64,000 bases of DNA from contig NC_134679.1 in NCBI RefSeq assembly GCF_024713945.1, positions 191,001 to 255,000 of the forward strand, written 5' to 3'. The notes beneath the pieces are model-generated. The model saw only the letters and a list, made by a program, of their open reading frames with translations. It was not told the DNA's origin and did not search any database. This document shows, piece by piece, positions 1 to 64,000 of the stretch. Both the position numbers and the translations under genes were made by a program. Every line of letters starts with the position of its first letter. The stretch's first letter is position 1. The DNA is from Dermatophagoides farinae. Its lineage: Eukaryota; Arthropoda; Arachnida; Sarcoptiformes; Pyroglyphidae.

Positions 1-1541
1 AGGCCCGGCTTTTATTATTGATTCAATTTTTATATTTATGGCCATTATGGTTGTCGTTCTTGTTGTTTTCACTATTCCTAAACTTAGAACAACAACAAAA
101 ACAGAAATTGAATAAAACTTGGAAACCAGATACCAGAACTAGATAGTGAAAAAAATAGCTGAAATCATCGTTGTGTTGATGGTCATCAATTCTCTTTCAG
201 ATATTCATATAATGTGGTGGCCACATTACAACAAATCTTGAGTAGTTTTTTTTCACCACCCAATATTATTGAAACCATGAATGAATGGTCAAGGACAAAC
301 ATGTTATCGTTAAATGACCACAAAAATAAAATGACGATGAAATTTGTCAACACCAGAAAGTTTCATTCATAAAACCAACAACAACTATGGCAATTGAATA
401 AAAGAAAAAAAAACAGAAATTCATAACGGAAACAAAGTTCCAAAACACACACATACACATCAAAAGTATTTTTTTTCAAGTGTCTATTTTGTTGTTGTTT
501 TTTTATTTCACACACACACACAAACACAGGAACTCTTCCATAATAAACAAACATTGAGTATATCACATAAAACAATAGCTAGGGTAAACAAACAAACAAA
601 CAAACAATGACCACAATAGATATATCTATGTGGCACGCAATAATCAAGATGATGATGATGATGACACTTTGCCATTGTTTTCACCATTGGGTTTCATTGT
701 CACCATTTTATATTTTTGTTGTTGTTGTTGTTTGGTTGACCATATAAAAAAAAAGTTGGACGACAACAATAACAACAAAAATAATAATAATCTCACTGGA
801 TCTTAATGGATCAATGGACTTATTTATTTACTTTTTCTTTCTTTCGTCAATTCAAAATCAGTGAATCGAAAAAAAATTTGCACGCACCAAAAATAAATAG
901 ACAAAGAAAACAAGATTTATATGGCCGAAAAAATTCTTATTTTTTATTTGGCTTCTTGATTTACACACACACACACACAGCTAGGACACAGAAGCAAAGA
1001 TTATCAGATGAAAAAATACCATTGATGAAAATGATTCCGGAGAAAAATTCTCTAAGGAGAAAATATCCATCTTTTTAATTCTCGTCATACGATGAATGAT
1101 GAAAAATATTTTTGAAAGGAAATTTTTCGTTTTTCGGTATGTATGTGCCAATTGAATTGTGTGAATAATTCAAATGAAAAATTTTGGCGTGTTTGTAAAA
1201 TTGAGAAACGGACAAATATTTTAACAAGGTCTGTAGTTCATTAACTGATGATGACATATGATTAAAAAAAAATTATTTTTTGATGGCCAAAACAACATCG
1301 TGTGTGATTAAAAATAAAAATTAAATTTAAAAAATTTCAATTTTTCAAAGATTTGATGGCTCTATTTTCAAGTGGGGGGGAGGACAATAAATTATGATTC
1401 CAATGGTGAAAATCTAAATGATTTTCGACGATAAAGGTCAAAAGAATCGTATGATCCAAATTCAAAATGGATTTTTCAAGAAAAAAAACCTTTGTGACTA
1501 TAATGAAAAGAATTGTCTAAATGTGGATTCTGAAAATTACT

Positions 1542-1555
1542 GCGACATCTAGTGG
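1542..1555 (-). promoter_or_regulatory. CTCF-like motif
   Basis: On the minus strand this reads CCACTAGATGTCGC, close to the animal CTCF core (CCASYAGRKGGC) with one change, G to T in the GGC part. Two closer copies lie at 12903 and 52913. Binding is an inference from sequence only. Confidence 0.3.
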
Positions 1556-1855
1556 CTATCGAATAAACTGAATGAATTTCATTTTTTAAATTTTAAATTT
1601 TTTTCATTCATCAACAAATATATCAAGTGACAATTTTTTCGATAAATAAAAAACAAACATATGATAATGATGATGACATTTTGACATCGATACATCTGGA
1701 CAACATAAATTAGTGATAAATAAAATTATTATATGGAGCACAAAAACAACAACAACGAAAACAAAATGACCCAAATGATTTATTACGAAATAAAATGTAC
1801 TCATTAAATGCTGCTGATAAGCACATGAAATTCAGATTTGAATCAAAAAACCATC

Positions 1856-1880
1856 CACACACACACACACACACACACAC
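1856..1880. repeat. (CA)n microsatellite
   Basis: A pure CA dinucleotide run of about 12 units. The open frames crossing it on both strands are repeat artefacts (poly-Val/Cys or His/Thr). Confidence 0.9.
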
Positions 1881-2344
1881 CGACACAAACAAATATGTTG
1901 AGATGATTTTTTTTCTTGAAAAATTTATAATAAAAACAGAAAACAAAATAAAATTTTTCAATTTTTTCAATAATAAAAAAACGTATAGAGCATTTTCAAG
2001 GTATTGATTTGTAGATTTTTCATTGGATCAATATTTCAAAATGTACGTGTGCATGTGTTTGTTTCCATATCAATCAATCATCTAGATTCTCTAATAAAAA
2101 TAATAAAAAGGTCTTTGGACGATAAATCATTACATAATGATGGCAGTGTATGTGTGTATTTGTTTGTGTGTTTGATAACATTCAATTAAAAACCGATAAT
2201 TTTATCACCTTTTTCAATCGGAAACCGGGAACTAAATTTCATTTGGCATAATAAAAATTGGTTTGATTCGAAAATGGGTGAGGATAATAAGTTTTTTAGG
2301 GTTTCGTTTGTTTTCAATTATCATCGTCGTCGTTTTGGTTGTTT

Positions 2345-3372
2345 CTATGGAAGATCAAATCGGAAAATGTTAGCCGAACGTTTCTTTTTCAAACCACCTG
2401 GTGCAGCAATGGCTGATACAACTTCACGTTGTTGTTCATAAACAGCTTCACTGGCTGGTAAGATTCGTGTACCCCCGACTAATCCAGCTTGTACAACGGT
2501 ATTTTGTGGTGGTTGCGGTACTACTGGTGCACTAATGAATGCTGGTTGTGCTTGCGGTTGAAATTGAAATGTTGAAATAGTTGGAACAGCTGATGGAGCT
2601 GGAGCAGCAGAACGCCCACCACTTTGAATAGCAGCTTGTTCGACTGGTTCTTCCGGTGTGGCACCAGCCAATGCAGCATCATCGGTAACTTGTTCAATTT
2701 CCGATCGTTTTTCGCCTTTCGATAAGATACTATGGACTTCTTCTTGTACTGGAAGAATCTGTTGAGTGATTTTACGGAATGGTTGAATAATTTCACGAAT
2801 TTCTTGGATAACTGGTTTAACAACTTCATGAATAATGCGATCTGGTTCTTCTTCACTTCTTGTTTGTTGAACTTGTCCTTTTTCACCAGGTTGATGGACG
2901 GTATTAATTTTCACTGGACTTGATCGTGATCGGAATTCAATCGTCACTGGTTGGAGATGTGGTTCAACGATAACGATTTGTGGTGCTGCCTGGCTAACAT
3001 CATCGACTGGAACATCGACAACTTCTTGTGTATGACGTGTAATAACAGCACTGATTACTGGAGCCAAAGCACGAGCAGCGGCTTGTTGTGATTTAGTTGG
3101 CGAACGAATCGCTGGTTTACGTGCAGGTAAAAATTGGCCAGCTGGTAATTGATTTTGTTTAAATTGTAATGCTGGTGATAATTGTTGTGAAACAGGCTGT
3201 GATGAAGCCAATTCCAAAGCGGCAACAATAACGAATAATGCAAGCTATATCATTCGATAACGACAAACAAAATGGAAAAATGTAAAAAAATGAAAATCCA
3301 AATTGTGAAACTGGAAAATCAACCAAAAAAAATATCGAGAAAGAAAAATTCGAAGAATACCTTGAGATGCAT
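2345..3372 (-). CDS. secreted cuticle-like protein, 303 aa
   Basis: Two exons: 3361-3372 (ATG plus three codons) and 2345-3244, joined at a GT donor (3360-3359) and AG acceptor (3246-3245) in phase 0. The joined N-terminus MHLKLALFVIVAALELASSQ is a clear signal peptide; without the tiny first exon the frame has no ATG. The mature protein is rich in Gln, Pro, Val and Ala. At about residues 104-178 it has a more ordered, charged block with FRSRSSPVKI, then alternating I/V-rich segments such as EVVKPVIQEIREIIQPF. Similar blocks are, as I recall, found in chelicerate cuticle or extracellular proteins, but I cannot name the family. The C-terminus ends in a basic stretch, GLKKKRSANIFRF. An extracellular structural role is inferred from the signal peptide and composition. 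Confidence 0.7.
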
Positions 3373-6300
3373 GATGACTATATATTGATAAAATTCACTG
3401 AAAAAATAACAAACGAAAAAAAATGAAAAATCTAATGAAAATTGATCGAAAAAGAACCACAAAAATCCATTAATTCAAATAGAAATAAAATCAATCAGAC
3501 AACAACAAAACACACAAACACAATTACGCACAATTATGATGGATGAATGAAATGAAATGATGACTTTCCACACGAACAAACAAACGAAATAAAATCACTT
3601 GATGATGGCTAGACAATAAATGATTCAAATTTTGTTGTTGATGCTACAGTTTTAAAGTGAACATATGGTCATACAGATACGATATTCGATCCAACACATC
3701 CTCCTTAATTTGTTTTTCTTTCAAAATTCAATTCATGATCAATGATGATTTTAAATTATTAATCAAACAAGCAATGTGATGGGGGGCGGTTCATTTCATA
3801 TTTCCAACGAATTGAAACAAATGATGAACTTGATGTGATAAATATGGAACAAAGAGGAAGGATGTGCATCTGAAGAGACTCTTCTTCATTTTTTTTTCTC
3901 AACACAAACATCGAACAACATTGAATTAAAGAGTCACTTTCTTTCAATAATAATTTTGAAACTAGGTGAATTCGAATGCTTCTTGTCTTGAATATGTTGT
4001 TCGAGAAAAAAAAAAGAAAAAAAGTTTCAATCCAATGATGATGATATCAATAAGCTCATCATTTTTAAGAAAAAAAGAAAAGTAAAAAACAAAATCCAAA
4101 AAAATAATGATGATGATCCAATGATAATCCAATGATCAAAATGGTCATAAACATCATCATTGATAGCCAACACACATTGAAATTAAATTTAAAAAGATTT
4201 TCAAAAAAAAAGATTAAAAAATGTTGATCCAAAAAAAAATTACCATAAAGGTGACAATATCCATGTGTCGCCCAGTGCGTGTGTGTGTGTGTGTGTCATC
4301 AATCAATCATTTCAGGGGGAGGAAAGACAAACAGAATTCTCATCATCATCATCGACGATCATCCATTTTTTTAAATTTTTGGATTAAGTTTCTTGAGTGA
4401 TGGCAAACTGAAAAGAAGATGATGCAGAACAAGGACGCCATTGATGTCTTTGGAATGAATGAAATACGTACAAAGACAGACAGACAAAATCATCCTCTGA
4501 ATTTTTTTTTATAGATGATTAATGATTGACAATGGTAATTCATAATTGCCTTTTGGTAGTGATGAATGAAATTAGTTTAAATAATTCTGGAATCATTTGG
4601 AAATCTGATACAAGTTTAACAAATTCATCATCCATTCAATCGAAATTCAATAAATTTGTGATTGCACTTTCAAACGAAAGTAATGAAGAAAAAAAGAAAA
4701 CAATCGAGATGGAATTTTATGGCCACCAATACAAAAAAAAACAACAACAACAAATTAATCGTGCAATCAAAAATCCGATTGAATCTGTTGTTGTTGTATA
4801 TTGATGATGGTAAAGTGAGAAATAAAAAAAAATTCGAGGAATTAGCATGATTTAAAAGAAAAAACGGCGTGAATAATCATCATTCATAGATTAAATCTTT
4901 GAATAATGAGGAATGTGGAATTTTTTCCCTCTCTTCTTGGAAAAAATAAACCATACACATACGGCGGGCAATCACATATTTATTGATGGAAAGGAAAAAG
5001 AAAATTTAAGAATTTTTCATTTTCATAAAAAAAATCTGCAACGACAATAATATGAATTGGTGATCCAAAACAACAAAATAATGATGGCCGATTACGATTA
5101 TATTCATTTATTCATTTATTTATTATCCACTCTGCAAATTCATCATCAAGTGATTTCAATGATTTTAAAAATCAAAAAGATGGATAAAACTGTAATGTCA
5201 CCTGTTTTTGAATGTTGTTGTTGTTGTTGTTTATCGTCATTGTGAATGAAAAAACTACGAGATAATTGAGCGTGAAAACTATGGCAAACAATTACGATGC
5301 ATGGACAAACTATGAAAATGAAAACCTTTGAATAAGGTCGATCTGAAGCAGAAAAAAAATCAATACTTCATAACTATTAATTAGCCTGGTTATTAATTAT
5401 AATTATATCATGATTTCAAAGATGATCTCAAAGATTGAAATTGAAAAAGTATTTTTATCGATTGATTCAATCAAAAAAAAGAATGAAATGAAATTATTCA
5501 ATATATCTCAAGATCATAAAACAAATTCATTCTTTCGAAATTCAAATCTCTCCACTCACTACTTACATTACATGTCTCTCTTTTTGTTCTTCACAATTAT
5601 TCATTATTTACATTCGTTTCAAATATTTAGACATGCACTCTCATACAAACAAACAAACAAACTGAATGAAAACAATAGGAAACAAACACAATGACATTGG
5701 TCCAGACTGTATCCAATATGTATCAAATTCCCTTTTTGTATATTTATGGATTCGCAAAATCAATTTTTCGTCAAATGATGATTTATATTATCGTGCATGA
5801 AACTTTGTTTTGAAAAGTGAAAAAAACATGATCAAAATCATCAACGTAATTTCAAATTTAACAAGGGAGAGATATAAAAAGAAAGGTGACAATGTTGAAA
5901 GTTGTTATTTTCCTGTCTATATTATTTTAAAAAAAGTCAAGTCGATAATCAACATATAAAATCAGATCATCATCATTTTTTGTAGAGAAGTATCAATTCC
6001 GCAATTATTTTATGCAATCGATATCGAACCAGGAACTAAGAAAAAGTGATCAGTAGTATTTATGAGTAAGTTGTTTATTTTGTTTTTCTACATTGATCAT
6101 ATAGATAATTTGATAATCACTATTAATCTACTAAAAATGCGAGGATAAAATGTCAATAAACACAAGAGTTGAAGTAATGAATGTTTTTTTTCTCAAACAA
6201 AATAAAAAATGACACTTTTTCAAATTCAAAAAATTACCATGTACACACACACACACGCCTGTGGAATCATTTTTAGTTGTTTCGCTTGGAATTTTTCGAA

Positions 6301-9253
6301 ATAGATTAAAATCCTTGATCATAAACACTCGAAATAATTTAAATTGCTTCAAGCAAATCAATCGATATTGATTTTGAACAAAAAAAACGTATGTTTTTTA
6401 TCAAATTAATTTAAATTGGAATTTAATGATGACATTTTTTTCAACACTGCCTGTCTGTCTGTCTGCCTGCATTAGAAATACCATGGCCAGCATGCTGAAT
6501 ATAACACAGTGAAAGTGTATGAATAAAACAAGATGGCCAGGTGATGATGATGATGATGATGATGATGATCTTCATGTTGAACACCGCGCCATCATTCATC
6601 ATCCCACACATCAAACAGACACACAAACGCCAACCAAGAGAAATACCACCAAATGTGAAATGTTTGATAATGGCGGAAATGGCATCTGTATATAAATTGT
6701 GGTGATTCAAGTCCTGTCCCACGAATTTTAAGAATTTCAGAAAATTTTTAAAAATGAATAAATTTCAATGACTATGATATGACGCATTTCTTGAAACATT
6801 AGTCCCATGATGAAAATGAAATGACATTGAAGTTTTGGGAAAAAAAGAGAAAAAAATCACTTTTACAAATGATGATTTAGCTGGAAATCGTATCAATAAA
6901 TAAAAAAAAAATGTCTGGAATTTAAAAAACTCAATAGCGGTGGTGATGGTGGTGGTATTGGTCAGATTTAATTTTTCGTGAAACAAAAAAAAATTAGTTT
7001 TTTTTTGTTTATTTTTTGTTCGAGGCCAATCGTAGGAATATCGTAAAACATTGACTGTTTGTTCCAGGTGCATTTTAAAAGAAAATCATCATCGTCATGT
7101 TTTTTCAATCAAATTAATTCAATCAATTTTCGAAGAATAAATTGTCGATTTTTTTGTTTGTTTTTTTCAAACGGAAAAAATTCATTCAAAGTTAGAGTTT
7201 GGTTTGGATCATCCAACAGTGTGGATTAGGGGAGATAATTGGAAATTTTACAAGTTGTTTATAACAAAAATTAGTAAGAGAAAAAATTTCATTTTCAAAC
7301 AAACAGCTTACTCTCGATAACAACCGAATGAAGCCATCGCTAATCGTTATCAGTGATCTCAGAAAAAAATGATCTCAAATAATTCTTGTCAATCATCATA
7401 TATTAAAATGGAACAAAAAAAAAATTTTAAATGAGGGAAAATGATGAATTCAAAATAAGGGTGACATTCATTCAACGTGTTTCAAATACCTTTCATGGAT
7501 TAAAAAAAATTTTAAAAATTTTATCGTTGACGATGATGATGCCCTAATGGTTGATGATCAAGATCATATATTTGTTGTTGATGGTGATGGAATAATAACA
7601 ACAAAAACAACAAAAATGATGTATATCACGATTATAACCTCTAGTTTATGAATATTGAAAAACGGAACACAAAAACAACAACAAAAAAACATTAAATGTA
7701 TTGATCATGAACGTCACTTTTATCGATTAATTTGATTTGATTCGATTAAAAAACAAAAATTTTCACTAATCCTTTTTTTGTTTTTGTTTTTTTTTTGTTG
7801 TTGTTACCAATCACGATTTGCCCTCCAAAAAAAAAAAAAATTTAGTGAGAACCGTTCATAGAAGACGTAACTGATTGTCATATATTTCAATCTGAAAATA
7901 TTCCAATCAAGGATTTTTTTTCAACAAGATTGTTCTTGAAATTTTCCTTTTGGATTTCAAATAATACAAACAAACAAACATTGCCATCAGAATTATCATC
8001 ATTGTATTCATCTCTCATTTATTCAAGTTTTTTTTAAATGTCGACAAAGATGATCAACATTTTTTTTTGTTGCTGCTTTACATATTCATCATTCATATCG
8101 TTTATAAATAATAAAAAAATCTGACGTAAGATTTTGATGAAAATCAAACCAAATCATGAATGGATGGCCATGAATCCAACTACTCAAGGATCGCTGCCTT
8201 GTAATTAATAAAATGGAAATGGAGAAAAAAAAGAGTTTCAATTTGCTTGTTCACTTTGTTTGTTTGTGATCCAAAAACAGTGATGATTATTACTTGATGG
8301 ATAAATCTCATCTTTTTTATTTGCTGTTGATGCATCTGTAATCTTCAAAGTTCCATGATAATGATGTTTTTTTCGATAATGATTATGATGAAGACATTAG
8401 AATTAAAATATTTCTTCTTCGTCGTCGTCAGTTTTTCTCGCCCCTTGTTTGATGTTGATCAAAAGTGCTGATAACTTGCGATTCTCAAAAGGGAAGAAGA
8501 AAGTTTCCAATGTAATGAATGAGAGAAATCAGTTTAAATTTTGAATTTTATATTTATTTAATTTATTTATTTATTATTTATATGAATTTGAAAATCGTTG
8601 AAGATGTATGAATGTAGTACACACACATATTGTTAATTCACTTGGTCTGTTTTTCATTTTTATAACGATGATGTCCACCATCGATGACGATGTTGATTAT
8701 TGAAATTGAAATTGAAATATTTAAAAAAAAATAAAAAATGAGATCAAGTTCATTATTATGTAGAAATCACACATCAAAGTTTACATATACTCACAAGTCC
8801 ACATAGTCTATAGTTAAATTTTATTGAATAAACAAAATGATTGAAAAAAGTTGTTTTTCAAATTTATTCTAAATTTTCAATCAAATAAATAAATTTATCG
8901 CGTTTGTACCATCAAATTCTTACAATTTCACATTGATCAAAATCTTTGAAAATTTTCATTGTAAAAGAAAAAATTCTTCAATTAAACGACAAAAAAAAGA
9001 TTAAAATCTATGAAACATTCACAGCCATCTTTCACAACTATCAATATATATACAACGATGAACAAGAGAAAATTTTGCGAAATGATGATATTGAGCAATG
9101 TTACATATATTTCAAATTAAATACAATTACAAATTACAAATAATCAATAACAAACAAATTATAATATAACGAAAAAAAAATTCAAATAATTAAGTATCAT
9201 ATGATGATGATCAAATCGATATTTTGTTCATAAATCATCATCATCAATGTAAT
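3373..9253. other. 5.9 kb gene-free stretch
   Basis: AT-rich DNA with (CA)n, (GT)n (about 4275-4297), (GAT)n (about 6542-6570) and many poly-A/T runs. Open frames here are 60-100 codons, low complexity, and show no splice partners or recognisable domains. I see no supported gene, RNA gene or transposon. Confidence 0.5.
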
Positions 9254-9766
9254 CTAATACCAATATGATGGATAAGCATAATCAGCTGAATGTGCTGCCA
9301 ATAATTGTTGTCGTATTTCCCATCTTCGGCTTACGTATTGTGTAATATCTTTTAATGTTTTAAATTGTTCAAATTCTTTATCAGAAATTTCCAATTGAAA
9401 TTCATCTTCAATCAGATCTTGAATATTATAATTACGATAATTAATTTGTTGATTATTACGTACTAGATCTTGTAAGATTTGATCTTTAGAATCATATGGA
9501 TCTTGATATAGTATGGCATTTGGTTTATTCTGCATTTGATTGTATTGTTGCCATGAACTAATATCGGCCAAGATTATATTGAATAAATTGTTGACACGAT
9601 CTTCGATATATTTGTCTGTCGAATTTGAATCTGTTTGTATGGGATCCATTGGTGGTGGTGGCGGTCTACGATCAACTCTGGGTTGTGAGCTAATTGTTCG
9701 CGTGGCCATTTGTTGAATGATTCGTGGAATCGATGAAAAAATGTTTTGTCGTAAAACTGGATTCAT
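9254..9766 (-). CDS. mitochondrial acyl-carrier-protein-like protein, 170 aa
   Basis: Single exon. The first in-frame ATG is at 9766; the open frame continues a few codons upstream without another ATG. Residues 1-34 (MNPVLRQNIFSSIPRIIQQM and on to about 34) are basic with no acidic residue before about residue 32, as in a mitochondrial presequence, followed by a Pro run. Residues 115-146 (NIQDLIEDEFQLEISDKEFE, then FKTLKDITQYV) match helices II-IV of acyl carrier proteins, which typically read MEDEFGFEIPDEDAEK..T..DIVQYV. The position of the phosphopantetheine serine (the DSL motif just before helix II) is Asn109 in the sequence INYR, so the carrier arm should not attach. The rest of the fold is divergent. 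It could be a non-acylated ACP-like subunit of a mitochondrial complex. The fold call is moderate and the function is unknown. Confidence 0.55.
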   Translation of the reverse strand: MNPVLRQNIFSSIPRIIQQMATRTISSQPRVDRRPPPPPMDPIQTDSNSTDKYIEDRVNNLFNIILADISSWQQYNQMQNKPNAILYQDPYDSKDQILQDLVRNNQQINYRNYNIQDLIEDEFQLEISDKEFEQFKTLKDITQYVSRRWEIRQQLLAAHSADYAYPSYWY

Positions 9767-11263
9767 TATGTGTAAAATCGATCGAGTAACGGCAAACAAT
9801 GATGGCGTGAAAAATTTTTTCAGTTCAAGCTGGTTGTAAACAAGACGAAATTGACAATAATTCGATATTCGTGGCAGTTTTTAAACAATTTTTTCCAAGA
9901 AAACCAGAAATCTGTAAATAAAATCAAAAATAAATCAATAAATTCGATCAATCAATAAAAAAATTATCTAATCATTAAAAGGAAAAATTAAGAATACAAT
10001 TAGCATCGAAAAAGTCATGTGACTCGTAATAATAAAAATAAAAATCAAAATCAATCACATAATCTCACACACAACTATGATTCATTTTAAATGATTGATT
10101 TTTGTTTTGCAGGAAAAAAAATTGGACCAAAATTAATTGATTGATTACATTGAATTGATTATATGTTATCATCGATGAAAAGGAAAAAATTCAACTATCA
10201 CTTATCAATTATGTTTTTCAGTTATTATTGAATATCTTGTTGTTGATATGAATTTGATTTCTTTTTTGTCTTGAAGTTACGATGAACTCTTCGTTTTTAA
10301 GTATATCCGATATACGACAATAAACAAGAAAATTGTTGTTGATGTTGTTTATTGAGAACAAGTCGATTTCTTTTCGTTGATGACAGAGATTAGTTTATTT
10401 TTATCATTTTTTAAGTAAGGAACAAAACGATAATGATGATGATGGAAAAATTTAGGCCAAAACACTCGATAGACAATAAACAACGTGTATTCAATGTGAT
10501 TTCAAAATGAGAATGACGTTGTTTTTCGGAATTGACAAACTTAAAAAGAATGGTGCCAAGAATAATTGATTGGCAAATGTCAATAATAATTATGGTAATC
10601 ATCAAGGCTGTCATTAAAATAAAATTAATTAATCACTTGTGATGTAGATTCAAGTTCTAAAGGACTTGAAATTTGTAATGATAAATCTCTCTACGTTCAC
10701 ACGCGAGATCGAAACGAATTTTGATTTGTAATCAAAATTTCTACAAAACAAAAAAAAATAAAGATTTCTATTCATTAATACATGGGTACATACCATACAA
10801 AAAAATTGGTGGAAAATTTCAATCTGGAATTCAATCCATTATATCATATCATCATCAATGTTTTATAAATTGAAAAAGCAAAAAAATCCATGCACACAAT
10901 AATAAATACAAAACAAACAAACATTCGAGTAAATATAGAAAATATACATGCGCACGATGATGAATCTTATGATCAAAATCAAAAAAGGATGGTTCAAATG
11001 CTTGTTATTTATGTCCTTACCGAATACCAATATAACCAGTTTTTGAAGTGTTTTATTTCAATTCCGAGTGATAAATATGTGATTGATCAACAGCAATCAC
11101 ATGCCATCTGGCAGGCAATAAAGTTGATTATCATTTTTAAATTTGAAAAAATTGATGAATTCAATCAAATCAATTTTTGATTTTTATTAAAGAAAAAAAA
11201 AATGAAACGATAATTTTAGAAAGATTAGTTCATCATAAAAAATGATCAAATATTTCAAGGTCA
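9767..11263. other. intergenic, no gene seen
   Basis: 5' flank of the ACP-like gene and 3' flank of the RBBP4-like gene. Open frames at 10411-10614 and 10890-11180 are hydrophobic or low complexity and lack support. Confidence 0.5.
11183..11188 (-). terminator. AATAAA polyadenylation signal (RBBP4-like)
   Basis: AATAAA on the minus strand about 75 nt beyond the stop codon of the RBBP4-like gene. Confidence 0.4.
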
Positions 11264-12784
11264 TCATATTGATAATTTGATATCAATGGATGGTTTGAAT
11301 ACATGTAATTCATTGTTTGCCGATACCGATGCTATCAATTGATTATGTGGATGCCAACTAAAATCCTGTATAATATCCGTATGTCCACCATGAATAAATA
11401 TCATTTCAGGCGGACCTTCCTGGGCAGCTTGAATCGATTGTGGTGCATTGATTTTGGTCATATCCCATATTATCAACCGTTTATCACGGCTACTTGATGC
11501 AAATACTGTTTCACCATATGGTGACCAATTAACATCAAGTACTTCATCACGATGTGCATCAAATGAATGTAAACGGTGTTTCAGATTTCGAATATCGAAT
11601 AAACCAACAGTATGATCATCTGATCCGGTTAGTATGACATATTCACAAAATTGATTGAATGACAAAGAATTCACACCTTCATTATGGACACGGCTACAAA
11701 AAGCTGCTTTGATTTCGCCATTCATACGAGAATCCCAAAATTTCAACATTTTATCATTGCCGACCGATCCTAGATATGATTCGTGGTAATAATGCCATTT
11801 AACATCATTAACACTTCCATGTGCTTTAAATGAGTGAACCGGTGTCAAGGTTTTCGATTTCGATGGATTCGAATTAATATCCCAGATACAGATTTTTTCA
11901 TCTTGTGATCCAGTGGCCAGAATATTACTTTTCCTGGTGTTCCAACACAGACCATAACCTTCTTGTTGATGATGATCTAAAATTAATTCTGGTTTAAATT
12001 CTTTACTAGCAGGTTCAGATGGATGTTTAGAATAATCGAAAATATAATTTTTGGCCGAAGAAGATGATGTAGCAATAATGAATGAATTTTGCGGATTATA
12101 ACGAGCTCGATTGATATCACCATCATGAATGATACGGACATAATTTTCAAGTTTAGCATATTTAGTATGTGAAACACCACCTTCACAAGCAGCAATTTGA
12201 TTACGATCAATAATCGGTGTGTGTTGTGTAGCGACAATCAAATGATTTTGATTATTTTCATCCACATGAGTACCGAACAATAATTTATCTGTTGAGTATT
12301 CGCGATTATTGTATGGATTGGTTTTCGTTTGTTTCGAATGACACCATTGAACGGTAATCGACGGCCATTCCAAACGATTTGTAATGATTAAATCATATAA
12401 AAATTGGCAATTCTTTTTCCAAATACGATAACGTTCGAGATCAAATTCATCAATCATTGGCAGCACATCGTCATCTTGTTCATTACTTTCGGGATTATTC
12501 TCATCTTTTACTTCGATTTTAACACGACCATCAACAATTTGATCAATTACATCGGGCATATATGATGATTTCAATTCAGAATTATCACAATCTTCGTCTT
12601 GGTTGTCATCGGATTCATCATCGCCATCACAATTATCATCATAGTCGTCGTCATCATAATCATCGCTCTCGTTCATCGAGCTTTCTTCATCATCATCTTC
12701 ATCACATTGTTCATCTGATCCGACGGATTTATCTGGATCATAATCTGAATCATCACTGGAATCAGATTTATTATCGATTTCCAT
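11264..12784 (-). CDS. RBBP4/RBBP7/Caf1-55-type WD40 protein with acidic N-terminal extension, 506 aa
   Basis: Intronless frame from ATG 12784. Residues 1 to about 110 are an Asp/Glu/Ser-rich head not found in RBBP4/7. From about residue 113 the protein follows the histone-binding WD40 family. The N-terminal helix and first-blade block YRIWKKNCQFLYDLIITNRL-EWPSITVQW matches the RBBP4 stretch YKIWKKNTPFLYDL..-LEWPS. LLFGTHVDENNQNHLIVA matches the LGTHTSDEQNHL region, and the last blade HTDIIQDFSWHPHNQLIASV matches HTAKISDFSWNPNE. Members chaperone H3/H4 in CAF-1, NuRD, PRC2 and Sin3 complexes. Length is 506 aa against about 425. The identity is lower than expected for the very conserved true orthologue, so this is probably a divergent, perhaps retroposed, paralogue (inference). 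It is head-to-head with CLUAP1. Confidence 0.85.
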   Translation of the reverse strand: MEIDNKSDSSDDSDYDPDKSVGSDEQCDEDDDEESSMNESDDYDDDDYDDNCDGDDESDDNQDEDCDNSELKSSYMPDVIDQIVDGRVKIEVKDENNPESNEQDDDVLPMIDEFDLERYRIWKKNCQFLYDLIITNRLEWPSITVQWCHSKQTKTNPYNNREYSTDKLLFGTHVDENNQNHLIVATQHTPIIDRNQIAACEGGVSHTKYAKLENYVRIIHDGDINRARYNPQNSFIIATSSSSAKNYIFDYSKHPSEPASKEFKPELILDHHQQEGYGLCWNTRKSNILATGSQDEKICIWDINSNPSKSKTLTPVHSFKAHGSVNDVKWHYYHESYLGSVGNDKMLKFWDSRMNGEIKAAFCSRVHNEGVNSLSFNQFCEYVILTGSDDHTVGLFDIRNLKHRLHSFDAHRDEVLDVNWSPYGETVFASSSRDKRLIIWDMTKINAPQSIQAAQEGPPEMIFIHGGHTDIIQDFSWHPHNQLIASVSANNELHVFKPSIDIKLSI

Positions 12785-12864
12785 TTTTTTTTATAAAATA
12801 AAAATCAAATTCAATTGTCGAATCACAAAAACAAACAATAAAACAAATGACTCGTCGTCAAAGT

Positions 12865-12874
12865 GGCGCGCAAA
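12865..12874 (-). promoter_or_regulatory. E2F-like site
   Basis: Reads TTTGCGCGCC on the minus strand, matching the E2F consensus TTTSSCGC. It lies about 80 bp upstream of the RBBP4-like start codon in otherwise AT-rich DNA. Family members in other animals are often E2F targets; binding here is inferred. Confidence 0.4.
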
Positions 12875-12902
12875 TCACAATGCTGTCCGCAAACAATGAC
12901 TA

Positions 12903-12916
12903 TCGCCATCTAGTGA
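12903..12916 (-). promoter_or_regulatory. CTCF-like motif
   Basis: TCACTAGATGGCGA on the minus strand, fitting the CTCF core. The same 14-mer recurs exactly at 52913-52926. It sits inside the bidirectional promoter between the RBBP4-like gene and CLUAP1. Confidence 0.4.
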
Positions 12917-12949
12917 CTTTATAGAGAACCTCATTAGGAAAAATTTAAA

Positions 12950-12963
12950 GTTTCCATGGAAAC
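12950..12963 (+). promoter_or_regulatory. RFX X-box of CLUAP1
   Basis: GTTTCCATGGAAAC is a perfect 14-bp palindrome that matches the RFX/DAF-19 X-box (GTHNYYATRRNAAC) at every position. It lies 90 bp before the CLUAP1 start codon. X-boxes within about 150 bp of the start are the hallmark of intraflagellar transport genes in worms and flies. Confidence 0.8.
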
Positions 12964-13052
12964 CAAACTTGGTAGAATTTCCGAATTTTTGCTCAAAATA
13001 AATTCGGTTATATGATTATGTACCCATTAAAAGGAAAATTATTGATTCAAAG

Positions 13053-14840
13053 ATGGCATCTTCAAACTATCATTTGATGCGAAGTAATTTTTAAATTTTT
13101 TTAAAATTAAAATTTTAGACAATAACAATTTCACTTTTAGATTTTATTTCAGTAATGAGATCTCTCGGTTATCCTCGACAAATGTCAATTGAAAATTTTC
13201 GAAATCCAAATTTTCCATTAATGGCAGATGTTCTCGTTTATCTTCTGAAACGTTTTGATCCGAAAACTGAAATCGAAACGAACGTCGAAACGGAGGAAGG
13301 ACGGTTAAAATTCGTAATGACAGCATCACATTTGATGGTAAACAAAGCAAATTTGGATATCAATGTCAAAAAATTGTATATGGCCGATGTGAATTCCGTT
13401 CAGGAGATGATAAAATTGGCCAAATTGATTCAAGAAGCATGGATTACACTTGATCAAGATTATCGAAAACAAGGCCGAAAAGATGTAATCAATGAAGAGG
13501 ATGAGAATGATTCTGATGAATCGAAACAATCATTGATCGTTCGTAATGGTGAAGAATTTGATCGGACAAAACTTTCACAAGTAAATAAATCTTTTAAATT
13601 ATTAGATATTATTAGATCTGAAAGATTTGTTCTCTTTTTCAACCAAAAAAAAGTATAACAGCTTCAAAACCAGCCAGATAACATCGGAAATATATCAAGT
13701 GGCAACCAAACTTTACGATACAATCGCTGAACATGATCAGAATAAAGTAAAGTAAACTTTTTAAATCCATCAAACAGGGTAATGACTCTTTTTCTTAAAA
13801 TTCTCTAGGATCAACTACAGAAAACGCTTGGCAAACAATTGGTTATCGATCAAATTGAATCCCAAATACGGCAAAGTATTCGACAATTGCAACAAGATAT
13901 TGTCGATATGCAACAAAGAAAACAAAATGTCGATCGAGATAATGATGATATCAATGGAAAAATTGAAAAGAAACAAAGCGAATTGAATCGTAATAAGAAA
14001 CGGTTACAAACATTACATGCACAAAGGCCAGGATATCAGGATGAATTGGAAAAAATTGAACAAGAAATCGTTGGATTATATGATGATTATGTCACAAGTA
14101 GTAGATGTTTGTATTTCCTGGAACAGAAACTTGAAGAATTCGAAGAACTTGAACGGCTAAAAATTGAAGAAAGAAACAAGGAAATTAAACAAATGCTTGA
14201 ACAGATTAAAATCGATGATTTTTTAAAAACCAATAAAGATATGCGTATAAATTCATGGAACCAACAAAATATTGGCACGGATGAACGTTCTGCCGATGAA
14301 TTGGCTGCAATTGTCGACGTGGATGAAGATGCTATGGGACGTGTATCGGACGGAAGTGATTTCAGTGACAGAGATATCAATGAAATACCTAAAAATGATA
14401 ATCATAAATCTCGACGGAATGGACGTCAAAAAGCCAACAAATTGAGTCGGACGAATGATAAAAAAGATAGATTATTAATGGCAAACACTGTTGTCAAAAG
14501 CCAACGTTCACCTGTCAGTATATCGAATGATAATACATTGGATACATCGAATAATCGAAGCGCCAAAACAGCTCGAATTTTTTCATATGGATCATTGTTA
14601 GAAAATGATGATGACGATGACGACGACGATGATGATGATTCAGAACGTTCAGAAACGAATGCGAAAATGTCTGATTCGGAAATTGATTTGGATGCAATCG
14701 ATAGCGAAGATGATGATGAAGATTCGATAAATTCAACTGAAGTTGATTTTACTAAATCGAATGAAACGACAAAAATTGCCACCAATTCTGAGATAAAAAT
14801 TTCTGCATCTAATCTTGATAAAGGAGATGATGATTTTTAG
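13053..14840 (+). CDS. CLUAP1: CLUAP1 / IFT38, intraflagellar transport complex B protein, 527 aa
   Basis: Four exons: 13053-13083, 13153-13580, 13654-13746, 13809-14840. All have GT-AG borders and matching phases, with introns of 62-73 bp. The N-terminus MASSNYHLMRIMRSLGYPRQ aligns almost without gap to the CLUAP1 start (..EMMRALGYPR), followed by MSIENFRNPNFPLMADVLVY, the calponin-homology-like domain that binds tubulin in this family. Exon 3 gives the motif SEIYQVATKLYD (family: ..EIT..G.SLYD). Exon 4 is coiled coil up to about residue 310, then an acidic tail with a run of Asp and a final GDDDF, as in human CLUAP1 (..DNDF). It is a peripheral IFT-B subunit needed to build cilia. Arthropods keep these only in sensory neurons or sperm. 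An X-box lies 90 bp upstream. The 527 aa length exceeds the usual 410 or so because of the acidic tail. The exon 2/3 border was chosen by phase and pyrimidine tract. Confidence 0.9.
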
Positions 14841-14911
14841 ATTGAAAATTTGCATAAATAATGCAGCTTTCATGAATTCGATACGATTAATTTAATAATA
14901 ATAATCATTGA

Positions 14912-14917
14912 AATAAA
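14912..14917 (+). terminator. AATAAA polyadenylation signal (CLUAP1)
   Basis: AATAAA 71 nt past the CLUAP1 stop, in the 128-bp gap between the tail-to-tail CLUAP1 and FAM210 genes. Confidence 0.55.
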
Positions 14918-14968
14918 ATCAATTAATCAATTGCCTTTTGTTAATTCTATTTTGGAATATCGATACAA

Positions 14969-15842
14969 TCATCTATGTTTTGATCGCATTTTACTAGTTT
15001 GATTTTTCATTTGTTTCATAAAACGTTCTTTTTGTTTCAATATATTACGATTGACAGCATGGCTGATATAAGACTGTCGTACACTAATCAATTGTTCATT
15101 TGCTGTTTTGACTAGAACACCTTTTTGAAGCATATATCGAAGTAAATATACGGTTCCAAAAACTGTCGTTGCATATCTTCCAGGTGTAGCCAATTTATAC
15201 AACAATAAAGCAATGGCAACGCTACCCAATTTATCGGCATCTTTTTCGAATAAATTTTTCATAAATTGTGGACAAAATGATGAATCTTCAATATATGGTT
15301 TCACCCAATTGATTACAGCAGCACCATTCATTCCACTGAAAAAAAAACAACAAGAGTTAAAATCATTGAACAATAAAATATTATTCAGTCATTTACAATT
15401 GAGCAAGCAGAAAAAACGATGCAAACCAAACGGCACAATTGACACAATGAAACGGAATGGCAATGTACCAATATTTTTTAAACATTACATGTAATCGTTT
15501 AACCAACGGTAATTTCTTCAATTCGGCCCATTCATTTTTCGGTTGTGATGATGTATTGTTTATTTCTACCTTATTTTTAAATCTTTGTGTACCGAGAAAA
15601 TTTCTTTGGTTTCGAAATGGCAATAAAAATTGACGATTTCGTCCACAATTATTTATCACATTTTTACCAACATTATGGCGCGAGCAACATTCTTGAATGG
15701 TCGTGAATTTTGTTGCTGTCGTAGATAAGCGTTTAGTATATGAAGGAAAAGTATCGACAAATAATCTTGACAAATGAATTGAAGATGCTTTATTAGCTGT
15801 TATCGGTGTTGATCGTATGATCACATTGTATATAATGGACAT
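14969..15842 (-). CDS. FAM210 family (DUF1279) mitochondrial membrane protein, 270 aa
   Basis: Two exons, 15397-15842 and 14969-15335, joined in phase 2 across a 61-bp intron. The junction restores AQFGMNGAAVINWV, equivalent to the SGVDVVPFLE region of FAM210A/B. Residues 1 to about 90 are basic and Ser/Thr/Asn-rich, a likely mitochondrial targeting region. The DUF1279 domain spans about residues 112-215, with KRLHVMFKKYWYIAIPFHCV at the first membrane helix (family: K.Y.VL.PVH) and LYKLATPGRYATTVFGT (family: YKIATPARYT..LGGT) in the second part. The C-terminus is a basic, Gln/Lys-rich helix, as in the family. FAM210 proteins sit in the mitochondrial inner membrane and affect mitochondrial translation or erythroid and muscle metabolism in mammals; the arthropod role is not known. 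Confidence 0.88.
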
Positions 15843-16032
15843 AATGTATAAGAAAATGAAATTTAAAAATAAATTTTTGGATCTTAACGAAAAATAAAGG
15901 GAAAAAATTCTAGCTATTCATGGCATATATATGCAAGAATTTATAAAAATGAACGAATCGAATTTTTAAACAAACAAATCATATGACATTGATATATAGC
16001 CACGAATCCATTCATAGAGATTGTTATGGGAA

Positions 16033-16038
16033 TTTATT
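16033..16038 (-). terminator. AATAAA polyadenylation signal (Tsg)
   Basis: AATAAA on the minus strand, 27 nt beyond the twisted-gastrulation stop codon. Confidence 0.5.
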
Positions 16039-16065
16039 TGAAATTTTAAAAGTTGCTTCAGATCC

Positions 16066-16794
16066 CTATAAATCTTCGTGATCTCCAGTTATAATGAATG
16101 GACATGCAGTACAATTGGATTTATCCAGGCCAAATTCATTACAATATTGTCCAACACATTCACAGCATCCATCATGAAACCAACGGAAGGTCGTGGATCC
16201 CATTGAAGCACATGATGAACGGCATTTATTCATCGAAAGACATTGAGCCATATAAGCAACTATACATTTCATTTCGAGTTCCGATGAATTCTCATCCTCT
16301 TTTGAAAGATCTTTTTCTTCAATAGGCAAAATCAACGAATAGGAAATTGTTTTCCAACGTTCCAATGGATCAGGAGATTCGGTTAGTAAATTAAAAAAAT
16401 CCGGTTGTGGATCTTGTATATGGCCAACGTTTGAACGTTGTTGAATATTTTCCGATTCATTCGTTTTTGATTCACAAAGATCTTGAAACGAGTATTAAAA
16501 CAAAGGTAAATATCATTGAAATTATTGATCAAACAGAAATAACATACCGAAACAAAGACAACAATCCTGATAAAAATAATCTAAACATTTTGAACAATTT
16601 TCTGAACAAGTTCGATTCGAATGAATATTATCGCATTTACAATCAGATCTCAGTATACATTTCGATACTATCGATGCACAAACTACTGAATCACATTTGG
16701 CATTATCTAAATCACTATTTCTGTAAGAATCGTCAGCTTGTGATAATTTTTGAAACCAAAAAAACAATGAAACGGTCAAGAATTTAAGATTCAT
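16066..16794 (-). CDS. Tsg: twisted gastrulation, secreted BMP modulator, 220 aa
   Basis: Two exons, 16548-16794 and 16066-16481, phase 1, with a 66-bp intron. Length is 220 aa (human TWSG1 223). Residues 1-20 are a signal peptide. The N-terminal Cys-rich domain reads CDSVVCASIVSKCILRSDCK and continues to CSENCSKCLDYFYQDCCLCF, then D-LC across the splice (family: [20 protein letters not shown] ... CCDCVGMC). The linker carries PDFFNLLTESPDPLERW, as in LFRALTEGD..LNW. The C-terminal domain has CLSMNKCRSSCASMGSTTFR-WFHDGCCECVG, nearly identical to the family MGASKYRWFHNACCECIG. Tsg binds BMPs and Chordin/Sog in the extracellular space and shapes the dorsoventral BMP gradient. Cys spacing appears complete. 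The gene lies on the same strand as, and downstream of, the P5CR-like gene. Confidence 0.95.
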
Positions 16795-16984
16795 TGTGAA
16801 TCGATATGGTGGTCATAGGTCAACAGGTAAATGATAAATACACTTTGCTGAGTGTAAACACAAAAACTTTGAGCTTGGTAATATATAAACTATTAACACG
16901 TAAACTAAATGTCACACACGACACCATTATGGTCCATAAATTTTGACAGGACACAAATGACAATTGAAATTGGACGACCACCTG

Positions 16985-16996
16985 TTGCGCGCGCAA
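16985..16996. promoter_or_regulatory. GC-rich 12-bp palindrome upstream of Tsg
   Basis: TTGCGCGCGCAA is a perfect palindrome and a CpG-rich island in AT-rich DNA, about 190 bp before the Tsg start and about 160 bp after the P5CR-like stop. The function is unknown. It could be an E2F- or NRF1-like site. Confidence 0.3.
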
Positions 16997-17157
16997 GTTA
17001 TGGCCTTGTCAAAGGTTTAACCATGCTGTATTAAAGCAATTTTTTGAATTTTTTTTAATAAATGCAACTCAGTGTGTTTTTTTTTGTAATTCTCAATTTC
17101 AATTTCTTTCAAGCCAACAACACAACACAAAACAAAGGGCAAAAAAGAGAAAAATAT

Positions 17158-18468
17158 TTATGCTGGTGGATTTTCAGCTAGTTCTTTGATTCGTTGATAA
17201 GCTGCTTCAACGGCAGCTGCGAATCCGGATGCACAATCAGCTTTGTCCAAAACATGAAGACCATAAATAGCCGGTCCACTTGGCGATGTACAAGCATCAC
17301 GAAGATCATTGGGATTTTTTCCCGATTCAATTATCGATGCAGCAGCCGATTGTAATGTTCGTGCAGCAATTTTTGTAGCCAAATGTTTGGGCAATCCTTT
17401 TTTGAATGCACCATCAGCGACGGCAGCCATAAAATAATAACAAAATGTTGATCCATAACCACCAGCTGCACAGGCAATATCCATATGATTTTCTCCGATC
17501 GTTTCCAAGCGACTGATTCGACAAAGAATATTACGAATAATTCCGGCACAATGTTTTGAATCAGGTTCAACATCGATGGCACCAATGCCCAGGCCATATG
17601 CTACGCCATGATTCAACATTATTCGATGCATTTCAACACGATATTTTTCCGGATGATCCGGATTCAACAATGTTCGTTTAATATCGTTCAATGGAATGCC
17701 ACCAACCAACGACAATATGTACAACGGATGTCGTTGATTCGGTATGAAATTCGTTGTCAATGCTAACGGGCGAATGCCACCACTTTTGTAACATTGTCGT
17801 ATTACATAACCATGTACAGCAAGAAATACAATATCACAATCCATGCGTCCAAATATATCATACGATCTTTTCGTAACATAACATCCTAGCCGTTTGTAAT
17901 TGTCATGATTTTTACCACTTTTTGATGCCACAAAAATTTGCTTCGGATTAATACGTTCGCTACCATCAGCGGGTGCCACTTCAAGTAAACCTTTGACAAT
18001 AACTTCAGTCATTTTACCGGCACCAATAAATCCAATTCGTACATTTTTCTCTGTAACCTTTTCTCCTTTACGACGACGACGCATAACTGGACCACGACTT
18101 GCAGTGGTTTTTTGTTCAGTTGATGTTTTCGATGAAGTTTCTTCTGTTTGTGATCTTTGATCCGATTCTTCACCATCATCTCTTTGACTTTCATTGCCAT
18201 CAATAGATTTTTCTGACTGTTGAGTTTCAACTTGATCAGCTTTTTCAGATTCAACATCACTTTGTGGTTGTTCCACTGAAGAAGGCGATTCTTCCGGTTG
18301 ACCTGTAGGTGATTGTGATGATGTAGCAGCCGTAGTAGCACTTGCAGCATTTGTTTCATCAACTTTCGATTCAGAAGTTGTATCAGCAACGACAGCGGCT
18401 GATCCACCTTTTGTATCATCAGTATCTTGGAGGGATTTTTCTTTTTCTGATTCACTTTTTTCCGACAT
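17158..18468 (-). CDS. divergent pyrroline-5-carboxylate reductase with disordered N-terminus, 436 aa
   Basis: Single exon from ATG 18468 (MSEKSESEKEK); the frame extends upstream only into a non-ATG stretch. Residues 1 to about 140 are Ser/Thr/Glu/Gln-rich and disordered, ending in RRRRKGEK. From residue 143 the P5CR fold begins: NVRIGFIGAGKM is the NADP-binding Rossmann loop, then CDIVFLAVHGYVI (family: DVLFLAVKPHII). The C-terminal domain has AAVADGAFKKGLPKHLATKI (family: ALADGGVKMGLPRRLA) and SPSGPAIYGLHVLD (family: SPGGATIHALHVLE). P5CR makes proline from P5C. Here the GLSGSGPAY active-site segment reads CAAGGYGSTFCYY and the signature Thr (GGAT) is Ala, so substrate or activity may differ. 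The bare enzyme is usually about 270-320 aa. Proline synthesis is therefore uncertain, while family membership is firm. Confidence 0.8.
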   Translation of the reverse strand: MSEKSESEKEKSLQDTDDTKGGSAAVVADTTSESKVDETNAASATTAATSSQSPTGQPEESPSSVEQPQSDVESEKADQVETQQSEKSIDGNESQRDDGEESDQRSQTEETSSKTSTEQKTTASRGPVMRRRRKGEKVTEKNVRIGFIGAGKMTEVIVKGLLEVAPADGSERINPKQIFVASKSGKNHDNYKRLGCYVTKRSYDIFGRMDCDIVFLAVHGYVIRQCYKSGGIRPLALTTNFIPNQRHPLYILSLVGGIPLNDIKRTLLNPDHPEKYRVEMHRIMLNHGVAYGLGIGAIDVEPDSKHCAGIIRNILCRISRLETIGENHMDIACAAGGYGSTFCYYFMAAVADGAFKKGLPKHLATKIAARTLQSAAASIIESGKNPNDLRDACTSPSGPAIYGLHVLDKADCASGFAAAVEAAYQRIKELAENPPA

Positions 18469-19373
18469 AATTTTTTCACTTATAAAAACCAAACAAATCA
18501 AAAAAATTCGAATTCAATGACAGGAATGTTTCTGCTTTCGTGTGTGTTTGTGGGTTGACAATCAAAAAAGAAAAAATTTCACCACAAAAATCAGAACAAA
18601 ACAAATACAAAAAAAATATTGATTCAGAATTACGATTTCCGTGTGATTTAAATAGAACTACATTCAGAATTCTTGTACTTTTAACATTTTTATTCGAAAA
18701 AAATCAATCAATCAATTAATTAATTGGAAAATAAAAACTAGACCACAAATACAATAATTAGTTTTTTTGAGAAAAAATCAATTTTTTTGTGTTATGTGTG
18801 TGTGTTTGTGCCAGCATTCATGCCAAATAATTTTTCGAAAAAAAAATGAAATTAAATTCAAAATTGAAAAAAATAGTAAACCAATAATTATTCAATTCAA
18901 TAATAATAAACAATCAGAAAAAAGAAAAAAAACATTCGCTGTCTGGCCACCATTCATTACAAAAAAAAAATATTTACATTTAGACAGAAAAAAAATTTGA
19001 TTCATCTCCAACTCATCTCATCCATCTTCATCTGATCCAAATAACTTCAAAAATGAAGAGGAGAAGGTTGCAAACAAAAAAAAACTTATTCTGTAACATT
19101 ATCATTTGTCCACCAATAGATCGGTGGGTGTATGTGTGTGTGGTGAGTATATAACGTGGAAGCGATCGATGATCATGATTAATGAAAATGATGATGATTG
19201 TATCGATGATGATGATAGAGAGATTAGATTACTGAGTATTACTCATTCAATTCTAAATATATCAAAAAGCTATCAGCTGTGTAAATAGGAAAAATCTAAA
19301 AAAAATTATTACAGAAACGACAAGCATAGATGGCGGCAATGAAGAAAATGTATCAAATGTTTCCAATTTTTTT
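18469..19373. other. intergenic, no gene seen
   Basis: 5' flank of the P5CR-like gene and 3' flank of the GSE1-like gene. It holds poly-A/T, (GT)n and (GAT)n tracts only. A weak CTCF-like fragment (ATAGATGGCGGC) starts at about 19327. Confidence 0.5.
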
Positions 19374-22300
19374 TCAATCCAAACATTTAGATAGGCGATC
19401 AATTTCCAATTGAAATAATGTTTTTTCTCTTTCTAATTTTTGCATTGTCATCACGATTTCCTTGAAAAAAATATCGAAATACAACTCATTAGATGATTGC
19501 ACCATCACAATTGAATTTAAAACTTACATTTCGTTTTTCATTTAAACCTGAATATTCTCGATTAATATCATCAATGCGATGTTGTAAGTTCAGAATTTGA
19601 TCACGAATATTTAGCTTATCTGGAGGCGTTATTGTTGTCGTTGCTGCAGATGTTGCAGGAACTATTTAAAAATGATGTTAATTAGAATTTGGTTTGAATT
19701 TCAACAAAAAACAGTCAATTTTTACCTTTGATCGAAGTGATGACAGTTGCAGGCGTTGCCGTGATAGTCGATATTAATCCATTACGATCAATCAATAATT
19801 GTGGTTGTTGTTGTGGATTGGATGTACTGTTGTTCATGACAGGCCTTAAATGATGTTGATCACTATAGATAATGGCGGCATGTTGTGCGTTCGATGTTGT
19901 TGCTGCTGTTGTTGTTGTCAACATTAATGGATAGTGATGCATGGAATCAGAATTGATAATATTTACAATTGATCCATTAGTTTGAAGCTGTTGTTGTTGT
20001 TTGCCATTCATTTGTTTTTGTGTTTCTAACAATACTGATTCATGAAATTTTTGTGCAAATTGTTTGGGATCCAACATTTTATTTGTTGCCGCTGGTATTA
20101 TAGTTGTTGTTTGAGCTGATGGTTGTTGTTGTTGATGATGATTGTCATTGATCACAACAATTGTATTTTGATCATTTTTGGTTGATAACATTTTCGATTG
20201 TTGAAATGTTGAGCTAGATTGTTGTTGTTGTTGTTGTTGTGTTATGATTGTCCTTTGCATTGATGATGAAGACGAAGATGGCGGCCTTATTACTTCGGCG
20301 GGATTACAATCAAATGTCATAATTTGAGTCTCATCATGTTGTTGTTGATCTAGATTATCATTAGATTCGGTCGTAGATTCTTCTTTATAATTGATATAAT
20401 CATCAAGATTTGGAATGACTTTTGTATTGATTCGTTCAATAAGCTTCGAATTATTGTCATTTGATATGGACGATGATATCAAAGATGGGATCCAAGTCTG
20501 AAGAATCTTTTCATCAAGATTTTGATATTGTTTACCCACACAAATAAGTCGACGTTTTCTTCGCATCTGACGATTACGAATAACGGCTAGCCAATTAATT
20601 TCAGTTTTTAATCTATTTTCCATGGTTGGTGGCTTCAACCCAAGTGTTTCGAAAAATTGCATTTTATTTCTATTACTTTTTCGAACACCTTTTGTATGCA
20701 ATCGATCCGAATTAGGATTTATTCTACTTTCACGAAAATATGGCCAACGTTTAAATGTTTCATATTTTGGATCAACTTCCAATATATCATTTTCTTGTTC
20801 ATAAAGCCAATCAACTTTGAATGAAGCATGGGTTAAACGTCTATTCATTTTTGTTTGAATATAATTATCGAGATCATCTTCACGTTTCATACGATGAGTG
20901 GTCAAACCGAGCAATGAGAGAAACTCCATTTTGCCCAAATCTTCGTCATCATTTTCTTTCAAAGGTAATGGTGGCAAAACTTGATCCATAAATTCAACTA
21001 TTGATTCATGATCTTCATCGAAAACGTCAATTAAATCACTGTCTAGCGAACGATTTTCATCAATTTCAGTCAATTCAGCATCGGATAGAGAATTTTCATC
21101 TGTCTCCATCATCATATTCTCTGGTGATTGCTGTTGCTGATTGATTTGTTGTTCAAGTTGTTGAATTTTTTCTTTCAATCGATTTAGTTGTGCTAAACGT
21201 TTTTTACGCAATTGTATCACTTCTAAGTTAACTTTTGATAAATTATTATGGTCAAAATCTTGCACATTTGAATCTTCTTGTTGAATTGATTCTTCCAATT
21301 CTTTTATCTGTGCTTGTGTTCGATCAATACGTCGTTGACAATGTAATTGATGTTGAATATTATTATCATTCAAGTGATTCTTTTTCATAGCCAAACAATT
21401 TGCCATCGCCTGTTGTTGAATATCTTCTGTTTCATTCGGTTCAATTTTTGGTTTCAATGCTTTTGCTTGCTGATGTTTTTGTTGATTATTATTGCTATCA
21501 TTATTATTACTATTATTATTGTTTAATGCATTGAAATGTAATGCAAAACTGTTTGAATTTATTACAGCTTTTGGAAGCTCATAAGCCTGATGATGATGAT
21601 GATGATGATGATTTGAATGTGAATGAATTGAATGTTGACTATCGATTGATGGTTGTTGTTGGTGATGATGATGATTGGAATGATGATGAGATGCCATGCT
21701 ATTATTATTGTTGCTAATAGCCGGCGTTGAATTACGATTATTACCAGCCAATGCAGCAACAGAAGCTAATGTTGTCAAATTTATTGAATTAGATGGATTC
21801 GATCTAGAATCAGGTGGTTGCTGCTGAAGTCTGATAATCAGTAAAAGATAAAAATTCAGATTTAATCAAAACCACAACAACAATGAATACTTACAATTGC
21901 TGTGGATATTGAATTTGGACATATTGTTGACGTGCCATATGTCTCAATACTGTCGTTGCGGTTGTTGTTGTAACATTCATTTGTGATGATTGTGAACTAC
22001 TACTGCCATTATTATTGGTTGTTGTAATTGGTTCACTTGTAGATGTTTCATTTATCATTTCTTGTTTGATTGTAACCGGTGTAGCGGCCATTGCAGCCGC
22101 TACTAATGGTGCCAATGTATGTGATGGATTAAATGATGTCGGTGCCGTTACATTCAAATTATTGTTGTTCGATTGTTGTTGTTGTTGGCTAACGATATTG
22201 TTGTTACCGAAATTACCGGCATTGACAATTATTGCTGCTTTAGGTATCATTTCATTTGAAACAGGAACCGAAATAATTCCTATATAATTTACACAACAGG

Positions 22301-25300
22301 AATAGAATCATCAAAAACAAAATTCCAATACAACTGTACTACTCACCATTGTGATTAAGTGGATTGGCATTGTTAATTTGATATGAAAGTGAAGTGGTTT
22401 GCGCTAGAATCGGAATAATCGTTCGATCGGAATGTGTTGGTCTCTGCAACAAAACATATAGGAAATTCATCATTATAAAAATCAATGATTAAAAATTGTA
22501 AATCACAAACCTTGCTATTTGGCTCATTAATTGACTCATTTTTAATAGCTGTCGTTATCGGCGGTGGTGGTGGTGGTGGTGGTACAGCCATCCAATTATA
22601 TTTTCGCATCTCTAACGGTACTTTCATACGTTCATTTTCGATCCATTGATGTGTTAATGTTTGATAGCAGGTTAAACAAGTGACTACACTTTCACCTTTA
22701 TTTAATTTCAATGAACCTTTATCAGCAACAAATTAGAAAATTAAATTAAAAAATCAGAATCGAATAAAATTATTAATACAAGACTAACCAGGAGGACGTT
22801 TATGATCGCGTAAGAAAGGAAAATCTTTCACTGTAATTGATCGCACAAATTGTCGATAGGTGGTAACACCGCAAACATAGCAGACAAAATTTCGACAATC
22901 ATAATGTCTAGCAGAAAGATCACGATCTTCTGGTTTACTATACAAATGATATGCAATCCATTGAGCCATTAATGAATGATAGCAATAAGTGCAAGCTAAA
23001 TGTGAATTATTATTATTATTATCAATATTATGATTTTTAGACGATAATGATTTTTTGCTGGTGGTATGTATTAAACTTTTCAACATTGGAAAATATGGAT
23101 AGATTCCTAATTCGGCCGATAGGATTACGTTACGTGAAGTTGAGAATATCTGATATGTTTGACCTGTAGCACTATGTTGTGAACAAATCAAACAAGTGCC
23201 TGATAGATGTAGGTGTGGACCACCAATACTGGCCAATAATTCATTCAATAGTTTATTGTAACGCTGATCTTGGCTATTTATCGTTGAGATGATTGAATGA
23301 TTTGGTGTTGTACTCACGGTGGTCAACAAAAGATGTTCGGAAGGATTATTATTCTGAATATGATTAACAGAACCAAGGACTAGTGTCGATGGTTGAGATG
23401 ATGATGATGATGATGACGAATTTGATACAGCAATCTGAATCTTTAATGGACAAGCCGGTTGCCCATTAACTACCTGTGTAATTATGGCCGGTGATGAAGA
23501 TGAGCTTGTTGCTACTGCTGCTGCTGTTGTTGTTGTTGTTACGGCTGCAACAACTGACGAAAACTGAGTCGATGATGATGGTGGACGTTTTGCCGATGAA
23601 GACAATTGATATACACGTTGATTATACGGCACATAACCATTCTCAAAGCCGTCCCATTGAATTTCCAGAATTAAATGACATTGCGCACAAACACGAACAC
23701 GACTATTGACCAATTCATTTGCATCATGTTGTAAAAATGGATAGAATGGTTTCTTTTCAGAATTTTCTTTCGTTTCAACCCAATATTCAGATTTATGTTG
23801 TTTACAAGCAACACATATTTGATTGCCTAGTTCATTTCCATCTGGAACCTTCATCATCGTTGTTGTTGTTGTTGTAGTAGTTGCAGTCGCCATCGATGTT
23901 GTTGTTGTTGATGGCGTGGATGTTGGCTGTATCAGAATCGTTTTTGTCATTGCTGTAATTCATATAAAAAATTTATGATTAAAAAAAATGAATAAAAAAA
24001 CTAATGAAAAGAATCCAAACCATTCAATGAATCATTCGATGAATGATGCATAGATGATGATGATCGATTCGTCGTTGCTTTGCTCGTATGTTGTTGTTGC
24101 GGCTGTTCCAAAGAAGAATGAATACCACTACTACTACTGCTGCTACAGTTATTAAGATTCAATAATGACGGCGTTGAAGAATTGATCGATGAAAAACAAG
24201 AATGACAGAGCAATACACGACCATTATCATGCAACAATTGCAATTGTTTTAAAGAATTTGCCGACGAAGACGTTGTTGTATTCGTTGAATGTAATGGTGA
24301 AGATGATGATGATGATGATGATGATGGTATAAAAGGCAAGAGATTGATTTCTTGAGCACTTTGGACAATCAATTTCTTTTGGATCACATTGCCAGAGGTA
24401 TCGTTTTCGGTTAAAATTGAAAAGGCTATATGTGCTTGTGATGATGATGAAATGGTGTTATTATTGTTGATGGAAGAACCTGATGATAATGATGATGATT
24501 GGGAAGTAGGTGGATTGTTCGATGCAATTAGATCTTTACCGCACATAACACAAAAAAATGTTTTATTGGCAGCAACTAATGAAACAAATGACTGAGATAT
24601 CGGTGGTGTTGGTGTTGATGTTGTAATCAAATGATTATGTTGTTGATTATGAGGATGATGATTAATATTTGTTGAATTTCTGGTACTTAAAACAACTTCT
24701 GATAGATTGTGCTGTTTATTACGAATTAATTGATATTTTCGCTCCAATATTGGTTTGTTGGATTTTTGATAAGAATCCCATTGTACTATTAATTGGTGAT
24801 GACAAGATTCACAAACACCTAGTGATAGAAAAAAAACCATCATTAATTAATTATATTTAATTAAATTAAATAGACAACAAAAAATTACCAATTTTTCCAT
24901 TTGAATCAATTATAGTAGGTATTTTAATATCTTGAGTCAATGATGGAAAATATGGACAATTACCCATTGGACGTAATAGAATTGAATATAATTCAGTACA
25001 TTGTTCATGACAAAGTGTACAGCTATATAAAGGTTTTTTGGCCATCATTAACGTTGATGAATGATTATTATTCGATGATAAATTTAATGTTGAAACAACA
25101 GGATTGGCAGATACTTTAATCAGATTAGTCATTGATGAATTTAATGAATATGGACTAATTGCAATGATGTTATCACCTATACCGCCACCACTGCTTGATG
25201 ATGAACTTGTACGTGGTCGATGGCCAGTCAATACTGTCGATTTATTCAATGTTCCAGACATTGTTGTTGTATCAACAGCCATTGTCAACATTGATGGATT

Positions 25301-26059
25301 GATGTTATTCGAATCAATTTTCATTGTTGTCGATGATGATGAATTTGAATTCACACCGGTCATACTAAGATCAAGTACTTCATCCTGTAAACACGGTGTT
25401 CTTGTTGAAGTATCTTTTGCAGCTGATTTTTGTTGTTGTACATTGATTAAATTACCATTATTATTATTATCGTTTGTCGAAAGACTAATTGGATGAGCTA
25501 ATATCCTTGTTGCAGTTGGTGTTGTTACACCTGCGATCGATACAATCGATGATTTATTCGAATGTTTTTGTTGTTGTTGTTGTTGTTGGTGATGATTATT
25601 ATTATCAGCCATAATCATCAAGTTTGATTTAATAATTTTCATCTTTGGTACATTATATAAACGATTTTTGATTGGGATATTTTTCAATTCAAATTCGTTC
25701 CATTGTTCTAATAATAAATCTGAACAACGTAAACAACAAGGTACCGTTATAGCGGATGTTTGTGTTAATGTTTCTAATATTGGAAAAAATGGATCTTTCG
25801 AACCAATCGAAGGACGAACAGCTAACATTCGATATGGAATCGATGATAATTCCTGTTGTTGTTGTTGTTGTTCATGATTCTGTTGTTGAGATAATTGTAA
25901 TTGTTCATCACAAACAGAACATTTACTATTAATCATTATTGATGATCGATTATCGATAGATGATGTGCATGTGTCATTATTATTTGTTGCAATGGTTGTA
26001 ATGAATGCCGTAGCAGCTGATGATGATGTCGATGATAATGAACTAGGAAGAATATTCAT
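19374..26059 (-). CDS. GSE1: GSE1-like chromatin corepressor protein with six Cys-pair modules, about 2048 aa
   Basis: Nine exons: 24889-26059, 24021-24818, 22789-23952, 22511-22716, 22347-22443, 21895-22279, 19726-21830, 19528-19661, 19374-19460. All phases agree, giving 6147 nt; introns are 63-72 bp. The donor at 24020 (GTTTGG) is the only weak one. The C-terminal half is GSE1: KMEFLSLLGLTTHRMKR (about 1574; human KLNFLSLFGLTTH), NKMQFFETLGL (about 1662; human EKKKFLTIFNL), QFAQKFHESVLLETQK (about 1864; human FAHQFHESVLQSTQK). The tail coiled coil KLNIRDQILNLQHRIDDINR and MQKLEREKTLFQLEIDRLSK-CLD matches the human end (SERERLQAELDHLRKCL). The N-terminal half has six modules of CxxC, a FPFL/YFP motif, CxxC and L..QW, at about residues 47-137, 347-421, 480-605, 703-771, 910-1010 and 1014-1081. 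Human GSE1 belongs to CoREST/HDAC complexes. The modules are not part of human GSE1 as I know it. The rest is Gln, Asn, Ser and Thr runs. Confidence 0.85.
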
Positions 26060-28591
26060 CTTTATTGTTATAATAATAATTCAGATGATCAAAGTTTTAT
26101 CCAATAATTTTGTTTGCTGTTCCATATCGCTGTGTCGACATTGAGATATAGAATCACAAAAATGGCAATGTTAATGAAAGAGAAATGATGATAACAAAAA
26201 AATGTGAATTGATTCGATAAATTATTTTTTCAGCAAAAAAATTTTTCGACGTTTCCGTATTCGAAACATTTTCATAATTATCAAATTAAATTCAATTCAT
26301 TTTATCATTTTAATATTTTTGGCTTCAATTTTATGATTGATTGATTTTGGGTTTTTTCAGGTTTTTTTCTGTTTCTTCGGTTTTGGCTCTTACTGGCTGG
26401 TGTTTATAATTTCAATGATAATGATGATCATGGTGGTGGTGGAAAAAAAATTCAAGGATTCTTTACTTCCTTCTTTGTTGGTGATTGGTGATAATTTTAA
26501 TAATTTTTTTCTGTAAACAATTTCATGAAATTTTCATTGATAAAGAAGGGTTTCAATCAATCGACCAATAAATATTTGTACTTAGTATGTGTGAGGGTGG
26601 ATTTGCTGAATATCGAAGAAAACAACTGATTCGAAATTCGCTCTCATTTGACCCACACACAAAACTTAAACATTCGACAAATGACACAATCAATTATGTA
26701 GACGGAAATTCCGATAAAAAAAGATTTTCGTCACAATTAAAACACACATACACACAGAGATCAAGAACCGAGACTGAGCGTAAAATCTCTTTTTTGTTGC
26801 CGTTGTTGTTGTCTGGGATTTCCATGAGACGATCCAATAATCAAATAGCAAGTGTCCAAAGATTTCATTTTTTTGATTCTTGTGGATATAATACAAACAT
26901 AAACATTCAATTCAAAAGCTAACTGTCCATGAAGATGATGATTATCAAGTGGAGAAAAAGTTCATGGAGATAGTGGTCAACACACACATATATAAAACCA
27001 CAGACCACAATAATGTCTACAATTTTTGTTTCATTTTCTGGTTGATTCTTCTTCCTTCAAAAAAAAAAATCCGTTGGACCAATATTTGAGCTGCTCACAT
27101 GGATTTGTGATTCCAACATTCTTTTGTTTATTATTCTTACCCACTATATGATATCGATGATGTTGAGAATGATTCGGAGGAGGGTAGGAAACAAAACGGC
27201 AAGTTGTAGACGTCTTTAATGATGATCATCATCACATTTAAATTTTGGATGTAAACTATATTTTTTGGGTTTTTTTTCATCATCACCGATGACTGTCAAT
27301 GGCGGTTGTTGTTGTATAAGACAAAGTGGTAGAAGTGATGAAGAAATATGAGGTAGTAGTGGTGATGTTTGTCGGGAAAATCGGTCCGGTTATTCAATGA
27401 CTATTTTACTGTACGTTATTTTTTTTGTTGATAGTAGAAGCGCACGCCGAATTTTTTTTCAAACCATCACCATTGATGGATCAAAGATATTGGGATCATT
27501 GAAGAAAAATACAAAAACAAAAAACGAAAAAAATCCGTGAGCAAATCGTATTATACAGTATTATTATTATTATTATCCACATTCAAGACATAGACAGACA
27601 GTTTTAGATACCACCACCACCATAGTACCACCTATTCTAAGCATGCAGAATGAAATAACACAAAGGAATGCCAGTTGAAACATGAGGGTATCAAATATAT
27701 CTAAATATAGAACCACTACTACACATTTTTTTACAATTTGTTATAGAGGTGAATGAAATGGATGTTAGAAAATGTGTGGGGGATAAAAAAATGATAATAG
27801 TTACTCCCCTCTTTATCCAAGTAATTAGATGTGGTGGTTTTGGGGGAGAAAAGAAAATTTATTTCATCTGTCTTTTATCACTGCTACTACCATTTTATAT
27901 ATATGAATGTAGTAGGAGTATGTATATATGTGTGTATGTGATTTGAATCCAATCACATCATCATTTCTTTTTTTTTTTATTTTATTTTATTTATTAATTG
28001 GCAGATGTTATATGTGAGACAACCGTGATCGATTAATGATTGGATTGCTGTTAATACGATGCTTACATAATAATGTTGTATTACAACGTATAAATTGGCA
28101 AAAAAATTACCGTATTTGTTCGAATTGTCGTCTGGTTGAAACATTTTGATGTTTTGTCTCTCGAATATAGAGACACAAAATTAACCAAACTCGAATTGAT
28201 TGAACTTTATTATGATTAGAAGATGACCAAATGTAAATTTCATTGAATGAAGAAAACAAATGTTTGCATTTATTGTTTGTTGTAGTAGTATAAAGAGAAA
28301 ATCGATGATTACATTATGGAATGACAACAACATCAGAGTTTTAACATAAATACCAAGACAACATCTATGAAACAGTGACGATTCAATTGAATTTGTAAAA
28401 ATTGATTTTATTTTTTTCTTCCTTTCTTTCTCGAATAAAATTATCAGTTATGTGGAAATTATTTTTTAAAATATGAAAAGAATTCTTTTCCTCTTTCTTT
28501 TGTCTATATATTCTTTTTCGAATGATTGTGTTACTGTTTATGGTGATGATAACGATGATAATAATAATGGATGATGATGATCAGTAAGTTT
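26060..28591. other. intergenic, no gene seen
   Basis: 5' flank of the GSE1-like gene and 3' flank of GOT2. AT-rich, with a (TAT/ATT) run near 27560 and CA/GT tracts. Open frames at 26587-26922 and 27749-27946 lack domains and splice partners. Untranslated exons cannot be excluded. Confidence 0.45.
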
Positions 28592-30099
28592 TCACTTAGT
28601 AACGGCATGAATTCCTTTACCAACCCATTCAACATTCGATGATGATAACCCCGCAACGCTAATTCGTCCATCCATTGTTAGATAAACACTGAATTCTTTG
28701 GTCAAACGTTCACATTGTGATTTATCCATACCGGTGAAACAAAACATTCCAATCTGTTCGGTTATATGTTGCCAATTTCGTGTCGATCCTTCTGATTCGA
28801 TTACATTACGTAACTTTGCACGCATCATTATAATACGTTGTGCCATCTCTTTAACATCCTTTAACCATTGTGTTCGTAATGATGAATCATTAAGAATCAT
28901 TGATGCAATACGTGCCCCGTGCAACGGTGGATTCGAATACATTGGACGAATTATAATCTTGATTTGTGACATAATACGACTAGCCTCTTCTTGTGATGAA
29001 CCAACAACGGTGAATGCACCGATTCTTTCCCCATAAAGACCCATATTTTTAGCAAACGATTGTGAAAGACAAACACGATGGCCATCCTGAATGAATAAAC
29101 GTAATGCTGATGCATCACGATCAATATCACCAGTAGCAAAACCTTGATATGCCATATCGAAAAATGGAAACAGGTTTCGTTGTTTGATCAAATTGGACAT
29201 TTCTTTCCATTGGTCAAGCTAAATAAAACAATTATTATTATTACATCAATGAATGATTATCAAATTCATGTCTGACATACTTTTGGATCAACACCGGTAG
29301 GATTATGTGCACATGCATGTAATAAAATGACTGATTTTTCCGGTATCTTTGCAATATCTTGTAGTGCACCTGGAAAATCAAATCCACACGTTTTTGGATC
29401 ATAATATCGATATTGTTTAATATTGAAATTGGCACGTTTAAATAATGGTATATGATTGCCCCATGTAGGTGTTGGCATATAAACATCTTTTGGACCTTGA
29501 TGAAAGTCACGAAGAAAACAGGCGCCAATCGTTAATGACCCAGTACCGGATATTCCTTGAACTGTTGCATTCTAATTGTGAAATTTTACAAATTGGATTC
29601 TCAATTAACCGATTATTGTATAAATATAATGTCACTTACTAATTTCTCAGTGATTACAGGACTTTTATCACCGAATGCCAATTTGGCAGCAGATGCTGTG
29701 AAATCTGGGAGACCAGATATCGGTAAATATTCTTTATCCAAATTCAATTCACTCAATTTTTCTTCGGCTTTTATAACACTAGGTAATACATGTGGTTTAC
29801 CAAGATCATTACGATAGGCACCGACACCAAGATTAACTTTTTTCGGATTTGTATCACGTTTGTATGCTTCAGTAATGCCAAGAATAGCATCCGGTGGACC
29901 CATTTCAACGTGTGACCACCATGAACTTTACATGCAACAAAATTAAAAAATTTCAATTAGTTCCAGAAACAATTCGAATGAATGAATCATAATAATACTT
30001 GGATCGTCGACACAGATGTAATGTCGATGGTGATAATTGATGACATGGTGATAATATGGTTGATGGATGAATCAGACAACGAATTGGTGAGGAAAACAT
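28592..30099 (-). CDS. GOT2: aspartate aminotransferase, mitochondrial, 434 aa
   Basis: Four exons: 29999-30099, 29640-29925, 29281-29571, 28592-29218, with phases 2, 0 and 0 and GT-AG borders. The first exon gives a presequence, [14 protein letters not shown] and on, rich in Ser, His and Arg with no acidic residue. The mature start [20 protein letters not shown] matches GOT2 ([21 protein letters not shown]), followed by [20 protein letters not shown]. The catalytic region has [23 protein letters not shown] and [19 protein letters not shown]; Lys283 is the PLP-binding lysine. Length is 434 aa (human 430). It interconverts aspartate/2-oxoglutarate and oxaloacetate/glutamate as part of the malate-aspartate shuttle in the matrix. 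All key residues I can check are present. The start is fixed by the only ATG that gives a presequence in phase. Confidence 0.95.
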
Positions 30100-30865
30100 T
30101 GTTCTTGTTTTACAAAATTAATTAAGATTTATTTATTCAATGTTTCTGTATGTAAGTTTCTCAATGATCAATGAAGTAATGTTGCCGATTTAAGAATGAA
30201 AAATAGTCAGTAGCGATGATGTGAGAAAAAAAACATACGCAACAGTATAGAAATGATATTGAAAAAAATGACGAACAATAACCGTTTACAACAACTAAGA
30301 TAGTGTGGTGATGATATCAGAGAAAAAATTTTCGATGTAGTATACAAACAAAAACACAGACACAGACACATCAACAAGAATATTATCACAAAAATCTCAA
30401 GGACTTAAAAGGAGAACAATCATCAACATCAACCAGAAAAGAAAAAAAAACGCCAAATGCTGCAACCAGATTATTTTCGATGATACACAATCAGAACATG
30501 ATAATCGCACACATCTCAATGTGGTTTACATGTACCAGGACTCATCAACGCCATCTATCGTATTTTTTTAAATTAAATTTGATTTCATTTATTTTGTACT
30601 TGTGACAAAAAAAGTGGATGAATTTTTTTTTTTTAAATACAAATTCATGTCATAATGATTTAGATGTGATCATCATCATCATCATCATCATTCAATCACA
30701 ACAGATTTTGTTAAGATTGGGATACAATTTGGCTTGAAATTAAATTATGGAAAAAAATTTAAAGCGAAAAATAAAAATAAAAATCACAGAATCATCTTGA
30801 ATTCTTTGTTGTTGTTGTTGATGATGATGTTTTGGCACAATTAATTATTAACTATCCAGATCAAT
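30100..30865. other. intergenic between GOT2 and GAB/DOS
   Basis: 5' flank of GOT2 and 3' flank of the GAB adaptor. It has a (CAT)n tract near 30670 and a partial CTCF-like fragment (CGCCATCTATCG) at about 30550. No gene seen. Confidence 0.5.
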
Positions 30866-33007
30866 TTAGTTGGCTTTACGGTAAATATTCATATTCAATC
30901 GCATTTCATTCAAAGCTTTTGTTTTAAGAAAATCAACTTCTTTATAAACTGTACCAGGATTATCAGCAAAATCGGCCATCGTCAGATTAGTGCTTATTTG
31001 GTCACAAGAATTATTATTATTATTGAATAATAAATCCGATGATTGATTATCAGGAATGTTATTATTATTGTTCCATTGTTGTTGTTGTTGTTGGCTGGAA
31101 TGATGATGGATCGATGATAATTGTCCACCATGATCCATGCCATTATCGTTTGTTGTTTTTGGGCTATTTGAATTATTGTTATTACTAGTGGTGGTGGTGG
31201 TCGAGGTGGATTCTAGATCCAGATCTAAATCTAAATATTGGCGTTCACAGTCTTCAATAGTTGTTTTTGGCTAATTTAAAAAAAACAAAACCAAATCAAA
31301 TTAGAAAGGACTAATTTTTGTCTAAAAAAAATTTACCTGTTGTTCACAATGAACTAGATGGCAATAATTATCATTATTTTTATTATTTTGATTTCTCAAC
31401 GTATAGCTTGTAATCAATGGCCTTGGTAATGTATGACGGCTTGTCATGATTGGTTGTGAGCTATAAACAAACAAATAAAAATTGAAATTGAATTTTTTAA
31501 ACAAAATTTATCACCAAAAAAGCTGAATCTTACTTGTTGATATTGATTCGTTTGAATGGTTGTTTATTATTATTAATCATTTCCATCATCACAACATTAC
31601 TGTCACTTTTTGTCTGTTGATTATTGAAAAATTGTGTTATATTTTGATTTCCTGGTCGATGACGATTTGGTTTAAGATCACGATTAACATGTGGTGGTAT
31701 CAATGTAGAATTTTGTGATGTTGGTTGTGGTTGTGTTGGTGGTGGTGGAGGCGTTGAAGAAGCAAGATGATGATGATGATGATGAAGAAAATCCGGTCTT
31801 TTTGATCGTGAATGCCAAGTATCATAAAAATTATAGGATTGATTATTGCCTAATTGTTTATTCGCTGATGATGAATTGAGGTAGAACGACCTGTTGCCGG
31901 TTGTGTTGTTGTTGTTGTTGTTATTGTTAAGCAACGCCGTTGTTGTTAATGATTTCGGTAATGGTATTGGCGGTGCAGGCTGTTGTTGTTGCAATAATAA
32001 TCCAGATCCAGGTACTTGATGCAATGATGATGATGATGATAATTGAACTTTACCGATTGCTTTCGTTGTTGCTGCTGTTGGCATTGGTTGTTGATCTTGC
32101 TGTGGCCATAATGCCAATGAACTTTGTGATTTTGAAACGGACGGAAAAAGATGATTAGTATGATTTTGTAATGTTTGTTGTTGTTGTTGCTGTGTTAATG
32201 TAGATGGTTTTGGTGGCCTAGGTGGTGGTGGTGTACTATGATTACGATTTTCATTATTTAAAAACAATGGTTTTCCAGTATAACATTCTGAAATTGGTAT
32301 ATAATTCAATGTTGACAATGATGATGATTCACTTATCGATTGGTGTTGCTGCTGCTGTTGTTGTTGTTCATTTGGACTTGGTTGCGGTGAATATCGAAGT
32401 TCTTCATTAATATTCAAATTATGATTGGTATTTTGAGTATGTTGATGATTATGATTTGGGCTATTGTTTGTACTGCTTTGGCTTCCATTATTATTTTGAT
32501 GATGATTATGATGATGGTCGATATTCATTTCAATTGCTGGCAATAATGCCAATTCGTTTTGAATGGCTTCCATTTTTAATCCACATACTGAACAAATACA
32601 TTCAACCCATTTATTCATTTCATCTTCACTGCCAGCAACTAGATAATAGGTTCGTTTCGATGTACGTAAATCAAACATATTATCATAATTTTGTTTACGT
32701 ATCTCTAATTGTAATCCAGCATCCACTTGTTCACATTGATCCAGATCAATTTGTCCTTTAAGTTTTTTACACGTTGAATCCGTATAATATTCAAGCACAT
32801 ATTGTCCAGGTATTTGTCCTGATGGTTTCAATACGAACCAACGACGTCTCCATTTCTAAATGAATAAAATCAATCAATCAATCGATTAGTCAGAATAGGA
32901 AAAAAATCAAAAAAAAATTCACACACTGTTTTCCAGATTCGTTTTTCTGGTGGTGATTTAATCAACCAACCGGCATGTACAATTTGTTGATTGCTTAAAT
33001 TGTCCAT
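30866..33007 (-). CDS. GAB/DOS family docking adaptor, 643 aa
   Basis: Four exons: 32927-33007, 31534-32855, 31337-31460, 30866-31270, with phases 0, 2 and 0. A PH domain covers about residues 10-120: HAGWLIKSPPEKRIWKTKWR-RRWFVLKPSG (GAB1: [27 protein letters not shown]), then DLDQCEQVDAG and YYLVAGSEDEMNKWVECICS. The disordered tail keeps both Grb2 C-SH3 sites of the PxxxRxxKP type: PPPPRPPKP at 236-244 and PHVNRDLKP at 415-423. It also keeps the two SHP2/Corkscrew SH2 motifs, RQYLDLDLDLE (Tyr521; GAB1 QYLDLDLD) and TVYKEVDFLKTKAL (Tyr618). The protein should recruit Drk/Grb2 and Corkscrew/SHP2 downstream of receptor tyrosine kinases at the membrane. Poly-Gln, Asn and His runs fill the linkers. 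It is the fly daughter-of-sevenless equivalent. Confidence 0.93.
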
Positions 33008-36000
33008 ATTTTGTTCTTGAGATTGTTTCAAATTATAGACTTTTCAAATGTCGTCGTGGATTAGAGATGGAAGAAAAGTGATTCATTCATTTTTGTTACA
33101 TGTGAGAATCAGGAAATTTGCAGTTATTTGGCAATACTTTTTTTTTCTTATACAAATCAAAATTGCAATGTATCTTTTGTGTGTTTCTCTCATGACAATT
33201 GTCCAACTATATCGATCATTTTTCTATTTTGATTGTTTTTTGATACAACATCATCCTTATAATCGAAATCGGTTATGTATTGTTGTCGTCGTCGTCGTCG
33301 TGGTAGTTGGTGAAAATCCAAAAATTACACATATGAGGAGAAATCACCAACAACAACAATAAGGATACAATGACAATGATGATATCAACAACACAGACAA
33401 TCTAATGTAAAATACACAAACTCACAGACACGCAAACACAAACAAATAATAAAAGTTCGATGTTCGGCCACAAGTTTTTTATCTAATCTACGAAACTTTG
33501 GTGGTCTTTTTTTCTGGTTCTTCTTAACCATAACGAATTAAAATTGGTTGATTTGTTGTGATGATGATTCGCGTTTCTTCGTGTTACATTTCACACACAT
33601 AAACAATAAACACACGAAGAGAATTATGGCTCATCATTAAAATCATTTTGTGTATGTTGTATGTTTATACGACGTCGACGACGACAACAACAACAACAAC
33701 AACAACCATCGATCGCGAGCCTCTTTGTCGATGATATGAAAATATACAAGTTGCAAGTTGCTGTTTTTTCGATATCAACAAACTATGGTGAGGGCGAGGT
33801 TTTTTCTTTCAATTCAATTCATTCATTTCATTCATTCATCATCGTCTTTTTCGTCTTCTTTTTCTTCTTCTTCTGCCCCAGTATTTTACACCACACACAC
33901 ACACACAAAGTAAAAACAACAATTTTACAGACTAACCACGAAAAAAACTGAAAGAACTGAATGTTTGGATAATAATCAATTGGGTTTGGTTTTTAAAGTT
34001 TTTATTGAAAAAAGATTTTCGAGCAAAGAGCACTGAACGTAGTTTCTTTAGGACTTTTTTTGGGTTTTAAGTGAATCTGGGCCATATTACTTTTATGGTG
34101 TTTTTTCTCTAGTCTTCAACAATCATGATAATTTGAATTTGTTTTTGAGAAAAACAAATTTGTTTTTTTTTAAACGATCAGGATCTGCAAAATTGATCTT
34201 GATGTGTGAGAGAGATATGTGGCTTGTGTTTTTGTTGTTTGGTTTAGAGTTCGACCTATATATAAATATTTAAGCGGATATAATTCAAATTCAAATCATC
34301 ATCATCGACGATAGGCTAGTTTGCGTGAAAAAAATCAAAATAATTAAATTATCGAGGATAGAATGATCATCATCGGATAGTGTTTAATCGTATAAAATGA
34401 TGTTGAATCATTCAACTGTAGAATTGATTCATTTCTGTGTGCGCAAGAATTAATTTGTGTCCGTGTAATTACAATTATACATCCGGAACGGACAGAAAAA
34501 ACTGGAATAAAAGAAAAAAAACGAGATCCTATTAGTTTTAGTTGAATGATTTTTTTCTGTTGGTTTGTCTTTCCTTTTCATTTTCGAATCGATTGAATTC
34601 TCTATTATCAAAATAACTAAGGTAATTTTCTCAGGTATAGATAACGTCTGCGGAAAAAAATGAAATTCTTTTTTTTTGATTCAATTATGGTTCGTTTAGC
34701 TTCAGGGAAAATGTTTTTGCATTCATTTCTGTATTTCTGTATTTGTTCACCACCGATCAACATCAAGTATGAAAAATTCGTAATTTCAATTATGAATTTA
34801 TTCAGCTTCAAGCTACGGAATTCTTAGTGTATAGAATTGGCAATTTTCTTTTGAAACTTGAACAATTACAGATCATATGATGATGAAGATGATAACTAGA
34901 ATTCTTTTTCAAAAAGATAAATCTGAAATTCTAATTAATTTTCAAGGGAATCAAATTTCGTAATAAAATAATTCTCAAAAAATTTTCACATCTTTGCAAA
35001 AAAATTTTTGGAAAGAATATTCCATACAAAGAATTATTTAATGTTTATTTATATTTCTCATACACGTATGTATCGTATGTAAATGCATTCTCGTCCGATT
35101 TTATTCGTTTACATTCTTTTTTATTTTTTTCGACAAAAAAATAATTCAGAATCGAAACGAAATTCAATGGAATTTCTTTCTTTTTTTTTTGCTTCAATTT
35201 TGCTATTACAAACACACACACACACAATCACACCGTTCACAAAATCTGTAGCCATGGTGAAGAATAAATAATTCAAATAGATAGGAAAAAAATAAATGAA
35301 GAAAAATCGAGTCTTGTGAATTGGAAAATCTTGGAATTTTTTTTTGAAATAAAAGAATTCCTGATTTTTTCTGAAGAAAGAAAGATTTTTTTCTGTTCTC
35401 GATCTCTTCAACGCACAAATTCCACTCGAAAAATGATAGGAAATTTTCGTTAACACTTTTGACAGTGTCACATAAGGAATTTTTTTCGTCTTTTGACAAA
35501 TTTTAAAATTGAATTTTTTCTAATTAAATGCAAAAGAATTTTTCAATTTATTTCTGCTTCACATTTGATACTGAATTAGATTTTAATTTTGAATTTTTTT
35601 TCTAATTTCTTGTGTCTCACACACACGCACGCAAAATGACAAAAGTCAAATAAAATTGTTGAAACAAAAAAAAAAAAAAAAGATATTGAAACAAGTTTGG
35701 CCATTTGTGCTTCGTTGAACGCATTATAATTCTAGTATTTTTTCACATTCATTCAGAGTCAAGTTTATGATCGTTCTATCTAATACAGTGACATTAGCCG
35801 AAAACGATTGTCATTGGATTCCAATGTCAAGATTTTTACTAGCTAATGGGTGTGTGTGTGTGTGTGTGTTTGTTTCAAAATGATGTTTGTTCGAGCAAAC
35901 CATTTATTATTATGCTTCGTTGGAACATTAAAGAAAAGAATTTTTTGCTTTGTGTTTTTTGTTCTGGATCGTTTACAATCGAATTGTGTATTCACTATAT

Positions 36001-37884
36001 ATATAAAAAAATGTGATACGTGGTGAATAGAATAAAAATTCTCCAAATGGTTTTGCTGAATTGCATCGCCTGATGTTGCTGCTGATGTTGCAGCTGTCAG
36101 TAGCATCCTTTTTTTCTGGTAGATACGAGACAAGCAATAACAATAACGTAGTAAAAGAAAAAAAATATAACACAACCAACAACAACAACAACAACAACAA
36201 CAACGACAACAACTAACCTCCCACACACAAACACACAAACAAACACACACGATATCAATGCAAAGTTTTTTTTGAATCGAAAATGTGTTTGTTTCCCCAA
36301 CTTCATTCCGGATCATCATCATCGTGTGATAATGATATTCGATTGGGCGCAAAATCAAATTTTTATCTCTGGTCATTCGGCAATACATGTTTGCCATGGT
36401 CGGTTTTATTATTATATTCGAAAACAAAATTGTCCGATAAATAATTGTTTAATGATAAAATCTCTCTGTGTGAAAGACATATGAGAAGAAATAAAAAAAA
36501 ATAGAAGCCTAAAAAAATCTGAAACGCAAATGCATAAAGCAGCAGCCTACTAAACAAAAAAAAATGAAAAACATACACACACAAACACACGAATGACAAA
36601 ATTGGAAATTCCTCGGGCCGTATCATTATCATCCTGGGAATTTCCCGACAAACTTTTTCACCAATTTCCTTCGCTTTGGTTTCACTGTTTTTTTTGGTTT
36701 TTAAACATCAAAAGCAAATAGATTATGGGGCCTAAAAAAACGAGAGAGAGAGAGCACCCTAGCTTAATTACAAAATCGATATTTGTAAGCAACGTCATCA
36801 TCAACAACACTGACGGCGACTAGAAGCAAAGCATAACTAGAAATAAAAAAAAACCGTTAGCATCCCTAGTTTAATGATTCAGTCAGTGAAAAAAAAGTTG
36901 GTATTCCTTGCTAAATAAATGGTTTTCACCCGAGAAAGAAAGAGAAAAAACCCAAAATACTAAACAAATGAAAAGGTTTTGTGCTTGCTTCAGTTCCATT
37001 ACTAAAATATTCCCTTTTTCTAACTCGTTGGTTGATGATTATGATGGTGATGTAGATTTTTCATTCGATTCCATTCTAACGAAACAGGGAGATGAATGAA
37101 GAAAAAGAAGAAAGAAAAGAGGAAGACGGTGGAAAAAAAGTTTCTCAAAACATTTCCATTATTTGAATGAACGGTCTGTTGTTGTTGTCGATTATTAAAC
37201 AATAATAATGAAAATTCTGAAAAATTCTGCCCAGAATCATCATCATCAACATCCTTAGCTAACACACACACACACACACACACAATGCAAGCAGGCACAA
37301 TTTTTCATCTTTATTCTACACAGTCTTATTATTCTCATTATTATCATTATATTCGCCCGAAAAAAGAATAACAATTTTTTTCTCAGAGGCTTTCCGTCAG
37401 TATTTCCGTTTTCTCCTATTTTTTTTTGTTCATTCATATAGCAAGAAAAAAAATTGACTACCAAATGAGCCAAAGAAAAAAGAAAAAAATAAGAAAAGAA
37501 AAAAACTTTGTAAATGAGATTACCGAAATAATTCTTGGTGGTGGTAAAAAAGTGGGTGAAAACGAGTAAAAAAGCAGAGAATAAAAAAGCATTGGAGAGA
37601 AAAGAGAATTTCCACCAAGCGATATTTATTGGGCCTATATTTCAAGAATGAATAAATGATGATAATAATAATGATCATCATCATTCATTCATTCAAAAGA
37701 AGCAAAAATAAAAAACTTTTGAATCTTCAATTGTCAATCATCATTATCATAGTCGTTTTTTTCATAACTTTGGAATTGGATTACATGTAGAATTTGTTGC
37801 GGAATAACAGTAATTTATTCAAGTTTTAGTTTGTTTCCAATGCAAAAAATCAAAACAAAAAACTTTTTCTTCATAAACATCAAA
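33008..37884. other. 4.9 kb gene-free stretch
   Basis: 5' flank of the GAB adaptor and 3' flank of the aquaporin. It carries (GTC)n near 33282, (CAA)n near 33690 and 36178, (GT)n near 35849-35869, (AC)n near 37262-37283 and many poly-A/T runs. Open frames here (for example 35843-36427) are microsatellite readings. Untranslated exons or enhancers could hide here, but nothing specific is visible. Confidence 0.45.
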
Positions 37885-40169
37885 TTAATATCGGGTACGA
37901 ATCAAATTTGGCTTATTTTGTGTTTCATTTATGAAATTATCACTATTATTAAGTGATGTTTTTTCATGATTAACAATCAAAAATTGTGTTTCATCATTAT
38001 CAAATTTTGGCTGTTGTTGTTGTTGTTGTCGTTGTTGTTTTTGTAGGCTAAAAATTGGTAATTCCGGTGTATCAAGAATTCGAATAGTTGTTGTTTCCAC
38101 TGGATTTAATGTTGATAATGATGCTGCTGGTGGTGATGTCATAGTTGTCGTTGTTGTTGTTGTTGTTGGTAGCAATGTTGATGATGACGATGATGAATTG
38201 TCCGGCTTTTCCATCATCATCATCATTGTTGTTGACGAGGATGGAATTGTTTTTTTTGGTTGTTGTTGTTGTGGCATTGATAAATTAGCTGTATTATTAT
38301 AATGGATCGATGCTGATGCAGCTGTTGTTATTGTTGTTGGATCAATCATTGTTCCAGAACACGATGATGATGATGATGATGTTGATGAAAGAATTGGTGA
38401 TGGTACTATTTGATGTATCGACGAGGATGACGATGATGATGATGATGACGATGGACGAGATAATGTTGTTGCTGTTGCTATTGATGAAATTGGTTTGATT
38501 GATCCAATATAATCATAGATAAGTCCACCAAATAGTCCGGCAAGCAATGGAGAAATCCAATAGATCTGTGGAAAATATTTTTTTTTCAGGTGAATTGAAT
38601 TGAATAATGAGATAAATTATCAATGATCTCTCTCACTCACTCACTGTCTGTGTGGTGCACATATACACGATGATGGATGATAAATTGATTATGTCAATAT
38701 ATCGTATATTGATCAATAATACATGTTTGAACAACTTAGACTTGAACTATGACTATGTTTGTGCATCGTTTATTTCAACTCGAGCATAAATTTTTCTTCT
38801 TTGAAAATGGTTAATATAGAGTAAACTAATGGAAAGTATTTCTAGTTTTTTTTTTGCTTTTTTTCATTCTAAAAAATGGCCACTCAAAATTCGCAACATC
38901 GATATCAACTATCCAACAACAATAATATTATTGAGATCAATCATCGATTGAGTAAACAAAGAATATATTTTCTCTATGTTATGTTCTCTCTCTCTCTAAT
39001 CAAACACTTGGATATGCAATCATGCACACCAACACACACACACGAACACAAGAATCTGAAATTGGAATTTTGTATTTTCTCATTTTCGTCAATCAACTTG
39101 CAGAAAATTGAAACTAAGATCAAAAAGAACAAGAAAATATTACCCAATGCAAACAATATTGTTCAGTCAAAATCGATATGGCCAATGCTTTTGCGGGATT
39201 CATTGATGCACCAGTTGCAACAAACTAAATCAATAAAAAAAATATTAATATATCGATTGATGAGTGAAAGAAAAAAATGAATGAATGAACAGCAACGACA
39301 ACTTACAGCAAACAAATGTCCGACTGTATAGGCAAATCCTATTGATAATGATTTTGATGAATCGATTATACAATTATAATTATTATTGATATTGATATTG
39401 CTATTATTGGTTAATTGTAAACGATTTGGGTCACAATTAGCTAGATAGGTGAGCACAATTAGAAATGTTGATAAAAATTCGAAACCAAAAATTTTCGTTG
39501 ATGACAGTGTTGGCGTGGAAGGCATTAATGGTATGATGGTATCGAAAAGATTCTGAACAACCATTATACCGAATAATGATGCTAGAAATTGTACGAATAA
39601 ATATGATATCAATCGTAATGTTGTTACACGCTCGGTAACATAAAGACCAATTGTAATAGCAATCGATAGATGACAACCACAAACATGTCCAGTACATTGT
39701 ATTAATGTTGCAACTGTTAGACCGATGGCCAATGAATTTTTCAATAATTCAATACTATTCAATTGCTGTTGTTGAGGTGGTTGTATATCATTTGTCAACG
39801 TTGTCGAAATCGTTGTTTGAGTTGTTGTAGTTGTAACAGCCAAAATACCACAGGTAAAAATCACATATAAAAATGTTGCTATAAATTCTGTACGTAATGA
39901 TTTCCAGAAACGATATTCAGTCAATTCTTTAGTCAGGGTCAATTTTTCAGGTAATGATTCAATATATGAACGCATTGCATTTGACATGACAAGATAAGAT
40001 TGTTGTTGATGATGATTCAATTTTTTATTATTTTCAATACTACCACCATTACTAGCATCATCATTATTGGCAAATGTTCGATGAATAGCCGGAGGTGAAG
40101 AATGTGTCAGCGTGACACTATTATTATTATATTATTATTATTGCTACTAAATTGATGATGTCGATCCAT
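37885..40169 (-). CDS. bib: big-brain-like aquaporin-family channel, at least 480 aa
   Basis: Exons 39307-39987 (or from 40169), 39144-39224 and 37885-38565, phase 0 throughout; the second intron is 578 bp. From ATG 39987 the product is 480 aa. TEYRFWKSLRTEFIATFLYV matches Big brain (TLEFWRSIISECLASFMYV), followed by GLTVATLIQCTGHVCGCHLS and FGFEFLSTFLIVLTYLANCDP. Six membrane helices end at SPLLAGLFGGLIYDYI (about 259-274), then a 200-aa Ser/Thr/Gln tail of the Big brain kind. The second pore motif GASMNPAK is at 232-239 with Lys in place of the usual filter Arg. The first NPA motif is replaced by SIA (108-110). Upstream of 39987 the frame stays open without ATG to an (AAT)n run at about 40115-40138. 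Beyond it, in another frame, is ATG 40169 (MDRHHQFSSNNN), so the true N-terminus probably lies there, one base out of phase. In flies Big brain acts in Notch signalling. Confidence 0.85.
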
Positions 40170-40669
40170 TGCTATATTATAAAATGTTTGTCGTGATTGC
40201 TAAATTATTTTTGCTATTTAACACGATCCATAATCGATCCATAACATCGTGATGAACATGACAAATATAATGTTGATGATGGTAGACCTATATGATGATG
40301 CGGATACGAATGATCGATGACACAACGATCCCGATTTTTTTATTCTGGTTTATTTTATTGGAAAAATGAGAATGTTGTCGAAAAAGTCGAGAAAAAACCA
40401 TATCAAATCAATATATTTGGTAATGTAACGGCATAAACAAAATTTGTTCTTTCTCTCTTTCTCTACAGTTGTTGTTTGGCTCATAACATAGTTTTTTTTG
40501 GTGGAATGTTGATGACAATTTTATTCTTGTCAAAACACCAACTACTATAGTAGTGTGTAATCTAATATAACCAAACATAAAAAAGAAAAACACGATGTTC
40601 TAGAATAATAATAAAAAGCTGTTGATGATGATGAAGGTTTTGTAGGGATTGGTTTCAGTAAATTTATAT

Positions 40670-40701
<32 letters not shown>

Positions 40702-41150
40702 TAAGTTATTGTTTTGTCATATACAAAATATAAATGACAATCGGGTGACAAAAATAAAAAAAAATCGAATGACAATGACACCGGATGATGATGATCAATT
40801 CAAAATATTGGTTTCAACACACACACACATACAAACAATAAATAAATCGATGAACTATGATTTGATCACAAAAACTGACAAACAACCATATAAATGAATG
40901 AATGAAAAATAAAATAAAACGGTCAAAATATGAAAAAAACAACGGCTAGGCGAATATGGGCTCCTGGAATACACTGAAGAAAAAAGTTCCTCATACATAC
41001 AATGAAAAAGTATTCTGGTAGCTGGGTTTTCCGCCGATACAGAGAATCCATATATTACCAAACACACGCACAGATGAAATGAAAGAAAGTAACTGAGAGA
41101 ACATAGTATAGTGAGATGAAATGAGAATCTTTGACACATGCGTTTTTCTG
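40170..41150. other. intergenic with microsatellites
   Basis: 5' flank of the aquaporin gene and left flank of the Copia element. It has a (CA)14 run at 40670-40697. No gene seen. Confidence 0.5.
40670..40697. repeat. (CA)n microsatellite
   Basis: A pure CA run of 14 units. Confidence 0.9.
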
Positions 41151-41155
41151 GAATT
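41151..41155. repeat. target-site duplication, left
   Basis: GAATT directly before the left LTR, repeated at 45628-45632 after the right LTR. Five bp is the usual Copia duplication. Confidence 0.85.
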
Positions 41156-41291
41156 TGTTGTAAAGTTTATTTTTCTTACCCGATGAGTGTTTTAACCTTT
41201 TAGTATTACATGTGTTTGATTTATATATAAATGAAAAACTCAATAAAAATAATAATGCTTATTGTTTGATTTTTGAAAAACAATCGCTTCA
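41156..41291 (+). repeat. Copia left LTR
   Basis: 136 bp, TG...CA, with a TATA-like stretch (TTTATATATAAAT) and an AATAAA in its right half. It matches the right LTR over its whole length. Confidence 0.92.
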
Positions 41292-41293
41292 TG

Positions 41294-41304
41294 TGGTAGC
41301 AGAG
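41294..41304 (+). other. primer-binding site (initiator tRNA-Met type)
   Basis: TGGTAGCAGAG begins 2 bp after the left LTR and is complementary to the 3' end of eukaryotic initiator tRNA-Met (..CTCTGCTA-CCA). Initiator tRNA-Met is the usual Copia primer. Confidence 0.7.
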
Positions 41305-41401
41305 CGTGGTTGATCGTTTTCTTTCACCCCTCTGGCTAATTGTTTTATTTTTTCATTTGTTTATTATTGAAAAAATATTATCTTAAATATTTGTGTTTGT
41401 C

Positions 41402-44400
41402 ATGACAAAGCCATCGTCAACCAGCGGTAATGACATGGACGCAACCATGAAGAAATTTATGGAAATGTTCATATCTATGAATTCTTCACGATCATCATCC
41501 GAGTCCAACATGGGACTGGAAACGTATGCATTCAGTCAAGTGACCAAATATGATGGTGCCAATATTAAAGAGTGGTCATCCTCGGTACAATCAGCGTTCC
41601 AAACATGTGGTAAGGAACATTTTCTTAAAAATGAACTTCCGACTGGCCATCCCGAATACTCTCTTTATCAGAGGTACTTTGGATTAATGAAATTTACATT
41701 TCAACCAAAGGTTCGGGATCATGTTGAACATCTGAAAACGGTGTTTCAACTATGGGATTATATGACTCGTTTCGAGAAAGATAATCGGGCTACAGCGGTA
41801 AGAAAATATATAAAGCTGGTTGGTACAAAGTATGAAGGTGGCGAACTTCGTCTTTGGCTTGAACAATTGACAGCTCGTTTTGAAGATGTCGAATCGGAGT
41901 GGCTACAAAACACTGAGAATTCTCGGTGCACCATCATCATCAGTATGTTACCACGACCAAAGTTCGAACGTCTGGCAGACAGACTGACGTCCAGAGATTC
42001 GTTGACAATGAAGGACATAATGAACGCATTCATCGAGGAGGACGAAAAAATGAAAACTGTTTCATCGAAACATGTGAGTAATCAGTCTGTCAATGCCATG
42101 AAGAAAAAATTCAACAAGAAATCATCTTCGTCATCAAAACGTAACGATGTGAAGTGTGATTACTGCAAAAGAAATGGTCATACTACTGATGATTGTCATA
42201 AACGTTTCTGGGATGAACATCATAAATCATCCACATCATCGTCATCCAGCCAATCAAATTCGAAACCATCGACATCATCATCTTCTGCATCATCAAAGTC
42301 ATCAAATGCCGCATCTACCAGCAAACATTCGGCTAAGTCCGTTATTCTTAAAAATGTTTGTAACACAAAAAGTGATTCATGGATCCTGGATTCAGGATCG
42401 ACAACACATGTGACATTCAACGAATCGGTGCTGGTTAACGCCAAGTCCAAACGGTGTGAGTTTGAGGCCGCTGGCGGAGAACCAATTATCTCAACAAAAA
42501 CTGGTGATACTGTGATTCATCCAAATGACAATGAACTTATGCTAAAAAATGTTGCATGTGGTGATTTTAATGCAAACTTGATATCTGTGTCTCAACTTAT
42601 GAGTGACGGTTATTCTGTGTTTTTTGATGGCCAATCGCCAGATAAAACAGCTTTCATCATCAAAAACCATGACATTAACATTGTGAATCCTATTGTGTCT
42701 GCTAATCAATCATCAGGTGTGTGGCTTCTTAAAAATCAACGCAAACAAACATGTTACAATCTGTGGCATTATCGTCTAGGCCATTGCGGCAAAAATATTC
42801 TAAATCAAATCGCCAAACAATCATCATGTGTTAAAATTGATAATGACAACTGTGATGCGTGTCTGAAAAATAAATCTGTGTCTGTGCCACATAAACAACC
42901 AATGATCTATGATGATGTGAACATTTTTGAATTTCTTCATGTTGACTTGTGGGAAAGCCCAGTGTTATCAGCGGGTGGAAGTAAATATGGTTTACTTGTG
43001 GTTGATCATCGTACACGTTTCTGTTTCGGTATTTCAATTCCGTCTAAATCTGATGCAACTGAAGCGTTAATTAATTTTATCACTGATCATCAACGTCGAT
43101 ACAAGAAAAATGGACGAAAAGTATGTTATATCAGATCTGATTGTGGTAAAGAGTTCGTCAATCATCAAATGGAAGAATTTTGCTCAGAAAATGGCATCAA
43201 TCATCAAACTACTGTTGGCTACGCGCCACAGCAAAATGGAATCGTAGAAAGAATGAATAGAACTGTTTTTGGTACTGTTCGTACTCTTCTAAATTCAGCC
43301 AACATGGACCACAAATATTGGGCTGAAGCTATGTCTACTGCTATTTATCTGATAAACATTTGGGTTCGTGATTCTGGCTCATCTCCATTTGAATTGTTTT
43401 TCGGTCATAAACCATCCTACGGTCATTTGCATACGTTTGGATGTGTTGCTTATCATCATCAACCAAAACAAAAACGAACATCGAAACTCGATCCAACTTC
43501 AACAAAATTGGTATTCATCGGATATACAAATTCAAAAGTGAATTATCGTCTTCTTGATCCATCTGATGATAAAATAGTGATTACAAATGATGTGAAATTT
43601 TGTGAGAATGAGATGTATTTTAAATGTGACTCATCATCATCATCTAATGTCGATCAATCAACATCATCTTCATCTTCTTTTATCAATCCAAGATTTTTAC
43701 ATGATAACAGTTTAACAAGTGATAGTGATAGTGATAGTGATAGTGTTATTGACAATACTCATGATTCATCTACAGTTTCGATACCAGCTTCATTTTCACC
43801 ATCATCTTCGTCAACACAAAACGATAACGGATCAACAAGTATTTTTTCTGATGTTGAAACACCATCTATCGATGATATTTCTGCGACTACAGATTCAGAA
43901 TCAGTAGATCATCATATTTTACCACGTCGATCAAATCGAGAGAACAGGGGAGTTCCCCCGAACAGATTTGGTTACAAATGCGTGAATTCATATATCATAC
44001 CATCAACCTACGATGAAGCTCTAAAATTACCAGATTCGAAACAATGGCTGGATGCTATAAATTGTGAAATTAATCAGTTGCAAAAATATTCTGTATTCAA
44101 AAAAGTGCCATTTGATAAATCCAAGAAGGTGATACCAACGAAATGGATCTTTACTAGAAAACGAACTGGTGCATACAAAGCAAGGCTTGTTGCTTGTGGT
44201 TATCGACAGATGTATGGTATTGATTACATGGAAACAGCTTCACCAACACCTGATCGATCTTTGACAAACATATTGCTGGCATGGGCCAAAACATTTAATC
44301 ATAAAGTACGACAATTAGATGTACGAACGGCATTTTTAAATGCTGAATTATCTGAACCAGTTTATGTTCGTCCACCATCCGGTTTTGATAACAATGGTTT

Positions 44401-45469
44401 GCTGAAACTTGAAAAAGCTTTGTATGGTCTAAAGCAGAGTCCGTTGGCATGGTATAAAACCATATCAAATTATTTGTTGTCAATTGGCTTTGAGAAATGT
44501 GTTACCGATAAATGTCTATTCAAAAAAGGTGACGTCATTCTGTTGCTTTATGTTGATGATATCATCATGGTTGGTCCTAATGAATCTATGCTAAATTCGA
44601 TCATCAATGAATTGGAAAATAAATTTGAAATCACTGATATTGGCAACATCGGTGACTATCTTGGAATTACTATCAAGGAATTTCCTGATAGGTTTGAATT
44701 GAATCAATCTAGTTATATCAACAAGGTGCTAGAAGAATTTAATATGGTGGATTGCAAACCATCTAAAGTTCCAATGTCTTTTCTTTATGAAACCATTGAG
44801 GATGAAGAAATTGACATGAATCTTCCCGTGCAGAAATTAATTGGGTGTCTTCTTTATATTGCCAATAGAACCAGACCTGACATTTGTTTCTCTGTCAACT
44901 GGCTTTCTCGATTTATGACGAAACCAACAGCCTCGTTGTTTAAAGCTTGCAAGAATATTTTACGTTATTTATCATCTACGATTAATAAAAATCTTGTTAT
45001 CGGGTCGTTGGATTCAACACTGACCGTATACACTGATGCCAGCTTTGGTCAAGGTGTTTCTAAACGTTCAACTTCTGGTGTAATCGTCCGTTGTGGGATG
45101 TCGACTCTAACTTGGAGATGTTGTCGCCAATCGAAATTATCTACATCGAGTTGTGAGGCGGAATCCAGAGCTTTATTGGATGGGCATAACATCATGAAAC
45201 CAATACGTGAAATTTTGGACTTTATGAGTTATATGACTAATGTTATTTTCCGTTGTGATAACAAGTCTGCCATTCAAATTTTTACTGGAAGCACGATGAA
45301 GAGATCCAGACATTTTGACATAGAAATCAAAAAGCTCGTGGAGATTTTTTCAGATGATCCTTCTATGTCTGTCGATTTTGTTTCTACTGATATTCAATTA
45401 GCAGATGGGTTAACTAAACCCTTTAGCAAAAATAATTTATGTATTTTCTTTGATTCTTTGTTTTTATGA
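41402..45469 (+). CDS. Copia gag-pol polyprotein, 1355 aa
   Basis: One continuous frame from ATG 41402. Parts in order: a gag region with a UBN2-like fold and a CCHC knuckle (CDYCKRNGHTTDDC, near residue 252); an aspartic protease (WILDSGSTTHVT); the GAG-pre-integrase and HHCC zinc region (HYRLGH ... CDACLKNK); an integrase core with its DDE residues (FLHVDLWES, IRSDCGKEF and the Glu near GIVERMNRT); a reverse transcriptase with the LLYVDDIIMV catalytic box; and RNase H (VYTDASFG ... ADGLTKPF). All sit in one frame, as in Drosophila copia. It looks whole. Confidence 0.95.
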   Translation: MTKPSSTSGNDMDATMKKFMEMFISMNSSRSSSESNMGLETYAFSQVTKYDGANIKEWSSSVQSAFQTCGKEHFLKNELPTGHPEYSLYQRYFGLMKFTFQPKVRDHVEHLKTVFQLWDYMTRFEKDNRATAVRKYIKLVGTKYEGGELRLWLEQLTARFEDVESEWLQNTENSRCTIIISMLPRPKFERLADRLTSRDSLTMKDIMNAFIEEDEKMKTVSSKHVSNQSVNAMKKKFNKKSSSSSKRNDVKCDYCKRNGHTTDDCHKRFWDEHHKSSTSSSSSQSNSKPSTSSSSASSKSSNAASTSKHSAKSVILKNVCNTKSDSWILDSGSTTHVTFNESVLVNAKSKRCEFEAAGGEPIISTKTGDTVIHPNDNELMLKNVACGDFNANLISVSQLMSDGYSVFFDGQSPDKTAFIIKNHDINIVNPIVSANQSSGVWLLKNQRKQTCYNLWHYRLGHCGKNILNQIAKQSSCVKIDNDNCDACLKNKSVSVPHKQPMIYDDVNIFEFLHVDLWESPVLSAGGSKYGLLVVDHRTRFCFGISIPSKSDATEALINFITDHQRRYKKNGRKVCYIRSDCGKEFVNHQMEEFCSENGINHQTTVGYAPQQNGIVERMNRTVFGTVRTLLNSANMDHKYWAEAMSTAIYLINIWVRDSGSSPFELFFGHKPSYGHLHTFGCVAYHHQPKQKRTSKLDPTSTKLVFIGYTNSKVNYRLLDPSDDKIVITNDVKFCENEMYFKCDSSSSSNVDQSTSSSSSFINPRFLHDNSLTSDSDSDSDSVIDNTHDSSTVSIPASFSPSSSSTQNDNGSTSIFSDVETPSIDDISATTDSESVDHHILPRRSNRENRGVPPNRFGYKCVNSYIIPSTYDEALKLPDSKQWLDAINCEINQLQKYSVFKKVPFDKSKKVIPTKWIFTRKRTGAYKARLVACGYRQMYGIDYMETASPTPDRSLTNILLAWAKTFNHKVRQLDVRTAFLNAELSEPVYVRPPSGFDNNGLLKLEKALYGLKQSPLAWYKTISNYLLSIGFEKCVTDKCLFKKGDVILLLYVDDIIMVGPNESMLNSIINELENKFEITDIGNIGDYLGITIKEFPDRFELNQSSYINKVLEEFNMVDCKPSKVPMSFLYETIEDEEIDMNLPVQKLIGCLLYIANRTRPDICFSVNWLSRFMTKPTASLFKACKNILRYLSSTINKNLVIGSLDSTLTVYTDASFGQGVSKRSTSGVIVRCGMSTLTWRCCRQSKLSTSSCEAESRALLDGHNIMKPIREILDFMSYMTNVIFRCDNKSAIQIFTGSTMKRSRHFDIEIKKLVEIFSDDPSMSVDFVSTDIQLADGLTKPFSKNNLCIFFDSLFL

Positions 45470-45491
45470 ATCATCGGGTAACAGGGGAGCA

Positions 45492-45627
45492 TGTTGTAAA
45501 GTTTATTTTTCTTACCCGATGAGTGTTTTAACCTTTTAGTATTACATGTGTTTGATTTATATATAAATGAAAAACTCAATAAAAATAATAATGCTTATTG
45601 TTTGATTTTTGAAAAACAATCGCTTCA
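45492..45627 (+). repeat. Copia right LTR
   Basis: 136 bp, matching the left LTR over its whole length, followed by the GAATT duplication at 45628-45632. Confidence 0.92.
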
Positions 45628-45632
45628 GAATT
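45628..45632. repeat. target-site duplication, right
   Basis: GAATT, the partner of 41151-41155. Confidence 0.85.
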
Positions 45633-47263
45633 TATGTTCTTTATTTTCTTCATTTTTTGTTTTTCACATTCATTTTCTCTTTTACTTTTTTTTCTAGTTG
45701 TCCGAACGAATAATGTGCCTAGACAGACACACACACAATGGTAAATGGTGAAAATAAAACCAGTAACCAGCCCAACCAAAGAAAAAAACAACACAAGCAA
45801 GCAATTCATCTAATGTTCGTGGGTCGTTTTTTCATTTCATCTTCTCTTCTGATTCCCACACATTCTCTTCTCTTTTCCGTTCTCTTTTTTCGATTCGTGT
45901 GTTTGTCTATGTTTTGCTTAATTCGATCTTTTTCCATTCATTCTATAATTTTCTATTTTGGCATTTTGTGTATACGGCAATTCCCAAGATATTACGAAGG
46001 ATTCGAATTCGAAGCATTTTTTCAATGTTGATATGTCACATTGAAATATAGACGTAGAAAGAATTCAAACCAGAATCATTATGAACTTTATTCGCGTATA
46101 GAATGAATGAATTGAATCAAAGTGAATGGAATGATATACACGAATGGAATACCAACAACAACAACAACAACAATAACAACAACGATAAAAACGACCAACG
46201 AATATTTGAATGTGTTACGACGACACGAATAGCAGAAAAAAACATGAAAAAGAAAATAAAAAATCGAAATGAAATAAATAAAATAAAAATCGAAAGAATC
46301 GAAATAAACAAAGTACAATGCATAGTGTAATAAATGTGGGCCAAATAATGTTGTTGTTGTTCCAACAACAACAAACAGTGAAAAAAAATCTCAATTGCAT
46401 ACCATGGATGGGTAATTTGTTATTCGATTTCCTAGAAAAATTCAACATCATTTGGTAAAATTGGTCCAAAACATGAAGAGAAAAAGGAAAATGAAATTCA
46501 ATTTAACCATTTGAAATCATCAACATTCAAGACAAAATTCAGGACAAAAAGAGAGAGAGAGAAACAATTTGTAACAAAAGACACAAAACACAAAGACAAA
46601 AAAAAGTTTGTTGAAGAAATTGAAGAAAACCTCATTATTCTGGCACGCAAATAATTATTATGTAATATGAACGTTTTTTACGAGAATTTTCTGAAAAATT
46701 TCCGTTTCATTTTTATAGTTGTTTATGTTTATTTCTTCTTATGACTATGCATGGTTAGAATTTTTTGTGTGTGTGCATGCGTGTATTAAATTAATTGAAA
46801 TGAACAAAATTTTTTAGAAAGAGACAGTGTTATAATGGCAACATTCATACATATAAATGGTGATAATGATATTTTTTCATGGTGTGGATAAAAATATTTG
46901 AAAAAAAACACAAAATGATTGATATGAAATATGATCATGATGCAACATACACAAACACAAAAAGACAAGGACATGGTAAAAGTAAACGACAAGACTACAA
47001 CAGGATATGGACAAATAAATCAATGATTGAATGAAACAAATAAACAGAACAGAAATTAAAAAAAACGGATGTGAAAATGGTGAAATGATGTAACAAACGG
47101 GAAAAATCATGGATTACAAAATTGTTTTAGCTGAATTGCAAAAAAATAATTATTCAAAGATTAAATAGATTCAGGACTACCACTTCTACAAATAGATTCG
47201 GGAATTTTTTTTGAATTCCCGAGAATTAAGCAAACACACATAGACAGACATATATATTGGGAT
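45633..47263. other. intergenic, no gene seen
   Basis: AT-rich DNA with a (CAA)n run near 46155-46185. Open frames on both strands are readings of this run or are hydrophobic low-complexity frames. Confidence 0.5.
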
Positions 47264-48345
47264 TTATTTTTTACTAAAACCAGCATCACCCAATGAATCA
47301 TAATCACCACCACCTGCTCCACCGCCCAGATTGCCAAGATTACCAAGATCTTGTCCACCGAAATCATTACCACCGCCTAGACCTAAATTCAATCACATAA
47401 TGAATAAATAATGAATTAATCATCATCGTTAACGACAATGATCAAATGATTTATTATCTGTTTTTTTTTTTTTTTTTTGATAAAAAAATTACTTACCTCC
47501 AAGACCACCGATATCATTGCCGCCACCACCTCCACCACCACCCAAATTAAGACCATTAAATCCACTATTAGAATTTCCACCTCCTAAATTGAGACCATCA
47601 AGACCACCAAAACCGCCACCACCATTTTGACCCCCACGATTTCCACCAAGATTTCCTAGACCACCAAGACCAAGTCCTTGTCCTTTTGATTATGAAGATA
47701 TTGGAATAAATTTTAAACGAAAACAAAAAACTTTAAATCTACTTACCTCCTTGCTGACCACCACCTCCACCTAACCCGGGTAAACCACCAAGTAGACCAC
47801 CACCACGTTGATTACCACCGGTTAGACCATTTGCTAAACCACCAAGTGCTTGACCGAGACCGGCTAATGGATTCAGGCCCCCCAATCCACCAAGACCACC
47901 ACCACCACCACCTGTATTACGATTATAACCATTGGGTGAGCCACCGCCAAGTAAACCACCAAGACCACCCAATCCGGGTTGTCGTCCTCCCCCACCACCA
48001 CCACCACCCCCGAAATTGGCAAGATTTTGTCCGCCCAAACCTGGATTACCAGAACCTCCACCACCTAAACCCGTTCCAAGATTATCATCAAATGAAAGAT
48101 CTCCAATGCCCAAATTACCCAGTCCCAAATTGCCAAGATTTAGATTACCTAGATTACCTAGGTTTCCAAGATCGCCCAAGAAACCACCGCCACCTTGATT
48201 GCCTTGTGCCCCACAATCGTTTATCCATAATGCCGTAATGGCTATAATGCCAATTATTTGTCGACTAGAGAACTGAATTTGGAATATAAGAGAAAAAAAT
48301 GATAATAAAATGAAATCAAATGAAATTCTATGTGTAATTTACCAT
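47264..48345 (-). CDS. secreted Gly/Leu/Asn-rich protein, 277 aa
   Basis: Four coding exons: 48343-48345 (the ATG alone), 47747-48272, 47497-47682 and 47264-47382, with phases 0, 1 and 1 and GT-AG borders. The joined N-terminus MFSSRQIIGIIAITALWIND-CGAQ is a signal peptide. The mature protein is built of GNLG, GGLGGL and poly-Gly repeats with scattered Asn, Asp and Gln, and ends YDSLGDAGFSKK. There are almost no Cys or aromatic residues. Glycine-rich secreted proteins of this kind are found in arthropod cuticle, silk-like or salivary products; which applies here cannot be told. Each internal exon ends with Gly codons split by the intron (phase 1), so whole repeat exons could be gained or lost without changing the frame. 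Confidence 0.8.
47461..47478. repeat. poly-T run in intron
   Basis: An 18-base T homopolymer in the last intron of the Gly-rich gene (poly-A on the coding strand, so not a pyrimidine tract). Confidence 0.8.
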
Positions 48346-49848
48346 TGTTATGATGATAAATGTGTCAACTGGTCAAATCAGTAACTTGATTTTTCAAGCA
48401 AAAATTTTTATGATCAAATATCTTCAAGAATATAATCAAGGCAATGAATGGCAAATGGGTGGTGAGCGTGAACATAGGATTCAACAGGCAATTCGGACCG
48501 AAATACGAGAATGAGAATTTGCATAGGTTGAGAGAATTAATGAAGAAAGAATAAATGTTTGTTCGATTCAAGACAAGAAATAAAAAAATAAAAGAATGGT
48601 CAGTTTGATGTGTATTAAAATCAAAAAAAAAAAACAAACAAAAAGACGTTGCTTTGGACACTCACATCGTTGAACTAAAAGTTGAATCTGTCAAAACTTT
48701 GTCGTCGTCGTCGTTGTCGTTGGAAAAAATTTGTTGTCGATCGTTTGTCGTAGTTCGTAAATGAAAATCTCAACTGACTAACAATGGTTGACAAGAAATA
48801 TGAAATCATTGTCATTTATATCGTTTAATACTCTTTTTTTTCTTGTCCGATTTGAATTTTGATTTTTTGGGTTTTTTCTTTGTTTCAAACGTAGAATAAT
48901 ATTGGTTGTACACCTGCAATCATTCACTTGGGTGATACCTTAGTAGCATGGAAATTGTCACTTTTTTCTTTCTTTTTCTCTCTTTCTCTCGTTTATATTC
49001 TAGGTAGCCAAAAAGAAGAAATTGCTCCAAATTATGACTCATAACTGGACAATATTTGATACATGGATGTATAACGTAATCATATTGTTGAAAACATGAA
49101 AAAAGATTTCGAAAAAAAATTTTCTTATGATTGAAAAACATTTCAACCACCGGAACAGGATGTTGTCAAGGATTTTTTTTGGATTAGAAAACCAATGATT
49201 TTTTCTTCATTTGAGAATACATATAAGTGTGTGGTGATAATAATAACACTATGATTTCATTTATAATAAAAAGAATAGAAAATGTCAATCATGAACTGGG
49301 TCAAGTTGTTTTTTTTTCTTTTCGTACCTTGAAAAAGATAAATTAAATGATTCAAATGAATAAATCGGCAGCAGAAACAAAAAAAAACATTTCAAATTTG
49401 AATGTCGTTTTTATCTAAATTTTTCAGGTGCTAATTATTGGCCAATAATATAACAATGATAAAAATGGGCGTCTCATTTAACGAAAAAAAAATTCTATGA
49501 ATGAGTCATGAGTTGTTGTTCATTATTTTTTTCCGGTTAGTTTTTGAAACTGGTTGGTAGTCTTGATGATTACACAGACAAAAAGCTTTCAAAAAAATTC
49601 AAAATTGACGAAGAAAGTGTTTGATCGTTGTGGCGATCATACATGTTTTTTTTTATTTGCAATTTTTTTCTAAATGTTTTTTTTCTGGAGAATTTAAAAC
49701 GATAATCAAATGTGTGTGTATGTGCGAGTGTGTTCGTGACAATTCATTTTTGGAAAAAACAAATTGAAATAACCGTGAAAACAAAAATCGACAGACACAC
49801 ACACACACACACATCCACATATAACATACATAAATTAATTCATTCAAA
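48346..49848. other. intergenic between divergent secreted-protein genes
   Basis: Shared 5' flank of the Gly-rich gene (minus) and the Asn-rich gene (plus). It holds (GTC)n near 48705 and (CA)n near 49796-49813. No gene seen. Confidence 0.5.
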
Positions 49849-51177
49849 ATGAGTGTGTCATCAATGTTTCGATACATCATAGTCATCATCATTGCCACTG
49901 TCGCCGTCATCAATATTGATCATCTTAATCCTCATCATCATCATGTGTCAGCTGTTCCAGTCACAAATTCAAATCAACAACAACAAACAAAATTACAAAC
50001 ATCAGCTAATGAACCGACAATCAAAACAACAAACAGTAATGTTTATGGAGCGGATAATGGTGGTTCAACAAATCAAAGTGGTGGTGGCGGTACTAATGGA
50101 CAACAACAACAAAAACCAAATTCTGAGCAAAATCCTGGTTCAGTGAATCGTGGTTATAATCAAGGCTATTCATATAATACCGGTATTAAACCATATAGAA
50201 CTGGCTATACATATTTTCAACCATTTGGTGATCATGTTAATAATCAAAATGATGGCAAAAATGGTAATAATAATGGTAATGGTGGCAATGTTGAAAACAA
50301 TACCAATCAACAACAATTACCAATTGAATTGCCAAATTTTTTCGGTATCGATCCTAAACAATTAGGACCAGTTCGTGTAATAGAGAATAAAAATTTACCG
50401 CTTGATGAAAATGGAATTCCGATTTTGGATCAGATTCATATACCGGAAAATACGAATGAAAATCAAAATGGCAATAATAATGGAAATTTTAATAATCGAC
50501 AAGCACGGCCACTACCACCACCACCACCACCACAACCTCCAGTACCCGTACCACCCGTTGAAGTTCCGGTCAATGCGAATGATTTTGCCGATTTTAATTT
50601 GAACAATATTCTTTCTGGTAATAATAATCCGAACAACAACAATAATGGCTACAACAACAACAACAATAATAATAATAATGGCGGCGGAGGAGGAATGTTT
50701 GATTTTGCACCACCAAGTACGAGCAATTTTAATTTTGCCCGACCGGGAACGGCCGGTGCAGATCAAAGTGATTATAATAGACTGGATGATTTCGCTGGAA
50801 ATTTGAATAACTTTGATACTTATCTAGGTGATGATCCAAGTCTGATGTTGGATGGCAATATGGATATGGGCGGCAGTGGCAATAATAACAACAACAATAA
50901 CAATCAAAATGGTTTGGCTGGGTTTGGTTTCGGCGGGCAACAAGTACCAAGTGAAATTGTCAATCTAAATAATGCATTTGGTACCGGTGGTGGTAGGGGT
51001 GGTGGTGCTAGTGGAACTGGAAACAATAATCGAAATAGTGGTGCAGGAAACTTGAATGATATTTTGGATCAATTTGGAACGCCAAATACCGTTGCAACGA
51101 ATAATAATAACAATAATGATCTTGGTAATCTTGGCTCTTCTACCGATGTGAATCAAATATTTCCATTTTTATTATAA
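49849..51177 (+). CDS. secreted Asn/Gly-rich protein, 442 aa
   Basis: Single exon with an ATG at the frame start. A hydrophobic stretch (about residues 7-24, FRYIIVIIIATVAVINI) is a signal peptide, followed by HLNPHHHHVSAVPV with a plausible cleavage. The chain is rich in Asn, Gly and Gln, with a Tyr patch (GYNQGYSYNTGIKPYRTGYT) at about 97-117, a more ordered block LPNFFGIDPKQLGPVRVIEN at about 161-180, a proline run at about 224-236 and long Asn/Gly runs to the end (DVNQIFPFLL). It has no Cys pattern and no family I recognise. The composition resembles its divergent neighbour at 47264-48345 (both have GNLG near one end), so the two may serve the same extracellular material. That link is an inference. 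Confidence 0.7.
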   Translation: MSVSSMFRYIIVIIIATVAVINIDHLNPHHHHVSAVPVTNSNQQQQTKLQTSANEPTIKTTNSNVYGADNGGSTNQSGGGGTNGQQQQKPNSEQNPGSVNRGYNQGYSYNTGIKPYRTGYTYFQPFGDHVNNQNDGKNGNNNGNGGNVENNTNQQQLPIELPNFFGIDPKQLGPVRVIENKNLPLDENGIPILDQIHIPENTNENQNGNNNGNFNNRQARPLPPPPPPQPPVPVPPVEVPVNANDFADFNLNNILSGNNNPNNNNNGYNNNNNNNNNGGGGGMFDFAPPSTSNFNFARPGTAGADQSDYNRLDDFAGNLNNFDTYLGDDPSLMLDGNMDMGGSGNNNNNNNNQNGLAGFGFGGQQVPSEIVNLNNAFGTGGGRGGGASGTGNNNRNSGAGNLNDILDQFGTPNTVATNNNNNNDLGNLGSSTDVNQIFPFLL

Positions 51178-52426
51178 TAACAGATTTTTTACGAGAAAAA
51201 ACAAACAAACAAAAAAAACTTGATCCAAATTCTGTTGTATAATAATAATCTTTTTGTCACGAATTTTTTTATCATTTAAATATTCATTATTTGATTTCAA
51301 AAAAAAATCCTAAGATAAATCAGAAAATTCGAGTCAAGTCTTTCGTCGAACAAAAAAAAACAAACAAAACAACCAAAGATTGAGTTTGCAATTAAAAATA
51401 ACCCAAAGATCGAATTATATCAAATAATTCTGTTATTTATTTTTGTCAAAATCTCTAAAAGCCTACAGAATGACATTGATGATGAAAATTGAAATCAATT
51501 AAAAATTACAATCCTCAAAACTAAAAATTATTATTATAATTTAAATATAATTCAATTTGATTTAATTCGTTTGAATGAATGAAAAAATTTTGTTACTTGT
51601 GGACGGATATTGAATTTTTGAGAGAGAAAAAAAATTTAAACAAAAATCACATGATAATTTCGCACTACACCCAAAAATGATACACCGGAAATGTAATAGA
51701 AAATTTTCAATTGGTCAACACTGCTCATTTGTCTACTTCATTCATTCATTCATTCAAAATTTTAGAGAATAATGATGATGATGATAACTATTGTCATAGT
51801 TTTGTCATAATTGGTGGCCACCACCACTACCGACTACCGCTATCATCATCAGCTGAATAAAACTTTAAACAAAATATATATTTGGGTGACATAAAATTCG
51901 CTCTTTTCCTAAGGAAATGCAAGATCCTGCTGCATAAACAAGAGAAAGGGGGAGAGAGAGAAAAACCAGAAAAAAATTTCTACATTTGATGGATGTGTCA
52001 GGGTAATGAAATGTTGAAATGTTCCAAAAACATATTTTCTTTTTGTCTCTATAGAAAAGATATTTTTGGCCATTTTCTTCGAATGTAAAATGAGAGAGAA
52101 AGAAAAAAAATGAAGCGTAATTCAAGCGTAAAAACAACAATAACAATAACGAAAAAAAACGACGACAGTTTTTGACATTGGCCCATTTCCGAGTAAATAT
52201 ATCTTCGTTATTCAATTTTTCATTTTCGCTTTCGTTATAGTAAACAATTTGATCGCCTACGCTTTTTTCTCTCTTTCGTATGATTTGATCCTGGATAACC
52301 AAAATAAAAAAAGAATGAGATTTCAAATTTGAAATTCACAAGTCTGAGTCATTTTTTATCAAAATTTCTTTGAATGTTGTGACATACGTTTAATGTATGT
52401 ACGAGTGTGTGTGAAACATAAAAGAG
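51178..52426. other. intergenic, no gene seen
   Basis: 3' flank of the Asn-rich gene and 5' flank of the small secreted gene. AT-rich. The antisense open frame at 51865-52326 has no domain or start context worth reporting. Confidence 0.5.
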
Positions 52427-52876
52427 ATGACAATCATCATTGATCATCGCTGTTCATTATTGATCTTGACATTGATTGTTTCACTTGCCATTTTTGGAAG
52501 TTTTTCCATCGATGAAACAGAATTTGATGTTCAACCAAATTTTAATCTTGATCCACCCAAAGTGGCTGGCATGGATGGAATAATGCCGGAAAATGTTGGG
52601 AAACCAGCATCATTGTTGTTGAATCATCATCAGACACAACCATCCACAGCACCACAACCACAGAATGAAGTTCGTGATATTAGTGGTTGGGGCATGATCG
52701 GCAAGATTCATCCAAAAATATTGATCAAAGATCAGATGATAAAAGCATATCATAATCGACCATTGGATCCAAGATACATGCATCTACAAGGATATGGACA
52801 AATTCAAGATCCTGGACATCCTACAGCCGTTAAAAATCCAACCAATAATGGAATGAATAAATTATTCAATTTCTGA
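52427..52876 (+). CDS. small secreted protein of unknown function, 149 aa
   Basis: Single exon. Residues 10-27 (SLLILTLIVSLAIFGSFS) form a signal peptide, followed by IDETEFDVQPNFNLDPPKVA. The mature part of about 120 aa is mixed in composition rather than repetitive, with motifs DISGWGMIGKIHPKILIKDQ and LDPRYMHLQGYGQIQDPGHP, and it lacks Cys. That makes it more likely a real gene than a chance frame, but I do not recognise the family. A CTCF-like 14-mer lies 37 nt past the stop. Confidence 0.6.
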   Translation: MTIIIDHRCSLLILTLIVSLAIFGSFSIDETEFDVQPNFNLDPPKVAGMDGIMPENVGKPASLLLNHHQTQPSTAPQPQNEVRDISGWGMIGKIHPKILIKDQMIKAYHNRPLDPRYMHLQGYGQIQDPGHPTAVKNPTNNGMNKLFNF

Positions 52877-52912
52877 GCCAACGAAAAAAAATTGTCAAAA
52901 ATGTAGCTCACG

Positions 52913-52926
52913 TCGCCATCTAGTGA
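52913..52926 (-). promoter_or_regulatory. CTCF-like motif
   Basis: TCACTAGATGGCGA on the minus strand, identical over 14 bases to the copy at 12903-12916. It lies between two convergent genes. Confidence 0.4.
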
Positions 52927-53594
52927 ATCGAAAAAACAAATTCTAAAACAGATGTCCAGATAAAATTTACTTTTTTTTGTATTTATTAAAAAAAATTTGT
53001 AATTAATAACAAATTATTGATTTAGTCAATTGATTGCTAGTTTGCAAAATATCTTTTTTTCAATCATTTTTTTTTATTTGTTAATTTGAATTTCTTATTC
53101 TCTTTTTTATCGGATGAATAAAGACTAGGAGAAATGATTTTTTCTTTTTCAAATTTCAAAACTGTATAAATCTTGTCAAAGTAATTCAGATAAATATAAT
53201 TACCGTGTGTTATGTTGAGAAATCAATAGAATCTGATTGAAAAAATGGACATTCGAATTTGTGATGGACAAAAGAAACTCGGTTGTGTGTTTGGATGTGT
53301 GTGTGCAGTTCAAGGGTGATATAATAAAACAGTGAAAGGATTATGTTCAGAGAATGAATTTTAAATCAAAAAAAAAACGAACAAACAAACAGACAGAATA
53401 TATAAAAGCGAAATAAACAGAGAAAGATTATTGCATATTGCTAAGTTTTAACCGGCGATTTTTTCATGTTTTTCAGTTTGCAAAAAACTGTGTATGTGTG
53501 TCATTGTCATACAAATAAAATTGATAAATAAATAATTGAAATTCAATAAATACAATCGATTTATATGATCATTTAAATAATAATTATGAAGATA

Positions 53595-53622
53595 ATGATG
53601 ATGATGATGATGATGATGATGA
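53595..53622. repeat. (ATG)n microsatellite
   Basis: A pure ATG/GAT trinucleotide run of about nine units in intergenic DNA. Confidence 0.85.
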
Positions 53623-53748
53623 GAAGAGAGACAGAATGCGAAAAGTGTGACCAGAATTACTAATAAATTTTTTGAATAAATTCTACAGAATAAAGATTCA
53701 TGATTTTCTAAATATCATGTCATCAGAATCAGAACCAAATAGGTAATA

Positions 53749-53754
53749 TTTATT
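53749..53754 (-). terminator. AATAAA polyadenylation signal (FOG)
   Basis: AATAAA on the minus strand, 14 nt past the FOG stop codon. Confidence 0.45.
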
Positions 53755-53768
53755 CCATATGATGATCA

Positions 53769-56700
53769 TCATGTATTTTCATTATGATTTGATGAACAAT
53801 AATATCGTTTATGTGCCAAATATGAATTACGGTATGTAAATGAAATATTACATGCACTACAATATTTACTATCTATATCATTATTATTATTATTGGTCAG
53901 CGTCGTAGTCGTTGTTGCTGTGTTACCTGTTGTTGTAATTGCATTGGATAATGGACTTTTAGCAGCAGTGGATGATGCTGATTGATTAAGTTTTTGTTTT
54001 GAATCTATTTTCATTGATACATTATTATTGGTCGATGTAGATGATGGTGGTGGCGATGATGATGACGATGACGATGATGAATAATCAATTGCTGACGATG
54101 TAGCAATACAACCATTCATTAATTTATTTGGTGTAGGTGATTTGGATGATTTACCTGGTATGGTGTTAATCATATCGGTTGTTTGTTCGGTACCAATTGA
54201 TGATAAATCACCATCACCACCACCAATAAAATCAACACCCATTAATACATCTATAGCTTCTTTTACTAGTTGTTGTTGATGTTGTTGTTGTTGTATCGAT
54301 GAAGCTAACGATGTACCATTGATTTCTTTATGTACCAATTTAATATGTCTAATAACATTTCCTTTATAATTCGATGTATATGGACAGAATTGACAATTAT
54401 GATTCTGGATTTGCTGTTGTTGTAAAGCTGATTGTGATGAGGATTGTTGTGATGGTGGTTGATTTTGACTATTTTCACTAATCAATGGTGACACGCTTGA
54501 TGTTTTCCTTAATTGTGATTGTTGTTGTTTTTGCTGTGGTTGATGTTGTTGTTCACCAATAGCTTGTTGTTGATGCTGTTGTTCTTTAGTTCTTCGAGCT
54601 GCTGATTCAAGATAATTGGAAACAGTACTACGAATAACACTATCGAATGTTTCATTGCTTGAAAGTGATGCATTCGAATGACATGATAATAATTGTGCAT
54701 CAATATTATTACTACGACGTCGTTGCCGAGAAGGATTCGTCAGAGAATTTCCATGACTTGATCTGCGACCAACTGATGGTTCAGGTAGATCAGTATTCTG
54801 TACAATAAAATCTTCTTCAAATGCACCGGTCGTTGCTAATTCTTCCGTATGGACCCGTACATGAGTACGCATTCCACGCATTGTGTGTCCTTTGTAGCCA
54901 CATATAGTACATTTATATGTTTGCAACGAAGATGTCGATGGTGTTGTATTGGCTGGTTTTTCCGGTTTCTGTTCCAAACGCAAATCAGCACTACAAACAT
55001 GTGCAGCCAACGTTTCGGGACTAACATAGGATGCTTTACATTTATGACAATTATAATCACCAACAATTAAACCATTGTTGGTCATTGAAGCACCGGTTTT
55101 GGCTCCAACAACAGCCGCAGCAGTAACTAATGCATTCCATTGTTGAGATAAGGATGTTGGAGAGGTAAAATCCAATAGTGCTTCCGCTGCCGAAGTAGTT
55201 GGTGTTGCAGCAGCTCCAAGCGATGCGGCTGCAGCCAATAATTGTGGAGTTAATAATGATTGTGGTGTTGGAACAGAAACAGATGGAACTGGTGAAGTTG
55301 GCAATGGACTTACAACGGTTGCCGGTGATATGGGTGCCGCATTTATGACAGCAGCCGTAGCAGCAGAAGCTGCAACTGCTGCTGCGGCTGTTGATCCATT
55401 ATTATTACGTTTCAAACAATAATAAGTTTGATGGGCATAAAGATTGTCATATGAAGTGTATTTGATACCACAGGCAGCACAAAAATATTGAAAGACAGCC
55501 GATTGTTTATTTGGCGAAAGCAATGCAGCAGCAGCGGCCGGACTAACCGAAGCAGCTTCACGTGATGATAGCATCGATGGTGATGTTGATAATGAAAGTG
55601 TTTCATCAGGATTCAAACTGGATGTTTTCAGCGATGATGGTCCAATCAGTTCGGTGGGCACGTGCAAATTCGATGCGAATTTCGTAGAAGGTGTATAGGA
55701 TAATGATGAAGAATTGGATAATGCCGACGATGGACGATTGTTTGTCGGGATAATACTGTTGACACCGGAATTACGTGAATCATTCGGACTAATAGATCGA
55801 TTAATCGATGATGAATCATGATTTCTTCTTGAAGCACAATACAGTTTTTTATGTACAAGATAACTTTCGTGTTTGTAGAAAACAATATTACATTCATTAC
55901 AACGTGAATTACCTTGTTTCACAACGACATCAACATGTGGTGATGAAAAATCGGTCGATTGCTGTATTGTTGGATTATTATTCGGATTTGGAATCGATGT
56001 TTTTGCAACGTTTTGATTCGAACCGGCATTTGAACCAGTCAATGCAGCCATAGCCATAGCTAAATATTGAGCAAGTGCTGGATTGTCACAGGAGGTTAAT
56101 GCAGCTGCTAATTGATTTGATTGATGGCCACCGGTGAACAATTGTGATGCCAATTGTGAAGAATCTGATGCTGATGAAGGTACAAGATTTGCATTTGCAT
56201 GTGGTGCAGCGCCAACCACAGAATTCATCGATTGCATCATTGCAAATTTCTGTAACAAATTGTTCATGTGTTCTTGGAATGTTTGCTGTTGCTGATCCTT
56301 ATTAGTTAACGACGATATTGATTCTTCACAATTTTCATTTTCCATTTCTTTTTTCACTGGAGAATCATCAGTGTTTATAATCATCATACTGTCCTGATTA
56401 ACCGATTCTGATTTCGAACGTTTTGTTACAGGTGAACCACTAGACGACAGATCTAATGGTTGATCAGGATTCGATTCTGAATGGGAACGTTTATCTAATT
56501 TTTTTCGAGAAAAGAAAACATATTAGAATTTGAATTAATAAAGAATGTTTGTCTTACTGATATTGGGATGATGATGAGATTTTTCACTAGCAGTGCATTT
56601 TTTTGTTGATGAAAAATTTGTTGATTTTAGATTAACAGATTTACGCATTTCATCAAATGTTGTTATAAATGGTTGCATTGATGATGATGATGATGATGAT

Positions 56701-59700
56701 GAAGGATCAAGACCAAGAGGAAACATTAATGATGATCTGGATGATGGAGCCAACAGTTTAAGATTTTCCACAATTGAAACATCTAGATTGGCAGCTAAAC
56801 TTGGTAATGGTTCAAATGAATTGGTAACATTGTTGAAAGAAAATGGTATTAGAACCAAAGGATTTGCTGAGAGTACAATATAAATTGGTGTTGTATTATG
56901 AATGGATTCATTAATTTGTTGAGCCATTCCATTAATCGGTACAATTGTTGATGATGATGATGTACCACCGGGCAATAGGCCAGGAAATAGTGAACGAAAG
57001 TCCGTATATTTATTACATTCATCCATAACAATATCATTCGCGGATTCATTAGGATTATTATCTTGTAAATCATTTGGCAAGATACGTGGTGGTTTACGTG
57101 TTGATATTGAATTCGATGATGAATTTGGTGATGATGATGAAAATGATGATGGTGGTGGTGATGAACCAATACCGGATGATGTTTGTGAATTGGCCAATGA
57201 TGATGATTTACTACTAGTATTACTACCACACGTCATGTTGTTCTGTTGTTGTTGTTGTTGTTGTTGATTATTCTGATTGTTGTTATTATTATTATTAGAG
57301 TTTAATTGATTAACAATCGATGGTGATATTGTTGTTGTAATGGTCGATGATAGTGATGATGAAGATGATGACGATGACGATGAATTGATTTGTTGTTGTT
57401 GTGAATGTGTCAAGTGTCTTGTTGAACAATATAATTCTTTATGAACCTAAAGTGACAAAGTAAAAATGAAAGACGAAAAAAAATAGAAAAATTATTTTTC
57501 TGTTTTTCTGGATGAAAAATTCGGAAATTAATCGATTTATATAAACAATAAAAAAAAATATAATCATCATCATCATCGTCATCATCATCATATCATGTCA
57601 AATTCATATGTCCGCAAAAGGAAATTTGAAAAAGAAAAAACACAACACAACAAATAAACAAACAACACAAATAATCACATTTGTTGCACATTTTTTTTCA
57701 TTCATAAAAGATAAATAAATTGAATGATGATGACAGCGACGATTATTTAAATTTTATATACCTAAAAATGGATTGATAATTGATGATTTGTCGACAAAAC
57801 TGTATGTCTATATCATTGGGATTTTTTTCCTTTCATTTTCTATCAAATTTTGTCTGTCAATGTTATACTGTATATACACTGAGAGATCGATATCAATGAT
57901 CGCTATCGATTTTCGTCATTATTTTGAAAAAAATTCATTGAAAGAAATTATTATTAATTATCTGGCTTTTATAATCTAACGATTGATGATTATTTTTTCA
58001 ACAGGGGTATATCATTTGATGATGATGACAATGACATTGGCGCAATTATTATCACCATAATCCTCATCATCATGGCTAAGAAAAGAAGTACATCAAAGAT
58101 GATAAATCATATTGAAAAACATAATCGGCAAATAAAGAAGAAAAAGAGAAAAAAAAATCATTTGTAAATGATGGCCATTTGGGATAATATCATCATCGGA
58201 TCATCAAATTTTCCATATTTATAAATATTCCAAATTTGGTCTATTAATTGAAAATTGGAAAAAAAACAACATTCATCATCATGAGTGTATTAATTTATCA
58301 ATCATCATTATTATAATTATTTGGATAAATGGATGAAAAAAAGAGAAAATAAATCCAAATAAGATAAATCCCATCAATATAAAAGATGATTGTATCAGAT
58401 ATAGAGTGAAAAAATGGATAAAAACAGTCACCACAATCCACAATAACAATAACAAGTTTTCAATTGATCATCATTTATAAACAAAAAAAAAATATTCAAA
58501 TTCCGGTTCAGCAAAATATTTACCACATTCGATTGAATCAAACTGTTTAAAGTCTCATTTTTGGTCAAATACAACAAATGATCAATCATTTAGAGAAACA
58601 AAAATGCAAGATTTGAGTTAGGTGTTGGCCAATTATTTATTTTAAATAATGGTGTGATTTATCAATGTAAATCAATCAATCAATCTTCATTATCATCATT
58701 AATAAATCATATCTAATATCTAATAATATAAAATAAAAGGTCGAAGATCAAGACATATATAAATAATCATCAGCCATTCAATATGAATGAACGATTGATA
58801 TTTATATGTCAGATGATTGTGGTCATGTGACATAATGTATTTTTTTCTCGCTATAGGATAAAAAAAAATTGTCGACAAAAATATAATTAGGTTTTTTTTT
58901 TCACTATGGTTATCATTATCATTATCATCAAAATTCAAATCAATCAATTGATCGATCAATCAAATTTTGATGATGATGATAACATCTTCAATACTTTTTT
59001 TATAAAAAAAAGACAATTTTTTGCTTGCAATGTTGTCGTTGTTGTTGTTGATAAAAATGATGATATATCGTATACAAAAAAACACCATAGACAGATTATT
59101 AACCCTAGATGTGTATTTTAGTTTGCGCGCGAGTTTATAACCAAAAATAAAAACATTGATTAATTGTCTGTTTGTTTGTTTGATTGATTGATTGATCACG
59201 GCTGATTTTTCGTTTTCATTTGTAATCGATAAATTTTCTTTTCTGATGGGGATAATTATAATGGTGTGGATCATCATTTCAATTAGAAAAATGGATCAAA
59301 TCATTATTCCAAAGGGCTGGATCGATTGTGCTTTTTTTTTATTATGATTATCATGGCTGTGGTCTGATTATGAGAGTTGTGTTTGTGTGTGTGTGTGTGT
59401 TTTGGGGTTGATCGAAGCGATTGATTATTTTTTTAGACTTTATCGATCCTATCGATCGAATGAAAATGATGAGATATGATATTAATATTGTGAATGCAAA
59501 CGTTGGCGGCCACATGATCGACCGAAAATTGTCAAACGAGAGAAAAAACGACCAAATGATGATGAATATCAAAAAACGAACGAAAAAATAAAAAAAAATT
59601 ATCTTTCATCGATCCGATCATTATCATTCTCATCATCGTCAAGTTGACCACGCATAATATCGCGTGCTACATATAATGATGATGATGGTATTGAAATATG

Positions 59701-62700
59701 CAAATAATGACTAAAATATCAAAAATATTACGGCGAAAAAAAATCAATCAATAAATCAATGGACAAATATTGAGCTGGAAAAAAATGATTTAACAAATCT
59801 AAATCGATCATATGATGATTGATTTAATCAATCTAATCTCTATAGATTATTGTTGTTGTCATCAATGAATGATAAATAATCATTTGATTTGATTTTTGAT
59901 TGATTCTGATGATATGGAGATGGATTAAATGGAAAAAAATCTTTTTTTTTCATCTATATACAAACAATTGATCAATTCAAACTACTTGAAACGCAAATGC
60001 ATACAAGAATGGATTAAGAAAGCCATATATTAATGTTTATATTCATTGTGTTATTGTGTCATCGTTTACAGTGATTTTGGATTGTCAAGATTTTTTTTTA
60101 ATGCTAAAACATTGTATTGATTGATAGTTTTGATGGCGGTTACGTGAACATCATCTAAACAACAATCCATAGAGAGATACATCCTGCCTGATTATGTGAT
60201 GATAAAAAAAACAAATAATTGAAATAATGAAAACAGATCGGACAAATTTTTGAACAGGAAAAAAACGTTTTTCATCATGATTTCGTTGATGATATTGTTC
60301 ATGGAATCAATTTCTTTTCATTTTATTTGTTATCAATATGAAACCGGAAGTAATAATGCAATCAGTTAATCAGGAAAGATTGATTGATTGTAACGGCATC
60401 CGGCTCGATCGGATAGGATTAATGTGATTTTCTGTTATCACATATCACATTTTAGCAATCGATTATAATATCGAATCGAATATTGATATCTATCGATACA
60501 ATAAAATTTATGAATTCATTTTCAAATTCTTTGGTGAAATGAAGACAAAATTCTCTCGCTCTCACAAACATTTGAAATGACTCAATTGATTAATTTGATT
60601 GGATAATGAAATGATGATGAAATGTCCAGACTATCCAATGATTTTCATTTCAATATACAAAATTATCATTGATCATCATCAATGATAATTGGATTTTTTT
60701 CTCTTTCTTGCAATCACGAGCAAAAAAAACGAATGATAATTATTGAAAAAAAACTTAATTCAAGCAAATGTACGTAATGATTTGATTATCAAATCAATTA
60801 TTGGATAAAAAAATGATCATAATCATCATTATATTATTAATATTCATGTGACTTAACATAAAGGGCGTTACATTCACACACACACTCACAGATAGACACA
60901 AGAAGACATACCTTATAGGTTTTACTTGACATAAATTGTATATTACAAGCAGAACAAAATCGATGTCCAGGATCATCGATAATACCACCATGATATTGTG
61001 ATTTTACTAAATCAGCCGTGGATGTTGTAATTGTATTATTATTGTTGTTGTTGTTGCTTTCGGACATTGATGAAACCGATGATGCTTTTGATGACATGAT
61101 TGTTTGAAATAGTGTTTGTATTAGATCTGATTGATTTTGATGAATCACTGGCATATTGGTTTTAGATCCTGTATGATCCAATGATGATCGTGATTTGGTT
61201 GATGATGATAATTGATCAGAATTATTATTTTTACTGCTAACATGTTGGACAGTAGACGAATCATTTGTATTATTATGGCTCATTATCTGACTACTACCGT
61301 TCAGATCGGTAGTTATAATTGTATCGTCATCATCATCATCATTGCACATAAGTTCAGTGAAACAACCACCACCATTCAGTTGTTTATAGATGAATGATTG
61401 AAGAATCCGTCGTTTATCATCCTCATTAAGCATAAAGAATGTTTCTTGAAAATTTGTTGAACAAGCAGCGGCGGCAGCCGCAGCCGCAGCAACTGTTAAT
61501 GCATTCAATGATTGATTATTGGACATTGATTGTTGTTGCTGTTGTGGTTGTACAGTTTTCGTTGTTGTTGAAGAGGATGTGGATGTTGATGCTTTCGTTG
61601 TTGTTGTTGTTGTTGTTCCATCAATGAGATCATTCAATGTATGATTAGGTTGTTGATTGTGTTGTTGCTGTTGTTGTTGTTGTAGTATGGAAAAATTTTG
61701 AAACATTTTACGAAAATTTTCATTATCAAAATAATTCAATAATTGATCAATGGGATTGTTGTTGTTTTTCTGTTGACCACCAGCATCAATAAATGATGAT
61801 TTATTAGAATAATCATCAATAATTTTATTATTTCGATTATTTTTGGATTGTTTACGAATCGGTAATTGATTATCACAGTTATCATCGTTGATCATTGAAA
61901 TAGAACCATCATCGCACCACCACCACCACCACCACCATTATTATTATCTTCAAATTCTTCTTTTAATTCTACTTTCATTCGTTTAAGAATTTCAGATGGA
62001 TCAAAACTATTCATAAGTTCATCATCATCAACGTTATCGTCGTCAAAGGTACCACCACGAACAGCAATGCTTTCATCACCATCATTATTGTTGTTGTCCA
62101 TCATGGATGACAATGATAATCTAACATTTTTTTGATTTTGTTGATTATTATTATCATCATCATTATCATCATCAAGAATGACAGTATCAGCAGCAGTAGC
62201 AGGAACAATAGCATCCATAATTGTTTGCGATGATAATAATAATTCTTCATCATTCAATCCATGAACTCGATTGATTTGTGATTGTTTTGTAATAATGGTT
62301 TTATTACTTTTATCACCACCACCATCATCAACATCATCATTATTATCATTATCATCACCATAAACAATTTCAGTGTTGTTGTCAATTTCTTTGTCTTTAG
62401 AATGTTTTTGTTGTCCTTCAATTTGTTGTTGTTTTTGATTTTTATCGCAAGAAGAATCATCGATAGAATTACGATTTTTATGACGATGAGATTGATGGTT
62501 TACATGCAATGACGATGATGTAGTAGTTTGTGGTTGTCGTCGCTTATCATCATTATTATTCGAATTCAATGAGATCATCTTTTTTCGGATTAAATTTGAA
62601 TCATCAATTTTTGTTTTCGATTGTTTTATTGTTAAATGTTTACTTTCATCCATCATCACATTATTTTCATCATCATCATCATCATCAGCGTCGATCAATA

Positions 62701-63909
62701 ATGTTGACTTTGACTGATGATTGAAATGAAGATCCGATTTTTTTTGTGTCTTGGAATGTTTTGAATGTTGTTTACTATTATTATTGTGGTTATGATGATT
62801 GTCACTGATTTCTTCATTAACAACAATTGAATTAACATCATCATCATTGATGGTGGTCATTGTCATCATTTTTGATGTTGTTGTTGTGGCCATTTTGTTA
62901 TTGTTAAATAATAACTTATCATCATCATCATCATCATTGTCGCCATCATCATCATCGTCGTCTTCGTCAACATCACCATCATCATTATAATCATTATCAT
63001 TATCATCAACATCTAAATCACTAATATTATCTTTGTCCTTGTTTTCCGTTGTTTCATCAGCATCTATTAACGTTTGTCTATTATCAGCATCTTTTTGATT
63101 TTTATTCTCTTTATTTATTATTGATGTCGTTGTTGTAGATCGTTGTTGTTGTTCGGTAATTATCGATGTCTGATTATCATTCACATTGACTAAATTCTCT
63201 GGTGATGATGATGAAGACGATAATGATGATGCTGACGTTGATGATGATAGTGTTGTTGAAGAATTATTCATTGATGATGATAATGAAGAAGATGATGATG
63301 CAAACAAGGGTTTCGTCGAAGAAGATTGTGTCAGAGATTTATTTAAATTTGTTGAATGTGGATGATGATGATGATGGTGGTGGTGATGGTGATTGATTTT
63401 CAATGATGATGATGATGATGAATATTTTGCCGATTTAAAATGAAGATGTTGTGATGATCGATGTTGTCGATTTTGATGATGAAATGTTGTTGTTGAGGAT
63501 TTCGTTTTGTTCGTTGAAATAGAAGAACTTTGCTGTTGTTTTTGTTGATTACTTGAAGTATTCAGACCAGAATCAGAAGATGATGAAGAAGATGATAGTA
63601 CAACACCAGAATCACTACCAATTTTATCATTCGTCGCGCTAATCGATGACGATGATGGTGATGATGGGGTTGATGATGGCGATGTGGCTGTTGTTGTTGT
63701 CGTTGCTACTGTTTGAAATTTATTAAAAGAAACAGGTGGTGGAACCATTGAAACCGATGATGATTGTGATAAAATCATCGATTCGGCCATTGTTTTCTCT
63801 GGTTCCGTTTGTTGTCGTTGTTGCTGCTTTTGTTCAGACAGTTGGTTATCAACACTATGGGATTCGATTGTTTTATTGCCGCCTATAGGTGGTAGTGCCG
63901 TTGAATATT
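53769..63909 (-). CDS. ush: FOG / U-shaped GATA cofactor, multi-zinc-finger, 5' partial
   Basis: Exons: 60912-63909 (with a frame change near 61900), 56558-57446 and 53769-56494. The 5'-most visible exon begins at an AG acceptor (63911-63910) in phase 1, so the start lies beyond the window. Fingers: CCHC CSACNIQFMSSKTYK-VHKELYC (split by the 3465-bp intron), CCHC CNECNIVFYKHESYLVHKKL-YC, CCHC CAACGIKYTSYDNLYAHQTY-YC, an atypical CHKCKASYVSPETLAAHVC, two C2H2 (CTICGYKGHTMRGMRTHVRV-H and CQFCPYTSNYKGNVIRHIKL-VH), and a final CCHC CSACNISFTYRNSYLAHKRY-YC. CCHC fingers ending in YYC are the hallmark of FOG proteins, which bind the GATA N-finger. A CtBP-binding motif, PLDLS, lies at 56445-56459. 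The N-terminal 630 codons are acidic and Ser-, Asn- and His-rich. It should repress or modulate GATA targets in blood, heart and dorsal ectoderm. Confidence 0.88.
56445..56459 (-). other. CtBP-binding motif codons (PLDLS) in FOG
   Basis: Encodes QPLDLSSSGSP at the start of the last exon, matching the PxDLS short linear motif through which FOG proteins recruit CtBP. Confidence 0.6.
57447..60911 (-). other. 3.5 kb FOG intron
   Basis: GT (60911-60910) and AG (57448-57447) borders, phase 0, splitting the first visible CCHC finger between its C..C and H..C halves. It is about 50 times longer than most introns here. It holds (GAT)n tracts, a CG-rich spot (TTTGCGCGCGAG, about 59122) and a 13-bp hairpin at 60661-60690. 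No gene seen inside. Confidence 0.75.
60661..60690. repeat. perfect inverted repeat, 13-bp arms
   Basis: Arms AATTATCATTGAT (60661-60673) and ATCAATGATAATT (60678-60690) are separated by 4 bases, inside the FOG intron. The stem is too short for a microRNA precursor. Confidence 0.6.
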
Positions 63910-64000
63910 CTATATTTTGTCAATTGAATTATAAACAAAAATTAAAAATCAATTACTAATGATGATGATTACAATTCAAATATCTGTATATCGTTCGATA
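63910..64000 (-). other. upstream FOG intron, cut by window edge
   Basis: AT-rich sequence ending in a splice acceptor (..AATATAG) at 63910. The donor and the first exon(s) lie beyond the window. Confidence 0.55.

Follow-up and report, generated by a model that had tools for sequence, protein, structure and literature searches.

Gene content and organization of the locus

The window analyzed here, a stretch of 64,000 nucleotides from Dermatophagoides farinae with a GC content of 31.9%, carries on its minus strand a gene whose predicted product joins a long N-terminal array of cysteine-pair modules to a GSE1-like core (Table 1). Splicing nine exons in phase, as an earlier note on this DNA had proposed, indeed yields an open frame of 2048 residues that runs from 26059 to 19374 without an internal stop. 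The eight introns are short (64, 64, 67, 67, 67, 68, 70, and 72 nt) and poorer in GC than the exons that precede them (0.16–0.28 vs 0.32–0.38), and all follow the GT-AG rule, the donors of introns 2–4 being of a weaker, GTT form. Each junction offers between 4 and 16 in-frame GT-AG pairs at a spacing of 40–200 nt (the chosen pair included), such that the exact exon edges are predictions wherever a junction lacks support from a module; introns 1 and 3 do have such support, because modules 2 and 6 are complete only when spliced across them.

The gene is flanked on the same strand by a pyrroline-5-carboxylate reductase gene (17161–18513, P5CR_dimer E 3.3e-24) and by an aminotransferase class I/II gene (28595–29218, E 7.5e-43). 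Further along the minus strand, 11267–12790 encodes a protein with an acidic head, an RBBP4/CAF1C-type N-terminus (CAF1C_H4-bd E 4.4e-21), and WD40 repeats, that is, a histone-binding-type WD40 protein ~7 kb from the corepressor gene. A single frame of 1360 residues on the plus strand (41387–45466) has the domains of a copia-type retrotransposon polyprotein (gag_pre-integrs, rve, and RVT_2, the last at E 4e-61), and a 917-residue frame on the minus strand (53772–56522) combines C2H2 fingers with a ZFPM2-like CCHC finger (E 2.5e-6, 27.7 bits against a cut-off of 27), possibly marking a GATA cofactor of the FOG/u-shaped type.

Table 1. Predicted exons, modules, and core elements of the GSE1-like gene (window coordinates; residue numbers refer to the spliced product; E-values of modules are those of the held-out profile test).
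Feature	Position	Strand	Detail
Coding chain, exons 1–3	26059–24889, 24818–24021, 23952–22789	-	open through all junctions
Coding chain, exons 4–6	22716–22511, 22443–22347, 22279–21895	-	open through all junctions
Coding chain, exons 7–9 (including stop)	21830–19726, 19661–19528, 19460–19374	-	open through all junctions
Module 1, residues 41–140, CxxC 47 and 109, all in exon 1	25640..25939	-	E 7.6e-9; model pLDDT 72.4
Module 2, first half (at the end of exon 1), with CxxC 347	24890..25039	-	E 2.3e-11 (spliced module)
Module 2, second half (at the start of exon 2), with CxxC 393 and QW	24724..24818	-	E 2.3e-11 (spliced module)
Module 3, degenerate, CxxC 480 and 595, serine-rich insert, no QW, exon 2	24196..24552	-	second-half shuffle test
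Module 4, CxxC 703 and 745, exon 3	23597..23824	-	E 4.6e-11; model pLDDT 70.9
Module 5, CxxC 910 and 977, exon 3	22898..23215	-	E 9.4e-10; weak zf-AD match
Module 6, first half, CxxC 1014, abuts module 5, end of exon 3	22790..22897	-	E 5.9e-9 (spliced module)
Module 6, second half (at the start of exon 4), with CxxC 1058 and QW	22586..22716	-	E 5.9e-9 (spliced module)
DUF3736-matching part of GSE1-like core, KMEFLSLLGLTT	20834..21046	-	Pfam PF12540 E 0.0023, 18.4 bits
Core, second QFF..LGL segment with basic RRKRR tail	20522..20674	-	resembles first segment
FAQKFHESVLLETQK motif	20000..20071	-	putative likeness to vertebrate GSE1; no Pfam match
C-terminal stretch, probable coiled coil, exons 8–9	19374..19620	-	coiled-coil families among best Pfam matches

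The N-terminal array holds five true repeats and a probable decayed copy

Residues 1–1100 contain twelve CxxC motifs, where 10,000 shuffles of this segment average 0.9 and never exceed 6, and every one of the twelve sits at exactly the residue that the earlier note had given. Long linkers rich in Ser, Asn, and Gln separate most of the modules that these motifs define. The offset from first to second CxxC is 62, 46, 42, 67, and 44 residues in modules 1, 2, 4, 5, and 6, respectively, and 115 in module 3. The former five can be aligned, their invariant columns being C, C, P, L, C, C, L, Q, W, P, R, and Y; the QW pair is, as the note had said, missing from copy 3. The modules differ in charge, with calculated pI values spread from 5.7 to 9.3 (modules 1 and 4 acidic at 5.7–5.9; modules 2, 5, and 6 basic at 8.7–9.3).

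To score each copy independently of itself, we left it out and searched it with a profile built from the other four, alongside 1000 shuffles per test. All five held-out copies are recovered at E-values of 7.6e-9 or lower (Table 1), the best shuffle reaching 0.12 for module 1, 0.04 for module 2, 0.017 for module 4, 0.18 for module 5, and 0.014 for module 6; modules 1, 2, 4, 5, and 6 are true repeats. Testing the two halves of each module separately localizes the signal. When the cysteines are held fixed during shuffling, the second halves of modules 2, 4, 5, and 6 are equaled by none of 2000 shuffles and that of module 1 by 5 of 2000; no first half, on the other hand, stands clearly above its shuffles (237 to 679 of 2000 score as well). 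The first halves being without significant signal beyond their Cys pair, the repeat signal is that of the FP.L element plus the second half, CxxC...QW...P...R.Y.

Copy 3 (480/595) behaves differently: taken as an entire module it ranks no higher than its own shuffles against the held-out profile, whereas with its second half alone only 27 of 2000 shuffles that keep the cysteines in place score as well. Copy 3 is thus probably a module that has decayed, and the “six copies” first described are better given as five clear repeats with a degenerate, marginal third.

Phase-1 introns and the proposed growth of the array

Two modules are interrupted between their CxxC halves by phase-1 introns, again as previously noted: module 2 by intron 1 and module 6 by intron 3. 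Exons 2 (24021–24818) and 3 (22789–23952) are both 1-1 symmetric, and either or both can be skipped without a shift of frame. Direct joining of exon 1 to exon 4 fuses the first half of module 2 in frame to the second half of module 6, and this hybrid scores 34.3 bits against a profile of the other three copies, a value that lies between those of module 6 (31.6 bits) and module 2 (40.1 bits) by the same measure; skipping of exon 2 alone leaves a broken copy of 3.4 bits. The two introns occupy different columns of the module alignment, so that the hybrid demonstrates compatibility rather than proving a unit of duplication. We envisage that the array would have grown by duplication, and that the phase-1 introns in copies 2 and 6 would allow exons 2–3 to be lost with an intact hybrid copy left behind.

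Comparison of the module with domain libraries and known folds

The suggestion that the module might be an undescribed domain is consistent with the libraries searched (Pfam, NCBIfam, PADLOC, and PDB sequences), none of which gives a convincing match. No Pfam family reaches its cut-off with any of the six copies at E up to 10, or with exons 1–6 at E up to 0.1; NCBIfam has nothing above cut-off for the five copies, PADLOC (which shows no cut-off) no match below E 0.029 for the same five, and PDB sequences no match below E 0.017 to modules 5–6 or to the five-copy profile. The stray sub-threshold matches in these searches are to cytochromes, Cas8, IS91 transposase, and zf-AD, and zf-AD, below its cut-off, is the nearest known domain in these comparisons. 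Within the window itself, a six-frame scan with the five-copy HMM covered the 1475 frames between stops that are 25 residues or longer; the best match outside the gene's own exons (57310–57441, E 0.062) is taken as chance. No relatives of the exon 3 stretch were confirmed in prokaryote and virus contig collections, nor of exon 7 in a viral contig collection, results that are uninformative on animals.

AlphaFold2 models of copies 4 and 1, built from an input alignment of the three in-exon copies, are of low confidence (mean pLDDT 70.9 and 72.4). Both suggest the same order of elements—CxxC, strand, short FFP helix, strand, second CxxC, long helix—with the FFP helix amounting to three residues only in the copy 4 model and the copy 1 model placing an additional low-confidence helix after the first CxxC. 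The long helix at the second pair spans residues 51–65 in copy 4 and 71–87 in copy 1 of models whose overall pLDDT is about 71–72. Foldseek returned no significant structural match for either, although zinc folds figure prominently among the matches listed. Among the matches to copy 1, all at E >1, HNH proteins (which we take to belong to the treble-clef class) are the commonest named kind, with 2 of 6 PDB matches and 20 of the best 50 (of 51) viral matches in BFVD. The copy 4 matches, at E above 6, comprise PHD-like or ZZ zinc domains in 5 of 10 PDB cases and an HNH name in none. Against a likeness to HNH and other treble-clef folds, no score is significant and no HNH match accompanies the copy 4 model; HNH families were likewise unmatched by the modules in Pfam at E up to 10. 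With its paired cysteines, the module looks like a putative zinc-held docking unit.

The GSE1-like core and C-terminus

Beyond the array, the region around EFLSLLGLTT resembles DUF3736 (PF12540), presumably the family of GSE1 (genetic suppressor element 1). The match covers profile positions 24–91 of 142 and, at 18.4 bits, lies below the Pfam cut-off of 22.6 bits, the respect in which this core departs from GSE1. The fusion to a GSE1 core put forward in the earlier note stands as to the open frame, which does join the modules to a GSE1-like core, and is less certain as to the naming of that core, given the shortfall in bits. With a 192-residue segment of the core as query, Pfam lists DUF3736 and no other family at E up to 10; with the entire exon 7 it is weaker (E 0.026, 15.0 bits) and is equaled by an unrelated ATP-synthase family (0.025). 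A search of PDB by sequence with the core gave only one stray, at E 4.9.

Two (E/Q)F...LGL segments lie in the core (20522–21046); a two-sequence BLAST aligns them over 30 columns at 30% identity (E 0.001), a hint that the GSE1 core underwent an ancient internal duplication. The second segment matches no Pfam family by itself. When the core was joined with its linker partly removed it scored 22.0 bits against DUF3736, and 24.3 bits once the second segment had been scrambled by hand; as the scrambled version scores no worse, the second segment adds nothing specific for DUF3736.

The C-terminal stretch has six Pfam matches, none at cut-off, which include Rab11-FIP3 (E 0.001) and ZapB (E 0.0058), both of which we take to be coiled-coil families. 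This putative coiled coil and the FHESVL motif are, we presume, marks that resemble vertebrate GSE1. Vertebrate GSE1 is not known to carry an N-terminal C4 array.

Mammalian GSE1 is described in several papers as a member of the CoREST/HDAC1 complex (PMC10681733, PMC8763317, PMC13015706, PMC9884267); it is also placed stably with LSD1/CoREST in mammalian cells (PMC8763317) or termed a BRAF-HDAC subunit (PMC5352222). An annotated “genetic suppressor element 1-like” protein of the shrimp Litopenaeus vannamei receives a passing mention in one report (PMC8266392). That mention aside, the titles listed in a literature search of freely accessible main texts include none on invertebrate GSE1, and the same search gave no paper for DUF3736 or for orthologs or homologs of GSE1.

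A putative C4 docking array on a proposed corepressor scaffold

We read the gene as encoding a GSE1-type corepressor scaffold, linked to CoREST/HDAC, with an N-terminal array of putative C4 zinc docking modules, an interpretation that we place just on the probable side of even. For it speak the repeat statistics, the rejoining of split modules only through introns 1 and 3, the order of main elements common to both models, the zinc folds among the Foldseek matches, the DUF3736 match to the core segment, the CoREST/HDAC1 membership of mammalian GSE1, the in-frame hybrid, and the unlike charges of the copies; against it count the sub-cut-off score of DUF3736 and the non-significant Foldseek results for both models. 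A C4 (CxxC...CxxC) treble-clef zinc-binding module would be repeated within the N-terminal ~1100 residues, with five copies working and one decayed. Each copy would fold separately, from the first CxxC through a strand, an aromatic F/Y-F-P helix turn, and a second strand to the second CxxC, which would cap a long helix bearing the QW face. The most likely role of the modules would be in self-association or in protein docking, by which chromatin partners or transcription factors would reach the CoREST/LSD1/HDAC machinery; the coiled coil and the core at the C-terminus would keep that machinery in place. The repeat, the open frame, the intron positions, and the absence of any above-threshold named domain from the searched libraries are shown; zinc, fold, docking role, and CoREST link are all four things that we infer, the fold from low-confidence models.

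Several other readings bear on the modules. ZAD (zf-AD, PF07776; e.g., Grauzone, 1pzw), an arthropod C4 dimerization domain, is described as having two Cys pairs ~50 residues apart with a long helix running from the second pair (PMC5509000). The modules share the spacing of the pairs, and their low-confidence models predict such a helix; on this reading they would be strongly diverged ZADs on a corepressor. The exon 3 search lends this some weight, and takes a little from the docking-array reading, zf-AD being the sole Pfam family at E up to 0.1 (E 0.02, 15.6 bits against the 28 needed) and its match spanning module 5 from the first CxxC to past the second; module 5 alone gives E 0.083 and 13.6 bits. 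Yet the 28-bit cut-off is unreached, only one of six copies matched zf-AD on its own, and the profile–profile (hhalign) score against four PDB ZADs is also reached by column permutations, by 111 of 200 when the cysteines stay fixed and by 37 of 200 when they do not. Module and ZAD HMMs fail to find one another in both directions (E 1.1 or worse), whereas the four solved ZADs recover each other at E 1.4e-5 to 0.0099; those four lack the FFP and QW signature when aligned, and no ZAD figures among the Foldseek matches (10 for copy 4, 6 for copy 1). The organization differs too, in that five module copies share one protein here, and in that ZAD sits N-terminal to C2H2 fingers, of which exons 1–7 and the C-terminus, scanned singly or as segments, gave no match. 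By sub-cut-off bits and by the permutation and cross-HMM controls, the modules were not placed in the ZAD family by sequence, and we judge a diverged ZAD unlikely. Slightly less likely again is that the modules are zinc fingers that read DNA or histones and not units for protein docking: nucleic acid or histone tails are common ligands of treble-clef folds and modules 2, 5, and 6 are basic, but modules 1 and 4 are acidic, the invariant positions besides Cys, Pro, and one Arg (L, Q, W, L, Y) are not basic, and the variation in charge between copies (pI 5.7–9.3) argues against one common DNA-binding surface. A multihaem cytochrome with CxxCH haem sites, finally, was prompted by a sub-threshold match of module 2 to Cytochrome_C7 (E 0.0084, 16.4 bits, cut-off 24.8) and by a weak PDB sequence match to the multihaem protein 4qo5 (E 0.48); His follows CxxC in only 3 of the 12 motifs, grounds on which we rejected it as exceedingly improbable, and the remainder of the protein looks nuclear.

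The join between array and core invites a different objection, namely that two neighboring genes have been misjoined, a module gene (exons 1–4, reading through past the exon 4 donor to a stop) and a GSE1 gene (exons 5–9). The exon 4 frame does run on into the intron up to 22375, the introns 2–4 donors are GTT and not GTA or GTG, and a minus-strand ATTAAA at 21866 (inside intron 6) could be a late poly(A) signal. Set against these, introns 4 and 5 (67 nt each) are in line with the remaining introns, exons 5 and 6 carry an open frame that agrees in phase with their neighbors on either side, and after a signal at 22546, inside exon 4, no AATAAA or ATTAAA recurs on the minus strand until 21866; two genes seem to us quite improbable. 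That exon 4 continues into the core is a prediction from frame, intron size, and the poly(A)-signal gap at 22546–21866.

Returning to the corepressor scaffold with its docking array, a broader and decidedly more tentative proposal, which we hold to be rather doubtful, is that the modules belong to an unnamed putative zinc-domain family in GSE1 corepressors, tandem-expanded here into a multivalent docking array, with introns that would enable module gain, loss, and alternative splicing with intact hybrids left over, and with copy number tuning the reach of the CoREST/HDAC scaffold. Similar units may be present in the GSE1 proteins of other arthropods, and the significance of the present array would be smaller if those proteins carry the same ones. 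The intron pattern in copies 2 and 6 opens array growth and splicing to direct testing, and the module, if our reading of it is true, would add an unnamed domain to the catalogue. Pfam covers GSE1 only as a domain of unknown function, DUF3736; a repeated, probably metal-bound module in a GSE1 orthologue would, if true, provide a handle on what GSE1 recruits.
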